The notes under the pieces were generated by a model. That model ran no database searches, was not told the DNA's origin, and was given only the letters and a program-made list of their open reading frames with translations. The position numbers and the translations under genes are program-made. Below, one piece after another: positions 1-64,000 of a DNA stretch of 64,000 bases. Position 1 is the first letter of the stretch. Every line of letters starts with the position of its first letter. This DNA is from Clostridia bacterium (GTDB lineage: Bacteria > Bacillota > Clostridia > UBA1381). The DNA lies in NCBI GenBank assembly GCA_017443895.1, contig JAFSXU010000023.1, forward strand, positions 1 to 64,000, in the 5' to 3' direction.

Positions 1-1536
1 CTTGCAGAAATTGCGGCACAGCTTTCGCTCTTGACATATGTTGACGGTCTTGATGACGATACAAGTTTAAAGAATTGCCTGGATCTTGATTATGGTTTTG
101 ACCGATCCAATATGAGATCATACAGTGTAGACGCTGATGGCAATGTTATCTCCGGTTATGGCGGAGAGCATTCAATGGCATTTACCATTGCCACAAAAGA
201 GGCAGAACATGAGGGCGAAGACGATTTAATGGTAATTGTTTGTCAAGGCTCTACTGATTTCTACGAATTTATAAAAGACGCAACTGCGTTGCCATCGAAA
301 ATTTTTAATGGTTATTATGCGTATGATATTGTTTGGGATTTCTATAACAATGTATATCGAAAACTGTCAAGATTTTTGAACGACAAACACTATAAAGTTT
401 TAATTACGGGACATAGCCTCGGTGGGGCAGCGGGAAATCTTGTTGCTGCGGAAATGATAATGACCGGAAGTAAAATGTTCGATGTATATTGCTATACATT
501 TGGATCTGTTAATTCGATAGCCTCTGTCGTACCTGTGCAGCGTGGATATGAAAGAATCCATAATGTATATAATTTGTTTGATACATTCTCGCCATATCAG
601 TTTGGACTTAGGTTGCCAACAGGGATGGGTTCAGGCTATGGAAAATTCGGTAAGATGGAAATGTACGCAAAAGATTATCGTGCACCCATTCAAATCGGAC
701 TTCCGTTTCTTGTTCAAATGGGTCAGCATGTAAATCATGATCTTGATAAATATATTGATGCCATAGATAACAATTATATACTTAATTCAAAATATAGAAA
801 TAATGCTTACACTATTTCTGCCTGCCCCGTAGATATTGATGTTTATTGCGAGGGTGAACTTGTCGGTCGTGTTGTAAATAACGAAGTTGATGAGTCGGTT
901 ACAAGCATTGATATATCAGTCAATGACGGTGTTAAATCTATCATATATCCTGACGATAAGCATTATGACCTTAAAATTACTGCATTTGATGAGGGGGAAA
1001 TGGTATATAGCACATACGATCCAACGGACGGTAATGTGAAAATGATGACCTCGGTTGCACTCAGCGAAGGCAAAACAATGACAAGCGAAGTGTCTGGAGA
1101 GATTGATGCTTCCGAAACTCAGCTTCTTGTTGTTGACGAAAACAATGAAATTGTTTCAAAGGTGCTTTCTGACGGCACAGAGACAGAAGTCAACAAGAAT
1201 GAAATCGTTTTCGGGAATACGGATTTGATTAACACAGGCGAAAAAATACTAATATCCTCTGTAATTGAAAACTTTACAACAGAGCAATCAGAGCCAATGG
1301 ATATAATCGCCGCACTGTATTATGATAATAAGCTTATAGACTGTGGAGTGTACAGCAATGTTTCCGTTCCCGTAAACCGTGAACTGCGCAGGAGCTTTGA
1401 GCTTGAATATCCTACAAAGTACCAAGACGACACAGAAAAGCTGTCTGTCAGACTCTATTATTGGAGTAACGGCACAATGGTACCGTTAAGGGGATTTACG
1501 CCTTTGGTTGTGGGCAGTGAAACAGAAGAAAATTAA
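1..1536 (+). CDS. Class 3 lipase-like alpha/beta hydrolase, 5' partial
   Basis: The reading frame is open from base 1, so the true start lies upstream of the window; the TTG at 31 is only the first internal candidate. The lipase class 3 nucleophile elbow (ITGHSLGGAAGN) is encoded near 402-437, with the serine in GHSLG. Such proteins hydrolyse ester bonds in lipids or other acyl esters. The N-terminal half is the hydrolase fold; the roughly 230 residues after about position 835 are Asp/Glu- and Val-rich and look like beta-sandwich modules of a cell-surface or secreted protein. No signal peptide can be judged because the N-terminus is missing. The substrate cannot be predicted from sequence. 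The gene ends in a clear terminator at 1554-1595. Confidence 0.8.
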   Translation, partial: LAEIAAQLSLLTYVDGLDDDTSLKNCLDLDYGFDRSNMRSYSVDADGNVISGYGGEHSMAFTIATKEAEHEGEDDLMVIVCQGSTDFYEFIKDATALPSKIFNGYYAYDIVWDFYNNVYRKLSRFLNDKHYKVLITGHSLGGAAGNLVAAEMIMTGSKMFDVYCYTFGSVNSIASVVPVQRGYERIHNVYNLFDTFSPYQFGLRLPTGMGSGYGKFGKMEMYAKDYRAPIQIGLPFLVQMGQHVNHDLDKYIDAIDNNYILNSKYRNNAYTISACPVDIDVYCEGELVGRVVNNEVDESVTSIDISVNDGVKSIIYPDDKHYDLKITAFDEGEMVYSTYDPTDGNVKMMTSVALSEGKTMTSEVSGEIDASETQLLVVDENNEIVSKVLSDGTETEVNKNEIVFGNTDLINTGEKILISSVIENFTTEQSEPMDIIAALYYDNKLIDCGVYSNVSVPVNRELRRSFELEYPTKYQDDTEKLSVRLYYWSNGTMVPLRGFTPLVVGSETEEN

Positions 1537-1553
1537 GACAGGATATATAAACT

Positions 1554-1595
1554 GCGGATAGCATTATGTTCAAATTATAGCTATCCGCTTTTTTT
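1554..1595 (+). terminator. Rho-independent terminator of the lipase gene
   Basis: A 9 bp perfect stem (GCGGATAGC / GCTATCCGC) is followed directly by seven T residues, 18 nt after the stop codon. Confidence 0.9.
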
Positions 1596-1618
1596 GTGTA
1601 AATATCGCCATTTTATGG

Positions 1619-1647
1619 TTGACAAATATATGAAAATATAATATAAT
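1619..1647 (+). promoter_or_regulatory. SigA-type promoter of the ileS leader
   Basis: TTGACA at 1619-1624 and TATAAT at 1642-1647 are separated by exactly 17 bp, just upstream of the T-box leader. Both hexamers are consensus. Confidence 0.85.
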
Positions 1648-1659
1648 TGTTGAGAAAAT

Positions 1660-1970
1660 TTATACAAAGGCATTGATGAAGAGAGTAGGCTGTTACAAAA
1701 GCAAAGAGCGAGCCATAGGTGGTGTGAGTATGGCGGTGAGTAGTGGCAGTTGAAAATCACTTCGGAGCTGCAGGGCTGAACAAGGTAAATCTTCACTAAG
1801 CGCTGACGGGTTTCTCCCGTAACAGAGAACGCATATGTCGGTATGCGAGTGGTTAAAATGAATGGTATGGGCGTGTTTGCTTGCGGTGCAAGTAAAATAT
1901 CAGCCGGATATAAACAATATCTTTCATCTCGTATACGCAAAGTAGGCTGTGCAGAGGTGAGAGATTTTTT
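1660..1970 (+). promoter_or_regulatory. T-box riboswitch, isoleucine specifier, with terminator
   Basis: T-box stem I features are visible: the GATGAAGAGAGTAGG entry, the AGAGCGAGCC and GGTGTGAG apical loop region, and a specifier loop with GAAAATCAC followed by TTCGGAGCTG and GGCTGAA. The specifier triplet is ATC at 1756-1758, an Ile codon, matching the ileS gene downstream. A terminator follows: ATCTTTCATCTC (1919-1930) pairs along 12 positions, two of them GU, with GAGGTGAGAGAT (1954-1965), then five to six Ts. Uncharged tRNA-Ile should prevent termination. The usual TGGNACCGCG antiterminator motif is degenerate; the nearest candidates are TGGT at 1863-1866 or 1850-1853. Confidence 0.82.
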
Positions 1971-1983
1971 CTTTGAAAAAATT

Positions 1984-2014
1984 ACCCTGTAGGGGCGGAT
2001 ATTATCCGCCCGTG
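1984..2014 (+). repeat. Short palindromic intergenic repeat
   Basis: GGGCGGATA at 1993-2001 and TATCCGCCC at 2003-2011 form a perfect 9 bp palindrome around one base, inside a CCCTGTAGGGG context. It lies after the T-box terminator and before the ileS ribosome binding site, and has no T-run. It resembles the GTAGGGG-type palindromes of the larger repeats elsewhere in this window. Confidence 0.55.
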
Positions 2015-2060
2015 AACACTTAACAACCATTATATAATCATAAGAAAGGATTGGAGAAAA

Positions 2061-5000
2061 ATGTATCAAAAGGTTTCTACGGATTTAAAATTTGTTGAGC
2101 GTGAGAAGCTCATAGAAAAATTCTGGAAAGATAACGACATCTTCAAAAAAAGTATTGATCAAAGACGAAAAGGCGAGGTTTACACATTCTATGACGGACC
2201 TCCTACAGCTAACGGAAAACCGCATATAGGTCATGTTCTTACACGAGTTATCAAGGATATGATCCCCCGTTATCAGACCATGAAGGGTAAAAAGGTTATA
2301 AGAAAAGCCGGCTGGGATACTCACGGCTTGCCTGTTGAATTAGAGGTTGAAAAGCTTTTAGGTATTGACGGCAAGGAGCAGATCGAGGAATACGGTCTTG
2401 AGCCGTTTATTGCAAAGTGTAAGGAGTCTGTTTGGAAATACAAGGGTATGTGGGAGGATTTCTCATCAACCGTAGGTTTCTGGGCGGATATGGACGATCC
2501 GTATGTAACATACCATAACGACTTTATCGAGTCCGAATGGTGGGCGCTAAAGCAGATTTGGGACAAGGGCTTGCTCTATCAGGGACACAAAATAGTTCCT
2601 TACTGTCCCCGTTGCGGAACACCGTTATCCTCACACGAGGTGGCACAGGGCTATAAAGATGTAAAAGAGCGTTCAGCTACTGCAAAATTCCCTGTAGTAG
2701 GCGAGGAAAACACATACTTCCTTGCATGGACAACCACACCTTGGACACTTCCGTCAAATGTGGCGCTTTGTGTAAACCCAAATGAAACATATGTAAAAAT
2801 AAAGGTTGGGGACACATATTATATCTTGGCAGAGGCATTGGTAAGCGCAAATATCGAGGACGAATTTGAACTGGTTGAAAAATATACGGGTAAGGACTTG
2901 GAGTATAAGGAGTACGAGCCTTTATTCAAGTTTGTAAGTCCTAAAAAGAAGTGCTGGTATGTAACCTGCGATAACTATGTAACATTGACAGACGGTACAG
3001 GTATAGTTCATATCGCACCTGCATTCGGTGAGGATGATGCCAATGTCGGCAGAAACTACGATCTTCCGTTTGTACAGTTGGTTGACGGCAAGGGCGAGAT
3101 GACAGAAGAAACAGACTGGCCGGGCGTATTCTGCAAGGATGCGGACAAGCTTGTATTTGCGGCATTGGAGGAAAAAGGCTTACTCTTTAACGCACCTAAG
3201 TTTGAGCATAGCTATCCGTTCTGCTGGAGATGCGATACTCCGCTTATCTACTATGCCCGTGATACTTGGTTTATCAAGATGACGGCTGTAAAAGACGATC
3301 TTTTAAAGAACAACGCAACCGTAAACTGGATACCAAAAACAATAGGCGAGGGCAGATTTGGCGAATGGTTAAAGAATGTACAGGATTGGGGCTTATCCCG
3401 TAACCGTTACTGGGGCACTCCGTTAAATGTATGGACTTGCGAGTGTGGTAGGCAGCACGCTATAGGCTCAATCGAGGAATTAAAGTCAATGTCAGATAAC
3501 TGCCCTGACGATATTGAGCTTCACCGCCCATACATTGATGCGGTAACAATAAAATGTCCCGACTGCGGTAAGGAAATGCACAGAGTTCCCGAGGTTATTG
3601 ACTGCTGGTTTGACTCGGGTGCAATGCCGTTTGCACAGTGGCATTATCCGTTTGAGAACAAGGATATATTTGAAGAAAACTTCCCTGCTGATTTTATCAG
3701 TGAGGCGGTTGACCAGACAAGAGGCTGGTTCTATTCACTGCTTGCAATATCAACCTTGATATTCAACAAAGCACCGTATAAGAATGTAATTGTTTTAGGC
3801 CATGTCCAGGACGAGAACGGACAGAAGATGTCAAAGTCAAAGGGCAATGCGGTTGACCCGTTTGACGCACTCGCAAAGCATGGCGCAGACGCAATACGCT
3901 GGTATTTCTATTCAAATTCAGCGCCTTGGCTTCCAAACCGTTTCCATGACGGTGCAGTTACCGAGGGACAGAGAAAGTTTATGGGTACATTGTGGAACAC
4001 ATATGCGTTCTTTGTACTCTATGCAAATATTGATGAGTTTGATGCTACAAAGTACACGCTTGACTATGATAAATTATCCGTTATGGATAAATGGATGCTG
4101 TCAAAGTTAAATACTCTTATAAAGACAGTTGACGATAACCTTTCAAACTATAAGATTACAGAAACAGCCCGTGCGCTTGATAGCTTTGTAGACGAGCTTT
4201 CAAACTGGTATGTGCGCCGTTCCCGTACTCGTTTCTGGGTAAAGGGTATGCCACAGGATAAGATAAATGCGTATATGACCTTGTATACAACCCTTGTTAC
4301 ATTGTGTAAGGTTGCGGCTCCTATGATACCGTTTATGACAGAGGATATTTATCAGAACCTTGTAAGGAGTATTGACAAGGACGCACCGCAAAGCATACAT
4401 TTCTGCGATTATCCTGAGTATGACGAGAAACTTATCGACAAAGAGCTTGAAGATAAGATGGAAGAGGTTTTAAATATTGTAGTTTTGGGAAGAGCCTGCA
4501 GAAATACCGCAAATATCAAGAACCGTCAGCCCATAGGCACAATGTATGTAAAGGCGGACACTGTGCTTGATAGCTTCTATAACGAGATTATAGAGGACGA
4601 GTTAAATGTAAAGGCGGTTGAGTTTACGGACGATATTTCAAAGTTTACCGCATACTCATTTAAGCCACAGTTAAGAACCTTAGGCAGACGCTTTGGTAAG
4701 GATATAAACACCGTAAAAGAAGTTCTTGCAAATGTAAATTCACAGACTGCAATGGCAGAGCTTGAGGAAAATGACACACTCACAATTGAGGTAAACGGTG
4801 TAAAAGAGACCTTGAACCGTGAGGACTTGCTTATCGAGGCTGTTAAGGCTGATAACTATGTATCCGACTCAAATAACGGCGTAACGGTTGTGCTTGATAC
4901 ATTCCTTACTCCTGAGCTTTTGGAAGAGGGTAATGTACGCGAGGTAATCTCAAAGATACAGACAATGCGTAAGGATGCAGACTTTGAGGTTATGGACCAT

Positions 5001-5171
5001 ATCAAGGTATATGTATCGGGATCGGATAAGATTAAGGGAATTATAAATAACAATGCCGATAGCATCAAGAACGATGTTCTTGCCGATGAGATTATTGAGG
5101 GCGTATGCGATATTTCAAAGGAATGGAATATTAATGGCGAAAAGGTAACGATAGGCGTTGAAAGGATATAA
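2061..5171 (+). CDS. ileS: Isoleucyl-tRNA synthetase
   Basis: This cytoplasmic enzyme charges tRNA-Ile with isoleucine. The class I signature HIGH is at residues 55-58 (PPTANGKPHIGH) and KMSKS at 589-593. The editing (CP1) domain lies between them, and CxxC pairs are seen at about residues 180-185, 455-460 and 495-500. The length of 1,036 residues and a long C-terminal domain fit the long (type 2, eukaryote-like) IleRS form, which is often associated with mupirocin tolerance; that last point is inference. The start is an ATG with GGATTGGAG about 10 nt upstream. Expression should be controlled by the Ile T-box leader. pheS begins 39 nt downstream, so ileS-pheS-pheT may be co-transcribed. Confidence 0.97.
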   Translation: MYQKVSTDLKFVEREKLIEKFWKDNDIFKKSIDQRRKGEVYTFYDGPPTANGKPHIGHVLTRVIKDMIPRYQTMKGKKVIRKAGWDTHGLPVELEVEKLLGIDGKEQIEEYGLEPFIAKCKESVWKYKGMWEDFSSTVGFWADMDDPYVTYHNDFIESEWWALKQIWDKGLLYQGHKIVPYCPRCGTPLSSHEVAQGYKDVKERSATAKFPVVGEENTYFLAWTTTPWTLPSNVALCVNPNETYVKIKVGDTYYILAEALVSANIEDEFELVEKYTGKDLEYKEYEPLFKFVSPKKKCWYVTCDNYVTLTDGTGIVHIAPAFGEDDANVGRNYDLPFVQLVDGKGEMTEETDWPGVFCKDADKLVFAALEEKGLLFNAPKFEHSYPFCWRCDTPLIYYARDTWFIKMTAVKDDLLKNNATVNWIPKTIGEGRFGEWLKNVQDWGLSRNRYWGTPLNVWTCECGRQHAIGSIEELKSMSDNCPDDIELHRPYIDAVTIKCPDCGKEMHRVPEVIDCWFDSGAMPFAQWHYPFENKDIFEENFPADFISEAVDQTRGWFYSLLAISTLIFNKAPYKNVIVLGHVQDENGQKMSKSKGNAVDPFDALAKHGADAIRWYFYSNSAPWLPNRFHDGAVTEGQRKFMGTLWNTYAFFVLYANIDEFDATKYTLDYDKLSVMDKWMLSKLNTLIKTVDDNLSNYKITETARALDSFVDELSNWYVRRSRTRFWVKGMPQDKINAYMTLYTTLVTLCKVAAPMIPFMTEDIYQNLVRSIDKDAPQSIHFCDYPEYDEKLIDKELEDKMEEVLNIVVLGRACRNTANIKNRQPIGTMYVKADTVLDSFYNEIIEDELNVKAVEFTDDISKFTAYSFKPQLRTLGRRFGKDINTVKEVLANVNSQTAMAELEENDTLTIEVNGVKETLNREDLLIEAVKADNYVSDSNNGVTVVLDTFLTPELLEEGNVREVISKIQTMRKDADFEVMDHIKVYVSGSDKIKGIINNNADSIKNDVLADEIIEGVCDISKEWNINGEKVTIGVERI

Positions 5172-5210
5172 AAGTCCCACAAAAAAAGTTTAACAGGAAG
5201 GATTAGTTTC

Positions 5211-6230
5211 ATGAAAGACAAACTTGAACAAATAAGAGCGGCTGCCCTTGAAGTGCTTGAAAAAGCAACGGACATAAATGCCTTAGAGGAAGCACGAATT
5301 AAATTCCTCGGCAAAAAGGGCGAAATGACTGCCGCAATGAAAGAAATGCGAAACCTCTCCGCAGAGGACAGACCGAAAATAGGCGCTCTTGCAAACGAGG
5401 TAAGGGGCAATATAGAAAAGCATATCGAAGAGAAAAAGGCGGAGCTTTCAGCTAAAATGCAAGAGGCAAAGCTAAAGGCGGAGGTTGTTGATGTAACCAT
5501 GCCGGGCAATGCTCCTAAAATGGGCAAGCTCCACCCGCTTACAAAGGTTATGAACAACTTAAAAGACACATTTATCGGTATGGGCTTTGAGATTGCCGAG
5601 GGACCCGAGGTTGAAAAGGATTACTATAACTTTGAAGCGTTAAATATCCCCAAAAACCACCCTGCCCGCGATACACAGGACACATTCTATATTGATGAAA
5701 ATACAGTTTTAAGAACGCAGACATCACCTATGCAGGTGAGGGTTATGGAAAAGCAAAAACCGCCGATAAGAGTTATTGCACCGGGCAGAGTTTACCGTTC
5801 AGATACGGTTGATGCGACACATTCACCCGTTTTCCACCAGATTGAGGGACTTGTTGTTGACAAGGGCGTTACAATGGCGGATTTAAAGGGTACATTGGAG
5901 GTATTCTTGAAAGAACTTTACGGCGAGAAGACAAAGGTTCGTTTCCGCCCTCATCATTTCCCGTTCACCGAGCCGTCAGCCGAGGCAGATGTTTCATGCT
6001 TTGCCTGCGGCGGAAAAGGCTGTCCCGTATGTAAGGGCGAGGGCTGGATTGAGGTTTTGGGTTGCGGTATGGTACACCCTAAAGTCCTTGCAAACTGCGG
6101 AATTGACCCCGAGGTATATTCGGGCTTTGCATTCGGTATCGGACTTGAAAGAATTGCTATGGGTAAGTATGATATTAACGACCTTAGATTGTTCTTTGAA
6201 AATGATCTGAGATTTTTGGATCAGTTCTAA
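5211..6230 (+). CDS. pheS: Phenylalanyl-tRNA synthetase alpha subunit
   Basis: This is the catalytic subunit of the alpha2-beta2 PheRS, which charges tRNA-Phe. The N-terminal ~85 residues are the charged coiled-coil arm that contacts tRNA. Class II motif 2 ([20 protein letters not shown]) lies near residue 190, and motif 3 ([13 protein letters not shown]) near residue 312. A [18 protein letters not shown] cluster around residue 265 suggests a metal-binding loop. The length of 339 residues is normal. The ATG is preceded by AGGAAGG. pheT starts 20 nt after the stop, a tight operon pair. Confidence 0.97.
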
Positions 6231-6250
6231 GTGGGAAGGAGAAGTAAGAG

Positions 6251-8635
6251 ATGAATTTACCAATGTCATGGCTAAATGACTATATGGATATAGATGTAGA
6301 TGCAAAAACCTATGCCGATGCGCTTACCATGAGCGGCTCAAAGGTTGAGGGCTACAAAACCGCAGGTGATGAAATATCAAATGTTGTTACAGGTAAGGTG
6401 CTTACCTGCATTGACCACCCCGACAGCGACCATTTGCACATCACAACAGTTGATGCAGGTACGGGCGAGGAATTGCAGATTGTTTGCGGTGCGCCAAATG
6501 TTAAGGCAGGAATTATTGTCCCTGTTGCGCTTGTCGGCGCAATATTGCCGGGCGATTTTAAGATTAAGAAGGGTAAAATCCGTGGAGTTGAGTCAAACGG
6601 AATGTTATGCTCACATGACGAGCTTGGAATATCCGAGGAGGTTTTGGGTTACACACCCGAGTATGGAATTTTAATATTACCCGAGGATACACCGATCGGT
6701 AAGGATATAAAGGATGTGTTTGGTTTAAATGAAACAGTTGTTGAGTTTGAAATTACATCAAACAGACCCGACTGTTTCTCGATCATCGGTCTTGCAAGGG
6801 AAACGGCTGTAACCTTTGACAAGGAGTTTTGTGTTCCTGAACCCAAATTCAGCGAAAATAGCGAAAACATTAACGATACATTGACTGTAGAGGTGGAGAA
6901 TAAGGACAAGTGCCTCAGATACTCTGCAAGAATGGTTAAAAATGTTAAGATTGCACCGTCGCCTGCATGGATGCAGGAAAGACTCCGTGCTTGCGGTGTA
7001 AGACCGATTAACAATATCGTTGATATTACAAATTATGTGCTTTTAGAGTACGGACAGCCAATGCATGCCTTTGATTTAAGAGATTTAGAGGACAGAAAAA
7101 TCGTTGTAAGGACTGCCAATGACGGTGAGGTTATAAAAACGCTTGACGAGCAGGACAGAAAGCTAAACTCTAACGACCTCGTTATTTCAGACGGCAAAAG
7201 AGCCGTTGCCATTGCAGGTGTAATGGGCGGATTTAACAGTGAGGTTAAGGACGACACAACAACCGTTGTGTTTGAGAGCGCTACCTTTGACGGTGCATCT
7301 GTAAGACTTACTGCACAGAGGGTAGGCTTAAGAACGGAGGCATCTTCAAGATACGAAAAAGGACTTGACTATAACAATACCGTTCCTGCAATAAACCGTG
7401 CCTGCGAGCTTGTAGAACAATTAGGCTGCGGCGAGAATGTAGGCGGAATGATAGATATTATGGGCAATGTCCACGATATGGAAACACTTCCTTTCAGACC
7501 CGAGAAGATAAACGCCTTTTTGGGAACCGATGTTTCAACCGAGACCATGGTTAAGTATTTTAAGGCTTTGGGTATTGAGGTTGATATGGAGAATATGACA
7601 CTCACTCCTCCGTCATACAGACCTGATTTGGTAGGCGAGGCGGATATTGCAGAAGAGGTTGCAAGATTTTACGGCTACGATAAAATCCCTGTAACTCTCC
7701 TGTCGGGCGAGGCGACCTGCGGTAAGAAAACCGACCGCCAAAAGGCACAGGATTGTATAAACGAGCTATTAACGGCACAGGGCTTGTATGAGATATACAC
7801 ATACACATTTACAAGTCCGTCAGTGTTTGATAAATTGAATATCCCATCAGATAGCGAGCTTAGAAATGTTGTAAAGATTACAAATCCTCTCGGCGAGGAT
7901 ACATCAATTATGAGGACAACAACCATTGCCTCCATGCTTGATATCCTATCCCGTAACTATAACCAGAGAAACCCATACGCAAAGCTCTTTGAGCTTGGCA
8001 AGGTGTTTGTGCCGACAAGCGAGGGCGAATTGCCTTGCGAGCCTGTTAAGATAACACTCGGTATGTATGGCGACGGCGTTACATTCTTTGATATTAAGGG
8101 TAATGTCGAGGCAATGTTTAACGGATTAAATGTTAAAAAGGTACGCTATGAGGCTCTGTCGGATAACCCTGTATTCCACCCGGGCCGTTGCGCAAAAGTA
8201 TCGGCAGGCGGTAAGGATTTGGGCGTAATAGGACAGATACACCCGTCTGTTGCAAAGAAGTTTGGAATAGATACAGATGTGTATGTTGCAGAGCTTGACT
8301 TTGAGAATGTATTCCTTAACATTAAAACAGATATTTCGTTTAAGGAGCTTCCCAAATACCCTGCTGTAACCCGTGATATTGCAATGCTTGTCGATAAGGC
8401 AACACCTGTTGCGGATATTGAGAGAGTTATCCAAAAGGCAGGCGGAAACCTGCTTGAAAACCTTACCTTGTTTGATGTTTACGAGGGTAAGCAGGTAGAA
8501 GAGGGCAAAAAGAGCGTTGCATATTCAGCAACCTTCCGTGCGACAGAACGCTCACTCACAGGCGAAGAAGTACAGGCTATATTTGATAAGATAGTTAAAA
8601 AATTAGAAGGTCAATTAGGCGCACAGCTAAGATAA
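6251..8635 (+). CDS. pheT: Phenylalanyl-tRNA synthetase beta subunit
   Basis: This is the beta subunit of PheRS and carries the editing (B3/B4) and tRNA anticodon-binding parts. In order the sequence shows the B1 segment and an EMAP/tRNA-binding OB domain (about residues 40-150, with LQIVCGAPN), the B3/B4 editing region (about 210-390), the B5 domain (about 400-475), the core, and a C-terminal ferredoxin-fold anticodon-binding domain (about 700-794, with PKYPAVTRDIAMLVD). The length of 794 residues is typical. GGGAAGGAG precedes the ATG. The structured intergenic element at 8672-8840 starts 37 nt after the stop. Confidence 0.97.
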   Translation: MNLPMSWLNDYMDIDVDAKTYADALTMSGSKVEGYKTAGDEISNVVTGKVLTCIDHPDSDHLHITTVDAGTGEELQIVCGAPNVKAGIIVPVALVGAILPGDFKIKKGKIRGVESNGMLCSHDELGISEEVLGYTPEYGILILPEDTPIGKDIKDVFGLNETVVEFEITSNRPDCFSIIGLARETAVTFDKEFCVPEPKFSENSENINDTLTVEVENKDKCLRYSARMVKNVKIAPSPAWMQERLRACGVRPINNIVDITNYVLLEYGQPMHAFDLRDLEDRKIVVRTANDGEVIKTLDEQDRKLNSNDLVISDGKRAVAIAGVMGGFNSEVKDDTTTVVFESATFDGASVRLTAQRVGLRTEASSRYEKGLDYNNTVPAINRACELVEQLGCGENVGGMIDIMGNVHDMETLPFRPEKINAFLGTDVSTETMVKYFKALGIEVDMENMTLTPPSYRPDLVGEADIAEEVARFYGYDKIPVTLLSGEATCGKKTDRQKAQDCINELLTAQGLYEIYTYTFTSPSVFDKLNIPSDSELRNVVKITNPLGEDTSIMRTTTIASMLDILSRNYNQRNPYAKLFELGKVFVPTSEGELPCEPVKITLGMYGDGVTFFDIKGNVEAMFNGLNVKKVRYEALSDNPVFHPGRCAKVSAGGKDLGVIGQIHPSVAKKFGIDTDVYVAELDFENVFLNIKTDISFKELPKYPAVTRDIAMLVDKATPVADIERVIQKAGGNLLENLTLFDVYEGKQVEEGKKSVAYSATFRATERSLTGEEVQAIFDKIVKKLEGQLGAQLR

Positions 8636-8671
8636 AAAAATATGGCTGTTGCTTGTAAGAACAGTTAGTAT

Positions 8672-8840
8672 GAGGACTGATTGATTTTAGATGCAGAACG
8701 GACACAACTCACCCGATGGCGTATGTGTATACTCCGAGTGGTGAGTTGTTTTCGTAATAGAACGGCATAATATTGTAACAGAAATACTTTTGTTACAATA
8801 TTATGCCGTTCTATGTTCTGCGCTAAAAGCGACAGTCCTA
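8672..8840 (+). repeat. Multi-hairpin intergenic element, copy 1
   Basis: Outer arms AGGACTG (8673-8679) and CAGTCCT (8833-8839) are complementary. Inside them GCAGAAC (8693-8699) pairs with GTTCTGC (8815-8821). The region between contains hairpin 1 (ACAACTCACC 8704-8713 with GGTGAGTTGT 8740-8749), a TTCGTAAT linker, and hairpin 2, a perfect 23 bp inverted repeat (8758-8780 with 8791-8813). The layout is a closing stem with two inner hairpins. Copies at 51717, 54972 and 55097 share the core motifs. The right end overlaps the stop codon of the convergent PHP gene. Confidence 0.75.
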
Positions 8841-9497
8841 CAATATCGTTGGATTTCCCAAGCTCCTAACCAATTCATTTGCACGGCGAAGAGCCTTATA
8901 TCTGTATTCCTCAATCCAGTGCGTATCAGAGCCGACGCTCATAGGGATTTTACTGTTTTTTATAATCTCCCGCTTTTTATCATTTGTCAAAAAATCATAA
9001 TAATATGTATAGTTCCCCGATATATTAAGCTCCCAGAACAGCTTATGCTTTTTCATAATCTGTATCATATCAACATCATATCGCTTTGACATCTTAAATA
9101 TATCGCAGTGTGCAAGACCACACTTACAGAAAAATTTCCGTCTCCAATCAAGAAAATCATATAAATCCATTGCCCTCTCATCATCAAGCGACTCAAAAAG
9201 CACATAATCAAGCTTTGAGGCATCCTTTGGATTAAAATCCTCGGGATATGGCCTTGTACCAATCTCAAGCCCTATAAGCACCGTTATCTTATTCTTATAC
9301 TTTTCCTTACATTCAAGGAGGCGCTTGTAATAATTTGAAATATCACGCCCGATGCTGAACTGATGATCCGTAATTCCTATAACATCAATACTGTGCGCAA
9401 TGGCATTTTCGATTATTTCCTCGGGCGTATTCGTTCCGTCATAGCTAAATGTCGTATGGTTATGTAAATCCATGGTCTTTTTAGTGCAGAATAACAA
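8838..9497 (-). CDS. PHP-domain phosphoesterase
   Basis: The protein begins with the PHP metal-binding motif (MDLHNHTTFSYDGTN) and continues with GITDHQFS, LIGLEIGTRP and a late SVGSDTHW. PHP proteins use bound metal ions to hydrolyse phosphoesters; relatives include histidinol phosphatase and TrpH-type nucleotide phosphatases, and the exact substrate is unknown. I place the start at the TTG at 9497 because AGGAGG (9510-9505) lies 7 nt upstream; a GTG at 9515 would contain that ribosome binding site and is unlikely. This gives about 219 residues. The gene is convergent with pheT. Confidence 0.8.
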   Translation of the reverse strand: MLFCTKKTMDLHNHTTFSYDGTNTPEEIIENAIAHSIDVIGITDHQFSIGRDISNYYKRLLECKEKYKNKITVLIGLEIGTRPYPEDFNPKDASKLDYVLFESLDDERAMDLYDFLDWRRKFFCKCGLAHCDIFKMSKRYDVDMIQIMKKHKLFWELNISGNYTYYYDFLTNDKKREIIKNSKIPMSVGSDTHWIEEYRYKALRRANELVRSLGNPTIL

Positions 9498-9570
9498 AAT
9501 TTTACCTCCTTTCACGAAATATTAACATATTACAGCATATATTGTAACATATATTTAGGCAAATTACAAG

Positions 9571-9599
9571 TTGACATGACGATTAAATTTAAGTATTAT
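9571..9599 (+). promoter_or_regulatory. Upstream promoter of the lysine operon
   Basis: TTGACA at 9571-9576 and TATTAT at 9594-9599 have a 17 bp spacer. It is the first of two tandem promoters with the same two hexamers. Confidence 0.65.
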
Positions 9600-9640
9600 T
9601 ATAAGTGTAGTAAAAAATGGTATATCCTTAACAAAAGATG

Positions 9641-9669
9641 TTGACACGAGGCAATTTTAGTGATATTAT
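9641..9669 (+). promoter_or_regulatory. Proximal promoter of the lysine riboswitch
   Basis: TTGACA at 9641-9646, a 17 bp spacer and TATTAT at 9664-9669 lie immediately before the aptamer. Confidence 0.8.
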
Positions 9670-9684
9670 AACAGGTAATAAATT

Positions 9685-9954
9685 AAAATACAGGTAGAGG
9701 CGCATTGTTAATAAGTAGTGTTTTGGAGGTTGCGATAATCTGTGAAAAAGCGCAAAAGGTAAGAATGCCGAAGTGAGAGCATAAATCGCAGTGCTTTTGC
9801 TGGGTATAATGAGAACATCATTATAACTGTCACCGAATAACCGGTATAATGTTACAAAGAGTGCATTGTGCCGTCGGTGGAGAGCTATCGCATTATTACT
9901 GCAATAAAAGGTAATTTATTGACAGATAGCTTTGTATATAGCTATCTGTTTTTT
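9685..9954 (+). promoter_or_regulatory. Lysine riboswitch (L box) with terminator
   Basis: The conserved L-box blocks occur in order: ACAGGTAGAGGCGC, AATAAGTAGTG, GAATGCCGAAGTG, TTGCTGGG, ACTGTCACCG and GTGGAGAGCTATC. The terminator follows as ACAGATAGC / GCTATCTGT around 9922-9949, with a T-run up to about 9954. The AGCTATC at the aptamer's 3' end can compete for the terminator's GATAGCT strand. Bound lysine should favour termination and lower asd-dapA-dapB expression. The pathway match to the downstream genes supports the call strongly. Confidence 0.93.
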
Positions 9955-9971
9955 TAAAAAGGAGAAAGAAT

Positions 9972-11075
9972 ATGAAAGACAATTACAAAGTAGGAATTAT
10001 AGGTGCAACAGGCATGGTAGGACAGAGATTTATAACTCTCTTACATGACCACCCGTGGTATACAATAGAGGTGCTTGCCGCATCTCCGAGAAGTGCAGGA
10101 AAGACATATAAAGAGGCAGTCGGCGCAAAATGGGCAATGGATGAAGAAATCCCAAAGAGCGTAGAGGATATGATTGTCATGAACGCAACAGATGATGTTG
10201 ATAAAATCGCAGGTATGGTAGATTTTGTATTCTGTGCGGTTGATATGAAAAAAGACGAGATAAAGGCGTTAGAGGAAAGATACGCAAAGGCAGAATGTCC
10301 TGTTGTTTCAAATAACAGCGCACACCGTCATACAGAGGATGTGCCTATGATTATCCCCGAAATAAACCCCGAGCATCTTGAAATTATCCCATCACAGAGG
10401 GAAAGACTCGGTACAAAGCGTGGCTTTATCGCAGTTAAGTCAAACTGTTCATTGCAGTCATACTTACCTGCAATGGCGGTTGTAAACGCCAAATATCCTA
10501 TCGACCATGCATTGGTAACAACATACCAGGCAATATCTGGCGCAGGTAAGACCTTTAACACATGGCCTGAAATGGTTGATAACCTTATCCCGTATATCGG
10601 CGGTGAGGAAATGAAATCAGAGGTAGAGCCAAATAAGGTGCTGGGTAAGGTTGAGGGCAATAAGATTGTGCCGTCTGATGCACTTTCAATTGAGTGCCAG
10701 ACATACCGAGTTCCTGTTTCAAACGGACACACAGCCGCAATATTCTTTAGCTTTAAGGATAGAGAGAATATTCCGTCGGTAGAAGAAATTGAAAATATGT
10801 GGCGTGAGTATAAGGGAGTTCCGCAACAGTTAGAGCTTCCTCATGCACCGAAGCAGTTTATTTATGTATATACAGAAGCCGAAGCACCCGATCAGCCACA
10901 GATAAAAACTGCCCGTGAAATTGACGGCGGTATGGCAATCTCATGCGGAAGACTCAGAAAATCAACACAGTATGATTATAAGATGGTTTCCATGAGCCAT
11001 AATACATTAAGAGGCGCCGCAGGCGGTGCGGTATTGTTAGCAGAACTACTGACAGCAAAAGGCTACATGGACTAA
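9972..11075 (+). CDS. asd: Aspartate-semialdehyde dehydrogenase
   Basis: The enzyme reduces aspartyl phosphate to aspartate semialdehyde with NADPH, the branch point to lysine, diaminopimelate, threonine and methionine. The N-terminal Rossmann motif GIIGATGMVGQRF is at residues 8-20. The catalytic cysteine is C159 in VKSNCSLQSY. The 367-residue length and the motif spelling resemble the archaeal/fungal-type Asd branch. The ATG follows AAAAGGAGAAAG. It is the first gene under the lysine riboswitch, and dapA follows after 86 nt. Confidence 0.95.
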   Translation: MKDNYKVGIIGATGMVGQRFITLLHDHPWYTIEVLAASPRSAGKTYKEAVGAKWAMDEEIPKSVEDMIVMNATDDVDKIAGMVDFVFCAVDMKKDEIKALEERYAKAECPVVSNNSAHRHTEDVPMIIPEINPEHLEIIPSQRERLGTKRGFIAVKSNCSLQSYLPAMAVVNAKYPIDHALVTTYQAISGAGKTFNTWPEMVDNLIPYIGGEEMKSEVEPNKVLGKVEGNKIVPSDALSIECQTYRVPVSNGHTAAIFFSFKDRENIPSVEEIENMWREYKGVPQQLELPHAPKQFIYVYTEAEAPDQPQIKTAREIDGGMAISCGRLRKSTQYDYKMVSMSHNTLRGAAGGAVLLAELLTAKGYMD

Positions 11076-11161
11076 TCTGAACGAACAATAAAACTTGCTC
11101 TTTGTTCAGGTATGGTGTTTAGGAATATGTATTATTGATACCGGATTGGAGGAAAATAAAT

Positions 11162-12049
11162 ATGGCAAAAGTATTACCATTTACAGGTTCGGGTGTTGCG
11201 ATTGTAACACCGTTTGACGGACAAAAAACAAACTATGACGAGCTTACAAAGCTCATTGAAATGCACATAGCAAACAAGACCGATGCAATTATTATCTGCG
11301 GAACAACGGGCGAGGCATCAACAATGCCCGACGAGGAGCATCTTGCGGCAATAAAGCATACGGTTGATGTTGCAAACGGCAGAATTAAGGTTATTGCAGG
11401 CACGGGCTCAAACGACACAGTCCATGCAATAGCGCTTTCAAAGCGTGCCGAGGAATACGGCGTTGACGGCATTTTGCAGGTAACCCCTTATTATAACAAG
11501 GCAACGCAAAAGGGCTTGATTGCGCATTTTAGTGCAGTTGCAAATGCGGTTAAAGTCCCTGTAATTTTATATAATGTTCCGTCCCGTACGGGTACTGCAA
11601 TAGCTCTTGATACATTAAAGGAGCTTGCAAAGATAGAAAATATCGTTGCGATAAAAGAGGCATCGGGAGATATTGGCTTTGTTGCAAAAATTGCCGCAGA
11701 GGTACCCGAGATATATATCTATTCGGGAAATGACGATATGACAATACCTATTATGTCGCTTGGCGGTAAGGGCGTAATTTCGGTGGTTGCAAATGTAATG
11801 CCTTTAGAAACTCATAATATGTGCCAATATTACTTAGACGGCGAGCTTTCAAAGGCTATGGAATTACAGCTTAAAATGCTTGACCTTATAAACAGCCTGT
11901 TTATCGAGGTAAATCCTATACCCGTAAAAACAGCAATGAGGCTAATGGGTTATAATGTGGGCAATTTAAGACTTCCGCTTACCGATATGACGGATAAAAA
12001 CCTTGAAATCCTCAAAAATTCTATGAAAAATATTGGCTTATTGAAATAA
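11162..12049 (+). CDS. dapA: 4-hydroxy-tetrahydrodipicolinate synthase
   Basis: It condenses pyruvate with aspartate semialdehyde in the diaminopimelate/lysine pathway. The Schiff-base lysine is K165 (VAIKEASGD), the proton-relay tyrosine is Y137 (YNVPSRTG), and GTTGEAST is the substrate-contact loop. The length of 295 residues is normal. I choose the ATG at 11162 because GGAGG lies about 10 nt upstream; an earlier in-frame start at 11135 has no such site. dapB starts 15 nt after the stop. Confidence 0.96.
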   Translation: MAKVLPFTGSGVAIVTPFDGQKTNYDELTKLIEMHIANKTDAIIICGTTGEASTMPDEEHLAAIKHTVDVANGRIKVIAGTGSNDTVHAIALSKRAEEYGVDGILQVTPYYNKATQKGLIAHFSAVANAVKVPVILYNVPSRTGTAIALDTLKELAKIENIVAIKEASGDIGFVAKIAAEVPEIYIYSGNDDMTIPIMSLGGKGVISVVANVMPLETHNMCQYYLDGELSKAMELQLKMLDLINSLFIEVNPIPVKTAMRLMGYNVGNLRLPLTDMTDKNLEILKNSMKNIGLLK

Positions 12050-12064
12050 AAAGGAGCAAAACCT

Positions 12065-12823
12065 ATGACAAGGATTATAATGAACGGCTGTAACGGCAAA
12101 ATGGGCAGGGTTATAACAAGGCTTGTGGAAGAGGACGCAGAATGTGAAATCGTTGCAGGCTTCGATATAAACGATAACTTTGAAAATACATATCCTGTAT
12201 TTTCCGATCCCGAGGAGTTTATGGGCGAGGCAGATGTCGTGATTGACTTTTCGCACCCGTCATGCCTTGATGCGCTTCTGTCGTATTGTAAAAGACGGAA
12301 TTTGCCTGTAATTATTGCGACAACGGGACTCAGTGCCGAGCAGAAGGAAAAAATGCAAGAGGCGTCAAATGAGATACCTGTATTTTTCTCTGCGAATATG
12401 TCGCTTGGCATAAATCTTTTAATATCGCTTGCAAAAAAGGCAACAAAGCTCTTAGAGGGCAATTTTGATATAGAAATTGTTGAAAGACACCATAACCAGA
12501 AGATTGACGCGCCTTCGGGAACGGCGCTTGCAATTGCAGATGCCATTGACGAAACGCTTTCATATCCTGCCGAGTATGTGTATGACCGACACAGCGTAAG
12601 GCGTAAGAGAAAGCCGACAGAGATAGGTATTCATGCAGTTCGAGGCGGTACAATTGTCGGCGACCATGAGGTAATCTTTGCAGGCAATGACGAGGTTATC
12701 GAGTTAAAGCACAGCGCATACTCAAAAGAGGTATTTGCGGTAGGTGCGATAAGAGCCGCAAAGTATATGAAGGCAAAGGGCGCAGGCATGTATGATATGA
12801 ACGATTTAATATCAGCGCTTTAA
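12065..12823 (+). CDS. dapB: 4-hydroxy-tetrahydrodipicolinate reductase
   Basis: It reduces the DapA product with NAD(P)H to tetrahydrodipicolinate. The nucleotide-binding loop NGCNGKMGRVI is at residues 6-16, and the family signature ERHHNQKIDAPSGTA is near residue 140 with the catalytic His pair and Lys. Length is 252 residues. AAAAGGAGC precedes the ATG. It sits third in the lysine-riboswitch operon, so the operon makes precursors both for lysine and for peptidoglycan. Confidence 0.96.
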   Translation: MTRIIMNGCNGKMGRVITRLVEEDAECEIVAGFDINDNFENTYPVFSDPEEFMGEADVVIDFSHPSCLDALLSYCKRRNLPVIIATTGLSAEQKEKMQEASNEIPVFFSANMSLGINLLISLAKKATKLLEGNFDIEIVERHHNQKIDAPSGTALAIADAIDETLSYPAEYVYDRHSVRRKRKPTEIGIHAVRGGTIVGDHEVIFAGNDEVIELKHSAYSKEVFAVGAIRAAKYMKAKGAGMYDMNDLISAL

Positions 12824-12858
12824 GATTATCGTTTTAACTATTTATGAGGTAAATTATT

Positions 12859-13395
12859 ATGGTATATGTTTTACTTGCAGACGGCTTTGAAGAGATTGAG
12901 GCGATTGAGCCTATAGATATAATGCGCCGTGCGGGGATTGAGGTAAAAACAGCATCTATCACAAAAAATCTTGAGGTTACGGGCGCGCATAATATCAAGG
13001 TTATAGCGGATATGAAAATAACCGATGTAGAGCCCAAAGATATTACACTTTTAATGCTTCCGGGCGGTGCAGGACACGAGCTTTTAGACGCATCAAATGA
13101 GGTACATTACCTTATAAACGAGTGCGTTATAAGAGGTATATACATTGGCGCAATTTGCGCCGCGCCGAGTATTTTGGGTAAGAAAATGATTTTAAACGGC
13201 AAGAGGGCAACCTGTTTCCCGGGCTATGAAAAGTATTTATACGGTGCAAATGTAACGGGCGATAAGGTTGTGGTTGACGGTAAGTTTATAACGGCAAAGG
13301 GTGCAGGTGCGGCGGCAGATTTCGGATTTGCAATAACGGGCATACTAAAAGGAAATGCCGTTGCAGATAAGTTAAAGGAGCAGATGCAGTATTGA
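12859..13395 (+). CDS. DJ-1/PfpI family protein
   Basis: This is a 178-residue DJ-1/PfpI superfamily protein. The nucleophile-elbow cysteine is in IGAICAAPSILG, and the conserved glutamate in ADGFEEIEA near the N-terminus. Relatives include YajL and ThiJ-like proteins, described as protein deglycases, glyoxalases or chaperones; which activity applies here is not clear. Its stop overlaps the start of the next gene by 3 nt, indicating translational coupling in the asd-tatD gene run. Confidence 0.85.
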   Translation: MVYVLLADGFEEIEAIEPIDIMRRAGIEVKTASITKNLEVTGAHNIKVIADMKITDVEPKDITLLMLPGGAGHELLDASNEVHYLINECVIRGIYIGAICAAPSILGKKMILNGKRATCFPGYEKYLYGANVTGDKVVVDGKFITAKGAGAAADFGFAITGILKGNAVADKLKEQMQY

Positions 13396-13940
13396 TTAAG
13401 GAACTTTTGCGTGAGAAAATGCGTCGGCACAGGAAACACTTAACCGACGCTGAGGTTATGGAAAAGAGCGAGATAATAAGGTATAAGCTCTTGGGTAAAA
13501 AAGCGGTAAAAGAAGCAAAAACTGTTATGATGTATGTTTCAAACTTCAGGGAACCCCAAACTCTGCCGATTATAAAACAGCTTTTAGAGGACGGTAAAAA
13601 AGTTGTTGTGCCGATAAGCCAGACGGCGACAAATACAATTATACCTACATATATAGAGGACATAACCGAGCTTAAAAAAGGTGCATACGGCATTTTAGAG
13701 CCACAGATAATCCGTCCTGTTGATAAAAACGACATAGATGTTGTTGTGGTGCCGGGCATTGCGTTTGATATGCACAGAAACCGTTTAGGCTTTGGCAAGG
13801 GCTATTATGATAAGTTCTTAGAGGGAATGAGAGCCTATACCATTGCGTTATGCTATGATTTTCAGATTGTGAAAAATATTCCCGTAGACGATAGCGATGT
13901 GCCGATGGATTTGGTGCTTACCGAGGAGGGCGAGGTCTGA
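13392..13940 (+). CDS. 5-formyltetrahydrofolate cyclo-ligase
   Basis: The enzyme converts 5-formyl-THF to methenyl-THF using ATP. The family signature RNRLGFGKGYYDKFL is near residue 135, and the basic N-terminus (REKMRRHRKHL) is typical. The start is TTG, overlapping the preceding TGA, with AAGGAG about 10 nt upstream. Length is 182 residues. The stop TGA overlaps the next ATG by one base, so the gene is coupled to tatD. Confidence 0.92.
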   Translation: MIKELLREKMRRHRKHLTDAEVMEKSEIIRYKLLGKKAVKEAKTVMMYVSNFREPQTLPIIKQLLEDGKKVVVPISQTATNTIIPTYIEDITELKKGAYGILEPQIIRPVDKNDIDVVVVPGIAFDMHRNRLGFGKGYYDKFLEGMRAYTIALCYDFQIVKNIPVDDSDVPMDLVLTEEGEV

Positions 13941-14701
13941 TGATTTTTGATTCACACGCCCATTATAATGACGACAGGTTTAATGAGGACAGATTTGCAT
14001 TGCTTGACTCTATGCCCGATAAAAATGTCGGCATGATTATGAATTCCTGCTCCGATATTTGTGAAATCCCCGATATTATTGAGCTTTGTAAAAATTATGA
14101 TTTTGTATATGGCTCAGTCGGTGTGCATCCGCACGAGGCGGAGCATATGAAACAGAGCGATATTGACGAGCTTATAAAATGGAGTAAGCATGATAAAATC
14201 AAGGCAATCGGCGAGATTGGCCTTGATTATTATTATGATAATTCACCGAGGGATTTGCAGAAAAAATGGTTTGCCAATCAAATTGAATTAGCGATTGATT
14301 TGGATATGCCGATTGTCATTCATGACAGGGACGCTCATGGCGACTGTATGGATATTTTAAGAGCGTATCGTGGCAAGGTCAGGGGCGAGTTTCATTGCTA
14401 CAGCGGATCGGTTGAAATGGCAAGGGAAGTGCTTGATATGGGAATGTATATAGCATTTGGCGGATCATTGACTTTTAAAAATGCACACCGTCCGCAGGAG
14501 GTGGCACTTTATGTGCCTATGGATAGAATGTTGGTTGAAACGGATTGCCCGTATTTAACGCCTGTTCCCTATAGGGGTATGAGAAACGACTCATCATATA
14601 TAAAGTATGTAATTGAGGCAATCTCACGGATAAAAAATATCCCTGTGCAGGAGGTTGAGGATATAACCTTTAATAATGCCAAAAGGCTGTTTGACATTTA
14701 G
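13940..14701 (+). CDS. tatD: TatD family metal-dependent hydrolase
   Basis: A 253-residue TatD-family TIM-barrel hydrolase, a group with metal-dependent DNase activity in studied members. Metal ligands are visible in FDSHAHYND near the N-terminus, GEIGLDYYYD, HDRDAHGD, EFHCYSGS and VETDCPYLTP. The ATG overlaps the previous stop codon. It is the last gene of the run that begins at asd. No strong terminator follows it before gap. Confidence 0.9.
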   Translation: MIFDSHAHYNDDRFNEDRFALLDSMPDKNVGMIMNSCSDICEIPDIIELCKNYDFVYGSVGVHPHEAEHMKQSDIDELIKWSKHDKIKAIGEIGLDYYYDNSPRDLQKKWFANQIELAIDLDMPIVIHDRDAHGDCMDILRAYRGKVRGEFHCYSGSVEMAREVLDMGMYIAFGGSLTFKNAHRPQEVALYVPMDRMLVETDCPYLTPVPYRGMRNDSSYIKYVIEAISRIKNIPVQEVEDITFNNAKRLFDI

Positions 14702-14817
14702 GTTTACATAAATCTTAGAAAATGCAAGAAAATACATATTTGTTGCCATAAAAGGTCAATTTTTTTGTGCAACAGGGAAAAAAACTGAATTATATGCTAT
14801 AAATTTAACAAATATAC

Positions 14818-14846
14818 TTGTATAATTTTGGATTTTGAGTTAGAAT
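14818..14846 (+). promoter_or_regulatory. Possible gap promoter
   Basis: TTGTAT at 14818-14823 and TAGAAT at 14841-14846 have a 17 bp spacer, 57 nt before the gap start. The -35 match is weak, so this is only the best candidate in the 200 nt gap. Confidence 0.4.
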
Positions 14847-14902
14847 AGAGTACAGAGGATAAAAATATCCAATAAAAACAATCTTAGGAGGATTTTAAGA
14901 AA

Positions 14903-15919
14903 ATGGCAGTAAAAGTTGCAATTAACGGATTCGGCCGTATCGGTCGTTTGGCATTCAGACAGATGTTTGGTGCAGAGGGTTATGAGGTAGTTGCTATCAA
15001 CGACTTAACAAGCCCAAAAATGTTAGCTCACTTATTAAAGTATGACTCATCACAGGGTAAATATGAGAAGGCTGATAAGGTAACAGCAGGTGAGGATTCA
15101 ATCACAGTTGACGGTCAGGAGATTAAGATTTACGCATTCCCTGATGCAAACAACTGCCCATGGGGCGAGCTTGATGTAGATGTAGTATTAGAGTGTTCAG
15201 GCTTCTATACATCAAAGGCAAAGGCACAGGCTCATATCAATGCCGGTGCAAAGAAGGTAGTTATTTCAGCTCCTGCCGGTAATGACCTTCCGACAATCGT
15301 TTACAATGTAAACCATGACACATTAAAGGCAGATGATACAATCATTTCAGCTGCTTCATGTACAACAAACTGCTTGGCTCCTATGGCTGACGCTCTTAAT
15401 AAGTACGCAGCTATCCAGTCAGGTATTATGTGCACAATCCACGCTTACACTGGCGACCAGATGACACTTGACGGCCCACAGAGAAAGGGCGATTTAAGAA
15501 GATCAAGAGCAGCTGCAGTAAACATTGTTCCTAACTCAACAGGTGCTGCAAAGGCAATCGGTCTTGTTATCCCTGAGCTTAACGGTAAGTTAATCGGTAG
15601 CGCTCAGAGAGTTCCTACACCAACAGGCTCAACAACAATTCTTACAGCTGTTGTAAAGGGTAACGATGTAACAGTTGACGGTATCAACGCTGCTATGAAG
15701 GCTGCATCAAACGAGTCATTCGGCTATAACACAGACGAGATCGTTTCATCAGACATCGTAGGTATGAGATACGGTTCATTATTCGATGCTACACAGACTA
15801 TGGTTTGTGAGATCGGCGACGGTTTATATGAGGTACAGGTTGTTTCTTGGTATGATAATGAGAATTCATACACATCACAGATGGTAAGAACAATCAAGTA
15901 TTTCTCAGAGTTAAACTAA
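14903..15919 (+). CDS. gap: Glyceraldehyde-3-phosphate dehydrogenase
   Basis: Glycolytic enzyme converting glyceraldehyde 3-phosphate, NAD and phosphate to 1,3-bisphosphoglycerate. The Rossmann motif INGFGRIGR is at residues 7-15, and the catalytic cysteine is C153 in [10 protein letters not shown]. Length is 338 residues. TTAGGAGG lies upstream of the ATG. Codon choice is more restricted than in neighbours (many TCA, GCA, GCT and GTA codons), as expected for a highly expressed gene. It is flanked by a promoter-containing gap and its own terminator, so it is probably monocistronic. Confidence 0.97.
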
Positions 15920-15932
15920 TATCAAAAAATTA

Positions 15933-15959
15933 AGGAGTGGCAACGCCACTCCTTTTTTT
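15933..15959 (+). terminator. gap terminator
   Basis: AGGAGTGGC and GCCACTCCT form a 9 bp stem followed by a run of Ts. Confidence 0.92.
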
Positions 15960-15976
15960 GTGCGGATAAATTTAAT

Positions 15977-16012
15977 TAAATGAATAATGAATGATGAATA
16001 ATGAATAATTAT
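15977..16012. repeat. Short AATGA/ATAATGA tandem repeat
   Basis: AATGAATAATGA and related units repeat about three times in an AT-rich stretch between the gap terminator and the palindromic element at 16058. No coding or regulatory role is evident. Confidence 0.5.
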
Positions 16013-16057
16013 GGTGGAAAAATCTCCGATTTTTCTTTAATAATGTTGCGTGTTCGG

Positions 16058-16213
16058 TAAATTTTGGTTTAGCGTACCATTGGATTTATTGTTAATGGGT
16101 ATGGTGTAGGGTTGGGGCTTGCTCCAACCGCATTCCCGATACCGTGAACAACGGCAGGAGCAAGCCCCTGCCCTACAATTACAATACCCATTTACACACA
16201 TAAACCAAAATTA
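16058..16213. repeat. Palindromic MITE-like element, copy A
   Basis: The ends TAAATTTTGGTTTA and TAAACCAAAATTAA are inverted repeats. The core holds two GTAGGG-type hairpin arms (GGGGCTTGCTCC and GGAGCAAGCCCC) around CCCGATACCGTGAACAACGG. Length is about 156 bp with no open frame. It fills most of the 330 nt gap between gap and the XRE gene. Related copies are at 19727, 26955 and 55227. Confidence 0.85.
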
Positions 16214-16249
16214 AATGCGATAATTCTCTGTTGCTATAGACTAACATCT

Positions 16250-16456
16250 TCACCTCTCATCAGAAATTCCCAAAATATAATCTGCAGATACATTATAAAA
16301 TTTTGCTATAATAACCAGCAATTCGCATGGTAAATCCCTTAACCCACTCTCATATCGGTAATATTGCGGTTGTGTTGTATATAAAACCTTTGCTAAATCA
16401 CTTTGCGTATAACCTTTTTCTTCTCGCAATTCACGAATTCGTCTGTAATATGCCAT
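16250..16456 (-). CDS. XRE-family HTH transcriptional regulator
   Basis: A small single-domain Cro/C1-type helix-turn-helix protein of about 68 residues (RIRELREEKGYTQSDLAKVL, then TTQPQYYRYESGLRDLP). The last residues (FYNVSADYILG) are the usual end of this domain, and there is no sensor domain. I choose the ATG at 16456 with GGTGA 6 nt upstream; an in-frame TTG at 16468 is possible. It is divergent from the secreted beta-helix gene at 16609, and palindromes lie in the shared 150 nt region, so it may control itself and that gene (inference). Confidence 0.87.
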   Translation of the reverse strand: MAYYRRIRELREEKGYTQSDLAKVLYTTQPQYYRYESGLRDLPCELLVIIAKFYNVSADYILGISDER

Positions 16457-16496
16457 ATTTTTCACCAAATAAAAATTTCCCCAAATTAAAAAATTT

Positions 16497-16568
16497 CCCC
16501 TAAATGGGGTATTGACATTTTAACACTATTATGGTACTATAATCGTGATTTATATCCAAATGGATATA
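16497..16568. promoter_or_regulatory. Promoter and candidate operators of the beta-helix gene
   Basis: TTGACA at 16512-16517 and TACTAT at 16535-16540 have a 17 bp spacer (a TATAAT at 16538 would be 20 bp away). Two palindromes flank them: CCCC-TAAAT-GGGG at 16497-16509, right before the -35 box, and TATATCC-AAAT-GGATATA at 16551-16568, downstream of the -10. These positions suit operators, possibly for the divergent XRE protein. Confidence 0.6.
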
Positions 16569-16608
16569 AAAAGATAAAAATACAAAGTAAGGGAAAGGAA
16601 AGAAAACA

Positions 16609-19467
16609 ATGAAAGTGAAAACTAAAAAACTCTTGGCAATGCTTACTGTTCTTGCAATGTGCATAGGACTTATAAGCGTGCCGGCAATGGCAGAGGGCGA
16701 TGTTGCACAGATTGGTAGCACGCCATATGCAACATTGGCAGATGCAATTACTGAAGCACAAGATGGTGCTACAATTGAACTCTTGTCGGATATTAGTATA
16801 AGTAAAGAAGCTTTTACAGCCACAGATTACTATACTATAGACGGCAAAGAAGTAACAATAGACCTTAAAGGCTTTAATATTACAGCAGAATCTGAATCAA
16901 ATGCGGCACATAATCTGTTTTTTGTTAAAAACAGCGCTACTCTTAATATTAAAGATACATCAAATGACGCAGATGGTGTTATAAGTTATGAGTTTAAAGG
17001 TTCAGAAAATGGCTGGAAACAGCAGGCGACAATATATTCAAACGGAAATGTAAATCTTTATTCAGGTACTGTACAAAATATAACTGATGAAAATACAACA
17101 TCCGGAATGTCATTTACAATTGACCAGCATCCAAACCAGTGGGGAGATACATATAATAACATCAATCCAACATTACATATGTACGGCGGTAATGTTTATA
17201 CCAAGGATGGCGAAGCTATAAGATTAGCAAATTATGGACAGGCAAATCCTAATATTGTCGCTAAATGTATTATTGATGGAGGTTCGGTTGATGGATGGGA
17301 TGCTGTGTTTGTACAATGTCCAAATGCAACATATAAACAGCTTGTTCTTGAGGTAAACGGTGGAGAGTTAATAGGTAAAAATGCGGCTGTAAGAGTTTAT
17401 GCTCCTGCGAAGACATCAATTGATGGAAATACAGACAAACCAATATCTGTATCGTATAACGGTGGAAGAATGCAGACACTCAACCCGAATTCAAGACCAA
17501 CAGAATATAATGGTGCCATGGTTATCCAAAACACTACAAACATTGATGAGCCTTCAGTTATCACTGATTGTATGAATATACAAGTTAAGGAAGGTTATTC
17601 TGTAATTGCTCTTAGCGATAATTGGTATGAGCTTGGTGTTCCTGCTGTTGCACAAATCGGTAGCACTAAGTATGCAACATTAGCAGAGGCAGTTGCGGCT
17701 GTAGAAAACGGACAGACGATTGTATTGTTAGATAATTTAACACAGGACAACGGTGTTATATTTGACAAATCGGGCGTTAGTGCAAAGCTTGATTTAAACG
17801 GAAAAACATTTAAAGTAAATGCCGGTTCAAATGCAAACAACCGTGCAATCCGTATCGATAACGGAACACTTGAGGTTTATGGCGGTAGCATTGTTGCTGT
17901 TGGCAGCGGTACTACATCATCAAACGGTGCAGGCTGTTACGGTGCATTCAGAGTTGAGGCAAACGGTAAGCTTGTAGCACACGATTTAGAGCTTTCAAAT
18001 GCAAGACCTTGGGGACTTAATGTTAAGGTGCTCGGTGGTGAGGCAACTCTTACAAATGTAACAATCAACTCATCATACGGCGGCGGCATTGAGGTAACAG
18101 AGGCAGACTTGGGAACACACTCGAAACCGGGTAAAGCAACATTAACAAACTGTAACTTTACGCAGACCGGTTATTTTGACCACTGCAGTACTCCGCTTTC
18201 AGTATCAGGCGGTAGTGAGCTTACTGTAAACAGCGGTACATATACAGGTGATAACCATATACTTTATGTATTCTCAAGCGGTGGCGTTATAGATGTAAAA
18301 GGCGGCACATTCACAGATACAAACCTAGCCGACAATCATGCTTCTATAGTAGCGGCAATTGATCTTAACACATATCCGCAGTATACAGGCGGATTTAAGA
18401 TTTCAGGCGGTAACTTTGTAGGAAACTATGCTATTACATCTCCTGCTTCTATGAGTATAACAGGCGGTAAGTACAGCAATGATCCGTCGGATTATGTAGC
18501 AACAGGCTATGAGGCTGTAGCTATAAATGAAGGTTCCTTATTATGGCAGGTAGGTAAAGTTCAGGCTACCGCGCTTGCTGAAAGCCAGACTACAACAGGC
18601 TATGAAGCTACATACACAGCTACAAAGTCAGTAGTTGACAGTGCTAATCAAACAATTGGAAATGCAACTGAAAATACAATGACTGTTAATGTAAAATTAG
18701 CAGACGAGCAAGCAGCTAAAGATACTACTGTTGGCAAGTTTGAACTTGGTGATGTAGTAAGCAAGGTTGTTGAGGATACAAAAACCGATGCAAATGAAAT
18801 CAATGTTGAGATTGCAATAGAGCGTGATAATCCTCCTGTTGTAGAAAACACTATCACATATGAGGTACACCCTGTTGCTACGACTTATGTTGGTGACACA
18901 CAGGTAAGTAAAGTTGTAATCGGCAACGATGCATTGACAAGCAACGCATCATTTATCATTACTCTTCCGGTACCTAGTGCATTGGCACAAGAGAAAAAGT
19001 TAAAGGTAACTCATAAGAGCGAGGGTCGTGCTGATGAGGTTGGCATTTATGATGTAAAGGGCGAAACTGATAAGTATGTAGAAGTTCCGGTTACACACTT
19101 TAGTACACTTACATTGTCAGCAGTTGAAGCTGTTGAGATTACAGATGTTGATGCGTATGTTGATTCAACAGACCATTTAGGCAATATCCGTTTCATTACA
19201 ACCGTAAATTCAGACGAGATAATAGCAGAATACGGTACATATTTTGCGCGTTTTGATAATGAGTCTACAATAACAACATCACAGGCTAAGGTTGTAGGAA
19301 GTTCAGCAGGTACAAAGACAACATTCGGTGCTGATATCAAAGATATAGACACTAACTATCTTGACACCACAATTTATGCTATGTCATTTATTAAAGTCGG
19401 TGATACAGAGCCGGTATGGTCTGCTGTTAAGGGCGCGTCTGTAAATGAGTATAACCACAACAAATAA
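16609..19467 (+). CDS. Secreted right-handed beta-helix repeat protein
   Basis: A 952-residue exported protein. The signal peptide spans residues 1-28 (KTKKLLAMLTVLAMCIGL, cleavage after AMA). Two homologous units begin at about 33 and 349 with VAQIGSTxYATLA(D/E)A and lead into Gly/Asn/Thr-rich beta-helix stretches like those of pectate-lyase-fold adhesins. From about 650 to 850 are Thr/Val-rich beta-sandwich segments, and the last ~100 residues form another module (NIRFITTVNSDEI, YAMSFIKVGDTEPVW). No SLH, LPXTG or dockerin motif is visible, so how it is anchored is unknown. AGGGAAAGGAAAG precedes the ATG. The small gene at 19485 follows after 17 nt. No catalytic residues were identified. Confidence 0.75.
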   Translation: MKVKTKKLLAMLTVLAMCIGLISVPAMAEGDVAQIGSTPYATLADAITEAQDGATIELLSDISISKEAFTATDYYTIDGKEVTIDLKGFNITAESESNAAHNLFFVKNSATLNIKDTSNDADGVISYEFKGSENGWKQQATIYSNGNVNLYSGTVQNITDENTTSGMSFTIDQHPNQWGDTYNNINPTLHMYGGNVYTKDGEAIRLANYGQANPNIVAKCIIDGGSVDGWDAVFVQCPNATYKQLVLEVNGGELIGKNAAVRVYAPAKTSIDGNTDKPISVSYNGGRMQTLNPNSRPTEYNGAMVIQNTTNIDEPSVITDCMNIQVKEGYSVIALSDNWYELGVPAVAQIGSTKYATLAEAVAAVENGQTIVLLDNLTQDNGVIFDKSGVSAKLDLNGKTFKVNAGSNANNRAIRIDNGTLEVYGGSIVAVGSGTTSSNGAGCYGAFRVEANGKLVAHDLELSNARPWGLNVKVLGGEATLTNVTINSSYGGGIEVTEADLGTHSKPGKATLTNCNFTQTGYFDHCSTPLSVSGGSELTVNSGTYTGDNHILYVFSSGGVIDVKGGTFTDTNLADNHASIVAAIDLNTYPQYTGGFKISGGNFVGNYAITSPASMSITGGKYSNDPSDYVATGYEAVAINEGSLLWQVGKVQATALAESQTTTGYEATYTATKSVVDSANQTIGNATENTMTVNVKLADEQAAKDTTVGKFELGDVVSKVVEDTKTDANEINVEIAIERDNPPVVENTITYEVHPVATTYVGDTQVSKVVIGNDALTSNASFIITLPVPSALAQEKKLKVTHKSEGRADEVGIYDVKGETDKYVEVPVTHFSTLTLSAVEAVEITDVDAYVDSTDHLGNIRFITTVNSDEIIAEYGTYFARFDNESTITTSQAKVVGSSAGTKTTFGADIKDIDTNYLDTTIYAMSFIKVGDTEPVWSAVKGASVNEYNHNK

Positions 19468-19484
19468 TCGGAGGTAAATGAACA

Positions 19485-19634
19485 ATGAAATTAGAAAAAT
19501 ATGAAACTCCAAATATGGAGGTTATGTCATTCGATGGCGAGAATATTCTCTGCGCAAGCGTAGTAGACGACTTTATAAAGAGTGCTGATGAGCAGATAGG
19601 AACTCTTGGAGATAATACTAAATTATTTGAATAA
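19485..19634 (+). CDS. Small conserved-type protein, 49 residues
   Basis: A short frame with a good ribosome binding site (GGAGG, 9 nt before the ATG) begins 17 nt after the beta-helix gene and ends just before a strong terminator, so it is very probably translated in the same operon. The product starts MKLEKYETPNMEVMSFDGEN, followed by ILCASVVDDF and an acidic tail. The KYExPxMEVxxFDxExIxCxS pattern resembles very short proteins I associate with Clostridia and Bacteroidetes that have no assigned function. It has one cysteine, and no signal peptide or membrane segment. A role as a modified-peptide precursor is possible but unsupported. Confidence 0.7.
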   Translation: MKLEKYETPNMEVMSFDGENILCASVVDDFIKSADEQIGTLGDNTKLFE

Positions 19635-19686
19635 TATATAAACTTTTATATATTAAGACATACAACCCCAACTGATATGTCAAAGC

Positions 19687-19716
19687 AAAAACGGCTGTTT
19701 TTAACAGCCGTTTTTG
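19687..19716 (+). terminator. Terminator after the beta-helix operon
   Basis: AAAACGGCTGTT and AACAGCCGTTTT form a 12 bp stem with a TTT loop and a T-run. Confidence 0.92.
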
Positions 19717-19726
19717 CGATGTATGG

Positions 19727-19950
19727 ATAAATTTTGGTTTAGCGTACCAATGCGAAATCGTAAATTGATATGGTCGTAGGGTTGGGGCTTGCTCCAACCG
19801 CATCCCCGACAACGCATATTCAGAACGGCAGGAGCCTTTATAAATCGCAAAGCGATTTATAGGCGTGTTGCCCTTAGAGGCAACAACGCCGTTGATAGAG
19901 CCCCTGCCCTACAATACATTGGGTTAATACCCGTTTAAACCAAAATTTAT
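19727..19950. repeat. Palindromic MITE-like element, copy B, with 63 nt insert
   Basis: The ends ATAAATTTTGGTTTA (19727-19741) and TAAACCAAAATTTAT (19936-19950) are perfect 15 bp inverted repeats. The core matches copy A, in the same orientation, but one hairpin arm is split by a 63 nt insert at 19836-19898. Without the insert the element is about 161 bp. It occupies most of the 400 nt gap before thrH. Confidence 0.87.
19836..19898. repeat. 63 nt nested palindromic insert in copy B
   Basis: The insert splits GGAGC and AGCCCC of the host element's hairpin loop. It has two hairpins: TATAAATCGC-AAA-GCGATTTATA, and a GGCGT..TTGCC / GGCAA..ACGCC stem. The same 63 nt unit, with a different loop in the second hairpin, sits at the same place in copy C (27051-27113). 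Confidence 0.8.
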
Positions 19951-20036
19951 CTGACATAAAGCATAATAAAATTATAGTATTACACAAAAATAAGCTGTAT
20001 TCAAGTGAGTACAGCTTATTTATATATTCACATATT

Positions 20037-20648
20037 TTACTCCGTCATTGCATTTTTAATAGCCTCATACAATTCATCATATGTTTCAAATGCATCTAAA
20101 TCGGGGTTTTCAGCCTTAATGCTGTCAGGACTCTTAAACAAAAATCCTGCCTTGCTTGCTCTTATCATAGCAAGGTCGTTATGGCTGTCTCCGCTTGCGA
20201 TTGTTTCAAAGCCCATTGACTGTAATGCTCTTACGGTTGTGTACTTTGATTTTTCACAGCGCATCTTAAAGCCTGTTATCTCGCCGTTTGGCGCAACCTC
20301 AAGCGTGTTGCAGAAAATTGTCGGGTAACCGAGCTTTTTCATCAACGGCTTTGCAAACTGCGTAAATGTATCGCTTATAATTATAACCTGTCCCAAGTCC
20401 CTTAGCTTATCCAAAAACTCCTTTGCACCGGGCATAGGATCAATCTTTGAGATAGTTTCCTGTATTTCCTTGAGTCCCAAGCCATGCTCCTTTAAGATAC
20501 CTATACGGTAGTTCATAAGCTTATCATAGTCAGGCTCGTCCCTTGTTGTCTTTTTAAGCTCGGGAATACCTGTTTCCTCAGCAAATGCAATCCAAATTTC
20601 AGGCACCAAAACGCTCTCTAAATCAAGGCATGTAACATACATAGACAT
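20037..20648 (-). CDS. thrH: ThrH-type HAD phosphatase
   Basis: A 203-residue HAD-superfamily enzyme. The N-terminus (VTCLDLESVLVPEIWIAFAEETGI) matches the ThrH subgroup, which combines phosphoserine phosphatase with phosphoserine:homoserine phosphotransferase activity. Motif I is DLE with D9 as nucleophile (one residue, S12, replaces the glycine I would expect); motif II is IIISDTF, and motif IV is ASGDSHNDLAMI. It therefore probably serves serine or threonine synthesis. GGAGG lies 10 nt before the first ATG; a second ATG two codons later is possible. It is followed on the same strand by nothing closer than the palindromic element. Confidence 0.83.
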   Translation of the reverse strand: MSMYVTCLDLESVLVPEIWIAFAEETGIPELKKTTRDEPDYDKLMNYRIGILKEHGLGLKEIQETISKIDPMPGAKEFLDKLRDLGQVIIISDTFTQFAKPLMKKLGYPTIFCNTLEVAPNGEITGFKMRCEKSKYTTVRALQSMGFETIASGDSHNDLAMIRASKAGFLFKSPDSIKAENPDLDAFETYDELYEAIKNAMTE

Positions 20649-20713
20649 AAATTTTTATCCTCCAACGAATATATTTAGAATATAGATTATTCTACCATAA
20701 CAAACGGCATTAT

Positions 20714-21583
20714 TCAAGTATTAACTTCAAAATCGGACGGTAATTCAAGTGTGATATTTCCAATCTTTGCCGAGCGCAGCTCATCAATAACCAAATTTGC
20801 CGCCCTCTCCATATCAATCTCACCGCCCGATACTACACAGCCTCTTTTTTTGCCTATCATTTCAAGTATCTGATACCCCTCCAAGTCCTCAATATCGGAT
20901 AGCTTGTATCGGGTACAGAGTATATCGTGATAGTTATCCCTTAAATAATCAAGCAGGGAATAGGCAAGAAGCTCAATATTCATAATCTCGTCTTTTATTG
21001 CGCCCGTATATGCAAGGCGCTTTGCAAGCTCCTGATTGTCAAACTTTGGCGGAAGAATACCGGGCGTGTCCAAAAGCTCAACATCGGAGCGTATCCTTAT
21101 CCACTGCTCGCCCCTCGTTACGCCCGGGCGGTCGCCTGTTTTTGCGCTTGCTTTTCCTACAAGCTTATTTATAAGGCTTGATTTGCCGACATTTGGAATA
21201 CCGACCATCATTATTTTAACCGTGATATTTCTGCCCTTTTCCTTTTCACGGTCGATTTTATCCTGAACAAGCGCCCTTGCCGAGTTTATGACATTATTAA
21301 GCCCTTTCCCCGTTGCACAGCTTATCGGGATAACGCTTATACCGTTATCGGTAAACCATTTTATCCATTCCTTGGTGCGCTCCGTATCTGCAAGGTCTGA
21401 TTTATTCATAACCAAAAGCCGTGGCTTACCCTTTATAATATCGTCAAAATTCGGGTTCCTGCCGGACATTGGAACTCGGGCATCAAGGATTTCCACAACA
21501 ACATCTATAAGCTTTAGATTTTTCTCGATAAGCCTGCGTGTTTTTGTCATATGCCCCGGATACCATTGTATATTATTCTGCAT
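20714..21583 (-). CDS. rbgA: Ribosome biogenesis GTPase RbgA (YlqF)
   Basis: A circularly permuted GTPase needed for late 50S subunit assembly. The order of motifs shows the permutation: NKSD (G4) at 60-63 comes before GIPNVGKSS (G1) at 128-136 and DTPG (G3) at 172-175. The start IQWYPGHMTKT is typical of the family. Length is 289 residues. It lies downstream of rplS and lepB on the same strand, matching the rplS-lepB-rbgA order common in Firmicutes. Confidence 0.95.
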   Translation of the reverse strand: MQNNIQWYPGHMTKTRRLIEKNLKLIDVVVEILDARVPMSGRNPNFDDIIKGKPRLLVMNKSDLADTERTKEWIKWFTDNGISVIPISCATGKGLNNVINSARALVQDKIDREKEKGRNITVKIMMVGIPNVGKSSLINKLVGKASAKTGDRPGVTRGEQWIRIRSDVELLDTPGILPPKFDNQELAKRLAYTGAIKDEIMNIELLAYSLLDYLRDNYHDILCTRYKLSDIEDLEGYQILEMIGKKRGCVVSGGEIDMERAANLVIDELRSAKIGNITLELPSDFEVNT

Positions 21584-21602
21584 ATATTTCTCCTAAAAAT
21601 AT

Positions 21603-21650
21603 GGACTGTTGTATTTAGTAAGGTGCTATCTTGCTAAATCCAATCAGTCC
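21603..21650 (-). repeat. Small hairpin with the outer arms of the multi-hairpin family
   Basis: Read on the minus strand, AAGGACTGATTG opens and CAACAGTCC closes a hairpin between lepB and rbgA. The GGACTGATTG arm is the same as the outer arm of the element at 8672, but the interior is only ATTTAG..CTAAAT and lacks the GATGCAGAACGG core. It may be a minimal relative or chance similarity. Confidence 0.45.
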
Positions 21651-21662
21651 TTAAAATTCAAA

Positions 21663-22322
21663 TCATTTTGTTGTTGAAATTTTATTAAGCGGCCAAATGC
21701 GTATTTGTGACTTACCCAAAAGCGCATCTATCGGCACACAGCCAAGGTCTGAGGCTCTGCTGTCCTTTGAGTGCATTCTGTTATCACCCATAACAAATAC
21801 CGAGTCCTCATCAACCGTAAGCGGATAATCCACGGTAGAATCAATTGACGCTGTAAGTCCGTTTGCATATTCCTCTTTTAGCTCAACGCCGTCAACCAAA
21901 ACCTTGCCGTCGTCCGTTATATCAACAGTCTGATTAGGCATTGCTATAACTCTTTTAACATAGTAAACCTTATCAAGCGCATCGGGAAGATTACGCTTTT
22001 CAAGGAGCTTGTCAATAAACGAAAGCTTATCCTTGCCCTGCTCATCGGCAAGCTGTGAATAATACGCCTCACGCTTTTTATACGCACTGTCAAGAATAAC
22101 AATATCGCCCTGCTCGGGACTATAGCCAAGCTTTGTAACAATAAGTCTGTCGTTATTTTCAAGCGTCGGATACATACTGCTTCCGTCAACCCGTACTATG
22201 TCAAACAGGAAGGTCTTTATTGCAAATGCAATAACTATTGCAATTACAAGCGTGTATACCCATTCCCAAATCTCGCGGGCAAGATTAAATTCGCCCTTTT
22301 TGTCTTTCTTATTCTCTTCCAT
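21663..22322 (-). CDS. lepB: Signal peptidase I
   Basis: A membrane serine protease that cleaves signal peptides from exported proteins. One N-terminal membrane segment (residues ~21-41, WVYTLVIAIVIAFAIKTFLF) is followed by the catalytic serine S49 in GSSMYPT and the catalytic lysine K123 in YYVKRVIAMP. The late motif VFVMGDNRMHSKDSR is present. Length is 219 residues. An AGGAGG precedes the ATG. Many exported proteins encoded in this window would be its substrates. Confidence 0.95.
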   Translation of the reverse strand: MEENKKDKKGEFNLAREIWEWVYTLVIAIVIAFAIKTFLFDIVRVDGSSMYPTLENNDRLIVTKLGYSPEQGDIVILDSAYKKREAYYSQLADEQGKDKLSFIDKLLEKRNLPDALDKVYYVKRVIAMPNQTVDITDDGKVLVDGVELKEEYANGLTASIDSTVDYPLTVDEDSVFVMGDNRMHSKDSRASDLGCVPIDALLGKSQIRIWPLNKISTTK

Positions 22323-22364
22323 TATACGATACCTCCTGATATGAAAATCGCATTAGAGTTTGTA

Positions 22365-22457
22365 GTTCAAAAGTGTTAAAATAATGAGAAATCCGCAAAA
22401 CTGCGGATTTCAACATTACTTTTACTCAAATTAAATCAAGTAGTTGCACTTTTGAAC
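22365..22457. other. Nested inverted repeat between rplS and lepB
   Basis: GTTCAAAAGTG (22365-22375) and CACTTTTGAAC (22447-22457) are perfectly complementary and enclose a second hairpin, GAAATCCGCA / TGCGGATTTC. No long T-run follows on the minus strand. It could reduce read-through or process the rplS-lepB transcript. Confidence 0.5.
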
Positions 22458-22488
22458 GACCTGCGCCAAAGTCAGCAGTTACAAAAGG

Positions 22489-22845
22489 TTATATTCTTTC
22501 CTTAACCTTAGTAGCCTTACCTACTCTGTCACGGATATAGAACAGCTTAGCTCTTCTAACCTTACCTAATCTTGTTACTTCAATCTTCTCAATATTAGGT
22601 GAGTTTACAGGCCATGTCTTTTCAACGCCAACGCCGTAAGATAATCTTCTTACAGTAAAGGTCTTTGAAATTCCGCCGCCCTGTACTTTGATAATTGTAC
22701 CCTCAAACATCTGAGTTCTTGTACGCTTACCCTCTACAATCTTCTGATATACCTTTACATTGTTACCTACAACAAGGTCAGGTAAATCTGTTCTTATTTG
22801 ATCCTTTGTGATTGACTGAAGGATCTCATTTGAATTTACGCTCAT
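22489..22845 (-). CDS. rplS: Ribosomal protein L19
   Basis: Large-subunit ribosomal protein at the 30S-50S interface. The sequence shows L19 hallmarks: [50 protein letters not shown] and the basic end [21 protein letters not shown]. The ATG at 22845 follows AAGGAGG; an in-frame TTG at 22863 overlaps that ribosome binding site and is rejected. This gives 118 residues, the normal L19 size. It heads the rplS-lepB-rbgA group. Confidence 0.97.
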
Positions 22846-22910
22846 TTTAATTTCCTCCTTCAAGATGTTCGTGCCGGAGCATGGCAGAGGACCACCTGTA
22901 ATAACTACAA
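22846..22910 (-). promoter_or_regulatory. Putative L19 leader
   Basis: The short untranslated leader on the minus strand (CAGGTGGTCCTCTGCC, then ATGCTCCGGCACG) lies between the promoter and the rplS ribosome binding site and can form small hairpins. Autoregulatory L19 leaders are known from Firmicutes; the match here is from memory of the pattern and unverified. Confidence 0.45.
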
Positions 22911-22911
22911 G

Positions 22912-22940
22912 ATTATACCACAGTAGTTTTCAGATTGCAA
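22912..22940 (-). promoter_or_regulatory. rplS promoter
   Basis: On the minus strand, TTGCAA (22940-22935) and TATAAT (22917-22912) are separated by 17 bp. Confidence 0.8.
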
Positions 22941-23030
22941 GCATTTTTTTAGAAAATTTAAAGAATATTCCCAAAAAATTCAAGTATGAATAATATAGAT
23001 AACCAAAAAAGCAACGGAGGGGACAAGAAT

Positions 23031-24095
23031 ATGAAGTTTCGGGCAGTGGTAATAACAAAAAAACGGCTTGTAACAGCGCTTGTTTCTGCCGTTATTGTAA
23101 CCGCGATAGGCATCAGCGAGGCAAAAAGCGATATTAAATATCCCATAAGCGAGGATATGTGCTATAATATGATAGATACAGGCGTCGGCGGCGGCAAAAA
23201 AATCAACTTAAAAGCCACTATACAAAAGCTTTTGGGTTTTGCTCCCGACAATCCCAAAGCCTTAATTGATAAAGGTATAGGAAACGGAGTAGAGCACAGC
23301 GACAATTCCGATATTCCCGACACCGTGCCGATAATCGGCGAGGATAGCACCGAGCTTCCGACAAAGGCAATGATAAATGAGGGAAACGGCTTATCCTTAA
23401 ACAATGCAACCGATTATGATGTCGATTTAGAGGCGCTTTGCAGCGAGGATTTATCATTTTCTATAGATCCCGACTCAATATCGGTGCTTGTAATGCACAC
23501 CCATACAACAGAATGTTATGACGGCGACCAAATGGAGGGCGAAACGGAGCGCACGACCGATCCCAACAAAAGCGTGGTTGCGGTGGGGAATATCATTTGT
23601 GACACGCTTGAGAGCTACGGCATACACTGTTATCATGATGTTTCAATTCATGATTATCCGTCGTATCAAGGCTCATATACAAGAGCAATGCAGACGATTG
23701 AAAATGATTTAAACACCTATCGGGATGTAAAGGTTGTGCTTGATGTACACAGGGACGCATTCGTGTACGAGGACGGTACAAAATTAAGGGTGGTATGCGA
23801 GGGCGCAGCGGCACCGACATCGCAGGTTATGCTTGTTTCGGGTACCGACAGCATGGGACTTTATAACCCAAACTGGCGTGAAAATTTGAAATTTGCCGCC
23901 AAGATACAGTCGGCGGCTAATATAATGTATCCAAACCTTATGCGGTCAATAAATTTAAGAACGGAGCGCTTTAATCTGCATGAAACAAAGGGAAGCCTTA
24001 TTTTAGAGGTAGGCAGTAACGGAAACACCTTAGAGGAGGCGCTAAACGCAGGCCGTGATGTTGCAAAAGCAATTGCGGCGGTGCTTGTAAATTGA
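23031..24095 (+). CDS. spoIIP: Stage II sporulation protein P
   Basis: A membrane-anchored peptidoglycan amidase/endopeptidase that works with SpoIID to drive engulfment of the forespore. The N-terminus has a basic stretch and a single membrane segment (LVTALVSAVIVTAIGISEA). The C-terminal catalytic domain shows VLVMHTHTTECY and LDVHRDAF with zinc-ligand histidines, and LILEVGSNGNTLEEA with the glutamate. I choose the ATG at 23031 with GGAGGGG upstream rather than the ATG at 22986, which lacks a site. Length is 354 residues. It is direct evidence that the organism belongs to a spore-forming lineage. Confidence 0.93.
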   Translation: MKFRAVVITKKRLVTALVSAVIVTAIGISEAKSDIKYPISEDMCYNMIDTGVGGGKKINLKATIQKLLGFAPDNPKALIDKGIGNGVEHSDNSDIPDTVPIIGEDSTELPTKAMINEGNGLSLNNATDYDVDLEALCSEDLSFSIDPDSISVLVMHTHTTECYDGDQMEGETERTTDPNKSVVAVGNIICDTLESYGIHCYHDVSIHDYPSYQGSYTRAMQTIENDLNTYRDVKVVLDVHRDAFVYEDGTKLRVVCEGAAAPTSQVMLVSGTDSMGLYNPNWRENLKFAAKIQSAANIMYPNLMRSINLRTERFNLHETKGSLILEVGSNGNTLEEALNAGRDVAKAIAAVLVN

Positions 24096-24113
24096 GATTG
24101 GGTGTGATATAAT
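24085..24113 (+). promoter_or_regulatory. aroE promoter candidate
   Basis: TTGTAA at 24085-24090 and TATAAT at 24108-24113 have a 17 bp spacer. The -35 box overlaps the end of spoIIP. Confidence 0.6.
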
Positions 24114-24197
24114 AAAGTATATAAATTGCACCTTGCGGTGTGTAAATTGTGCCGACGCACATGAATTGAAACCATTTTATATAGGAGAAACGGACAA

Positions 24198-25055
24198 ATG
24201 ATAAATATTACAGGCAAAACAAAACAGCTTGCCGTAATCGGCGATCCTATAGAGCATAGCTTTTCACCACGACTTCACAATTTTATATCCGCTTGCTTGG
24301 GAGCCGACTATGTGTATTCGGCATGGCAGGTAAAAAGTGAAAATTTAAAAAATGCAATAGAGGGTGTAAGAGCCTTGCAAATTTCGGGCATAAATGTTAC
24401 CGCGCCACATAAAAAAGAGGTTATAAAATACCTTGACGATATTGATGATATGGCAAAAATATTAGGTTCGGTAAATACGATTGTAAACAAAGACGGACAT
24501 CTTAAAGGCTATAACACGGACTCAGAGGGCTTTTATTTAGCATTGAAATCACAGGGGATAGAAATTTCAGGTAAAGAAATTCTGGTTATCGGCGCAGGCG
24601 GAGTTACAGTGCCGACACTTATGCGAATTGTAAAGGAAAATCCCAAAAGCATAACCCTTTTAAACAGAACAGTAAAAAAAGCCGAGGATATTTCAAAGCA
24701 GATATATGAAAAAACAGGGTATGAAATTGATACGCAAGTCAAGGATTTGAGCTTTGATATTGTAATAAACACCACATCGGCAGGTATGGCACCACAGCTT
24801 GATGCACTGCCAACGGATGCGATAGCAGAAATTGATAGCCTTGATTTTATAACCGAAGCCACAGCGGTTGTTGATATGATTTACAATCCGAGGCAAACGA
24901 AATTTTTAAAAGAGGCGTCATTAAGGGGCGCAAAGACAGTAAACGGGCTTGATATGCTTATATACCAGGGAATTTTAGCATATGAGCTGTTTACGGGTGT
25001 AAAAGTCGGAAATGACCTTGTTTGCAGGATAAAAAGCGAGGTGTTCGGGGTATGA
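24198..25055 (+). CDS. aroE: Shikimate dehydrogenase
   Basis: NADP-dependent reduction of 3-dehydroshikimate in aromatic amino acid synthesis. The substrate loop GDPIEHSFSPRLHN is near residue 14, the catalytic lysine is in NVTAPHKKEV, the partner aspartate in GYNTDSEGF, and a nucleotide-binding GAGGVT follows. Length is 285 residues. AGGAGAAA precedes the ATG. The stop codon overlaps the start of aroK (ATGA), so the two steps are translationally coupled. Confidence 0.95.
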   Translation: MINITGKTKQLAVIGDPIEHSFSPRLHNFISACLGADYVYSAWQVKSENLKNAIEGVRALQISGINVTAPHKKEVIKYLDDIDDMAKILGSVNTIVNKDGHLKGYNTDSEGFYLALKSQGIEISGKEILVIGAGGVTVPTLMRIVKENPKSITLLNRTVKKAEDISKQIYEKTGYEIDTQVKDLSFDIVINTTSAGMAPQLDALPTDAIAEIDSLDFITEATAVVDMIYNPRQTKFLKEASLRGAKTVNGLDMLIYQGILAYELFTGVKVGNDLVCRIKSEVFGV

Positions 25056-25564
25056 ACATAGTATTAACAGGCTTTATGGCGTCGGGGAAAACAACCGTTG
25101 CAAGGGTGCTGGGCGAGCGGTTGGGATATGAGGTTATAGACACCGATAAGTTGATTGAGGACGGGGCAAAAAAGACGATAAACGAGATTTTTGCGCTTTA
25201 CGGCGAGGAATATTTCAGACGCCTTGAGAACGAGGCAATAAAAAATGTTTCGGATTTTGATAATAAAGTAATTGCAACAGGCGGCGGAGCGGTGCTTAAT
25301 CCCGATAATGTGAGCGAGCTTAGAAAAAACGGAATTATATTCAATTTAGCGCCCGATTTTAGCGTTATTGAGCAAAGAATTTCTGACGCATCAAAAACAA
25401 GACCGCTTATGCAGGGTCAGGAAATTGAAGCGATAAGAGAGCGGTTTATAAGCCGTCAGAAGTTTTATGATAACTGCGATTACAAAATACATATAGGCAT
25501 TGACACAACGCCCGATATGATAGCGGACAGGATAATTGAAATCTTTTCGGAAAAAAACAGGTAA
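25052..25564 (+). CDS. aroK: Shikimate kinase
   Basis: ATP-dependent phosphorylation of shikimate. The P-loop GFMASGKT is at residues 7-14, DTDKLIE binds shikimate and Mg, and GGGAVL and the lid arginine (ASKTRPLM) are present. I take the ATG at 25052 because it overlaps the aroE stop and follows GAGG; an upstream in-frame start would lie inside aroE. Length is 170 residues. Confidence 0.95.
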   Translation: MNIVLTGFMASGKTTVARVLGERLGYEVIDTDKLIEDGAKKTINEIFALYGEEYFRRLENEAIKNVSDFDNKVIATGGGAVLNPDNVSELRKNGIIFNLAPDFSVIEQRISDASKTRPLMQGQEIEAIRERFISRQKFYDNCDYKIHIGIDTTPDMIADRIIEIFSEKNR

Positions 25565-25650
25565 AAAATAAAATAATTGTGGAAAAATTAAAAAATATGT
25601 GATACAATAAACAAAATAGTATTTTTAATTCGGCGATGGAGGTAATAGTT

Positions 25651-26109
25651 ATGAATTTTGATAACATTTTTGACAAATTCAGAGGTTATGCGGATGTTGC
25701 GATGGATAAGGTGGGGAAAGCATCAAAAACTGCCGCATCAAAGACAGAGAATGTTGTTTCCCGCGCAAAAATACGCTTTTCCATAAACGAGGCGAATGAC
25801 AAGATTGACGAAATTTATAAACTTATGGGCAAGCGTTTGTATGAGCAGTATCTTGAGGATTTAATAACAGACCCCGATTTTGTGGATCAGTGCAAGAAGA
25901 TTGACGAGCTTAATAAGGATATTGATGAGCTAAATAGCGAGCTTACGGATTTAAGAGCGGTTGTAAAATGCGAATACTGCGGTGTTTATAACAAAATTGA
26001 GTCTACCTTCTGTTCAAAATGCGGAGCAAAGCTTACAAAGACACAAGAACCCGAGTCAAGCAATGATGACGGAGAGGAAGTTATCGAGGTTGATATAGCC
26101 GAGGACTAA
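25651..26109 (+). CDS. Zinc-ribbon protein with coiled coil
   Basis: A 152-residue protein of unknown function. The first ~100 residues are helical and charged (KIDEIYKLMGKRLYEQYLED, then KIDELNKDIDELNSELTDL), consistent with a coiled coil. A zinc ribbon follows with CEYC and CSKC at about residues 110-132. The tail is acidic. The ATG at 25651 follows GGAGG; the earlier in-frame ATG at 25636 overlaps that site. It is probably co-transcribed with the tail-anchored protein 31 nt downstream; the pair may form a membrane-associated complex (inference). Confidence 0.75.
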   Translation: MNFDNIFDKFRGYADVAMDKVGKASKTAASKTENVVSRAKIRFSINEANDKIDEIYKLMGKRLYEQYLEDLITDPDFVDQCKKIDELNKDIDELNSELTDLRAVVKCEYCGVYNKIESTFCSKCGAKLTKTQEPESSNDDGEEVIEVDIAED

Positions 26110-26140
26110 AATATACAGATAGAATGGGGAAAATACCGTT

Positions 26141-26899
26141 ATGGAAAATAAAGATATAAACATCAAGTCATATGACGGAACTGATGCATACTATGAGGGT
26201 ACGGATAAGGATTACGAGGATTTTTTAAAGAGTGTTGACGGAAACATAAATACCGAGGCATCGCCCGTATCCGATGAAGCAGGCGCAGGTGTGAGCGGTG
26301 AAACAATCAATATCAGGAGCGTTTTGGATAAGGTTAAGCAAAAGGCGGCAAAGCTTGTAAACGACTTTAAAACTGCGCAGACTGCAGACGAGGAGAGCGT
26401 ACCGCAGGAGGAAATCGTTTTTGACGAGGCAGACGATGATGTGGAAATCATTAAGGAAAATATAACTCTCGGCACAAAGTCGGCTAAGGAGCATATTAAA
26501 AATATCAGCGAGAGCGCAAAGCAAAAGCTTGACGGAATAATGTCAGCGCCGTCAGACCTTACGGATAAGATTGATAAAATGGCGTCAAAGCTCAATGAAA
26601 TTGAGGTAAAGCAGATTGAAGCAAAGAGCGATATGGATATAAATATCAAGGATATAGGCACAAGACTTGATACATTAACGGCCGAGGTGTCGGATGTGCA
26701 TCAGAGCGTAACTCTTGTTTCAAAGCTCAATGACCGTATGTTTGAGATTAAGAATGCACAGCAGAATATGAAAAAGGATTTCGAGGATTTAGAAACTGCT
26801 ATAACAACTCTTAAAAAGAAGCAGGTTACAACCGCAACCGTTATGAGCTTGCTAAGCATTGTTATAATAGTTCTTGAAATAGTAAATCTGTTATCATAA
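26141..26899 (+). CDS. Tail-anchored coiled-coil protein
   Basis: A 252-residue acidic protein without a recognised family. It has a low-complexity acidic N-terminus (residues ~1-100), long helical coiled-coil segments (about 110-225), and a single hydrophobic segment at the extreme C-terminus (MSLLSIVIIVLEIVNLLS). That layout predicts a cytoplasmic protein held in the membrane by its tail. The start has a weak site (GGGGAAAATACC). A terminator follows at 26902. Confidence 0.65.
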   Translation: MENKDINIKSYDGTDAYYEGTDKDYEDFLKSVDGNINTEASPVSDEAGAGVSGETINIRSVLDKVKQKAAKLVNDFKTAQTADEESVPQEEIVFDEADDDVEIIKENITLGTKSAKEHIKNISESAKQKLDGIMSAPSDLTDKIDKMASKLNEIEVKQIEAKSDMDINIKDIGTRLDTLTAEVSDVHQSVTLVSKLNDRMFEIKNAQQNMKKDFEDLETAITTLKKKQVTTATVMSLLSIVIIVLEIVNLLS

Positions 26900-26901
26900 A
26901 A

Positions 26902-26932
26902 ATTATGCTCCTTATAAAGGAGCATAATTTTT
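26902..26932 (+). terminator. Terminator of the two-gene unit
   Basis: ATTATGCTCCTT and AAGGAGCATAAT form a 12 bp stem with an ATA loop and a short T-run. Confidence 0.85.
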
Positions 26933-26954
26933 GCTTACGGCATTTAATAATAAT

Positions 26955-27176
26955 ATAAATTTTGGTTTATATGCGTAAGTGGGTATCACACATTGTAGGG
27001 CAGGGGCTTGCTCCTGCCGTATCCCCGATACCGTAAACAACGGTTGGAGCCTTTATAAATCGCAAAGCGATTTATAGGCGTGTTGCCGTTGCAGGCAACA
27101 ACGCCGTTGATAGAGCCCCAACCCTACACCTCATATCAATTAACGCTTTTTAATTGGTACGCTAAACCAAAATTTA
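26955..27176. repeat. Palindromic MITE-like element, copy C, with 63 nt insert
   Basis: The ends are ATAAATTTTGGTTTA (26955-26969) and TAAACCAAAATTTA (27163-27176). It is in the opposite orientation to copies A and B, judged by the GCGTACCA-containing end. It has a 63 nt insert at 27051-27113; without it the element is about 159 bp. It occupies most of the 340 nt gap and ends 63 nt before the next start codon. Confidence 0.87.
27051..27113. repeat. 63 nt nested palindromic insert in copy C
   Basis: It has the same length and almost the same sequence as the insert at 19836-19898 and also splits a GGAGC/AGCCCC loop. The loop of its second hairpin is GTTGCA instead of CTTAGA. Confidence 0.8.
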
Positions 27177-27239
27177 CCGTATGATTTTTTGTGTTAGATA
27201 TTATAATATATCGTAAAAATTTTCAGGAGGAATGTATCG

Positions 27240-29549
27240 GTGAATTTAAAATCAATAACACTAAATATATTTGGCACATTTCTTTTAACTGCAACCGTTG
27301 CATATGCAAGCGTGTTAGGCACGGTTGATAATGCGTGGACAACGGATATGGGTGCATACACCTATTTTCATCACACATCGTTTACCTCCTCATCGGTCGG
27401 CAAGCAAACGGAATCATACATTGAATACACTCCAAACGAGCAGGCAAAACCGATTGTTGTAAACGGCAGCAGTGTGTGGGGTACACGCACAATAAACGGT
27501 GCGGTATCGTATATGGAGGACAACGGCATAAGACCGATGGCAGGCATAAATGCGGACTATTTTTCCTTCACAACGGGTATACCCATGGGAAATGTCATAA
27601 TTGACGGTGAAATTGTATCGCTTGAAAATTTGGGGCAGGACGCTGTTGCTGTTCGCCGTGACGGAACTTCTTTTATTGACTGGTTTGATGTAAAAACCAC
27701 ACTCTCAAACGGAGAAAGAAGCGTTGGGGTGGACTGTATCAATAAATGGTATCAGAACGGTTTTAACACAATCTTTATGTTAAACGATAAGTTTTCGTCA
27801 AGAACGCATACAAACGGTGAAAATCTGTTTGTTATATGCACGCCTGTATCGGGTGGACTTAAAATAGGTGAAAACTACACCCTGCGTGTCGATGACAAGT
27901 TTGTATACAGCGGTGATGTTTCAATACCTGATGGCAAGGTTGTGTTTGTGATAGGCACAGGCGGAATAGAGGAGTGCTATACTCTTTTAAACGATGCAAA
28001 GATAGGCGATAATTTGTATGTAACAAATAACGCCTATGATAACGATAACGAAAAATGGAAAGATGTTGTATCGCTTGCAAGCTCCGTGGGCGGAAGAATT
28101 ATAAAAGACGGCGTTGTACAGGAGGTAACGGATAACGCTGCCGCACCGAGAACTGCGGTAGGGGTAAAGGCAGACGGGAGTGTGATTTTATACACACTTG
28201 ACGGCAGACAAAAAGGCTATAGCTACGGCGCGCAGATAAAAACCGTTGCAAAGAGGTTAGAGGAGCTTGGCTGTATTGATGCTATAAACTTTGACGGCGG
28301 TGGATCCACCTCCGTCGGCGCAGTATTCCCGGGACGCTCTGACTTTATGGTTATGAATAAGCCCTCAGACGGAAGTTTAAGGCAGGTTGCAAACTTTATG
28401 TTTATCCGTGACGACAGGGAAAGGTCGGGTATACCGTGGATAATAAATGTTTCCGAAAAGCAAAGCAGTGCTTATTTATCGGGCTTTGAAGAGGAATTTA
28501 TAGTAAATTCGGTTTATGATACCGCAAACTTTAAAATAGAAAATCCAAGCATAGTATACGATATTATAAATAACGGAACATCAAGCTATGTGCATGATGA
28601 AAATAAATATTCACTGCACGGCGAGGGAACGACAACCGTAAGCATAAAATCGGGCGATGCAAAATATGAGCGTGAGCTGTCTGTTTATGAAACGCCCGAC
28701 AGAATAACCGTGTTTAACAGTGCAGACTGGCATGAGGTAAAATCTGTTTATACCGAGGCGAATGAAGAGCTGACACTTGATTTGGCAGCGGCGGCATATG
28801 TTGGCGATACGGAGCTTAATGAATATGATACGCTGTTTAATTGGTCTGTAGAGGGCAATATTGGCACGATAAACGAAAACGGCTTATTTACCTTATCAGA
28901 TACACATAATGAAACGGGAAAGATTATAGTCACAAAAGGGAATTGCTATGTTGAAATTCCTGTAACAATAGCAGATTATCCAAGCTATAACCCATTTTCC
29001 GATACAAACGGACACTGGGCGCAGGATATACTTAATAAGATGTATGCAAACGGCATTATAAAGGGTATAAACGACAGCGGACGCATGAATTTCTATCCCG
29101 ATAACGATATGACAAGGAACGAGTTTGCAACAATTGTTTGTAATTATTTAGGTGCTGATACATCTAAATATGCAGATACCAAATTGACCTTTACCGATGC
29201 GGAGGAAATAGCGCCGTGGGCGTTAAATATTGTAAAAACGGCTCTGAGTATGGAAATTATGAACGGCAAGAGCAATGATAACGGCAAAACCTTCTTCTTT
29301 GCAGGCGAGGATAAAATAACGCGTGCCGAGGCAATGACAATTTTAGGAAGAACACTAAAGAATTTAAAAACCGCAGATGTAACCTTTGCCGATAAGGATG
29401 AAATCCCAAGTTGGGCGGCGGACTATGTATCGGGACTTGTAAAAATGGGTGTTGTAAACGGCTATGAGGATAATACCATAAAGCCAAACGCTAATGTGAA
29501 ACGAAGCGAAGCGGTTACGATGCTTTATAAATTGCAGGACAGAGAATAA
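27240..29549 (+). CDS. Secreted phosphodiester glycosidase (NAGPA-like) with SLH domains
   Basis: A 769-residue exported protein. An N-terminal signal peptide (residues 1-23) is followed by an NAGPA/DUF2233-type domain (about 85-390; GINADYFSF, INFDGGGSTSVG), a fold that cleaves N-acetylglucosamine-1-phosphodiester linkages in characterised members. Beta-sandwich segments follow (about 400-575), and three S-layer homology domains close the protein (about 580-769; FSDTNGHWAQDI, FTDAEEIAPWA, FADKDEIPSWA). SLH domains bind pyruvylated wall polymers, so the enzyme is probably displayed on the cell wall. The GTG start follows AGGAGG with 9 nt spacing. Natural substrate unknown. Confidence 0.85.
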   Translation: MNLKSITLNIFGTFLLTATVAYASVLGTVDNAWTTDMGAYTYFHHTSFTSSSVGKQTESYIEYTPNEQAKPIVVNGSSVWGTRTINGAVSYMEDNGIRPMAGINADYFSFTTGIPMGNVIIDGEIVSLENLGQDAVAVRRDGTSFIDWFDVKTTLSNGERSVGVDCINKWYQNGFNTIFMLNDKFSSRTHTNGENLFVICTPVSGGLKIGENYTLRVDDKFVYSGDVSIPDGKVVFVIGTGGIEECYTLLNDAKIGDNLYVTNNAYDNDNEKWKDVVSLASSVGGRIIKDGVVQEVTDNAAAPRTAVGVKADGSVILYTLDGRQKGYSYGAQIKTVAKRLEELGCIDAINFDGGGSTSVGAVFPGRSDFMVMNKPSDGSLRQVANFMFIRDDRERSGIPWIINVSEKQSSAYLSGFEEEFIVNSVYDTANFKIENPSIVYDIINNGTSSYVHDENKYSLHGEGTTTVSIKSGDAKYERELSVYETPDRITVFNSADWHEVKSVYTEANEELTLDLAAAAYVGDTELNEYDTLFNWSVEGNIGTINENGLFTLSDTHNETGKIIVTKGNCYVEIPVTIADYPSYNPFSDTNGHWAQDILNKMYANGIIKGINDSGRMNFYPDNDMTRNEFATIVCNYLGADTSKYADTKLTFTDAEEIAPWALNIVKTALSMEIMNGKSNDNGKTFFFAGEDKITRAEAMTILGRTLKNLKTADVTFADKDEIPSWAADYVSGLVKMGVVNGYEDNTIKPNANVKRSEAVTMLYKLQDRE

Positions 29550-29579
29550 ACGGTTTATAGCAGATGATTTGTTTTCAAA

Positions 29580-29622
29580 TTTGGGGCTTATGCTTTTGCA
29601 AAAGCCCCAAAAATTTTTTTTA
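29580..29622 (+). terminator. Terminator of the SLH glycosidase gene
   Basis: TTTGGGGCTT and AAGCCCCAAA form a stem followed by a run of at least seven Ts. Confidence 0.9.
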
Positions 29623-29709
29623 TTATTTTTATCATTTTAAGCTTGGTTTAAGAAACATATGCTAAAATCCTGACTAAGATAAAAAACTTAGGGAAGGGAC
29701 TGATATGAA

Positions 29710-32013
29710 ATGACAAAAAAACCAATACTTATGCTTATTGTAACTATGGTAAGCGGACTTATAAGCACAGCTTCGGCTTTTGCATATTCAGCGCAGATAA
29801 CATATTCAGACGGATATGTAAGCGCAAGCGAGAGCGGAACGCTGATAGTTTCAAGCTATAACGATGACGGAACACTTGCAAATGTCAGTATGTCCGAGCT
29901 TAGTGCAAATGAGCCTGTGGCAGTAGATGCAAACGAGGGCGATACGATAATGCTCTGGGACAGTGCGGATAATATGACACCGTTATCGGAAAAATATGTG
30001 GTATCGGAAGAAGATTTGGGCGACGGAATAATCCACTTAAACGGCACATCTATTGATGCAACCGGTGTTGCGGGAGTTACGGTCAGCGGTACTACCGTTA
30101 CAATAACCGAGGCAGGCGACTACACTATAGAGGGCACTTTGTCAGACGGACAGATTGTTGTAGAAACCGCCACAAAATCCGATGTGGTTACATTAAACCT
30201 TGATAATGTATCGGTAACATCATCAACGGGCAATGCATTAAATGCAACAAAGGGCGAGGTTACTCTTTCAAATGTATCGGGCAGTACATCAAGTTTTATA
30301 AGCACATATGAAACTGATACCGATACGGGTGTCGGCATATACTCAAAGAACGACCTTACCATAAAGGGTGCAGATGCCAATACAAAAATAATTGCCCAGT
30401 CAACTGCAGGCAACGGTATCCGTTGTAAGGCAGACCTTGAGATAGGAACGGGCGATTTGGAGGTAAGCGCAGGCAATAACGGTATAAAGGGCGATGAGAG
30501 TGTAAAGATAACAAAAAAAGCAGGTAATATTACAGTAACGGCTGTGGGCGACGCGATAAAAACAGATGCTATTGACAGCGACACTTTAGAGCTTGATACA
30601 AACAGCTCATATGCTCCTAAGGGTACGGTTACAATAAACGGCGGTACACTTAACTTAACCTCTCAAACAGGCGACGGAATACAGGCAGATTACGGCGTTA
30701 TAATAGCAAATTCGCCAAGCATTACCATAAATTCCCAAACCGAGGGCATAAAGGCAAATACCACAAGTGCTGATGCATGGTACTATACAGACGAAACCCA
30801 AGCCGAGACCGCAACGGTTGAAGGATATGTGGAGATTAAAGGCGGATATATTAACATTACATCAGGCGAGGACGGTATAAAGGGTGCAGACTATGTAAAT
30901 GTTACGGACGGTGATATAACGATAGTATCCGCACTTGACGGTATACAGTCGGGTGTTGACTATACCGACAGTGACGGTAACACTGCATACACAAACGGCG
31001 ATATAAATATAAGCGGCGGCACATTTGATATAACAACAAACGGCGGTGCATCGGGCAGTGCGACTGAAAACAGCGCAAAAGGCATAAAAGCGGTTGATGC
31101 AATTATTATATCGGGCGGAGACTTCAATATTAACAGTTATGATGATGCAATTCATTCAAATTACACCGTGGATATAACAGGCGGTAATTTTGAGATTGCA
31201 ACAAGTGATGACGGTGTTCATGCCGATTACTATCTTACAATGGGTACAGAGGGCGGCACTGACGATGACTATACAATGAACATCTCAACAAGCTATGAAG
31301 CTCTTGAAGGCTCGGTTATAGCATATCTTAGCGGAACAACCACGCTCTATGCTACAGACGACGGCATAAACGCAGCAGGCGATTATGAGGAGAACGGAAC
31401 ATACCACGAAACCACCTCAACATCATCGTCTGGCTCACAGACACAGCCAAGCTTTGGAGGCGGCGGAAGACCGGGCAACCCGGGCGGCGGAAACGGCGGA
31501 CCAAACCAAGGCATGGACGACAGCTCCGATTACGGAATGTTATATATAAAGGGCGGTATGCTATACCTTGTTGCAAACGGCGACGGACTTGACTCAAACG
31601 GAAGCATACTTATGAGCGATGGCACAGTTGTTGTAAACGGTACAACACAGGGCGGAAACGGTGTGTTTGACAAGGGCGATGCAAGCGGTTCGTACTTCAA
31701 GGTAACGGGCGGAACTTTAATAGGCTTTGGCACGACCGATATGCAGGATAATCCTACCGTATCGGGACAGGGGTATCTTAGCACAACAACAAGCCTTACA
31801 AAGGGAACATTAAAGAATATCAAGCTAAATTCAAGCACATACCTTGGTATAATCCCTGAAATAACCCTTTCAAGAGCAATGCTGTTTGTTACAACTCCCG
31901 AAATGACATCGGGAAGCGGTTCGGTATATTCGGGAAGCGTAAGCTATTCCGATACCGATAAGGTGCTTGGCAGAACAAATAATAATACATGGTACGGTAT
32001 TTATAAAAAGTAA
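29710..32013 (+). CDS. Cthe_2159-like (DUF4353) carbohydrate-binding beta-helix protein
   Basis: A 767-residue exported protein with a signal peptide (residues 1-25, cleavage near AFA). The core resembles the Cthe_2159/DUF4353 family, a polygalacturonate-binding beta-helix first described in Clostridium thermocellum: TITEAGDYTIEGTLSDGQIVV, then many INGGTLNLTSQTGDGIQAD-like rungs. A Gly/Pro/Asn-rich linker (about residues 585-610) precedes the last rungs. Such proteins have cellulose- or pectin-binding, metal-dependent properties rather than proven catalysis. No SLH or sortase motif is seen. A two-codon frame (ATG AAA TGA) overlaps just before the real ATG at 29710. The gene sits among other polysaccharide-related exported proteins. 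Confidence 0.82.
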   Translation: MTKKPILMLIVTMVSGLISTASAFAYSAQITYSDGYVSASESGTLIVSSYNDDGTLANVSMSELSANEPVAVDANEGDTIMLWDSADNMTPLSEKYVVSEEDLGDGIIHLNGTSIDATGVAGVTVSGTTVTITEAGDYTIEGTLSDGQIVVETATKSDVVTLNLDNVSVTSSTGNALNATKGEVTLSNVSGSTSSFISTYETDTDTGVGIYSKNDLTIKGADANTKIIAQSTAGNGIRCKADLEIGTGDLEVSAGNNGIKGDESVKITKKAGNITVTAVGDAIKTDAIDSDTLELDTNSSYAPKGTVTINGGTLNLTSQTGDGIQADYGVIIANSPSITINSQTEGIKANTTSADAWYYTDETQAETATVEGYVEIKGGYINITSGEDGIKGADYVNVTDGDITIVSALDGIQSGVDYTDSDGNTAYTNGDINISGGTFDITTNGGASGSATENSAKGIKAVDAIIISGGDFNINSYDDAIHSNYTVDITGGNFEIATSDDGVHADYYLTMGTEGGTDDDYTMNISTSYEALEGSVIAYLSGTTTLYATDDGINAAGDYEENGTYHETTSTSSSGSQTQPSFGGGGRPGNPGGGNGGPNQGMDDSSDYGMLYIKGGMLYLVANGDGLDSNGSILMSDGTVVVNGTTQGGNGVFDKGDASGSYFKVTGGTLIGFGTTDMQDNPTVSGQGYLSTTTSLTKGTLKNIKLNSSTYLGIIPEITLSRAMLFVTTPEMTSGSGSVYSGSVSYSDTDKVLGRTNNNTWYGIYKK

Positions 32014-32041
32014 ATCAGATATTATTATATCTTTCTTATAA

Positions 32042-32083
32042 AAAAATAGTCTCGTTTTGAATTTCAAAACGGGGCTATTTTGC
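32042..32083. terminator. Bidirectional terminator
   Basis: AAAATAG..CGTTTTGA and TCAAAACG..CTATTTT form an imperfect hairpin between the convergent genes, with T-rich ends on both strands. It overlaps the last codons of the amidase gene. Confidence 0.75.
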
Positions 32084-33001
32084 TAACAGCTCGCATATAA
32101 ACCTGTCTACGCCTTGTGCAATGGCTTTTCCTATCGTATCGGAATAATTGTTTAAAATCTCAAAATCGCTTTCATTGTCATAAAAACCAATCTCTAAATA
32201 TCCGCATATAACGGGGCATTTACAAAATGCCACAAGCTCCGGCTCATAGGTTATGGGCGGATTTTTCTTTAACGGTGTATTGTTTGCAATTTCATCGTTT
32301 ACATACATACCCAAGGTATTACTAAACCCCACATAATTATCGGGGATTTCGGGGTGGTCATATTCGCCTCTCAAAGCAATATATGATGTTCCGCTTCCAC
32401 TCCCTGCGTTTGAGTGTATGCAAAGATAAACAAGAGCGTCGGGAGATTTTGATGTGTCATTATCGGGATAACAGTATGAAAGCCGTTTTGTGATTGACGG
32501 ATTTTCGTCATTTGTTTCCCTTGTAAGCCGTATTGTATAGCCAAGCTCCTCAAGGTATCGCTTTGCACTTAGCGTATTATTAAGATTTATTTCAGGCTCA
32601 TATAGCCTATCCGAATTTACTATGGGGTACCAGCAAGTGCCGTTTGGCGTTACCCTGCCGCTGCACCCAACCCCCATACAGTCGTCTGTTTTTTTGCCAA
32701 ACTTAAAATGTCGCCAGTCGCCCCACTCTCCGTTATAATATGTCCAGCCTGAGCTTTCTTTTTCATCATCGCTCATCTGTGACGATGCTTTCCCATGCCC
32801 TGCATCAAGCACTATTATAATATCACTCCTGTTAAAATCGGGAGTGTTTGCTAAGGTTTTATCTGTCGGCATAGCCGTTACAGCAGGTGTAGGGGAGCTT
32901 TGGGCGGTACTTTGGTTTTTTGAACCGCTCTTTAAAAGAACTATAAATACTGTCAACAACGCAATAATTATAAAAAACTCAAAAACAGCAATTTTTTTCA
33001 T
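32075..33001 (-). CDS. N-acetylmuramoyl-L-alanine amidase (Amidase_3)
   Basis: A 308-residue cell-wall hydrolase cutting the bond between N-acetylmuramic acid and L-alanine. One N-terminal membrane segment (VFEFFIIIALLTVFIVLL) and a Ser/Thr/Pro linker place the catalytic domain outside the cell. Zinc ligands and catalytic residues are visible as DAGHGK, the glutamate in YEPEINLNNT, CIHSNAGSG, and the late LEIGFYDN. A ~50-residue insert with GWTYYNGEWGDWRHF and two cysteines lies between the first two motifs, longer than in simple Amidase_3 proteins. The gene is convergent with the DUF4353 gene. Confidence 0.88.
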   Translation of the reverse strand: MKKIAVFEFFIIIALLTVFIVLLKSGSKNQSTAQSSPTPAVTAMPTDKTLANTPDFNRSDIIIVLDAGHGKASSQMSDDEKESSGWTYYNGEWGDWRHFKFGKKTDDCMGVGCSGRVTPNGTCWYPIVNSDRLYEPEINLNNTLSAKRYLEELGYTIRLTRETNDENPSITKRLSYCYPDNDTSKSPDALVYLCIHSNAGSGSGTSYIALRGEYDHPEIPDNYVGFSNTLGMYVNDEIANNTPLKKNPPITYEPELVAFCKCPVICGYLEIGFYDNESDFEILNNYSDTIGKAIAQGVDRFICELLAK

Positions 33002-33183
33002 AACCGCACCTCCGCCTGTTTTTGTTTACATAATATCACACAGATTTTGTATTTTCAATAAAATTTCTAAAATCAATAGACTTTCTACTGCTAAAATTGT
33101 CCAACCCAAATAAACATCTGTCTTATTCACTAAAAATAAACATAACTTTCCAATAAAAACTATGCAAAATATACATTTATTGC

Positions 33184-33212
33184 TTTACAAGTCAGAATTT
33201 ATCTGTTATAAT
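33184..33212 (+). promoter_or_regulatory. Promoter of the GH43 gene
   Basis: TTTACA at 33184-33189 and TATAAT at 33207-33212 have a 17 bp spacer. The leader of about 180 nt that follows contains a GTCTGAAT-AA-ATTCAGAC hairpin at 33271-33288 and three GGTAAG repeats. Nothing else was recognised in the 397 nt gap. Confidence 0.78.
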
Positions 33213-33398
33213 TATAATAACTGTTTATGTGAAAAAATCAGATTAGAATACACAAAAAAAGGAGAGGTAAGTCTGAATAAATTCAGACAGGTAAGAGGTA
33301 AGAAGGAATGGTGAATAAGTAAGGTACAAAATGTTGTCATTTTGGCTTATCTTATATTCATTGTCATAAATATACCTCGGAAAGGAATGGTTATAAAG

Positions 33399-36300
33399 AT
33401 GAGAAAAAGACTTATTAGTGCCATTTTGTCATGTGCTGTAGCATTTACATCATTTGGCATGATACCTGCTGTAAAGGCGAGTAGCACCGAGCCTGTTGCA
33501 AAGGTAACATTTGACAACGGTGGCGACGCATATGAGCTTTTCGGCGGTGCGTCATTGGTTGACGGCAGAGACGGAAAAGCCCTGTCATTGTCGGGTGACA
33601 GCCAGTATGCTACAGTTTCTGCAATCGGCGATGCAATGTCAAAGATAAGCGGAGATTTTGCAATAAGCGTATGGACAAAGCCCGAAACTTTAGGCACATG
33701 GGCAAGAGTTTACGATTTCGGTAACGGATCGGCAGGAGACTACGCATTTTTGACTGCAAATAACGGCGCGGTTTCAAGATTTGCCCTAAAGAACGGCACG
33801 GAGCAGACCATTGATGCAAATGACAAGCTCTCAACGGGAGAATGGCAAAATGTTGTAATTTCAAGGTCGGGTTCTACAACAAAGTTCTATATAAACGGTA
33901 AGAGCGTAGGTACAACTGAAGCAATTACATATAAATGGAGCAATATCGGCAAGTTTTCAAACTACTACATAGGAAAATCACAGTTTGATGCCGATGCATA
34001 TTATCAGGGACTTGTTGATGATTTGCTTGTTTATGACAGAGCCCTGACAACAGATGAGATAAAGACTCTTGCAGGCGATGCATATGTTGATGAGGAGCAG
34101 GAAAACATCAATAAATATAACTGCCAGGTTTTAAGCACCGAATATTATCTTGACGATAACAGAGTATTTGCCGTTGGTGCTGATGAGAGCGGTACTCTAA
34201 AGTCGGTTACAAATATCAAAAACTATACGGCAAAGGCTGTATCGGTTAAGGTATCACTTGTAAAGGGCGCAACAACTCTTACATCAAATACACAGAGTAT
34301 TGCATCGGGTAAGAGCGTTGATGTAACACTCAGCTCAAAAATTTCGGGACTCTCATCGGGTGATGAGATAAAGACCGTTGTAACAACGGATAAGGACTAC
34401 ACATCACAGGTATTACCTGTATCAAAGGACGCTGTTACAATGCCTCAGATTACACCTCCCGATACAAACGCAACTACAAACGGCGCACACGATCCGTCAA
34501 TAGTCAAGTTTGACAATGACGATACATATTATGTTTATTCATCGCATCATTTGATTTTCACATCAAAGGATTTGATAAACTGGAAGAAATACGATTTCAC
34601 AAACAAGACCGTTCAAGAGATTTCGCCAAAGACCTACAACTTCATTACATCAAACTACGCAAACACCACCTGTAACGGTACATATTGGGCGCCTGATGTA
34701 ATCTATGTCGAGGGCGATACACACCCGTACTGGATGTATATTTCCGTATCGTGCGGACTGGGCGGAAGAAACAGCGCAATTTCGCTTATGAAATCCGATA
34801 ACCCATTGTTCTGGGCTGATGCAAAATCAGATATTATTGATGCGGGCGTAGTTTATGCCACAAAGGAAAACAGTAATTATGTAACAAACGCAATTGATGC
34901 AAATATATATAAGGACTCGGCAAACAATGATAAGCCATACTTTGTATGGGGCTCGTTCTGGGGCGGTATTCAGGCGATGGAATTAAACAGCGATGCCATA
35001 ACCCTTACACCTAACGAGAGCGCAAGCGCAAAGGTTATCATTGCAAAATATAATGAAGATAAGACATTAAAGAGCGTAAAGCTTGGCGATACTATTTCAG
35101 CTGTTAAAGACACAGGCATTGATGTGGAGGCAAAAGCAGGCGATAAGGTAATGCTTTGGAATATGGAGAATATCAAGCCTGTATCTGCATCGGCTTTGAG
35201 TGTCGGCGGATTTGACGGAATGATAAAGGCGATTGATTATTCATCGGATGCAAAGCTCTTATCATCGGCACAGAAAACAAATACCGCTATAAAGCCTGTA
35301 TTCACACAAAAGCGCGGTGTTGCAGGTCCTGAGGGTGCATGGCTTATCGAGCATGACGGCTACAGATATGCATTTACATCATATGCATGGCTTGGCTCAA
35401 ACTATAACACAAGAGTTTCAAGAAGCACCTTGTCCGAAACCTTTGACAAGGCGACCTTCTATGATGCAAACGGCGTTGATATGAGCAAGGAATATACACG
35501 CTCAACAGGCGCTGTAAAGGCATCTGAAATAACAGGCTATAAATTAGTCGGCTCGTTCCGCTTAGGCGACGGCACAACAACCATTAGTGAGGATCCAAAC
35601 ACAAACAGCTGGTACTATGCAAGAGAAGCTGGAGATGCTCATGTTTATTACGGCTTAGGTCATAACAGCGTTATAGAGTGTCCTAACGGTGAGGTAATGT
35701 ATTGCTCACATGTAAGAAAGGACGCAGTTGAGGGTGCGGCAACCCTGCAGATAAGAAAGATGCTATTTACATCTGACGGCTGGCCTGTAGTAAACCCGAT
35801 TTCATATTCGGGCGAAAAGGAGCAAGCCCTTCCAAAATCACTTATTACAGGTACATACGACCTTGCCTCCGTTGGTGTTACAAAGTTTGACGGAACAGAT
35901 ACAATAAACGAAAACTGGACAAATCACAGCGGTAACAGAAACTATGATTTACCTGTTATTTCATCAAAGGTAACATTAAATGCCGATAATACCATGACAA
36001 ATGCCAAGGGTACAAAGATCGGTACATGGTCATTTGACAATAACTATACCGTTACAATGAAATTCACTGCAAACGGCGATAACACACTTGATGAATTTTA
36101 CGCAAACGGCGATACAATGACAATGTTTGCGCTCCTCTCATACGATAAGGACGAGGAGGACTATGTAATGGCGCTTACGGGTACGGACCAAAAGCACATT
36201 ACACAAATGGCTAAGCGTTCAATGCAGACTACCGTTATGACAGATCCCGAAACCCTGACATCGGACGCTGTTAAACTTTCAAAGTCAACAAACGGTAACC

Positions 36301-38996
36301 CTGAGCTTGGCTTTGACACAAACGGAAATATTATGTATGCAGGCGACCCTGCAGCTACTGTAATCGGCGATACCGTATACTTAATTGCAGGTCATGACAC
36401 CGCAACAGGCGACGGTTACCAAATGCCAAACTGGGTTTGCTACACATCAAAGGATATGACAAACTGGGAATATAAGGGCGTTGTTATGAACGCAACCGAT
36501 ATTTCATGGCGCAGTGATAACACCTCTGCATGGGCAAGTCAGATGGTAGAATATAACGGAAAGTATTATCTCTACTTCTGTACATGGGATAAGACATCAT
36601 CGGGTAAACAGTCAATAGGCGTTGCCGTAGCAAACAGTCCAACAGGTCCGTATACGGACGCATTGGGTAAGCCGTTGGTATCAGGCTCGTTTACTGCTCC
36701 TGAGTCAAGCGGTTGGAACGATATTGACCCGACAGTTTTAATTGACACGGTTGACGGAGTTGAACACCGTTATCTTGCATGGGGCAACGGCAAGTATTAT
36801 ATCTGCGAGCTAAACGAGGATATGACATCTGTTAAGGACCTTGACGGCGACACTCAGATTGTAATGCATAAGGATGTGTTAGAGCGTAAGATTAAGTCAA
36901 TGGGCAGCGGAGTTTATACAGAGGCGCCTTGGCTTTATAAGAGGGATAATAAGTATTATCTGTTCTATGCACAGAACTGGCGTGAGGAAATGGCATATGC
37001 AATGTGCGATACACCAATGGGCAGATATGACTTTAAGCAGATTATTATGCCTCCTACCGCAACATCAAATACAAACCATCCGTCAGTTATCGACTTTAAT
37101 GGTAAGACATACTTTATCTATCATAACGGAATGTTACCGTACGGTTCGGGCTTCAGACGCTCGATATGTATTTCCGAGCTTGAATTTGACGAGAACGGAT
37201 ATGTATATCCTGTTACCGAAACATCAATCGGACTTGACGGTACAGCAAGTACATTACAGACATCGGACGGCAAATATTTAGCTCATGATGCGTTTGTAAA
37301 CTCACTTGCAGATAACGCATATCCGTTAAGCGTATCGTTAAAGGGCAAGAGCGGTGAGGACGGCTATAATACCGCATGGGAGATAGAAGAGGCTAAGTAT
37401 GTGCCTGATGGTGAGAATGCGGATAACTATGTTTCAATCCAGTCTGTAAATAAGCCGGGACTCTACATAAGCGCAAAGGACGATAGTGTAGTGCTTACCC
37501 AGGACGCTGACGGTAACCAGGGCGAGTATATGACCTTTAAGACTGTAAAGGGACTTGACGGAAAGAATGATACAGTTTCATTTGAGAGTGTAACAGATGC
37601 GGGCAGATACCTTGCAATCGTAAATAATAAGCTGGTACTGTCATATGTAAGCGATGTAGATAGCGCATCATTTACAGTCGGATTGGCTACTCAAAAGGAT
37701 ACGGCTACTATAAATATTGCAGATATTGAGGAGGAGCCAAGCGCCGATCCTGATATTACACAGAACTTTAACGATGCAACACAGCAAAGGCTTATCTACC
37801 TTAATAATGTTGATACACCTGCATATACCGCACTTGACGGTGTAACCCTGTACATTGGTACAAGAGGCAGTGGAGCTGATTATAATCAGAACTTCTCAAT
37901 TGTAAGCGGCGGGGTATCGGGTAATGCTTTAAAGCTTAGCGCAGGCTCATACCAGAGCGCATCAAGAGGTCCGAGACTGCAGTTTACAACCCCGACCATT
38001 CCTGACGGGCATACCGTAACCGCAAGTGTAAAGGTAAAGCTTGGCACAGCTTCAAGTGTTCTTCGTTATAACGACTCAACAACAAGCGAAACAGGTACAA
38101 ATATTTCGGGACTTTCAAATACCGCATGGACAGAGTTAAAGGTTACAATTACAAATAATGCCGATACATATCAGAGAACTATGTATGTAGGCGGTAACGA
38201 GATATTTACAGACTATATCGGTCAGATGCCTGTTCTGTGGGGAACGGTAGACAATAAATCGGGACAGAGCGTATTGTTTGATGATTTGTCAATCGTTACA
38301 AAGACACAGAGCGGTGAAACTCCTGTTGTAAAAGTGCCTGAGGCATATGCAGAGTATACCTTTGACGGCGATTTGAGTAATTTAAGCGTTACAAACTCTA
38401 CCGCAGCCGTAATTTCGGGTAATGTTGCAACAACTACGGGAAAGAGCGGAAATTCGGGGGATAAGGCGCTTAAATTCAGTGGTGCAGGCTCAAACGGAGT
38501 TATGCTTGATAAAGTGCCTCAAAGCTCAAGCTATACAATCTCGTTTGATACAAAATTAGATGCGTCAACTACATTTACTCCGTTTATCCTGTTAGTGGAC
38601 TATGACGGCGATAATGCAAAGACAGGCGATACCGATGCCAAATGGGTGTCAATCGCACCTCAGGGCTGGCAGGCAACTCTTGATAACGGACCTATGGTTT
38701 GGTCAAGAGATGTAGCAGGCGGAAACGCATGGAATGATCTCTATACGGCAGATAACAAGAAGTTCACGCTTAATGCATGGCATAATGTAACCGTAACCGC
38801 TGTAGGAACGGCAGGTACAATCTATGTTGACGGTACAAAGATTGCAGAGGGCAATATCGCAGATGTAATAGACGGAACAACAAAGATGTTTGTCGGCGTA
38901 AACTTCTGGGATACACCATTAAACGGTGCTGTTGATAATATAAGAATTTATAACAGTGCCTTAACCGCAGCACAGGTTAAATTGATAAACGAATAA
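33399..38996 (+). CDS. Multi-domain double GH43 arabinan-degrading enzyme
   Basis: A 1,865-residue exported protein with a signal peptide (residues 1-27). In order: a LamG/concanavalin-type domain (~30-230), a linker beta-domain, a first GH43 five-bladed propeller (~360-760; HDPSIVKF near 364, GPEGAW near 644) with an inserted beta-module, an endo-arabinanase C-terminal-like beta-barrel (~810-940), a second GH43 domain (~965-1280; GDPAATVIG near 982, EAPWLY near 1174), an AbfB/ricin-like trefoil (~1285-1430), a carbohydrate-binding beta-sandwich (~1450-1640) and a second LamG (~1650-1864). Endo-arabinanase plus arabinofuranosidase in one chain is likely; exact specificities are inference. I choose the ATG at 33399 for the signal peptide; ATG 33387 is also possible. 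No SLH or dockerin. Confidence 0.88.
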   Translation: MRKRLISAILSCAVAFTSFGMIPAVKASSTEPVAKVTFDNGGDAYELFGGASLVDGRDGKALSLSGDSQYATVSAIGDAMSKISGDFAISVWTKPETLGTWARVYDFGNGSAGDYAFLTANNGAVSRFALKNGTEQTIDANDKLSTGEWQNVVISRSGSTTKFYINGKSVGTTEAITYKWSNIGKFSNYYIGKSQFDADAYYQGLVDDLLVYDRALTTDEIKTLAGDAYVDEEQENINKYNCQVLSTEYYLDDNRVFAVGADESGTLKSVTNIKNYTAKAVSVKVSLVKGATTLTSNTQSIASGKSVDVTLSSKISGLSSGDEIKTVVTTDKDYTSQVLPVSKDAVTMPQITPPDTNATTNGAHDPSIVKFDNDDTYYVYSSHHLIFTSKDLINWKKYDFTNKTVQEISPKTYNFITSNYANTTCNGTYWAPDVIYVEGDTHPYWMYISVSCGLGGRNSAISLMKSDNPLFWADAKSDIIDAGVVYATKENSNYVTNAIDANIYKDSANNDKPYFVWGSFWGGIQAMELNSDAITLTPNESASAKVIIAKYNEDKTLKSVKLGDTISAVKDTGIDVEAKAGDKVMLWNMENIKPVSASALSVGGFDGMIKAIDYSSDAKLLSSAQKTNTAIKPVFTQKRGVAGPEGAWLIEHDGYRYAFTSYAWLGSNYNTRVSRSTLSETFDKATFYDANGVDMSKEYTRSTGAVKASEITGYKLVGSFRLGDGTTTISEDPNTNSWYYAREAGDAHVYYGLGHNSVIECPNGEVMYCSHVRKDAVEGAATLQIRKMLFTSDGWPVVNPISYSGEKEQALPKSLITGTYDLASVGVTKFDGTDTINENWTNHSGNRNYDLPVISSKVTLNADNTMTNAKGTKIGTWSFDNNYTVTMKFTANGDNTLDEFYANGDTMTMFALLSYDKDEEDYVMALTGTDQKHITQMAKRSMQTTVMTDPETLTSDAVKLSKSTNGNPELGFDTNGNIMYAGDPAATVIGDTVYLIAGHDTATGDGYQMPNWVCYTSKDMTNWEYKGVVMNATDISWRSDNTSAWASQMVEYNGKYYLYFCTWDKTSSGKQSIGVAVANSPTGPYTDALGKPLVSGSFTAPESSGWNDIDPTVLIDTVDGVEHRYLAWGNGKYYICELNEDMTSVKDLDGDTQIVMHKDVLERKIKSMGSGVYTEAPWLYKRDNKYYLFYAQNWREEMAYAMCDTPMGRYDFKQIIMPPTATSNTNHPSVIDFNGKTYFIYHNGMLPYGSGFRRSICISELEFDENGYVYPVTETSIGLDGTASTLQTSDGKYLAHDAFVNSLADNAYPLSVSLKGKSGEDGYNTAWEIEEAKYVPDGENADNYVSIQSVNKPGLYISAKDDSVVLTQDADGNQGEYMTFKTVKGLDGKNDTVSFESVTDAGRYLAIVNNKLVLSYVSDVDSASFTVGLATQKDTATINIADIEEEPSADPDITQNFNDATQQRLIYLNNVDTPAYTALDGVTLYIGTRGSGADYNQNFSIVSGGVSGNALKLSAGSYQSASRGPRLQFTTPTIPDGHTVTASVKVKLGTASSVLRYNDSTTSETGTNISGLSNTAWTELKVTITNNADTYQRTMYVGGNEIFTDYIGQMPVLWGTVDNKSGQSVLFDDLSIVTKTQSGETPVVKVPEAYAEYTFDGDLSNLSVTNSTAAVISGNVATTTGKSGNSGDKALKFSGAGSNGVMLDKVPQSSSYTISFDTKLDASTTFTPFILLVDYDGDNAKTGDTDAKWVSIAPQGWQATLDNGPMVWSRDVAGGNAWNDLYTADNKKFTLNAWHNVTVTAVGTAGTIYVDGTKIAEGNIADVIDGTTKMFVGVNFWDTPLNGAVDNIRIYNSALTAAQVKLINE

Positions 38997-39004
38997 TGAA
39001 AGCT

Positions 39005-39036
39005 AAAAGGGATATTGCCTTAGCAATATCCCTTTT
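39005..39036 (+). terminator. GH43 gene terminator
   Basis: AAAAGGGATATTGC and GCAATATCCCTTTT form a 14 bp stem with a 4 nt loop. Confidence 0.9.
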
Positions 39037-39066
39037 GTGTTGTGTAATACCAATTGAAAAATTTTA

Positions 39067-39927
39067 TCAAGTGTTTAATATGCTTTCTTCTTCGATGTCT
39101 TTTATAGATTTATGTTCAAGGGTTTTCCACTCTGTTCTGCCATTTGCATTGCGCCCCATAACGACAGCGGCGGCTAATGACGGACTGGTAAATACATAAT
39201 CTTTCGTAAATTTAAATTCTGAATTGATTATTTTTTTATCTATTAAGGTGAGTCTGAGTTTCTTTAAACTATCTGCCATGCTTGGAGTAGCACTGTTTGC
39301 TATTTTTGAATTTTCATAAACCACAAATCCATCTGAAACTATAGATCCAACTGCATCAGCACCTCGTGCGGCTTTGATATAAAATTTTGTCTGCATTCTT
39401 GCATCGTTTACCGCACTATCCTCTATTGAATCAAACACTTTGTAACCTAAAGTATTTACAAGAAGTTTGGTGTTGTTAATAAACTTAGCAAGCATTGCTT
39501 CATCAGATTCAGATACTGTGGAGCAAGTAGGTGTATTACTGTTTAATATGTTTGATCTCGAAGCCTCTGTTGCCATGCAATAAAACTTGTTTTCCATATA
39601 TTTTATATGTGCTTTGTTTAAAATATTATCTTTACTGATAACTACAACACATTCGTTCCAATAATCTTTATCAAGATGTTGTTTTAATCTTGTTAAAATA
39701 TTTTCCGCTTCACCGATATATATGGTTTCTTCATTATATTCGTTTTTTCCAAACAGATAGTAGACACCGGTAGATTCGGCATCATCACGCTCTGAAAATT
39801 TATTCAATTCGGTTCGGGAAATTTTGTAAACGCGTCCAATCCAGTTGGAAAGTTCACACATAATCATTCCATTGGGATTTCCATCGAAAATAAGCGTGGT
39901 AATTACTTCACTAAAATTCATACTCAT
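39067..39927 (-). CDS. GIY-YIG nuclease with DUF4357
   Basis: About 286 residues. A GIY-YIG catalytic domain is visible in the N-terminal half (STGVYYLFG, then TIYIGEAENILTRLKQH, with the conserved Arg and a later Glu), and a DUF4357-type C-terminus in the second half (SDGFVVYENSKIA, FTSPSLAAAVVMGRNANGRTEW). GIY-YIG/DUF4357 proteins are common single accessory genes; a role in DNA repair or defence is suspected but unproven. The ATG at 39927 follows GGAG with 5 nt spacing; another ATG is two codons later. The neighbours DUF2442 and DUF4160 are on the same strand. Confidence 0.83.
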   Translation of the reverse strand: MSMNFSEVITTLIFDGNPNGMIMCELSNWIGRVYKISRTELNKFSERDDAESTGVYYLFGKNEYNEETIYIGEAENILTRLKQHLDKDYWNECVVVISKDNILNKAHIKYMENKFYCMATEASRSNILNSNTPTCSTVSESDEAMLAKFINNTKLLVNTLGYKVFDSIEDSAVNDARMQTKFYIKAARGADAVGSIVSDGFVVYENSKIANSATPSMADSLKKLRLTLIDKKIINSEFKFTKDYVFTSPSLAAAVVMGRNANGRTEWKTLEHKSIKDIEEESILNT

Positions 39928-39947
39928 ATACACTCCATATTAACGCA

Positions 39948-40193
39948 TTATAATGATACGGCAACGGACATTTCAAAAAGCTCATGAGGCGCAATATCCT
40001 GTCCGCCACTCCATTCAACAGTATCTCCGCAGGGGTGTACGGTATTGAACACATCAGGGTCTTTAAGCTTACCAAACCAGCTGCCTGAGATATAAGGTGT
40101 CACATCAAACGATTTGATTTCACCTGTTTCGTAAGTTACTATTATGTTGTAGCCCTGTGTAGGCTTAACATCAATTACTTTAGGATATTTCAT
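39948..40193 (-). CDS. DUF2442 protein
   Basis: An 81-residue protein matching the DUF2442 pattern (VIDVKPTQGYNIIVTYETGE, FDVTPYI, and the late DIAPHELFEMS). The family is commonly encoded next to DUF4160, as here, 10 nt downstream of it. That pairing has led to suggestions of a toxin-antitoxin-like unit; no function is proven. An AGGAGG stands before the ATG. Confidence 0.85.
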   Translation of the reverse strand: MKYPKVIDVKPTQGYNIIVTYETGEIKSFDVTPYISGSWFGKLKDPDVFNTVHPCGDTVEWSGGQDIAPHELFEMSVAVSL

Positions 40194-40203
40194 AAAAACC
40201 TCC

Positions 40204-40470
40204 TTATCTCAAAGGATCGATCTTAAAATAACCGTCGCCGTTGGATAATAATTTCCAATTTGCTTCAAGATCTTCTCTGTGTATCTGTATCCATGCGGTG
40301 AGAAGATTAAGCTTGGGTTTGGGGAGATTCCCTTCAATAATATTGCCATCCAAATCCATGACCACAGTATCATCTTGATACTCCGCATGAATATGGGGCA
40401 TATTATGTTTTCCGCCTTTTTCATTATACATTTTTACAATTATTCCAAAGAAAATGCTCAGTGTAGGCAT
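40204..40470 (-). CDS. DUF4160 protein
   Basis: An 88-residue protein matching DUF4160 (MPTLSIFFGIIVKMY, HNMPHIHAEYQDD with the conserved HxPHxH, and a C-terminal IQIHREDLEANW). I choose the ATG at 40470 with GGGAGC upstream; more upstream in-frame starts lack a site. The conserved histidines suggest metal binding. It is the first gene of the DUF4160-DUF2442-GIY-YIG cassette. Confidence 0.85.
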   Translation of the reverse strand: MPTLSIFFGIIVKMYNEKGGKHNMPHIHAEYQDDTVVMDLDGNIIEGNLPKPKLNLLTAWIQIHREDLEANWKLLSNGDGYFKIDPLR

Positions 40471-40578
40471 ATAAAAAGCTCCCTTCATGTTTCTAACCAA
40501 ATTATACATTTAATTGGGTTAAAAGTCAACACAAGTTTTAATGCTGTATGTAAATGGTATTATGCCATAGCAAAATAA

Positions 40579-40691
40579 AAAGGAGCCTTTACAAAACAGG
40601 TAGAAGCAAACAACATAAATCTGTTTCTTACCTTTATCGCAAGAAAATCATCGAAATTATGCGTTTCTGTTCTGTAAAGAGCTCCTTTATT
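40579..40691 (-). terminator. Long terminator-like hairpin downstream of rny
   Basis: On the minus strand AAAGGAGC..TTTACAG opens and CTGT..TGTAAA-GGCTCCTTTTTATTTT closes a hairpin of about 110 nt, with a T-rich 3' end. An imperfect inner pairing (GGTAGAAGCAAACA with TGTTTCTTACC) extends it. It probably ends the rny transcript; the length is unusual for a plain terminator. Confidence 0.65.
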
Positions 40692-40731
40692 CACTTTTTG
40701 CATAGCCTATAGGGGCTACTTGTGAGCGCGC

Positions 40732-42294
40732 TTACTTTGCGTAATCAACCGCTCTTGTTTCACGGATAAGGCTGACCTTAATCTGTCCGGGGTATTCCAT
40801 TTCGGATTCAATCCTCTTTACAATATCCTTTGCGACTAAAATCATTGACTCATCATTTACAACATCGGGCTTGATCATAATTCTTATCTCACGACCTGCC
40901 TGGATAGCGTATGACTTATCAACGCCGTCAAAACTGTTTGCGATTTCTTCAAGCTTCTGTAAACGCTTAATGTAGGTTTCAAGATTTTCGCGTCTTGCTC
41001 CCGGTCTTGCCGCTGAAATTGCATCGGCAGCCTGAACCAATGAAGCGACGATAGTCTGTGGCTCTACATCGCCATGGTGCGCCATTATGGCATGAATAAC
41101 ATCTTTATTTTCATGATACTTCTTTGCAATCTCTGCACCGATAGTAACATGCGAGCCTTCAATTTCGTGGTCAACGGCTTTGCCTATATCGTGCAAAAGA
41201 CCTGCACGCTTTGCAAGTGTAACATCAACTCCCAATTCGCCTGCCATAACGCCTGCAAGGTTTGAAACCTCTATAGAGTGCTTTAAGACATTCTGTCCGT
41301 ACGAGGTACGGAAATGCAATTTACCTATAAGCTTTATAAGCTCAGGGTGGAGTCCGTTTACGCCTGTTTCAAATGTAGCGTTTTCGCCCTCCTGCTTGAT
41401 TATCGCCTCAACCTCTTTACGGGATTTTTTAACAGCGTCCTCAATGCGTGTCGGGTGAATTCTGCCGTCAACAATAAGCTTTTCAAGTGCCAGTCTTGCG
41501 ATCTCTCGCCTTACCGGATCAAAGCTTGACACAATAACTGCCTCGGGAGTATCGTCAATAATAAGATCAACTCCTGTTGCGCTTTCGAGGGTTCTTATGT
41601 TTCTGCCCTCTCTGCCGATGATGCGGCCCTTCATTTCATCATTCGGCAGGTTGACAACGGAAACTGTAGTTTCTGCGACATGGTCTGCCGCAACCTTCTG
41701 AATGGAAAGAGCAACAATGTTCTTTGCATTCTTTTCTGCATTTTCCTTTGCCTCTTGCTCAATTTCTTTAACCATTTTTGCAGCATCTCGGCGAGCGCTG
41801 ACCTCGATATCCTTTAGGAGAAGCTCACGGGCCTCGTCATGAGTCATGCCCGAGATTTTTTCGAGTTCTTCTATCTGCTTTGCCTTGATCTGTGCAATGT
41901 GTTCCTCTTCTTGCTGAAGAACCTTTAGCTGTTTGTTTAACTGCTGGTCCTTCTTCTCAAGAATTTCTGTCTTTTTGTCTAAATTTTCTTCTTTTTGATT
42001 AATTCTGCGCTCCTGACGATTTAATTCGTTTCTGCGTTCTTTAACCTCTTTGTCAAAATCCAAGCGAAGCCTTTGGTTTTCCTCTTTGGCTTCAAGTAAA
42101 AGCTCACGCTTTTTGGCGTCGGCAGTTTTATCAGCCTCTTCAATAATTGATTTAGCCTTCTCCTCGGCTGAGGAAAACAATGCTTCGGCTGTTTTTATTC
42201 TGCGCTTTATACCTGTCGGTATACCCACAAAAAAACCGATAGCCAATCCGACAATGAGAGCAAGAATTATCAGTATAATTGATAGTGTTTCTAT
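40732..42294 (-). CDS. rny: Ribonuclease Y
   Basis: Membrane-anchored endoribonuclease that starts mRNA decay in Firmicutes. A long coiled coil (about residues 30-200), a KH domain ([15 protein letters not shown]), and an HD domain ([23 protein letters not shown]) are all present. The start is a puzzle. The usual N-terminal membrane helix is encoded ([21 protein letters not shown]), but no ATG, GTG or TTG precedes it in frame. The ATA at 42294 sits 7 nt after GGGGGTG and would give 520 residues, the normal family length. The TTG at 42246 gives 504 residues and cuts the helix. A one-base change in the G run would put an ATG in frame. Confidence 0.93.
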
Positions 42295-42583
42295 TTTAAC
42301 ACACCCCCATAATTAAAGTTTTTATAACCCGAATCCTGCAAGGGGTGTACTTAAAATGACTATTCTATTTTTGCTTACTGATATTTTAGTATGTCTGTGC
42401 TCGATACCAAAAATCAGTTTCACACCGGCACTTGCAGGATGTGTCGGCGCTTTGCCTTCTAAAATAGAGCGTCAGTTTAAGGACAACTCCGTACGCAACC
42501 AATAAATTGCCTTTTAGGTATCGGGATTGCATATATCAATCTCAAATCATTCTTTTACAAAAATATATTTAAGAATATTAAGC
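42295..42583 (-). promoter_or_regulatory. Structured leader of rny, candidate cis-regulatory RNA
   Basis: The ~290 nt leader is closed by CGATACC (minus strand, 42523-42517) and GGTATCG (42408-42402). Inside, a hairpin CCGACAC / GTGCCGG presents the loop ATCCTGCAA. Downstream, CTTGCAGGAT (42342-42333) is a perfect 10 nt complement of ATCCTGCAAG. Next to it, ACACCCC (42348-42342) can pair with GGGGTGT (42307-42301), which is the ribosome binding site. It matches no riboswitch class I recognise. Confidence 0.55.
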
Positions 42584-42589
42584 ATATAT

Positions 42590-42618
42590 ATTTTATACCA
42601 TTTAAAGATTTCTGTCAA
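42590..42618 (-). promoter_or_regulatory. rny promoter
   Basis: On the minus strand TTGACA (42618-42613) and TAAAAT (42595-42590) have a 17 bp spacer. Confidence 0.75.
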
Positions 42619-42744
42619 GTTTTTAGTCCAAATGTTAAATGATAATTAAATTTATGCAATCAATCTTTAATATAAAAACAGAAAATGGCTCTTGTGTGTA
42701 CAAAATGCACAAAGGAATAATGTAAAATTTAGGTATATATGTGA

Positions 42745-42773
42745 TTTACTAACAAAAAGAAATGTGATATAAT
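42745..42773 (+). promoter_or_regulatory. glgB promoter
   Basis: TTTACT at 42745-42750 and TATAAT at 42768-42773 have a 17 bp spacer. The leader contains a hairpin, AAAATGCGT (42794-42802) with ACGCATTTT (42830-42838). Confidence 0.65.
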
Positions 42774-42874
42774 TGTTACAGAATACAATAATTAAAATGC
42801 GTGTTTTGCATATAATATAATGTATTGTTACGCATTTTGATTATTTTAAAAGATAATTTGAGGGAGGTAAATTT

Positions 42875-44824
42875 ATGGCTGATGAAGCAAATTGGGCAGG
42901 AATAAGTGATTTCCAGACCTATTTGTTTAATTCGGGCGACAACTATAAGGCTTATAGGATGCTCGGGCCCCATAAGATAAAAAAAGGCAAAACCGTAAAC
43001 TGGAGATTTGCCGTTTGGGCGCCAAATGCAAAAAGTGTAAGGGTTGTTGGCGAGTTTGACGGTTGGACAGGCGATGACCATTACTTAGAGCCTATAGAAA
43101 CTACGGGTATATGGTACGGCGAATTTTCGGATATTTTGGAGGGTTCGCTTTATAAGTATGCCATAGAGAGCAAGGACGGTAAAATATATGACAAGGCCGA
43201 TCCGTATGCGGTGGAGGCTGAGTTAAGACCGGGCACGGCTTCGGTTGTAAGGGACATTGAAAATAACTATAAATGGTCGGATAAGGCTTGGATAAATAAA
43301 AGGGGCAAAACAAATCCTTTTAAATCACCGTTAAATATCTATGAAATTCATGCAGGCTCATGGAAGATCCATGAAAACGGCGATTTTTATACTTATACTG
43401 AGCTTGCAAAGGAGCTTATTCCTTATGTTAAGGATATGGGCTATACACATATTGAGTTTATGCCCCTTATGGAATATCCGTTTGACGGTTCATGGGGCTA
43501 TCAGGTAACGGGCTACTTTGCCGCGACATCAAGATACGGTAAGAGCGAGGAGCTCAAATATTTCATTGACGAGTGCCATAAGGCAGGAATCGGTGTTATT
43601 ATGGACTGGGTTCCGGCACATTTCCCCAGAGATGCGCATGGGCTTAGGATGTTTGACGGTTCGCCTGCTTATGAGTATGCCGATCCACGCATGGGCGAGC
43701 ATAAGGACTGGGGAACAATGGTCTTTGACTATTCAAAGAGCGAGGTTGTGTCGTTTTTGACATCGTCTGCATATTTCTGGGCAGATGAATACCATATAGA
43801 CGGCTTAAGAGTTGATGCGGTATCGTCAATGCTCTATCGTGATTATTCAAGAAACGATGGGGAGTGGACGCCTAATATCTACGGCGGTAACGGAAACTTA
43901 GAGGCGGTTGAGTTCTTTAAAAAGGTAAACCGCATAATGTGCAGTGAGTACCCGAATTTCTTAATGATTGCGGAGGAGTCAACGGCGTGGCCACTGGTTA
44001 CAGCTCCGCCCGAAAATGACGGTTTAGGCTTTATGTTCAAGTGGAATATGGGCTGGATGAACGATACATTAAGATATGTGTCCATGGATCCGTATTTTAG
44101 AAAGGATAATCATTCCTTGCTTACATTCATGATGATGTATGCATATTCGGAAAACTTTATTCTTCCGCTTTCTCATGATGAGGTTGTGCACGGTAAACAT
44201 TCGCTTATAGACAAGATGTACGGCACATATGAGGAAAAATTTGACGCTTATAAGGCACTTATGGGCTATTATATGTCAGTACCCGGTAAAAAGCTACTGT
44301 TTATGGGCGGAGAGTTCGGACAGTTCCTTGAATGGAGGTTTGACGACCAGCTCGAATGGAACTTGCTTGATATGGAGCGCCACAGAAAATTAAAGACTTA
44401 TATAAAGGATTTAAACAATTTCTACAGTGCGCACCCTGCAATGTGGATAAATGATACAAGCTGGGACGGATTTAAGTGGATAAACGATGCGGACAATGAA
44501 AATTCCGTAGTTTCGTATATACGAATGTCGGACAATGAGGACGAGGATGTAGTGGTAGTTTCGAACTTCACACCGCTTGACAGACCTAAATATAAGCTCG
44601 GAGTAAGAACCGAAGGAACATATGAGGTAATCATACATTCAAATTCCACAAAATACGGCGGAAACAGACTCATAAGACGAAAAGGGTATAAGACAAAGGC
44701 GGAGCCTTACGGCGATATGCCATATACCATAGAGGTATCGGTTGATGCAAACTCGGCAATGTATCTTATGAAAAGAGTGGAAGAAAAACCTAAAAAAACG
44801 GTCAAAAAGACTGCAAAGAAATAA
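42875..44824 (+). CDS. glgB: 1,4-alpha-glucan branching enzyme
   Basis: Introduces alpha-1,6 branches into glycogen. An N-terminal CBM48-type domain (about residues 40-130; FAVWAPNAKSVRVVGEFDGW) precedes the GH13 barrel, with the nucleophile D314 (GLRVDAVSSML), the acid Glu in MIAEESTAWP, and LPLSHDEVVHGK. The C-terminus ends in a short lysine tail (EEKPKKTVKKTAKK), similar in style to the much longer tail on GlgA here. Length is 649 residues. GAGGGAGGT precedes the ATG. It starts the glgB-glgC-glgD unit. Confidence 0.96.
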   Translation: MADEANWAGISDFQTYLFNSGDNYKAYRMLGPHKIKKGKTVNWRFAVWAPNAKSVRVVGEFDGWTGDDHYLEPIETTGIWYGEFSDILEGSLYKYAIESKDGKIYDKADPYAVEAELRPGTASVVRDIENNYKWSDKAWINKRGKTNPFKSPLNIYEIHAGSWKIHENGDFYTYTELAKELIPYVKDMGYTHIEFMPLMEYPFDGSWGYQVTGYFAATSRYGKSEELKYFIDECHKAGIGVIMDWVPAHFPRDAHGLRMFDGSPAYEYADPRMGEHKDWGTMVFDYSKSEVVSFLTSSAYFWADEYHIDGLRVDAVSSMLYRDYSRNDGEWTPNIYGGNGNLEAVEFFKKVNRIMCSEYPNFLMIAEESTAWPLVTAPPENDGLGFMFKWNMGWMNDTLRYVSMDPYFRKDNHSLLTFMMMYAYSENFILPLSHDEVVHGKHSLIDKMYGTYEEKFDAYKALMGYYMSVPGKKLLFMGGEFGQFLEWRFDDQLEWNLLDMERHRKLKTYIKDLNNFYSAHPAMWINDTSWDGFKWINDADNENSVVSYIRMSDNEDEDVVVVSNFTPLDRPKYKLGVRTEGTYEVIIHSNSTKYGGNRLIRRKGYKTKAEPYGDMPYTIEVSVDANSAMYLMKRVEEKPKKTVKKTAKK

Positions 44825-44863
44825 AAACAATTTTAAATAATAATAAATGGAGGAGATGAAGAG

Positions 44864-46072
44864 ATGGTATCAAAAGATTGCGTAGCAATGATACTGGCGG
44901 GCGGACAAGGTTCAAGACTTGGCGCTTTAACAAAAAATGTAGCTAAACCGGCAGTGCCGTTTGGCGGAAAGTACAGAATTATAGATTTTCCGTTGTCAAA
45001 TTGTGTACATTCGGGAATTGACACGGTTGGAGTTCTGACACAATATCAGCCGTTGGAGTTAAACACATATATAGGAAACGGAAACCCGTGGGATCTTGAC
45101 AGGAGCCATGGCGGTGCGTATGTTTTACCGCCTTATCAGAGTGCAAAAGCAGGCGAGTGGTATAAGGGTACTGCAAATGCTATTTACCAGAATTTAAGCT
45201 TCCTTGACGGATTTAATCCAAACCATGTTATCATTCTGTCAGGCGACCACATCTATAAAATGAATTACCGTGAAATGCTGAAGGCTCATAAGGCATCGGG
45301 TGCGGCTGCAACTATAGCAGTTATGCCTGTGCCGTGGGAGGAGGCGTCAAGATTTGGTATTATGAATGTTGATGAAGAGGGTACAATCGTTGAATTTGAG
45401 GAAAAGCCTGCAAATCCAAAGTCAAATCTTGCCTCAATGGGTATTTACATCTTTGACTATAAGGCGTTAAAGAGATACTTAGAAGACGATGAAAGAGATC
45501 CCGAGTCAGACAACGATTTCGGTAAGAATATAATCCCTACAATGCTTGGAAACGGCGAAAAGATGATGAGCTACAAGTTTGAGGGATACTGGAAGGATGT
45601 AGGAACAATCCAGAGCTTGTGGGAGGCGAATATGGATTTAATAGACAATCCTCCCAAATTTGATATAAATGACAGACAATGGCCGATATATTCAAGGAAT
45701 ATGGCGCTTGCTCCACATTATGTGGGTAAGAATGCAAAAATTGTAAACTCAACTGTCACAGAAGGCTGTTCAATTTACGGTGAGGTAAACCACAGTGTAA
45801 TCTTTGGCGCTGTAGATGTAGGCGAGGGCTCTGTAGTCCGTGACTCGGTTATTATGCCGGGCGCAAAGATAGGCGATAATGTTACAATAGAAAAGTGCGT
45901 TATCGGTGCAGACGCTGTGATTGAAAGCGGTGCAAAGGTCGGCGTAACCGAGACCGAGGATAACAAGTACGCTTCAAAGTATTGTACTCACGGAATAGTT
46001 CTCGTTGAGGGCGGTGCAACCGTTTTGGCAAATTCCGATATTCCTAAGGGCAGTATGATTGAACAGGAATAA
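44864..46072 (+). CDS. glgC: Glucose-1-phosphate adenylyltransferase
   Basis: Makes ADP-glucose, the donor for glycogen synthesis, from ATP and glucose 1-phosphate. The nucleotide-binding motif [12 protein letters not shown] and [19 protein letters not shown] are at the N-terminus, [10 protein letters not shown] is near residue 125, and the C-terminal third is a left-handed beta-helix that usually binds allosteric effectors. Length is 402 residues. GGAGGAG precedes the ATG. glgD starts 19 nt downstream. Confidence 0.96.
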
Positions 46073-46091
46073 GAAAGGAGAGTTTAAATAG

Positions 46092-47210
46092 ATGAAAACA
46101 AATACAATGGGTGTTATTCTTACAAGTGAAGATAAAATACCACCAATTACAGATATTCGTGCAAACGCCGCACTTCCTATTGCGGGCCGTTACCGTATAA
46201 TTGACTTTGCGGTATCAAATATGGCAAACGCAGGCGTTACAAACATAGGTGTTGTAACAGAGTCAAACTACTCATCACTTATGGATCATATCAAGTCAGG
46301 TAAGCCGTGGGATCTTGACAGAAAGAATGGAGGCTTAAATGTTCTTCCGCCAAGCCTTGAGCAGATGTCATTAGGCTCAATTAAGGGTAATATCGATATG
46401 CTTGCAGGTATCCGTGACTACCTTAAGAGAAGTCCGCAGACATATGTTATCCTGTCTTTGGGAAATATGGTTTACAATATTGATTTTAACGATGTGGTTG
46501 ACAAGCATGTCGGATCCCAGTCGGATGTAACCGTTGTCTATAAGAACATAAAGGGCGCAGAGGACGAGGAGCTTTCAAGATTTACATTGCTTGACTTTGA
46601 TGCCGACGGCAAGGTCAGCGATATTGAGGTTCAGCCTTATTATCCAAAGACAACAAATGCGTCAATGGAGTTATATGTAATGGAAAAGGCATTGCTTGAG
46701 AGCATCATTGACGAATGCTCTGCAAGAGGCGACAGAGATTTTGTTAAGGACGCACTTGTAAAGAAGATGTTAGGACTTAGAATTTACGGCTATGAGTACA
46801 AGGGCTATATGGATAAGATTGATTCAATGAAATCATATTACAGAAATAATATGAAGTTCCTTGATAAAGAGATAAGAGAAGAACTCTTTAACCGCAATAA
46901 TCCAATCTACACAAAGACAAAGGACCAGTCACCTACAAAGTACGGCGAAGAGGCGGTAGTTGAAAACAGCTTCGTATCAGACGGTTGTACTATTGACGGT
47001 ACGGTTATAAACTGTGTGCTTGCCCGCGGAGTTGTTGTAAAGAAGGGCGCTACGGTTAAGAACTCAATCATTATGCAGGATTCTGTGATTGATGTTGATG
47101 TTGACCTTGACCATGTAGTATTTGACAAGGAAGTTTATGTTACAAAGGGCAGAAAGCTCATTGGACAGGAAAGCTATCCGCTTGCAATTTCCAAGGGTAC
47201 AAGAATCTAA
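46092..47210 (+). CDS. glgD: GlgD, regulatory homologue of GlgC
   Basis: A 372-residue GlgC homologue. The glycine-rich ATP-binding loop of GlgC is lost (MGVILTSEDKIPPITDIRAN instead), while AGRYRIIDFAVSN and the C-terminal beta-helix (ENSFVSDGCTIDGTVINC) remain. This matches GlgD of Firmicutes, which forms a complex with GlgC and raises its activity without being catalytic itself. AGAAAGGAGAG precedes the ATG. A terminator hairpin follows. Confidence 0.93.
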   Translation: MKTNTMGVILTSEDKIPPITDIRANAALPIAGRYRIIDFAVSNMANAGVTNIGVVTESNYSSLMDHIKSGKPWDLDRKNGGLNVLPPSLEQMSLGSIKGNIDMLAGIRDYLKRSPQTYVILSLGNMVYNIDFNDVVDKHVGSQSDVTVVYKNIKGAEDEELSRFTLLDFDADGKVSDIEVQPYYPKTTNASMELYVMEKALLESIIDECSARGDRDFVKDALVKKMLGLRIYGYEYKGYMDKIDSMKSYYRNNMKFLDKEIREELFNRNNPIYTKTKDQSPTKYGEEAVVENSFVSDGCTIDGTVINCVLARGVVVKKGATVKNSIIMQDSVIDVDVDLDHVVFDKEVYVTKGRKLIGQESYPLAISKGTRI

Positions 47211-47219
47211 GTAAAACAA

Positions 47220-47276
47220 AATCAAACAGGTGTACATAATATAAATTTATGTGGTATACCTGTTTGATTTTTAATT
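47220..47276 (+). terminator. Terminator after glgD
   Basis: AATCAAACAGGT and ACCTGTTTGATT form a 12 bp stem around a long AT-rich loop that itself has complementary ends, followed by a T-run. It separates glgBCD from glgA. Confidence 0.82.
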
Positions 47277-47362
47277 TAAAAAATAAATACAGAAAAACCA
47301 ATAATTTATACAAAAAAATATTGCATTTTTAGTACGATTTAAACATAAATTATGCACAATAA

Positions 47363-47391
47363 TTGACAAAATGTTGAGTTTGGTGTACTAT
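47363..47391 (+). promoter_or_regulatory. glgA promoter
   Basis: TTGACA at 47363-47368 and TACTAT at 47386-47391 have a 17 bp spacer. The -10 spelling is the same as in the beta-helix gene promoter at 16512-16540. Confidence 0.8.
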
Positions 47392-47450
47392 ATATAGATT
47401 TGCATATTATTAAGAAAATACATATAAATTATAAAGAAAGGATTTTAGAT

Positions 47451-49208
47451 ATGAACATATTATTTGCAACATCAGAGTCATCACCGTTTGCCAAAACAGG
47501 CGGTTTAGGTGATGTGGCAGGTTCATTGCCTGCAACGCTCCGTGAAAAAGGTGTCGATGCCAGAGTTATAATGCCATTGTATAGATGCATTGCTCAGGAA
47601 TATAAGGACAAAATGAAGTACATTGACCACATCTACATTGATATGGCATGGCGTAAGCAGTATGCAGGTGTGTTTGAGCTTGAATATAACGGCTGTATCT
47701 ACTATTTTGTGGATAACGAGTTTTATTTTAACGGTGACACGCCTTATAGCTTTATCCATCTTGATTGCGAAAAGTTTATATTCTTCTCAAAGGCAGTTTT
47801 GTCGCTGTTACCAACACTGGGCTTCAGACCCGATGTAATTAACTGTAACGACTGGCAGACGGGACCTATTCCCGTGTTCCTTGACACCTTCCGCGACAAT
47901 CCGTTCTATCAGGGAATAAAGACGGTTATGACAATTCATAACCTCAAATTCCAGGGCAGATGGGATTTAAGAGGTATAAAGGACGCTATGGGAATAAGTG
48001 ATTACTATTTCACACCCGATAAGTTAGAGTATTACAAGGATGCCAACCTTTTAAAGGGCGGTATGGTATACGCAGATAAGATTTCAACAGTGTCTGAAAG
48101 CTATGCACACGAGATTACCACACCCGAATACGGCGAGGGACTTGACAGCCTCTTGTCTGCAAGATACAATGACCTTGTGGGAATTGTAAACGGTATTTCA
48201 TATACCGACTGGAATCCGCAGACGGATAAGTTTATCTATGATAATTACACAGCAAAAACGGTTATCAAGAAAAAGGCAGAGAACAAGAAAAAGCTCCAGG
48301 CAGAGCTTGGACTTCCCGTTGATGAGAATAAGATGCTTATCGGTATCGTATCCCGTCTTACCGACCAAAAAGGCTTTGACCTTGTGGCATATAAGATTGA
48401 AGAGCTTTGTAACGGTGGCTGTCAGGTAGTAGTTTTGGGAACGGGCGATGAAAAGTACGAAAACCTGTTCCGTCACTATGCTTGGAAGTATCCGGACAGA
48501 TTTTCGGCTCAGATTTATTTCTCAAACGAGTTGTCGCATAAGATTTATGCCGCATCAGACGCATTCTTAATGCCGTCAAGATTTGAGCCGTGCGGTTTAT
48601 CACAGCTTATTTCAATGCGTTACGGTACAATTCCGATTGTCCGTGAAACAGGCGGCCTAAAGGATACGGTTGAGGCGTATAACGAATACACGGGCGAGGG
48701 TACAGGCTTCTCGTTTGCAAACTATAACGCAGACGAAATGTTAAATATTATTTGGTATGCTATGGATGTATACTACAATAATAAAGAGGCATGGGCAGGA
48801 CTTATTAAAAATGCAATGAGCGCCGATTACTCGTGGAATGTATCTGCGGATAAGTATATCGCACTCTACAGTCAGGTTTCGGGCGTTGAGGCACCCACTT
48901 TACCTGAAAAAAAGACAGCTAAAAAACCTGCTGCCAAGAAACCTGCTAAAAAGCCTGCTCCCAAAAAAGCAGAAAAGAAAGCGGATTTTGAGGAGCGTTT
49001 AAAAGCAGGCGCAAAGCAGTCGGAGGAGTCGGCAATAAGAGTTGCAAATCCTAAGAAGGTAAAGGTTCAAAATCCTTTTGAAGATGCGCAGGAGAAAAAA
49101 GCTCCCGCTAAGAAGGCGGCAAAGAAAACCACAACCGCAAAGTCAACAGCTAAAAAGCCTGCTGCAAAAAAGACTGTAAAAAAGGCTGCTAAAAAGGAAG
49201 ATAAATAA
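47451..49208 (+). CDS. glgA: Glycogen synthase with lysine-rich C-terminal tail
   Basis: Transfers glucose from ADP-glucose to the growing glucan. The GT5 start motif KTGGLGDVAGSLP is at residues 15-27. The second Rossmann domain has SRLTDQKGFDL, and the catalytic end PSRFEPCGLSQLISMRYGTIP. The GT5 core ends near residue 483. A tail of about 100 residues then follows, one third lysine and rich in Ala/Pro (repeats of AKKPA), resembling the ends of histone H1-like proteins. I choose the ATG at 47451 after AAAGGA; it makes the normal GT5 N-terminus. Length is 585 residues. glgP follows after 22 nt. Confidence 0.96.
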   Translation: MNILFATSESSPFAKTGGLGDVAGSLPATLREKGVDARVIMPLYRCIAQEYKDKMKYIDHIYIDMAWRKQYAGVFELEYNGCIYYFVDNEFYFNGDTPYSFIHLDCEKFIFFSKAVLSLLPTLGFRPDVINCNDWQTGPIPVFLDTFRDNPFYQGIKTVMTIHNLKFQGRWDLRGIKDAMGISDYYFTPDKLEYYKDANLLKGGMVYADKISTVSESYAHEITTPEYGEGLDSLLSARYNDLVGIVNGISYTDWNPQTDKFIYDNYTAKTVIKKKAENKKKLQAELGLPVDENKMLIGIVSRLTDQKGFDLVAYKIEELCNGGCQVVVLGTGDEKYENLFRHYAWKYPDRFSAQIYFSNELSHKIYAASDAFLMPSRFEPCGLSQLISMRYGTIPIVRETGGLKDTVEAYNEYTGEGTGFSFANYNADEMLNIIWYAMDVYYNNKEAWAGLIKNAMSADYSWNVSADKYIALYSQVSGVEAPTLPEKKTAKKPAAKKPAKKPAPKKAEKKADFEERLKAGAKQSEESAIRVANPKKVKVQNPFEDAQEKKAPAKKAAKKTTTAKSTAKKPAAKKTVKKAAKKEDK

Positions 49209-49230
49209 TAAATAAGGGGAAATTTAACAA

Positions 49231-51714
49231 ATGGCAACAACAAAAACAACTAAGACATCGAAGTCTTTAAAGCTTACAGCAAAAGAGGAAGCTTTAAGAA
49301 ACGAAATTGTAGGAAAGGTCAGCAGACATTTCGGTAAGGTACTTGAGGATGCAACTCCGCATATGATTTATACCGCTTGTGCTTTGACTGTCCGTGACCA
49401 GATAATGGAGAAATGGGCATTATCTCACAAGGAAGTCAAGAAAGAAGGCTCAAAGAAGCTTTACTATCTTTCATTCGAGTTCCTTATGGGCAGACTTTTA
49501 AGCACAAACATCTTAAACCTTATGCAGACAAAGGAATACCAGAATGTTTTAGAGAGCTTGGGCTACACCTTACAGGATGTTGCAGAGCTTGAGAATGACG
49601 CAGGCTTGGGTAACGGCGGTTTAGGTCGTCTTGCGGCTTGCTTTATAGACTCATTAACAACTATGGATTTACCTGCATACGGCTGTACCTTGAGATATGA
49701 ATACGGTCTGTTCCGTCAGAAGATTGTAGACGGTTATCAGACAGAAATTCCCGATACATGGCTTGAAAACGGTAACGCATGGGAGGTCGCAAGACCTGAG
49801 GAGACAGTTTCCGTAAACTTTGGCGGTCATGTGGAAACAGGCTGGCAGGACGGTAAGTTTGTATGTGAATACAAGCCACAGCATACAATTTTGGCTATGC
49901 CTTATGATGTTCCGCTTGTTGGTTACGATTCAAAGATTATAAATAAATTAAGATTATGGAATGCAAAATCACCTGATTCTATGGATATGTCAGCATTTAA
50001 CCGTGGTGATTATGTAAGAGCGACAGAGGAAAAGGCGCTTGCAGAGGTTATTTCAAAGGTATTGTACCCCGAGGATAACCATACAGAGGGTAAGGAATTA
50101 AGATTAAAACAGCAGTATTTCTTGGTATCTGCAACATTGCAGTGGATATTAAGAGAGTTTGAGGAAAGAAACGGTGCAAACTGGTCAAAAATCCCGGATA
50201 AGGTAGTTATCCACATTAACGATACACACCCGACTCTTGCAATTCCCGAAATGATGAGAATACTCATGGACGAAAAGGGCTTAGGCTGGGACGAAGCATG
50301 GGATATTGTTACACATACCTTTGCATACACAAACCATACCGTACTTGCAGAAGCGCTTGAAAAGTGGCCGCTTGATTTGTTTGGAAGAGTTTTACCTCGT
50401 ATCATTATGATAGTTGAGGAGATAAACCGCAGACTTATGATTAAGCTTGAAGAGGCATATCCGGGCGATCATGGCAAGCATAAGTATATGGCTGTAATTT
50501 CCGATAACCAGGTATTTATGGCAAACCTTTGCCTTGCAAGCTGTTTTGCGGTAAACGGTGTATCAAAGCTCCATACCGAGATTTTAAAGAACGATATATT
50601 CAGAGACTACTATAACCTTGATAAGAGCCGTTTCTTTGCAATTACAAACGGTATAACCTTCCGTCGCTGGATTGCAAACTGTAACCCTGAGCTTACAGAG
50701 CTTATCACATCAAAGATAGGCGAGGGCTGGTTAAAGGACGCAACCAAGCTTTCAAAGTTAAAGAAGTTTGCAAAGGATAAGGAATTTAGAGCAGAGTTTG
50801 CAAAGATTAAGCATAATAATAAGTTAAGACTTGTAGAGTATATCAAGGAGCATAACGGTATCGAGGTAAATCCTGATTCAATATTCGATGTTCAGTGCAA
50901 GCGTTTGCATGAATATAAGCGTCAGATGATGAATATTCTTCATATTCTTGCCGAATACAACAGAATACTTGAAGATCCTACTTATGACTATTATCCAAAG
51001 ACATATATCTTCGGCGCTAAGGCAGCACCGGGCTATACAAGAGCAAAGCTTATCATTAAACTTATTAACTCAGTAGGTGATATGATAAACAATGACCCAA
51101 GAGTAAACGGTAAGATTAAGGTAGTATTTCTTGAAAACTACAGCGTTTCAATTGCCGAGAAGCTCATCATTGCCGCTGATGTATCTGAGCAGATTTCAAC
51201 GGCAGGTAAAGAAGCATCGGGTACAGGTAACATGAAGTTTATGTTAAACGGTGCAGTTACAATCGGTACGCTTGACGGTGCAAATATCGAGATGCTTGAA
51301 CAGGTTGGCGAGGATAATATTTATATCTTCGGCCTTAAAGCTGACGAGGTTGCCGCACGCAATAAGTATCCGGGAACTGACGAGGTTAAGAATATCTATA
51401 CTCAAAACCGCGCCCTAAGACACGCTCTTGAGCAGTTTGTTGACGGTTCAATTGTAGAGAATAACCACGCATTGTTCAATGACCTTTATAAGACATTGTT
51501 ATTCGGCGATTACGGTTATCCTGACACATATATGGTAATTCGTGACTTTGAGGACTATATGAGAACTCAGGAAAGAATTTCAAAGGATTATCAGGATAAG
51601 GATAAGTGGCTTACCATGGCTGTTATGAACACAGCATCAGCAGGCTTCTTCTCAAGTGACAGAACAATCGACGACTACAATAAGAATATATGGCACTTAA
51701 AGCCTATAAAATAA
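49231..51714 (+). CDS. glgP: Glycogen phosphorylase
   Basis: Releases glucose 1-phosphate from glycogen ends. It has typical GT35 motifs: LGNGGLGRLAACF, NDTHPTLAIPE, QCKRLHEYKRQ, and the pyridoxal-phosphate lysine K669 in GTGNMKFMLNGA. The first ~20 residues are rich in Thr and Lys (TTKTTKTSKSLKL), a small echo of the basic tails of GlgA and GlgB. Length is 827 residues. AAGGGGA precedes the ATG. A multi-hairpin element begins 3 nt after the stop. Confidence 0.97.
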   Translation: MATTKTTKTSKSLKLTAKEEALRNEIVGKVSRHFGKVLEDATPHMIYTACALTVRDQIMEKWALSHKEVKKEGSKKLYYLSFEFLMGRLLSTNILNLMQTKEYQNVLESLGYTLQDVAELENDAGLGNGGLGRLAACFIDSLTTMDLPAYGCTLRYEYGLFRQKIVDGYQTEIPDTWLENGNAWEVARPEETVSVNFGGHVETGWQDGKFVCEYKPQHTILAMPYDVPLVGYDSKIINKLRLWNAKSPDSMDMSAFNRGDYVRATEEKALAEVISKVLYPEDNHTEGKELRLKQQYFLVSATLQWILREFEERNGANWSKIPDKVVIHINDTHPTLAIPEMMRILMDEKGLGWDEAWDIVTHTFAYTNHTVLAEALEKWPLDLFGRVLPRIIMIVEEINRRLMIKLEEAYPGDHGKHKYMAVISDNQVFMANLCLASCFAVNGVSKLHTEILKNDIFRDYYNLDKSRFFAITNGITFRRWIANCNPELTELITSKIGEGWLKDATKLSKLKKFAKDKEFRAEFAKIKHNNKLRLVEYIKEHNGIEVNPDSIFDVQCKRLHEYKRQMMNILHILAEYNRILEDPTYDYYPKTYIFGAKAAPGYTRAKLIIKLINSVGDMINNDPRVNGKIKVVFLENYSVSIAEKLIIAADVSEQISTAGKEASGTGNMKFMLNGAVTIGTLDGANIEMLEQVGEDNIYIFGLKADEVAARNKYPGTDEVKNIYTQNRALRHALEQFVDGSIVENNHALFNDLYKTLLFGDYGYPDTYMVIRDFEDYMRTQERISKDYQDKDKWLTMAVMNTASAGFFSSDRTIDDYNKNIWHLKPIK

Positions 51715-51716
51715 CT

Positions 51717-51852
51717 CAAGGCTGTCGCTTTTTGTGCAGACCATTCAAAAGCTAATTGCTTTTGAATTACGAACCAAACTCACCACTCGGAGTATAAACA
51801 TACGCCGTCGGGTGAGTTTAGTCCGTTCTGCATCAAAAATCGGCAAGCCTTG
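51717..51852 (-). repeat. Multi-hairpin intergenic element, copy 2
   Basis: Outer arms CAAGGCT (51717-51723) and AGCCTTG (51846-51852) are complementary. Read on the minus strand it has GATGCAGAACGGAC, a hairpin with stem AAACTCACC / GGTGAGTTT, the linker TTCGTAAT, a second hairpin AAAAGC / GCTTTT, then GGTCTGCAC and AAAAGCGACAG. The hairpin 1 loop matches copy 1 almost base for base, while the outer arms differ. Confidence 0.75.
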
Positions 51853-51888
51853 TGTTTGTGATTTTTAAAATTTAACAGAGGTGTATAA

Positions 51889-53817
51889 ATGGATATTGAA
51901 CATAACAGTCATTTAAAATTCTACCGTCGTCCGTTTGGTGCGGTCAAGTGCGGTACGGAAATCCGTATTCGACTGTCTGTTGCAGGTGTAGGAATACCGC
52001 AGGCTGTAAGATTTGTGTATAAGCCCGATACCGAGGACGAGCGAAAATGTGATATGCCATATGTATTTGAGGTGGGCGGTCAAAGCATTTATGAGGCAAG
52101 GGTTAAAATGCCCGATACTGTTGGTCTTGTATGGTATTATTTTGAGCTTGTAACCGACCAGGGTACGGTTTATTACGGAAATAACAGCAAAAACCTTGGC
52201 GGCAAGGGCGAATTATGCTTCCATAAACCAAATAATTCGTTCCAGATAACGGTGTACAGTGCGGACTATAAAACGCCCGATTGGTTTAAAAAATGCGTAG
52301 CATACCAGATTTTCCCCGACCGTTTCTGTAACGGCAATGATGACGGCAGCTTTTTGGGCGACCGTACAGACATTATAAAACGGAACTGGGGCGATGAGCC
52401 GTTTTACAAAGCCGAGCAGTTTGGCGGCGAGTATAAATGTAACGATTTCTTTGGCGGTAACTTAAAAGGCGTTATAAAAAAGCTCCCGTACTTAAAAGAG
52501 CTTGGAATTTCAGTAATTTATCTAAACCCTATATTTAAGGCATACTCAAACCATAAATATGACACGGGAAGCTATGACGAGATTGACCCGATGTTCGGTG
52601 ACGAGGAAACCTTCCGTGAGCTTTGCAAAACCGCAAAGGATATGGGTATCCGCATAATATTAGACGGTGTATTTAACCATACAGGCTCTGACAGTAAATA
52701 CTTTAACAAAAACGGCACATATGACAGTGTCGGTGCATACCAGTCCCAGGATTCGCCATTTTATAAATGGTATAGGTTTATGGACTGGCCAAATGTTTAC
52801 GAATCATGGTGGGGAATGAACACCTTACCACAGGTCGAGGAGCATAGCGAGGAATACAGGAAATATGTATTGTCAGATGAGAATGCCGTTGTAAAAAAAT
52901 GGCTAAGGGCAGGCGCATCTGGCTGGAGACTTGATGTGGTTGACGAGCTTCCCGATTTTTTTGTTGAGGAACTCCACGAAAATGTAAAATCGGTTGACCC
53001 CGATGCCGTAGTTATCGGCGAGGTATGGGAGGACGCGTCAAATAAGACCGCATATGACGAGAGGCGCAAATATTTCATGGGTAAAGAGCTTGACTCTGTA
53101 ATGAACTATCCCATGCGCGATGCGATAATCAGCGCAATTTTACTTAAAATTGACGCCCGTGAGCTTGATGCAAGACTTATGAGCCTTAAAGAGAATTATC
53201 CTGAGCCTGCGTATTATTCATTGCTTAATATCATGTCATCACATGATGTTGAGCGTGTTATGACCTTGATGTCGGGCGCACCTACACGGCACGAGGTAGA
53301 CAGAAATTATCAGGCAGAGTTTAGTATTGAGGGCTTTGCTCTTGATCTTGCAATAGAGCGTGCAACTCTTGCTTTGGGACTTCAAATGATGCTCCCGGGC
53401 GTGCCGTGCGTGTATTACGGAGACGAAATAGGTATGCAGGGCTATGGCGATCCTTTCTGCCGTCGCACCTTCCCGTGGGATAATATGAATAAGTATGACC
53501 CATCGGGCAAGGTAAACCAAAGATATAAAAAAATGATACATTTAAGAAACTCGTCCGACGCTTTCTCAATCGGTAAATACGACAGTGTTTATAAAGAGGG
53601 ACAGGTATATGCGTTTATGCGCCGTACGGACGATGAAAAGTTTTTGGTTATGGCAAATATGGGCTTAAATCAGGAGTATGTAAGAATTGATATTGCAAGA
53701 TATAAGCCAAATAAGCTCGTTGCTCTCGCAGGCGGTGATGAGACTTTAGAAACACAGGACGGCATCTTTATTATAGGTATGAGCAGGGTATCGTTAAAGG
53801 TATACAGAGTGGAATAA
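51889..53817 (+). CDS. GH13 alpha-glucan hydrolase (neopullulanase/cyclomaltodextrinase type)
   Basis: A 642-residue GH13 enzyme. An N-terminal CBM34-like domain (about residues 1-125) precedes the barrel, with the nucleophile D349 (GWRLDVVDELP), the acid E378 (VIGEVWED) and D453 (SSHDVERVM). The conserved ILDGVFNHTG region lies near residue 263. No signal peptide is present, so it acts inside the cell on maltodextrins, pullulan-like or cyclic dextrins, in line with its place after glgP. GGTGTATAA precedes the ATG. It ends in a strong terminator. Confidence 0.92.
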   Translation: MDIEHNSHLKFYRRPFGAVKCGTEIRIRLSVAGVGIPQAVRFVYKPDTEDERKCDMPYVFEVGGQSIYEARVKMPDTVGLVWYYFELVTDQGTVYYGNNSKNLGGKGELCFHKPNNSFQITVYSADYKTPDWFKKCVAYQIFPDRFCNGNDDGSFLGDRTDIIKRNWGDEPFYKAEQFGGEYKCNDFFGGNLKGVIKKLPYLKELGISVIYLNPIFKAYSNHKYDTGSYDEIDPMFGDEETFRELCKTAKDMGIRIILDGVFNHTGSDSKYFNKNGTYDSVGAYQSQDSPFYKWYRFMDWPNVYESWWGMNTLPQVEEHSEEYRKYVLSDENAVVKKWLRAGASGWRLDVVDELPDFFVEELHENVKSVDPDAVVIGEVWEDASNKTAYDERRKYFMGKELDSVMNYPMRDAIISAILLKIDARELDARLMSLKENYPEPAYYSLLNIMSSHDVERVMTLMSGAPTRHEVDRNYQAEFSIEGFALDLAIERATLALGLQMMLPGVPCVYYGDEIGMQGYGDPFCRRTFPWDNMNKYDPSGKVNQRYKKMIHLRNSSDAFSIGKYDSVYKEGQVYAFMRRTDDEKFLVMANMGLNQEYVRIDIARYKPNKLVALAGGDETLETQDGIFIIGMSRVSLKVYRVE

Positions 53818-53857
53818 ATTTTAGTGTCCCCAAATTGGGGACACTAAAATTTTTTGC
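53818..53857 (+). terminator. Terminator of the glycogen region
   Basis: TTTTAGTGTCCCC and GGGGACACTAAAA form a 13 bp stem with a 5 nt loop and a T-run. Confidence 0.93.
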
Positions 53858-53866
53858 TATGAGGAC

Positions 53867-53894
53867 TTGATTTTTTAATTCATGGTGCTATAAT
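53867..53894 (+). promoter_or_regulatory. Promoter of the aldolase gene
   Basis: TTGATT at 53867-53872 and TATAAT at 53889-53894 have a 16 bp spacer. The leader has CGGTCA and TGACCG complementary blocks near 53910 and 53945. Confidence 0.6.
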
Positions 53895-53999
53895 GAAATT
53901 AGCTTTTGTGCGGTCAAAAAGCTAAAATGTATTGTTAATTATTCTGACCGTAAAAATTTTTTGGGAATAATTAAAGTAGTATGGTAGGAGGAAAAGAAA

Positions 54000-54971
54000 A
54001 TGGAAAGAAAAGGAAACTTATTGTCATACCGCCCCGATATTAAGGTGGTTGATGCAACACTAAGAGACGGAGGCCTGTTAAACGACTTCTTTTTTGATGA
54101 TGATTTTGTAAAGGCATTGTATCAGGCAAACATTAAAGCGGGCGTTGACTTTATGGAGTTTGGCTACAGAGCGTCTAAGGAGCTTTTTGATACGAATGAG
54201 TTTGGAAAATGGAAGTTCTGTGACGAGGAAGCTATAAGAGAAATTGTGGGAACTAACGACTCCGATATGGGCATCGCCGTTATGGCGGATGTCGGAAGAA
54301 CTGAAATGGATGATTTTCTGCCAAAAAGCGAGAGCGTTATTGATATGGTAAGGATTGCAACATACATCCACCAAATTCCTGCGGCTGTTGATATGGCTGA
54401 AAAACTGCACGATTTGGGGTATATTACAAGCGTTAATATTATGGCTATTGCAACCGCAAAAACCGAAGATATTGTTCAGGCGCTTAATATGCTTGGCGAG
54501 TCAAGCGTTGATATTATTTATATAGTTGACAGCTATGGCTCCCTGTACCCTGAGGAAATCCGTGAGCTATCCAAGCTCTATCTTGAGATAGGCGAGAAAT
54601 ATAATAAGAAAATCGGTATTCATGCGCATAATAACCAACAGCTTGCATTTGCTAACACCATTGAGGCTACCTCTATCGGTGTCAGCTATCTTGATGCAAC
54701 CATGATGGGTATGGGACGGGGCGCCGGAAATTGCACCTTAGAATCCCTTTTGGGATTTTTGAAAAATCCCCGTTACCGCATTATCTTTACCTTAAAATTT
54801 ATTCAGGATTATATCCTTCCTTTAAAGGAGCATCTCGTTTGGGGTTATGAAATCCCCTACCTTGTAACCGGCTTATTAAACCAGCACCCCCGCAGTGCCA
54901 TTGCCGCTATCAAGGCAAATAACACCAATTACGCAGAGTTTTATAAAGAGGTCTGGTATCGCGAAGCCTAA
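54000..54971 (+). CDS. HMGL-like aldolase family protein
   Basis: A 323-residue member of the HMG-CoA lyase-like/4-hydroxy-2-oxovalerate aldolase superfamily. The metal-site motif VVDATLRDGG is at residues 16-25, and the later metal-binding HAHNN motif (IGIHAHNNQQLAFAN) near 204. Relatives cleave or form C-C bonds with acyl or keto substrates; the substrate is not predictable. It lacks the LeuA regulatory domain. AGGAGG stands before the ATG. Two tandem multi-hairpin elements start right at its stop codon. Confidence 0.83.
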   Translation: MERKGNLLSYRPDIKVVDATLRDGGLLNDFFFDDDFVKALYQANIKAGVDFMEFGYRASKELFDTNEFGKWKFCDEEAIREIVGTNDSDMGIAVMADVGRTEMDDFLPKSESVIDMVRIATYIHQIPAAVDMAEKLHDLGYITSVNIMAIATAKTEDIVQALNMLGESSVDIIYIVDSYGSLYPEEIRELSKLYLEIGEKYNKKIGIHAHNNQQLAFANTIEATSIGVSYLDATMMGMGRGAGNCTLESLLGFLKNPRYRIIFTLKFIQDYILPLKEHLVWGYEIPYLVTGLLNQHPRSAIAAIKANNTNYAEFYKEVWYREA

Positions 54972-55090
54972 TTTTGGTGGGTTATTTTTGCGCAGACCGT
55001 TACACTACAAAAAAAGTCAGAGCTCGATGTACCATCGTACTATCGAGCCCTGACTTTTTCCGTTCTGCATCAAAACTAACCTCACCAAAA
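54972..55090 (-). repeat. Multi-hairpin intergenic element, copy 3
   Basis: Outer arms are TTTTGGTG (54972-54979) and CACCAAAA (55083-55090). Read on the minus strand: GATGCAGAACGGA, then one long hairpin with stem GGCTCGAT / ATCGAGCT inside AAAAGTCAG / CTGACTTTT and a loop AGTACGATGGTAC, then AACGGTCTGCGC. The second hairpin of copies 1 and 2 is absent. It abuts the aldolase stop codon. Confidence 0.78.
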
Positions 55091-55096
55091 CCAAGA

Positions 55097-55215
55097 TTTT
55101 GACGGGTTATTTTTGCGTGGACCATTTCATTACGAATTCAAACAGTCATCAATGTACCATCGTACTATTGATGACTGTTTTCATCCGTTCCACATCAAAA
55201 CTAACCTCACCAAAA
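55097..55215 (-). repeat. Multi-hairpin intergenic element, copy 4
   Basis: In tandem with copy 3 and of the same length. Read on the minus strand: GATGTGGAACGGATG, a hairpin with stem AAACAGTCATCAAT / ATTGATGACTGTTT and loop AGTACGATGGTAC, the linker TTCGTAAT, then GGTCCACGC. Relative to the other copies GCAGA has become GTGGA and the partner TCTGC has become TCCAC, keeping all five pairs. Confidence 0.78.
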
Positions 55216-55226
55216 TGTGATATAAC

Positions 55227-55386
55227 ATAAATTTTGGTTTATCGGTGTAAATGGGTATTACAAATTGTAGGGCAGGGGCTTGCTCCTGCCGTATCCCCGA
55301 TACCGTAAACAACGGTTGGAGCAAGCCCCAACCCTACACCATACCCATTAACAATAAATTAAATGGTACGCTAAACTAAAATTTAT
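55227..55386. repeat. Palindromic MITE-like element, copy D
   Basis: The ends are ATAAATTTTGGTTTA (55227-55241) and TAAACTAAAATTTAT (55372-55386). The core is as in copy C but without the 63 nt insert; length is about 160 bp. The right end contributes the stop codon of the transglutaminase-like gene. With elements 3 and 4 it fills the 410 nt gap between the convergent genes. Confidence 0.87.
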
Positions 55387-56588
55387 CTTTTTGTTGTATA
55401 TTCCAAAATCTTATGGTTTGCGGAGAAAAATTCAAGGTTTGCATCAAAGTACAGATGTGAGGGATCCTCGCCTTTATTGAAATTTCCGTCCTCATACCTA
55501 TTTGATGAATCCCATGTTACATCTACTATAACCCATCGTCCGTCAACATAAACCTCGTTCCATGCGTGGTTTTGCTCTCTTGTATCAATGTTTTCGCTAT
55601 CCCACTGTGTTTTTCCACTTGCAACGCCTAAGGCATATCCCGACACAACATTGCACGGGATACCGATTGCACGGCAAAGCGTTGCATACAGTGTCGCATA
55701 TCCAAGACACACCGCCCGTCTGCTGTTTACAACCGAGGTGGCGCTGTATGGAATGGTCGTATCTGAATAGAGTGAATCGTTATCATAGTAAAGATAGCCT
55801 GCAATCCAGTCATGCAAGGCAAGTGCCTTGTCATAATCCGAAACACAGTTCTCGCAAAGCTCCGCTGCCAAAGCTTTCATATTTGAATATTCGGACTGTA
55901 TTGAAATGGTACTCTCAGATGCTGCCTTTATCGACTTGCTGCGCTCATACATAGAAACATTATAGTCATATACAGGTGACTTTACAATTTCCCATACACC
56001 GTATTCGTTTTTTGCTATCTTAACATAGTCATAAACCCAGCTTATAAAGTTCCCGTACGGCTTTGAGCCTGTATATACATTAACATTATACTGACTGTAA
56101 TCATCGGGAATGTCAATACTCTTATAAAACTGATATGATGAGTCCGTTGAAACAGACTCCTGCACAACCGTATTATCCTCCGACTCATTTAAGCATATTA
56201 TAAGATTTGACTTGTTGTACGAATCAACAACTCCAAACACCTCCAGGGTATTGCCGTTGATGTTTATGCTTATATTATCCTGTGGACAAAACGACAGGAG
56301 CGGACTGTCCTTTACATATGCATTTGTTGCCACATCCGAAGGGTCAAGCGGTAATTCCTCGCCCTTTATCATTGCTTTTAGCTCTGAAAATGACGGAATT
56401 TGGTGCCAAAGAGCCGCAACATCACGGCTTATATTTGATATTCGTTCCGTCGCCTCGGGGTATTTTTCCTCCAAAGCGGGTATGTAATTTCCTATATTCT
56501 CAAAAAAATCAGTTTCGTTGTTTATTGCCGTAAGTCCTAAGCACAATATAGCCAAAACCAATATAAACTTAAAAAATCTTTTCATCAT
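55383..56588 (-). CDS. Transglutaminase-like cysteine protease-fold protein
   Basis: About 401 residues. An N-terminal hydrophobic segment (FFKFILVLAILCLGLTAI) indicates export or anchoring. The transglutaminase-like core has the triad in RRAVCLGYATLYATLC (Cys), NHAWNEVYVDGRW (His) and IVDVTWDS (Asp), preceded by KALALHDWIAGYLYYD. Bacterial proteins of this type act as peptidases or in surface or wall processing; the function here is unknown. The start is one of two adjacent ATGs (56588 or 56585) after AAGGTG. The stop codon TAA at 55383-55385 lies within the inverted repeat of element D. Confidence 0.85.
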   Translation of the reverse strand: MMKRFFKFILVLAILCLGLTAINNETDFFENIGNYIPALEEKYPEATERISNISRDVAALWHQIPSFSELKAMIKGEELPLDPSDVATNAYVKDSPLLSFCPQDNISININGNTLEVFGVVDSYNKSNLIICLNESEDNTVVQESVSTDSSYQFYKSIDIPDDYSQYNVNVYTGSKPYGNFISWVYDYVKIAKNEYGVWEIVKSPVYDYNVSMYERSKSIKAASESTISIQSEYSNMKALAAELCENCVSDYDKALALHDWIAGYLYYDNDSLYSDTTIPYSATSVVNSRRAVCLGYATLYATLCRAIGIPCNVVSGYALGVASGKTQWDSENIDTREQNHAWNEVYVDGRWVIVDVTWDSSNRYEDGNFNKGEDPSHLYFDANLEFFSANHKILEYTTKR

Positions 56589-56671
56589 GTGCACCTTGCT
56601 ATATAATATATCGGATACATTATACCACTGCCGTATGTGTTTTGCAATGAAAAATAAAAGGGCATTTTAAA

Positions 56672-57298
56672 TTATTCCTCGTCACGAACCAACTCCATAC
56701 GGTTTATAGACACCTCATACGCCGTTTTTGTAATTGTTTCGTCCTCGCTTATGCGTTTTTGGTAGTTTCTTGACTGAATTCTGCCCCAAATCCTCACATT
56801 ATCGCCGACATGCAAATTTTTTGCAAACCTTGCATTTCTGCCCCATGCTATAATCGGTATGTAATCGGACTTGTTATAGCTTCGGTTTACGGCAATCAGA
56901 ATATCCGTTATTTCTCTGCCAAACGGAGTGGTGCGGTAAATGGGGGTTTTACAAATAAACCCGTCAAGATACAGGGAATTTGGATTTTTACCCGTCGTAT
57001 CGTCAATGTGTGCAATATCCTTTGCAAAAACAGTAAGCAAAAGCCTGTTTTCACCGTTGTCGTAGCTGTTATACGAGCGAAACTGACCCGTAATTTCTAC
57101 AAGATCACCCTCTGTGTAATCTCCGTCCATTATAAGCCGTTCTGAAATCATTATCCGTATCGAATCGGATGTACCCGATAAACGGGGTATTGATACTGTA
57201 AAAGTGTAGAACTTTTCTGCATATATTTCGTGGTTGAATACAAACTCACTTTCTATTGTGCCTATTACAACCGCCTGATTATTTGATAAATTATCCAT
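56672..57298 (-). CDS. ssb: Single-stranded DNA-binding protein with two OB folds
   Basis: A 208-residue protein made of two consecutive SSB-type OB folds. The first spans about residues 8-100 (AVVIGTIESEF, then FYTFTVSIPRLSGTSDSIRI, GDLVEITGQFRSY), the second about 110-205 (DGFICKTPIYRTTPFGREITDILIAV, GDNVRIWGRIQSR). This duplicated form differs from ordinary SSB and lacks the acidic C-terminal tip; it may serve a side role beside a standard SSB elsewhere (inference). The ATG at 57298 follows GAGGAGG. It is divergent from the valS unit. Confidence 0.83.
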   Translation of the reverse strand: MDNLSNNQAVVIGTIESEFVFNHEIYAEKFYTFTVSIPRLSGTSDSIRIMISERLIMDGDYTEGDLVEITGQFRSYNSYDNGENRLLLTVFAKDIAHIDDTTGKNPNSLYLDGFICKTPIYRTTPFGREITDILIAVNRSYNKSDYIPIIAWGRNARFAKNLHVGDNVRIWGRIQSRNYQKRISEDETITKTAYEVSINRMELVRDEE

Positions 57299-57433
57299 AA
57301 TAAAACCTCCTCTGTAGTATTTTAGTATCACAAGTTATATTTATTCTTATAGTCTGTAATTTATGCTAAAATATTCCGATTGTAGGATATTAGGGCATAA
57401 TTTTAAAATTCATCAATAATCAATCTTCTAATC

Positions 57434-57462
57434 TTGACAAAAACGGGATAAAGTGAGATAAT
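57434..57462 (+). promoter_or_regulatory. Promoter of the small membrane protein-valS unit
   Basis: TTGACA at 57434-57439 and GATAAT at 57457-57462 have a 17 bp spacer. Only about 40 nt separate the expected start site from the first gene, so there is no room for a T-box. Confidence 0.78.
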
Positions 57463-57506
57463 AACTATTTAGTAATGATATTTTCTGAAAAAGGGGAGGC
57501 GGTTTT

Positions 57507-57698
57507 TTGATTATTTTAAAAATAGCTATGCTTATAATCTGCGCATTGGCATTGATTGTAACCTTCCGCACCGAAAATATCCTAAAGACATTTTTCCGAG
57601 TCGAAAGCCCATCGGATAAGACAATTTTAAAAACAAAGAGTATCACACTTTTAATAACAATAGCATTGTTTATTTTAGCTATGCTAATTTTTAAGTAA
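57507..57698 (+). CDS. Small membrane protein, 63 residues
   Basis: Two hydrophobic segments ([18 protein letters not shown] and [18 protein letters not shown]) flank a charged loop ([19 protein letters not shown]). The start is TTG, preceded by GGGGAGGCGG at good spacing. The gene is the first after the promoter and ends 13 nt before valS, so it is likely translated in the same transcript. I do not recognise the family; it could assist membrane processes or simply be a small hypothetical protein. Confidence 0.65.
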
Positions 57699-57711
57699 TA
57701 GGAGAAACACA

Positions 57712-60348
57712 ATGGAAGAGAATATTGCAAAAACATATAACCCTGCCGAATTTGAGGACAGGCTCTATAATGAATGGGTGGAAAAGGGCTATTTCCACGC
57801 CGAGGTAGACAAAACCAAGAAACCTTTTACAATCGTTATCCCACCCCCGAATGTAACAGGTCAGCTACACATGGGACATGCGCTTGACGAAACCTTGCAG
57901 GATATTTTGATACGCTATAAGCGTATGCAGGGCTACAGTGCTTTGTGGGTGCCGGGAACGGACCATGCAGGAATTGCAACCCAGATTAAGGTTGAAGAGG
58001 AATTAAGAGTAAAAGAGGGTTTAACACGCTATGACCTGGGCAGAGAAAAGTTTTTGGAGCGTGTATGGGACTGGAAGAATAAATACGGAAGCCGTATCAT
58101 AAACCAGTTAAAGAAAATCGGCTCGTCATGCGATTGGGACAGAGAGCGCTTTACCATGGACGAGGGCTGCTCAAAGGCGGTAAAAGAGGTATTTATAAAC
58201 CTTTATAATAAAAAGCTCATCTATCAGGGCTCAAGAATAATTAACTGGTGTCCGCACTGTATAACGGCATTATCCGATGCCGAGGTTGAACACGCAGAGC
58301 AGGCAGGTCATTTTTGGCATATCAAATACCCGATTAAGGATAGCGACGGATATGTTATAATCGCAACAACCCGTCCCGAAACATTATTTGGCGATACTGC
58401 CGTTGCGGTAAACCCCGATGATGAAAGGTATAAGGACTTAATAGGAAAGAAGCTAATCTTACCGCTTGTAGGCAGAGAAATACCTGTAATTGCAGACGAA
58501 TATGTTGATAAGGAATTTGGTACAGGCTGTGTTAAGATAACGCCTGCACATGACCCTAACGACTTTGAGGTAGGAATGCGCCATGACCTTGAACAGATAA
58601 AGGTTATGAACGATGATGCAACCATGAACTCATACGCAGGTAAGTATGAGGGTATGGACAGATACGATTGCCGTAAGGCAATGATTGAGGACTTAAAGGA
58701 GCAGGGGCTTCTGGTTAAGGTTGAGGATCATTCACATAATGTAGGTCAGTGCTACCGTTGCGGAACAACGGTCGAGCCGATTATTTCAAAGCAGTGGTTT
58801 GTAAAAATGAAACCGCTTGCACAGCCTGCAATTGATGCGGTAAAGGATAAAATGACAGAGTTTGTGCCGGAGCATTTTGAAAAAATATACTTCCACTGGC
58901 TTGAAAATATCCGTGACTGGTGTATTTCCCGTCAGCTTTGGTGGGGACACAGAATACCTGCATTCTACTGTGATGACTGTAATGAGATGGTTGTTACAAA
59001 GGAGGACGCGCCTGTTTGCCCTAAATGCGGAAAGCCGATGCGTCAGGATCCCGACACATTGGATACATGGTTCTCATCGGCATTGTGGCCGTTCTCAACA
59101 CTTGGCTGGCCTGATAAGACAGAGGAGCTTGACTATTTCTATCCTACATCAGTACTTGTAACAGGCTATGACATAATCCCGTTCTGGGTAATGCGAATGA
59201 TGTTCTCGGGACTTGAGCATACGGGCGAGGTACCGTTTAAGCATGTGTTTATTCACGGACTTGTCCGTGATAGCCAGGGCAGAAAGATGTCAAAGTCCTT
59301 GGGTAACGGTATTGATCCGCTTGAAATTGTAGACCGGTACGGCGCAGATGCTTTAAGGTTTACTCTTGCGACAGGTAACGCACCCGGTAACGATATGCGT
59401 TTTTATATCGAGAGAGTCGAGGCAAGCCGTAACTTTGCAAATAAGATTTGGAACGCATCAAGATTTACCTTGATGAATTTGGATATAACAGAGAATAAAT
59501 TACCTGATTTGTCAAAGCTTTGTCTTGAGGATAAATGGATTTTATCAAAGTATAATACACTTGTTAAAGAGGTAACGGAAAACCTTGATAAATTTGAATT
59601 GGGTATTGCCGTTTCAAAGCTCTATGACTTTATCTGGGAGTCGTTCTGCGATTGGTATATCGAGCTTGTAAAGCCTCGCTTGTTTGATAAGGAGAACGAA
59701 ACAGGAAAGACAGCGCAGTATGTTCTTACCTATGTTCTCTCAAATACAATGAAGCTCTTACACCCGTTTATGCCGTTTATAACAGAGGAGATTTGGCAAC
59801 ACTTACCGCATGAGGGTGAGAGCATTATGGTTTCGGATTGGCCTGTGTATAATGAAGCATTTTCGTTTACAGACGAGGAAAATACTATGGCTATGATTAT
59901 GGCATCAATTACCGCTATCCGTAACCATAGAGCAAATATGAATGTTCCGCCGTCAAAGCGTGCAAAGCTCATAATCGTAACAGATAAGGTTGATGAATTT
60001 AGACAGGGTACACTGTTCTTTGAAAGACTTGCCTCCGCATCAAAGGTTGTGGTACAGACAGATAAAGCAGGAATTGATGATAACGCAGTAAATGTCGTTG
60101 TGCCGTCTGCCGAGGTATTTATGCCACTTGATGAGCTTGTTGATAAGGAAAAGGAGCTTACAAGGCTTAATGCCGAGAAGAAAAAGCTTGAGGGCGAGAT
60201 AAAGAGAGTTGAGGGTAAATTAAATAACCCGGGCTTTGTCAATAAAGCACCGCAAAAGGTGGTTGACGAGGAAAAGGCAAAGGGCGATAAGTATAGAGAA
60301 ATGCTTGATAAGGTCCTTGTCGCAATTTCAAATATAGAAAATATTTAA
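57712..60348 (+). CDS. valS: Valyl-tRNA synthetase
   Basis: Charges tRNA-Val. The class I signature HMGH is at residues 53-56 ([14 protein letters not shown]) and KMSKS at 525-529. The editing domain ([17 protein letters not shown]) and a C-terminal coiled-coil arm (about 810-878, [21 protein letters not shown]) are present, as in bacterial ValRS. Length is 878 residues. AGGAGAAA precedes the ATG. folC, a common neighbour of valS in Firmicutes, lies 2.5 kb further on the same strand, with the SLH gene inserted between them on the other strand. Confidence 0.97.
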
Positions 60349-60352
60349 ACAA

Positions 60353-60387
60353 AAAATTGAGGTTGTTTTTACAACCTCAATTTTTTG
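60353..60387 (+). terminator. valS terminator
   Basis: AAATTGAGGTTGT and ACAACCTCAATTT form a 13 bp stem followed by Ts. Confidence 0.92.
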
Positions 60388-60391
60388 TGCA

Positions 60392-60417
60392 GCGTGTCGA
60401 TAAAGGTATCGACACGC
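60392..60417. other. Perfect 11 bp hairpin
   Basis: GCGTGTCGATA and TATCGACACGC around AAGG lie between the valS terminator and the divergent multi-hairpin element. There is no T-run. Confidence 0.6.
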
Positions 60418-60419
60418 CG

Positions 60420-60622
60420 GCAGACATCGAAAAACAAAGCAGATTTTGTGAAAATGAACCCGTAGCCCTACGATGGTACGGTAGGGTTTATTTGAGCAAA
60501 AAGCACATAATACTGCCGTTTTTGTAAAGAACGGCAGTATTATTTATGGTAATAAATAAGATATAGATGCAAACCATATTATTTAAGTTTTGTGCGGTCT
60601 GGGAAGTTTTTCGACAGTCTGA
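60420..60622 (+). repeat. Divergent relative of the multi-hairpin element (copy 5)
   Basis: Outer arms CAGACATCGAAAAAC (60421-60435) and GTTTTTCGACAGTCTG (60606-60621) pair with a small bulge. Inside are CAGA (60440-60443) opposite TCTG (60598-60601), a hairpin CCCTAC / GTAGGG with a CGATGGTACG loop, and a second hairpin AATACTGCCGTT / AACGGCAGTATT. The CGACAG and CGATGGTAC motifs are shared with copies 1-4, but the GATGCAGAACGG block is not intact. Confidence 0.55.
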
Positions 60623-60628
60623 AACAAA

Positions 60629-60663
60629 AAAATGAGGTTGTTTTTTTGTAACCTCATTTTTTT
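60629..60663. terminator. Bidirectional terminator before the SLH gene
   Basis: AATGAGGTT and AACCTCATT form a stem with a T-run on either strand; on the minus strand it ends the SLH gene. Confidence 0.85.
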
Positions 60664-60674
60664 GTGAGCTTTTA

Positions 60675-62681
60675 TTATTTGCTCAATACTGTACCGTCTG
60701 ATAAAGTAATGGTGTGACCGTTAAAGTTAATAGTTCCGTTGTTTGTAAGGCTTGTTATTGTGCAGTCTCCTGTCAAGTTCCATACACAGCCATTGTCTAT
60801 AGTAACAACAGCATTATTGCTTACGGCACTGCCGTTTTGAGCGTTTTCGATAATATTTACGGCACCGTTTAATACGCTTCCGTTTGAAAGGGTAAGATCA
60901 AGGGTGGAAATGGTGTCAACTACGATATCTCCGTCAAGTGTCTGATTGTCGGCGGTAAATTCCACCTGTGCGCCGTTGGCGCCTGCCGTTCCCCAGCCTC
61001 TTGATGCGCTGTTGCCTACAACTCTCAGTAAAGCGCCGTCAGCGTCATTGTTTACTATCGTAACATCACAGAGCTTTATAATGCTGTGTGTGTTTGTAAC
61101 ATAAATCATATCTCCGCTGTTTCCGGTAAGCGTTCCGCCGTTCATTGTAAATTCTGATGTTCCCACATCAGCATCACCCGACATTGACTGATATATCATA
61201 ACATTGTGCATATTCTCGTCTGCACTTGAGCCGTTTTTGCTCATTTTGCCCTCTACAGTGCTGTTATTTAAAGTAATGGAGTTCTTACCCTCTATTACAA
61301 GCGCTTCGCTGTTGTTGGCGGTAAGTGTGGCGTTTGATACGGTAATATCTGCGGTTGAATATACAGCAGGCGAGTTATTGCCGTTTGATGTATATGTTCC
61401 GCCGTCAACATTTACCGTGCCACCGCCACGGTCTGAGCGAATTGCGGCAGATGATGAGCCACTTGTTGTAACGGTAAGGTTATTTGCGTTTGTCGTTCCT
61501 CCGCCTGTTGTCTGTATTCCGCCCGAGTTATCGGCAGATGTTGTTATAACAGAGTCTGAAATGTTTACAACCGTGCCCGTTCCGTAGCTGAACACGCCGT
61601 TTCCGTTCTGTGCGGCAGAGGTTATATTTGCATTTTTTATGGTAACCTGTGCGCCGTTTGTTGCAAGAAGCGCCGCATTCTGACCGTAAAAGTCACCGTT
61701 TTCGGTGTTAGATGTTGTACCCGATGCCTTATCCACAATAATGCTGTCAAGCGTTACCGTTGCGCCGTCAACTCTTAGCGCATTCTCATCATCGCCTGTT
61801 GAAATATATGTCTTGTCAGAATATGTTCCGTTATCTGAAATGGTATTTGCAGATGTACCCTGTGTAACGGTTGAGCTTCCGCCAAAACCGCCGGGTGCAC
61901 CGCCGTTTTGACCGCCCTCGCCGTCAGGCTTATCGGGCGGAGTCATATCGGATTGATTTGATATATCTGTGTTCTCGCCCATGGACCTAAGAAGAATGGT
62001 TGCAGTTTCGGCTCTTGTAAGGCTTGATAACGGTCTTAATGTTTCGCCGTCGCCCTCAATATATCCCTTTTCAACAAGCCACTCTATAGCAGGCTTTGCC
62101 CAATCAGATATATCAGAGCTGTCGCTGAATTTTGAAAGGTCTGCTCCCTCTGTAGAACTCTCACCCTTAAAGAGCATATAGTTATATAATAAAACCATCA
62201 TCTGCTCACGGGTAAGCTCATCATTCGGCTCAAAATTCCAGCCGTTATCGGATTTTACAATACCGTTTTCCTCTGCCCAGTTTACGGTTTCATCGTACCA
62301 GTTACCACCGCTGATATCAGATGTTTCATTTCCTGCTGCCCTGTATAGCATTGTAACAAGCTGTGCACCTGTTACGGAGCTTTCCGGTGAAAATTCCGTA
62401 TCGCTCATGCCCTTTATAAGATTCATATAATATGCACGGCTTACAATGTTATAATACCACGCACTGTCCGATACATCGCTAAACGGTAGCTTTTCCCCGC
62501 CGGGCATTTGACCGCTTGGTCTTTCGCCCTCAGGCATATCTCCGTCAGGCTTTTCGGGTGGTGTGCCCTGTGCCGACTGTGGCATTTGGGGCGGTGCTGT
62601 ATTTTCTGCCGCCATAACAGGTGCCGTACCTGCAAGCATTGCAACCGATATACATACTACTATAAATTTTTTCTTTAACAT
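60675..62681 (-). CDS. SLH-domain beta-helix surface protein
   Basis: A 668-residue exported protein. The signal peptide is residues 1-24 (cleavage after VMAA). A Pro/Gly/Glu-rich linker precedes three S-layer homology domains (about 66-232; FSDVSDSAWYYN, WYDETVNWAEENG, FSDSSDISDWA). Another Gly/Pro linker (about 240-270) leads to a long Thr/Ser/Asn-rich right-handed beta-helix (about 275-668; TKNANITSAAQ-like rungs, SGGIQTTGGG). The SLH domains would hold it to the wall while the helix displays outward, as adhesin or polysaccharide binder; no catalytic residues were identified. AAGGAGGT precedes the ATG. Confidence 0.83.
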   Translation of the reverse strand: MLKKKFIVVCISVAMLAGTAPVMAAENTAPPQMPQSAQGTPPEKPDGDMPEGERPSGQMPGGEKLPFSDVSDSAWYYNIVSRAYYMNLIKGMSDTEFSPESSVTGAQLVTMLYRAAGNETSDISGGNWYDETVNWAEENGIVKSDNGWNFEPNDELTREQMMVLLYNYMLFKGESSTEGADLSKFSDSSDISDWAKPAIEWLVEKGYIEGDGETLRPLSSLTRAETATILLRSMGENTDISNQSDMTPPDKPDGEGGQNGGAPGGFGGSSTVTQGTSANTISDNGTYSDKTYISTGDDENALRVDGATVTLDSIIVDKASGTTSNTENGDFYGQNAALLATNGAQVTIKNANITSAAQNGNGVFSYGTGTVVNISDSVITTSADNSGGIQTTGGGTTNANNLTVTTSGSSSAAIRSDRGGGTVNVDGGTYTSNGNNSPAVYSTADITVSNATLTANNSEALVIEGKNSITLNNSTVEGKMSKNGSSADENMHNVMIYQSMSGDADVGTSEFTMNGGTLTGNSGDMIYVTNTHSIIKLCDVTIVNNDADGALLRVVGNSASRGWGTAGANGAQVEFTADNQTLDGDIVVDTISTLDLTLSNGSVLNGAVNIIENAQNGSAVSNNAVVTIDNGCVWNLTGDCTITSLTNNGTINFNGHTITLSDGTVLSK

Positions 62682-62800
62682 TGTTTTTTACCTCCTTGAT
62701 GTTCCTTTGTTGTAACTCACTATAATACCGAAGTCTTAAATAATCCTTAAAATCAAAAAAAATTTTTTAAAAAATTTAAAATTCTTGTTTTTTGTTTGTG

Positions 62801-62829
62801 TTTACAATTTTTTTGTTCTATGATAGAAT
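62801..62829 (+). promoter_or_regulatory. folC promoter
   Basis: TTTACA at 62801-62806 and TAGAAT at 62824-62829 have a 17 bp spacer, in the 200 nt region divergent from the SLH gene. Confidence 0.7.
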
Positions 62830-62883
62830 ACCTTATTATAAAAATTATCGGCTTTTAATATTGAAGTATAAGAAAGGGCAAAT

Positions 62884-64000
62884 ATGACCTATAACGAAGC
62901 AATTTCATATATCCACAGCATACCCAAATTTGTGCGTCCGCTTGGGAATGAAAATTTGGGCAGGCTTTTAAATGCGCTTGGCAATCCGCACTCCAAATTA
63001 GAGTATATCCACATTGCAGGCACAAACGGAAAAGGCTCGGTTTGTGCAATGCTATCGTCAATTTTAACAGCGCAGGGGTATAGGACAGGTATGTTTACAT
63101 CTCCGTTTATTGAGGTGTTTAACGAGCGAATACAGATAAATAATGAAAATATACCCGATACCGATTTGGTTTTATACACCGAAAGGGTAAAAACCGCAAT
63201 GGAGGAAAACGGCTATTTCGTTTCCGAGTTTGCGTTTATTTGTGCGGTTGCGTTTTTGTATTTTTACGAGCAAAAATGCGAGTATGTGGTTTTAGAAACC
63301 GGTATGGGCGGACGGCTTGACGCTACAAATATAATAAAAGCTCCCCTTGCTTGCGTGCTTACATCAATCGGACTTGACCATATGGAGTATCTTGGCGATA
63401 CGATAGAGGAAATAACCCTTGAAAAATGCGGAATAATAAAGCAGGGCGCAGTTGTAATATCCGAGCAAAACAAGGCGATTTGTGAAATTATAGAAGAAAG
63501 TGCAAAAAATCTTGGGAACGAGTGCATATTTACAAGCGATGCAAAAAAGACCGAAAACGGCTTTATATATAAAGGTACAGAATACCAAATGCCACTTTTG
63601 GGCGAGTACCAAAAGGATAACGGCGCGGCGGTAATTGAAACGGTTTTGGCTCTAAGAAAATGCGGTGTGGAAATTTCAGACACGGCAGTTAAAAATGGTT
63701 TAAAATCGGTAAAATGGCCGATACGCTTTGAATTTGTGCGTGATAATGTAATAATTGACGGCGGTCATAATCCCGACGGAATAAAGGCACTTAAAAAATC
63801 GCTTATGGGTAAACATTACGGCGTTGTTATAGCCATGATGCAGGATAAGGCGGTAGACGAAAGCGTTAAAATGATAGCCGACGGTGCAGAATTTGTGATT
63901 GCAACCCAAATTCCCATACCACGGTGCAAGAGTGCAGAGGAATTTGCAAGAATTGACAAAAATATTATAATAGAGCCTGATTTTAAGCGTGCGATTGATT
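62884..64000 (+). CDS. folC: Folylpolyglutamate/dihydrofolate synthase, 3' partial
   Basis: Adds glutamate to folates (and may make dihydrofolate). The frame begins with ATG at 62884 after AGAAAGGGC and is open to the window's end, so the last part, about 50-60 residues by family length, is missing. The P-loop HIAGTNGKGSVCAML is near residue 43; FTSPFIEVFNERIQIN, LETGMGGRLDATN, TSIGLDHMEYLG and DGGHNPDG (the Mur-ligase type C-terminal motif) follow in order. Confidence 0.95.
   Translation, partial: MTYNEAISYIHSIPKFVRPLGNENLGRLLNALGNPHSKLEYIHIAGTNGKGSVCAMLSSILTAQGYRTGMFTSPFIEVFNERIQINNENIPDTDLVLYTERVKTAMEENGYFVSEFAFICAVAFLYFYEQKCEYVVLETGMGGRLDATNIIKAPLACVLTSIGLDHMEYLGDTIEEITLEKCGIIKQGAVVISEQNKAICEIIEESAKNLGNECIFTSDAKKTENGFIYKGTEYQMPLLGEYQKDNGAAVIETVLALRKCGVEISDTAVKNGLKSVKWPIRFEFVRDNVIIDGGHNPDGIKALKKSLMGKHYGVVIAMMQDKAVDESVKMIADGAEFVIATQIPIPRCKSAEEFARIDKNIIIEPDFKRAID

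Follow-up and report, generated by a model that had tools for sequence, protein, structure and literature searches.

IS1272 and TnSha1, two elements of the IS1182 family, are reported to target terminator hairpins, of which they remove a part on insertion, without duplicating the target (PMC5678879, PMC4923244). REPs measure 20-40 bp, carry GTAG/CGTC tags and are linked to Y1 transposases (PMC3733652). Here we characterise a repeat family that invites comparison with both, starting from two tandem units behind an aldolase gene in a 64,000-nucleotide stretch of DNA of a Clostridia bacterium (genome G000; the whole stretch is referred to as the window).

With the IS1182 family these elements share the terminal letters GGGGCTGTNGC..., with 15 nt identical between the elements of genome G013 and an IS1182-family element of G018, the placement where relatives often have terminators, an apparent lack of target duplication and the occurrence in both orientations. 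They differ in carrying no transposase gene within their 115-200 bp or so, in their inner covarying three-way junction and in their mostly degenerate ends; compared with IS1272 and TnSha1, the loss of the target hairpin is here suggested by a comparison of species rather than strains. Like MITEs and ERIC/NEMIS-type elements they are short, dispersed, palindromic and intergenic, with inverted-repeat ends and near-identical copies in some genomes, whereas their sequence and host range differ, their interior fold is kept by paired changes across a bacterial class and they are tightly tied to stop codons. The likeness to REP/BIME elements is that they are palindromic and extragenic, lie near the 3' end of the upstream gene and are sometimes tandem (PMC3733652); GTAG/CGTC tags and Y1 transposases, however, were not found to accompany this family, and the unit here is 125 nt long. 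Intrinsic terminators occupy the same position in sister genomes, and A-/T-tracts border the long hairpin of many copies here, but the element is much larger, most copies of other genomes lack a U-tract and in some cases the element stands between genes that are probably in one operon. Rfam covariance models return no family match, even with permissive E-values over 25 loci, and a search of the open literature found no earlier description of the family.

Tandem units behind the aldolase gene

The fold of the family is a three-way junction formed by an outer stem P1, a small hairpin P2 and a long hairpin P3, in units of about 115-200 bp. Read in the direction of the upstream gene, the unit starts with outer arm, TTTTTGC-GCAGA-CC, P2, TAC, P3; after P3 follow TTCTGC-ATC-AAAA and the other outer arm. 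The P3 apex has the consensus GTAY-N4-RTAC plus a bulged T, and P3 and the arms vary between copies, each being self-complementary. The copies in the window and the parts of the tandem pair are as follows:

8667-8843, minus strand: copy 1, with a very long P2, between pheT (plus strand, ends at 8635) and a PHP-domain gene (minus strand, ends at 8838)
51714-51857, plus strand: copy 2, with a long P2, between the glycogen phosphorylase gene (49231-51714) and an amylase/GlgX-like gene (51889-53817)
54000-54971, plus strand: upstream gene for an HMGL-like aldolase/acyltransferase of 323 aa; its stop codon adjoins copy 3
54970-55094, plus strand (sense of the upstream gene): copy 3, whole element; its outer arm begins at the TAA at 54969-54971
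54972-54984, plus strand: copy 3, outer arm of P1, gene side (TTTTGGTGGGTTA), pairing with 55077-55090
54992-54996, plus strand: copy 3, GCAGA of the conserved inner P1, partner TCTGC at 55064-55068
54999-55005, plus strand: copy 3, mini-hairpin P2, GT-TAC-AC
55007-55063, plus strand: copy 3, hairpin P3, with apical GTAC-CATC-GTAC and bulged T at 55029-55041
55077-55090, plus strand: copy 3, outer arm of P1, distal side (TAACCTCACCAAAA)
55095-55219, plus strand: copy 4, whole element
55117-55121, plus strand: copy 4, GTGGA with the two-base-pair compensatory change, partner TCCAC at 55189-55193
55124-55130, plus strand: copy 4, mini-hairpin P2, AT-TTC-AT
55132-55188, plus strand: copy 4, hairpin P3, with the same apical loop as copy 3 at 55154-55166

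Copies 3 and 4 are ~78% identical to each other and on the minus strand contain GATGCAGAACGG...CGGTCTGCGC and GATGTGGAACGG...TGGTCCACGC, respectively. The sequence-only reading had pointed to two side-by-side copies in which GCAGA/TCTGC becomes GTGGA/TCCAC with pairing kept, and this is seen in the sequence: C54993-G55067 of copy 3 is replaced by T-A and A54994-T55066 by G-C, both sides being altered in each case. The unit length of 119 nt given there has to be corrected to a repeat period of 125 nt. The apical loop is indeed identical, as claimed, the 13-mer AGTACGATGGTAC occurring in both copies (55029-55041 and 55154-55166) and nowhere else (0.04 matches expected by chance), but it is no plain loop, as it consists of a stem GTAC-NNNN-GTAC with an adjacent bulged base. 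Two paired parts had been missed, namely the mini-hairpin P2 (GTTACAC at 54999-55005, ATTTCAT at 55124-55130) and the outer arms TTTTGGTGGGTTA...TAACCTCACCAAAA. Relative to dinucleotide-preserving shuffles, minus-strand folding reaches z = -12.4 for copy 3 and -9.4 for copy 4, and plus-strand folding of copy 3 reaches z = -12.0.

Directly behind copy 4 lies a copy (55222-55385) of a second dispersed repeat of ~160 bp, which recurs in the window at 26950-27176, 16058-16212 and 19728-19913 and has dozens of copies in this genome. With ends like TAAATTTTGGTTTA...TACGCTAAACCAAAATTTA and the centre GTAGGGCAGGGGCTTGCTCCTGCC, we read it as another MITE-like family, unrelated to the three-way-junction family. 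The sole Rfam match in the window is a Lysine riboswitch aptamer (RF00168, 120 bits) at 9687-9895. Shortly before the glycogen phosphorylase gene, at 48894-49213, lie low-complexity coding repeats rich in Lys/Ala/Pro codons, which encode a repetitive, basic protein tail.

Covariation and the folded strand

In a MAFFT alignment of 16 copies of this genome, from which the structure was also taken, double-sided changes are found in 31 of the 50 pairs, and the covariation score is 0.459, compared with 0.170 in shuffles and at most 0.098 for slid structures. An alignment of 82 copies from many genomes, which was fitted to the structure of the model so that its counts are biased towards that structure, yields double-sided changes in 47/50 pairs and a score of 0.439 (0.141 in shuffles, at most 0.109 for slid structures). 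The best single witness for conserved folding is P2, which measures 2 bp in most copies of this genome and up to tens of bp in other copies: in its two pairs 98.7% of the cells are paired, and the combinations G-C, A-U, C-G and U-A are all present.

A comparison of four orthologous elements between this genome and the sister species G001 covers the window aldolase gene, rpoC, the C6 locus and pgm. We assigned the names rpoC, pgm, serA, hpt and tpi by reading the translated sequence, whereas glycogen phosphorylase has a database assignment. About 21 pairs have changed on both sides and are still Watson-Crick, whereas single-sided changes that weaken the pairing number about 7; the unpaired changes in the sister genome are thus not as frequent as the paired ones. 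P2 and this comparison are stronger signs of selection than the two-base-pair change of copy 4, to which the first rank had been given: GCAGA/TCTGC is nearly invariant in the family, and the GTGGA/TCCAC variant occurs in only ~2 of 82 copies.

The double changes are uneven between the loci, with none at rpoC but 11 at C6; the hairpins of C6 and pgm appear to have been replaced wholesale between G000 and G001. Template switching at palindromes, or replacement element by element, could be the cause of some arm changes. The proposed selection on folding is largely supported, and the conservation of the fold is strongly borne out by the covariation scores, P2 and the G001 loci; part of the arm changes may have other causes. 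Taken further, template switching at palindromes or the repair of hairpins could maintain the pairing entirely in the DNA, the paired changes being a mutational by-product with no selection on the fold. P1 and P3 are long near-perfect palindromes, and the wobbles of the outer arms are strand-symmetric (60 G.T vs 63 A.C), which agrees with neither RNA strand being favoured. Such a process should not, however, produce the near-perfect covariation of a P2 of just 2 bp in most copies; the junction and apical letters are conserved, and the ~7 pair-weakening changes persist at the sister loci, which makes this account improbable.

The minus strand folds better in 94/100 copies, with a mean advantage of ~8 kcal/mol, and several conserved pairs often show A.C, which is G.U on the other strand, but never G.T. 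This is a hint that the ancestral fold was shaped by bottom-strand DNA or an antisense RNA, a shared ancestral state being an alternative cause. Both observations favour a model in which the other strand acts, as antisense RNA or as a hairpin in the DNA, the fold of the sense mRNA being incidental. We consider this quite improbable, as the asymmetry comes from few positions, perhaps from one shared ancestral state, the outer arms are symmetric and most copies have the same orientation as the gene in front of them. Integron attC sites, which are bottom-strand hairpins behind stop codons, were considered and set aside, since the units differ in their outermost sequences and inspection by eye revealed no attC-type R boxes.

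Gene 3' ends and sister genomes

Among 100 elements, 85 have a same-sense upstream ORF and 72 start no more than ~14 nt from its stop codon; these counts are approximate, as the ORFs were called mechanically. Downstream genes are co-directional in 42 cases and convergent in 55, at variable distance, and about a dozen elements are inverted, mostly 16-60 nt behind a gene.

Behind some of the same genes, sister genomes have an ordinary terminator or nothing. At the end of the window aldolase gene, G003 and G004 carry an ordinary terminator instead of the element (in G003 AAAAAAAGACTGCGCGAGCAGTCTTTTC), and a plain terminator likewise faces the element of this genome at rpoC (G002-G004), pgm (G003, G004), serA and hpt (both G001). 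At tpi and glycogen phosphorylase G001 has neither element nor terminator and the next gene directly adjoins, where G000 has an element between. The tally is thus plain terminators at five genes (aldolase, rpoC, pgm, serA, hpt) and none at two sites, the latter counting against terminator-replacing insertion. As clean cases of presence versus absence, tpi and glycogen phosphorylase also speak for a mobile element. Five elements are kept at orthologous loci in G001. The glycogen phosphorylase spacer (51714-51889) and its orthologues hold a different long palindrome in each of G000, G002, G003 and G004 and none in G001, as if the hairpin had been repeatedly replaced. In the tandem array behind rpoC (L002, G000 C13), the third unit has the interior of P3 swapped for a piece of another repeat (GTAGGGCAGGGGCTTGCTCCTGCC).

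U-tract hairpins occur within the element in 43/100 cases on the sense strand and in 52/100 on the other strand, and a separate terminator-like hairpin lies downstream of 25/100 elements, in some cases as the next tandem unit. With a U-tract hairpin in only 43 and a separate downstream terminator in 25, terminator function is not general. In this genome, where P3 of many copies is flanked by A- and T-tracts, termination or 3'-end stabilisation by the elements is plausible.

Model searches, on which the copy count rests, find ~36 sense copies in this genome, with tandem pairs at eight sites. Judging by their median pairwise identity of 0.63, most of these copies are old. Among relatives the family is very patchy (22 of 61 genomes): G003 and G004 of the same genus have zero matches, G001 has 17 and G026 has 28. 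In a sample of the class Clostridia a threshold of E<=0.001 is passed by 44/391 genomes; some twenty besides the home genome lie below 1e-8. Elsewhere in the phylum 2/397 other genomes match weakly (E ~1e-5), so that single matches near 1e-5 are to be taken as background. Named carriers include Candidatus Ornithomonoglobus intestinigallinarum and several uncultured Clostridia and Oscillospiraceae bins.

These data bear on whether the elements are a class of cis-acting structured RNAs at mRNA 3' ends (a terminator, an attenuator between operon genes or a 3' stabiliser) that spread mainly by vertical descent and local duplication, mobility being incidental. Strong covariation, the fixed position at stop codons, the replacement of ordinary terminators at the same genes and the five elements retained at orthologous G001 loci would all suit such a class. 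A distribution this patchy inside one genus would not, nor would dispersed near-identical copies, terminal inverted repeats and an inconsistent U-tract, and we therefore regard this explanation as unlikely.

Two other associations were tried and rejected. Pattern scans of viral contigs, made with strict patterns, gave 0 matches and no sign of a phage origin. A link to reverse transcriptases is weak and confined to the home family (9/15 element-bearing vs 4/22 element-free genomes); it breaks in a second family, in which G046 lacks a reverse transcriptase despite its 9 copies. Among the relatives G000-G036, PF00078 genes are commoner with the element in the home family and not in the second, and the excess in the home family is probably a genome-size effect.

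Terminal repeats and the IS1182 family

Full-length copies in G026 are flanked by the inverted repeats GGGGCTGTCGC...GCGACAGCCCC, and related ends are present in G009, G012 and G013. Recent copies at separate loci of G026 are up to 96% identical. The units are too short for a transposase gene of their own. Read as folding only, the tandem pair is thus incompletely described, since the unit also behaves as a dispersed, TIR-bounded element of mobile type at gene 3' ends. In copies 3 and 4 the terminal inverted repeats are degenerate and no TIR-like left end is present; such an end is recognisable in only 40/100 copies, which counts against mobility.

Three copies in G013 start with GGGGCTGTAGCAAAA followed by TGCACAGAYC, and both ends of a 1.84-kb IS1182-family element in G018 consist of the same 15 letters as GGGGCTGTAGCAAAA of G013; this letter-for-letter match rests on one genome pair, with only GGGGCTGTNGC-like ends elsewhere. 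The G018 transposase (511 aa) scores 392.8 bits against a curated IS1182 cut-off of 270. For the motif GGGRCTGTNGCAAAA there are 28 occurrences, spread over 16 genomes, and for its reversed control there is one. From these ends we conclude that the element is probably of IS1182 type. L252 1500 (G000 C46:63067), L247 and L251 are solo hairpins made of just two IS1182-type ends (GGGGCTGTTGCAAAAATGCAACAGCCCC) and stand terminator-like behind genes.

The left flanks of 16 full copies are enriched in A (0.47) and the right flanks in T (0.45), which resembles the tracts bordering terminator hairpins and fits insertion at such sites. Complementarity between the flanks beyond the TIRs is not above chance in these 16 copies, and the idea that the outer flanks are leftover stems of host terminators was rejected on this ground. 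No target duplication was seen by eye in the flanks of full-length copies. IS1182 transposase was not found in G026 or G009 (85-88% complete; G026 88%), and G000 has only a C-terminal fragment of one. As the flanks are not complementary above chance, G026 shows no transposase and G000 a remnant, we infer the mobiliser instead of observing it, and the same holds for termination and the acting strand. That the element stands where relatives have terminators would follow from an insertion into terminator hairpins like that of IS1272 and TnSha1.

A REP-like element moved by a Y1 (TnpA-REP) transposase is barely credible, the unit being 3-4 times longer than a REP and having TIRs. A link to Y1/RAYT transposases was also rejected, as no Y1 match was found in the element-rich genomes G026 and G032 and the Y1 transposases do not track copy number.

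With modest confidence we favour a dispersed, structured, non-autonomous (MITE-like) element that is mobilised by IS1182-type transposition and kept as a 3'-end structure. Copies would be spread by an IS1182/IS1272-type transposase acting on terminator hairpins, and insertion would delete part of the hairpin without target duplication. Once settled, the element would provide a strong 3'-end structure, either terminator-like or stabilising the 3' end of the mRNA, and because it serves in this way later changes would persist only with the fold intact. Tandem copies 3 and 4 may have arisen by local duplication or repeated insertion and then diverged by paired changes. A more speculative extension, which we hold to be rather doubtful, is that the fold itself, as bottom-strand DNA or antisense RNA, is recognised by the transposition machinery, the family representing class-wide terminator-replacing elements that take over the function. 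If so, the sequence could drift freely in pairs while the fold stays.

A family absent from Rfam here supplies a large and clean natural set of compensatory changes (47/50 pairs). The loci rpoC, serA, pgm and tpi, with a plain terminator, the element or nothing depending on the sister species, are testable cases. The mobile-element reading links structured intergenic repeats to terminator-replacing IS1182 transposition and, if confirmed, would show a selfish palindrome taking over gene 3' ends.
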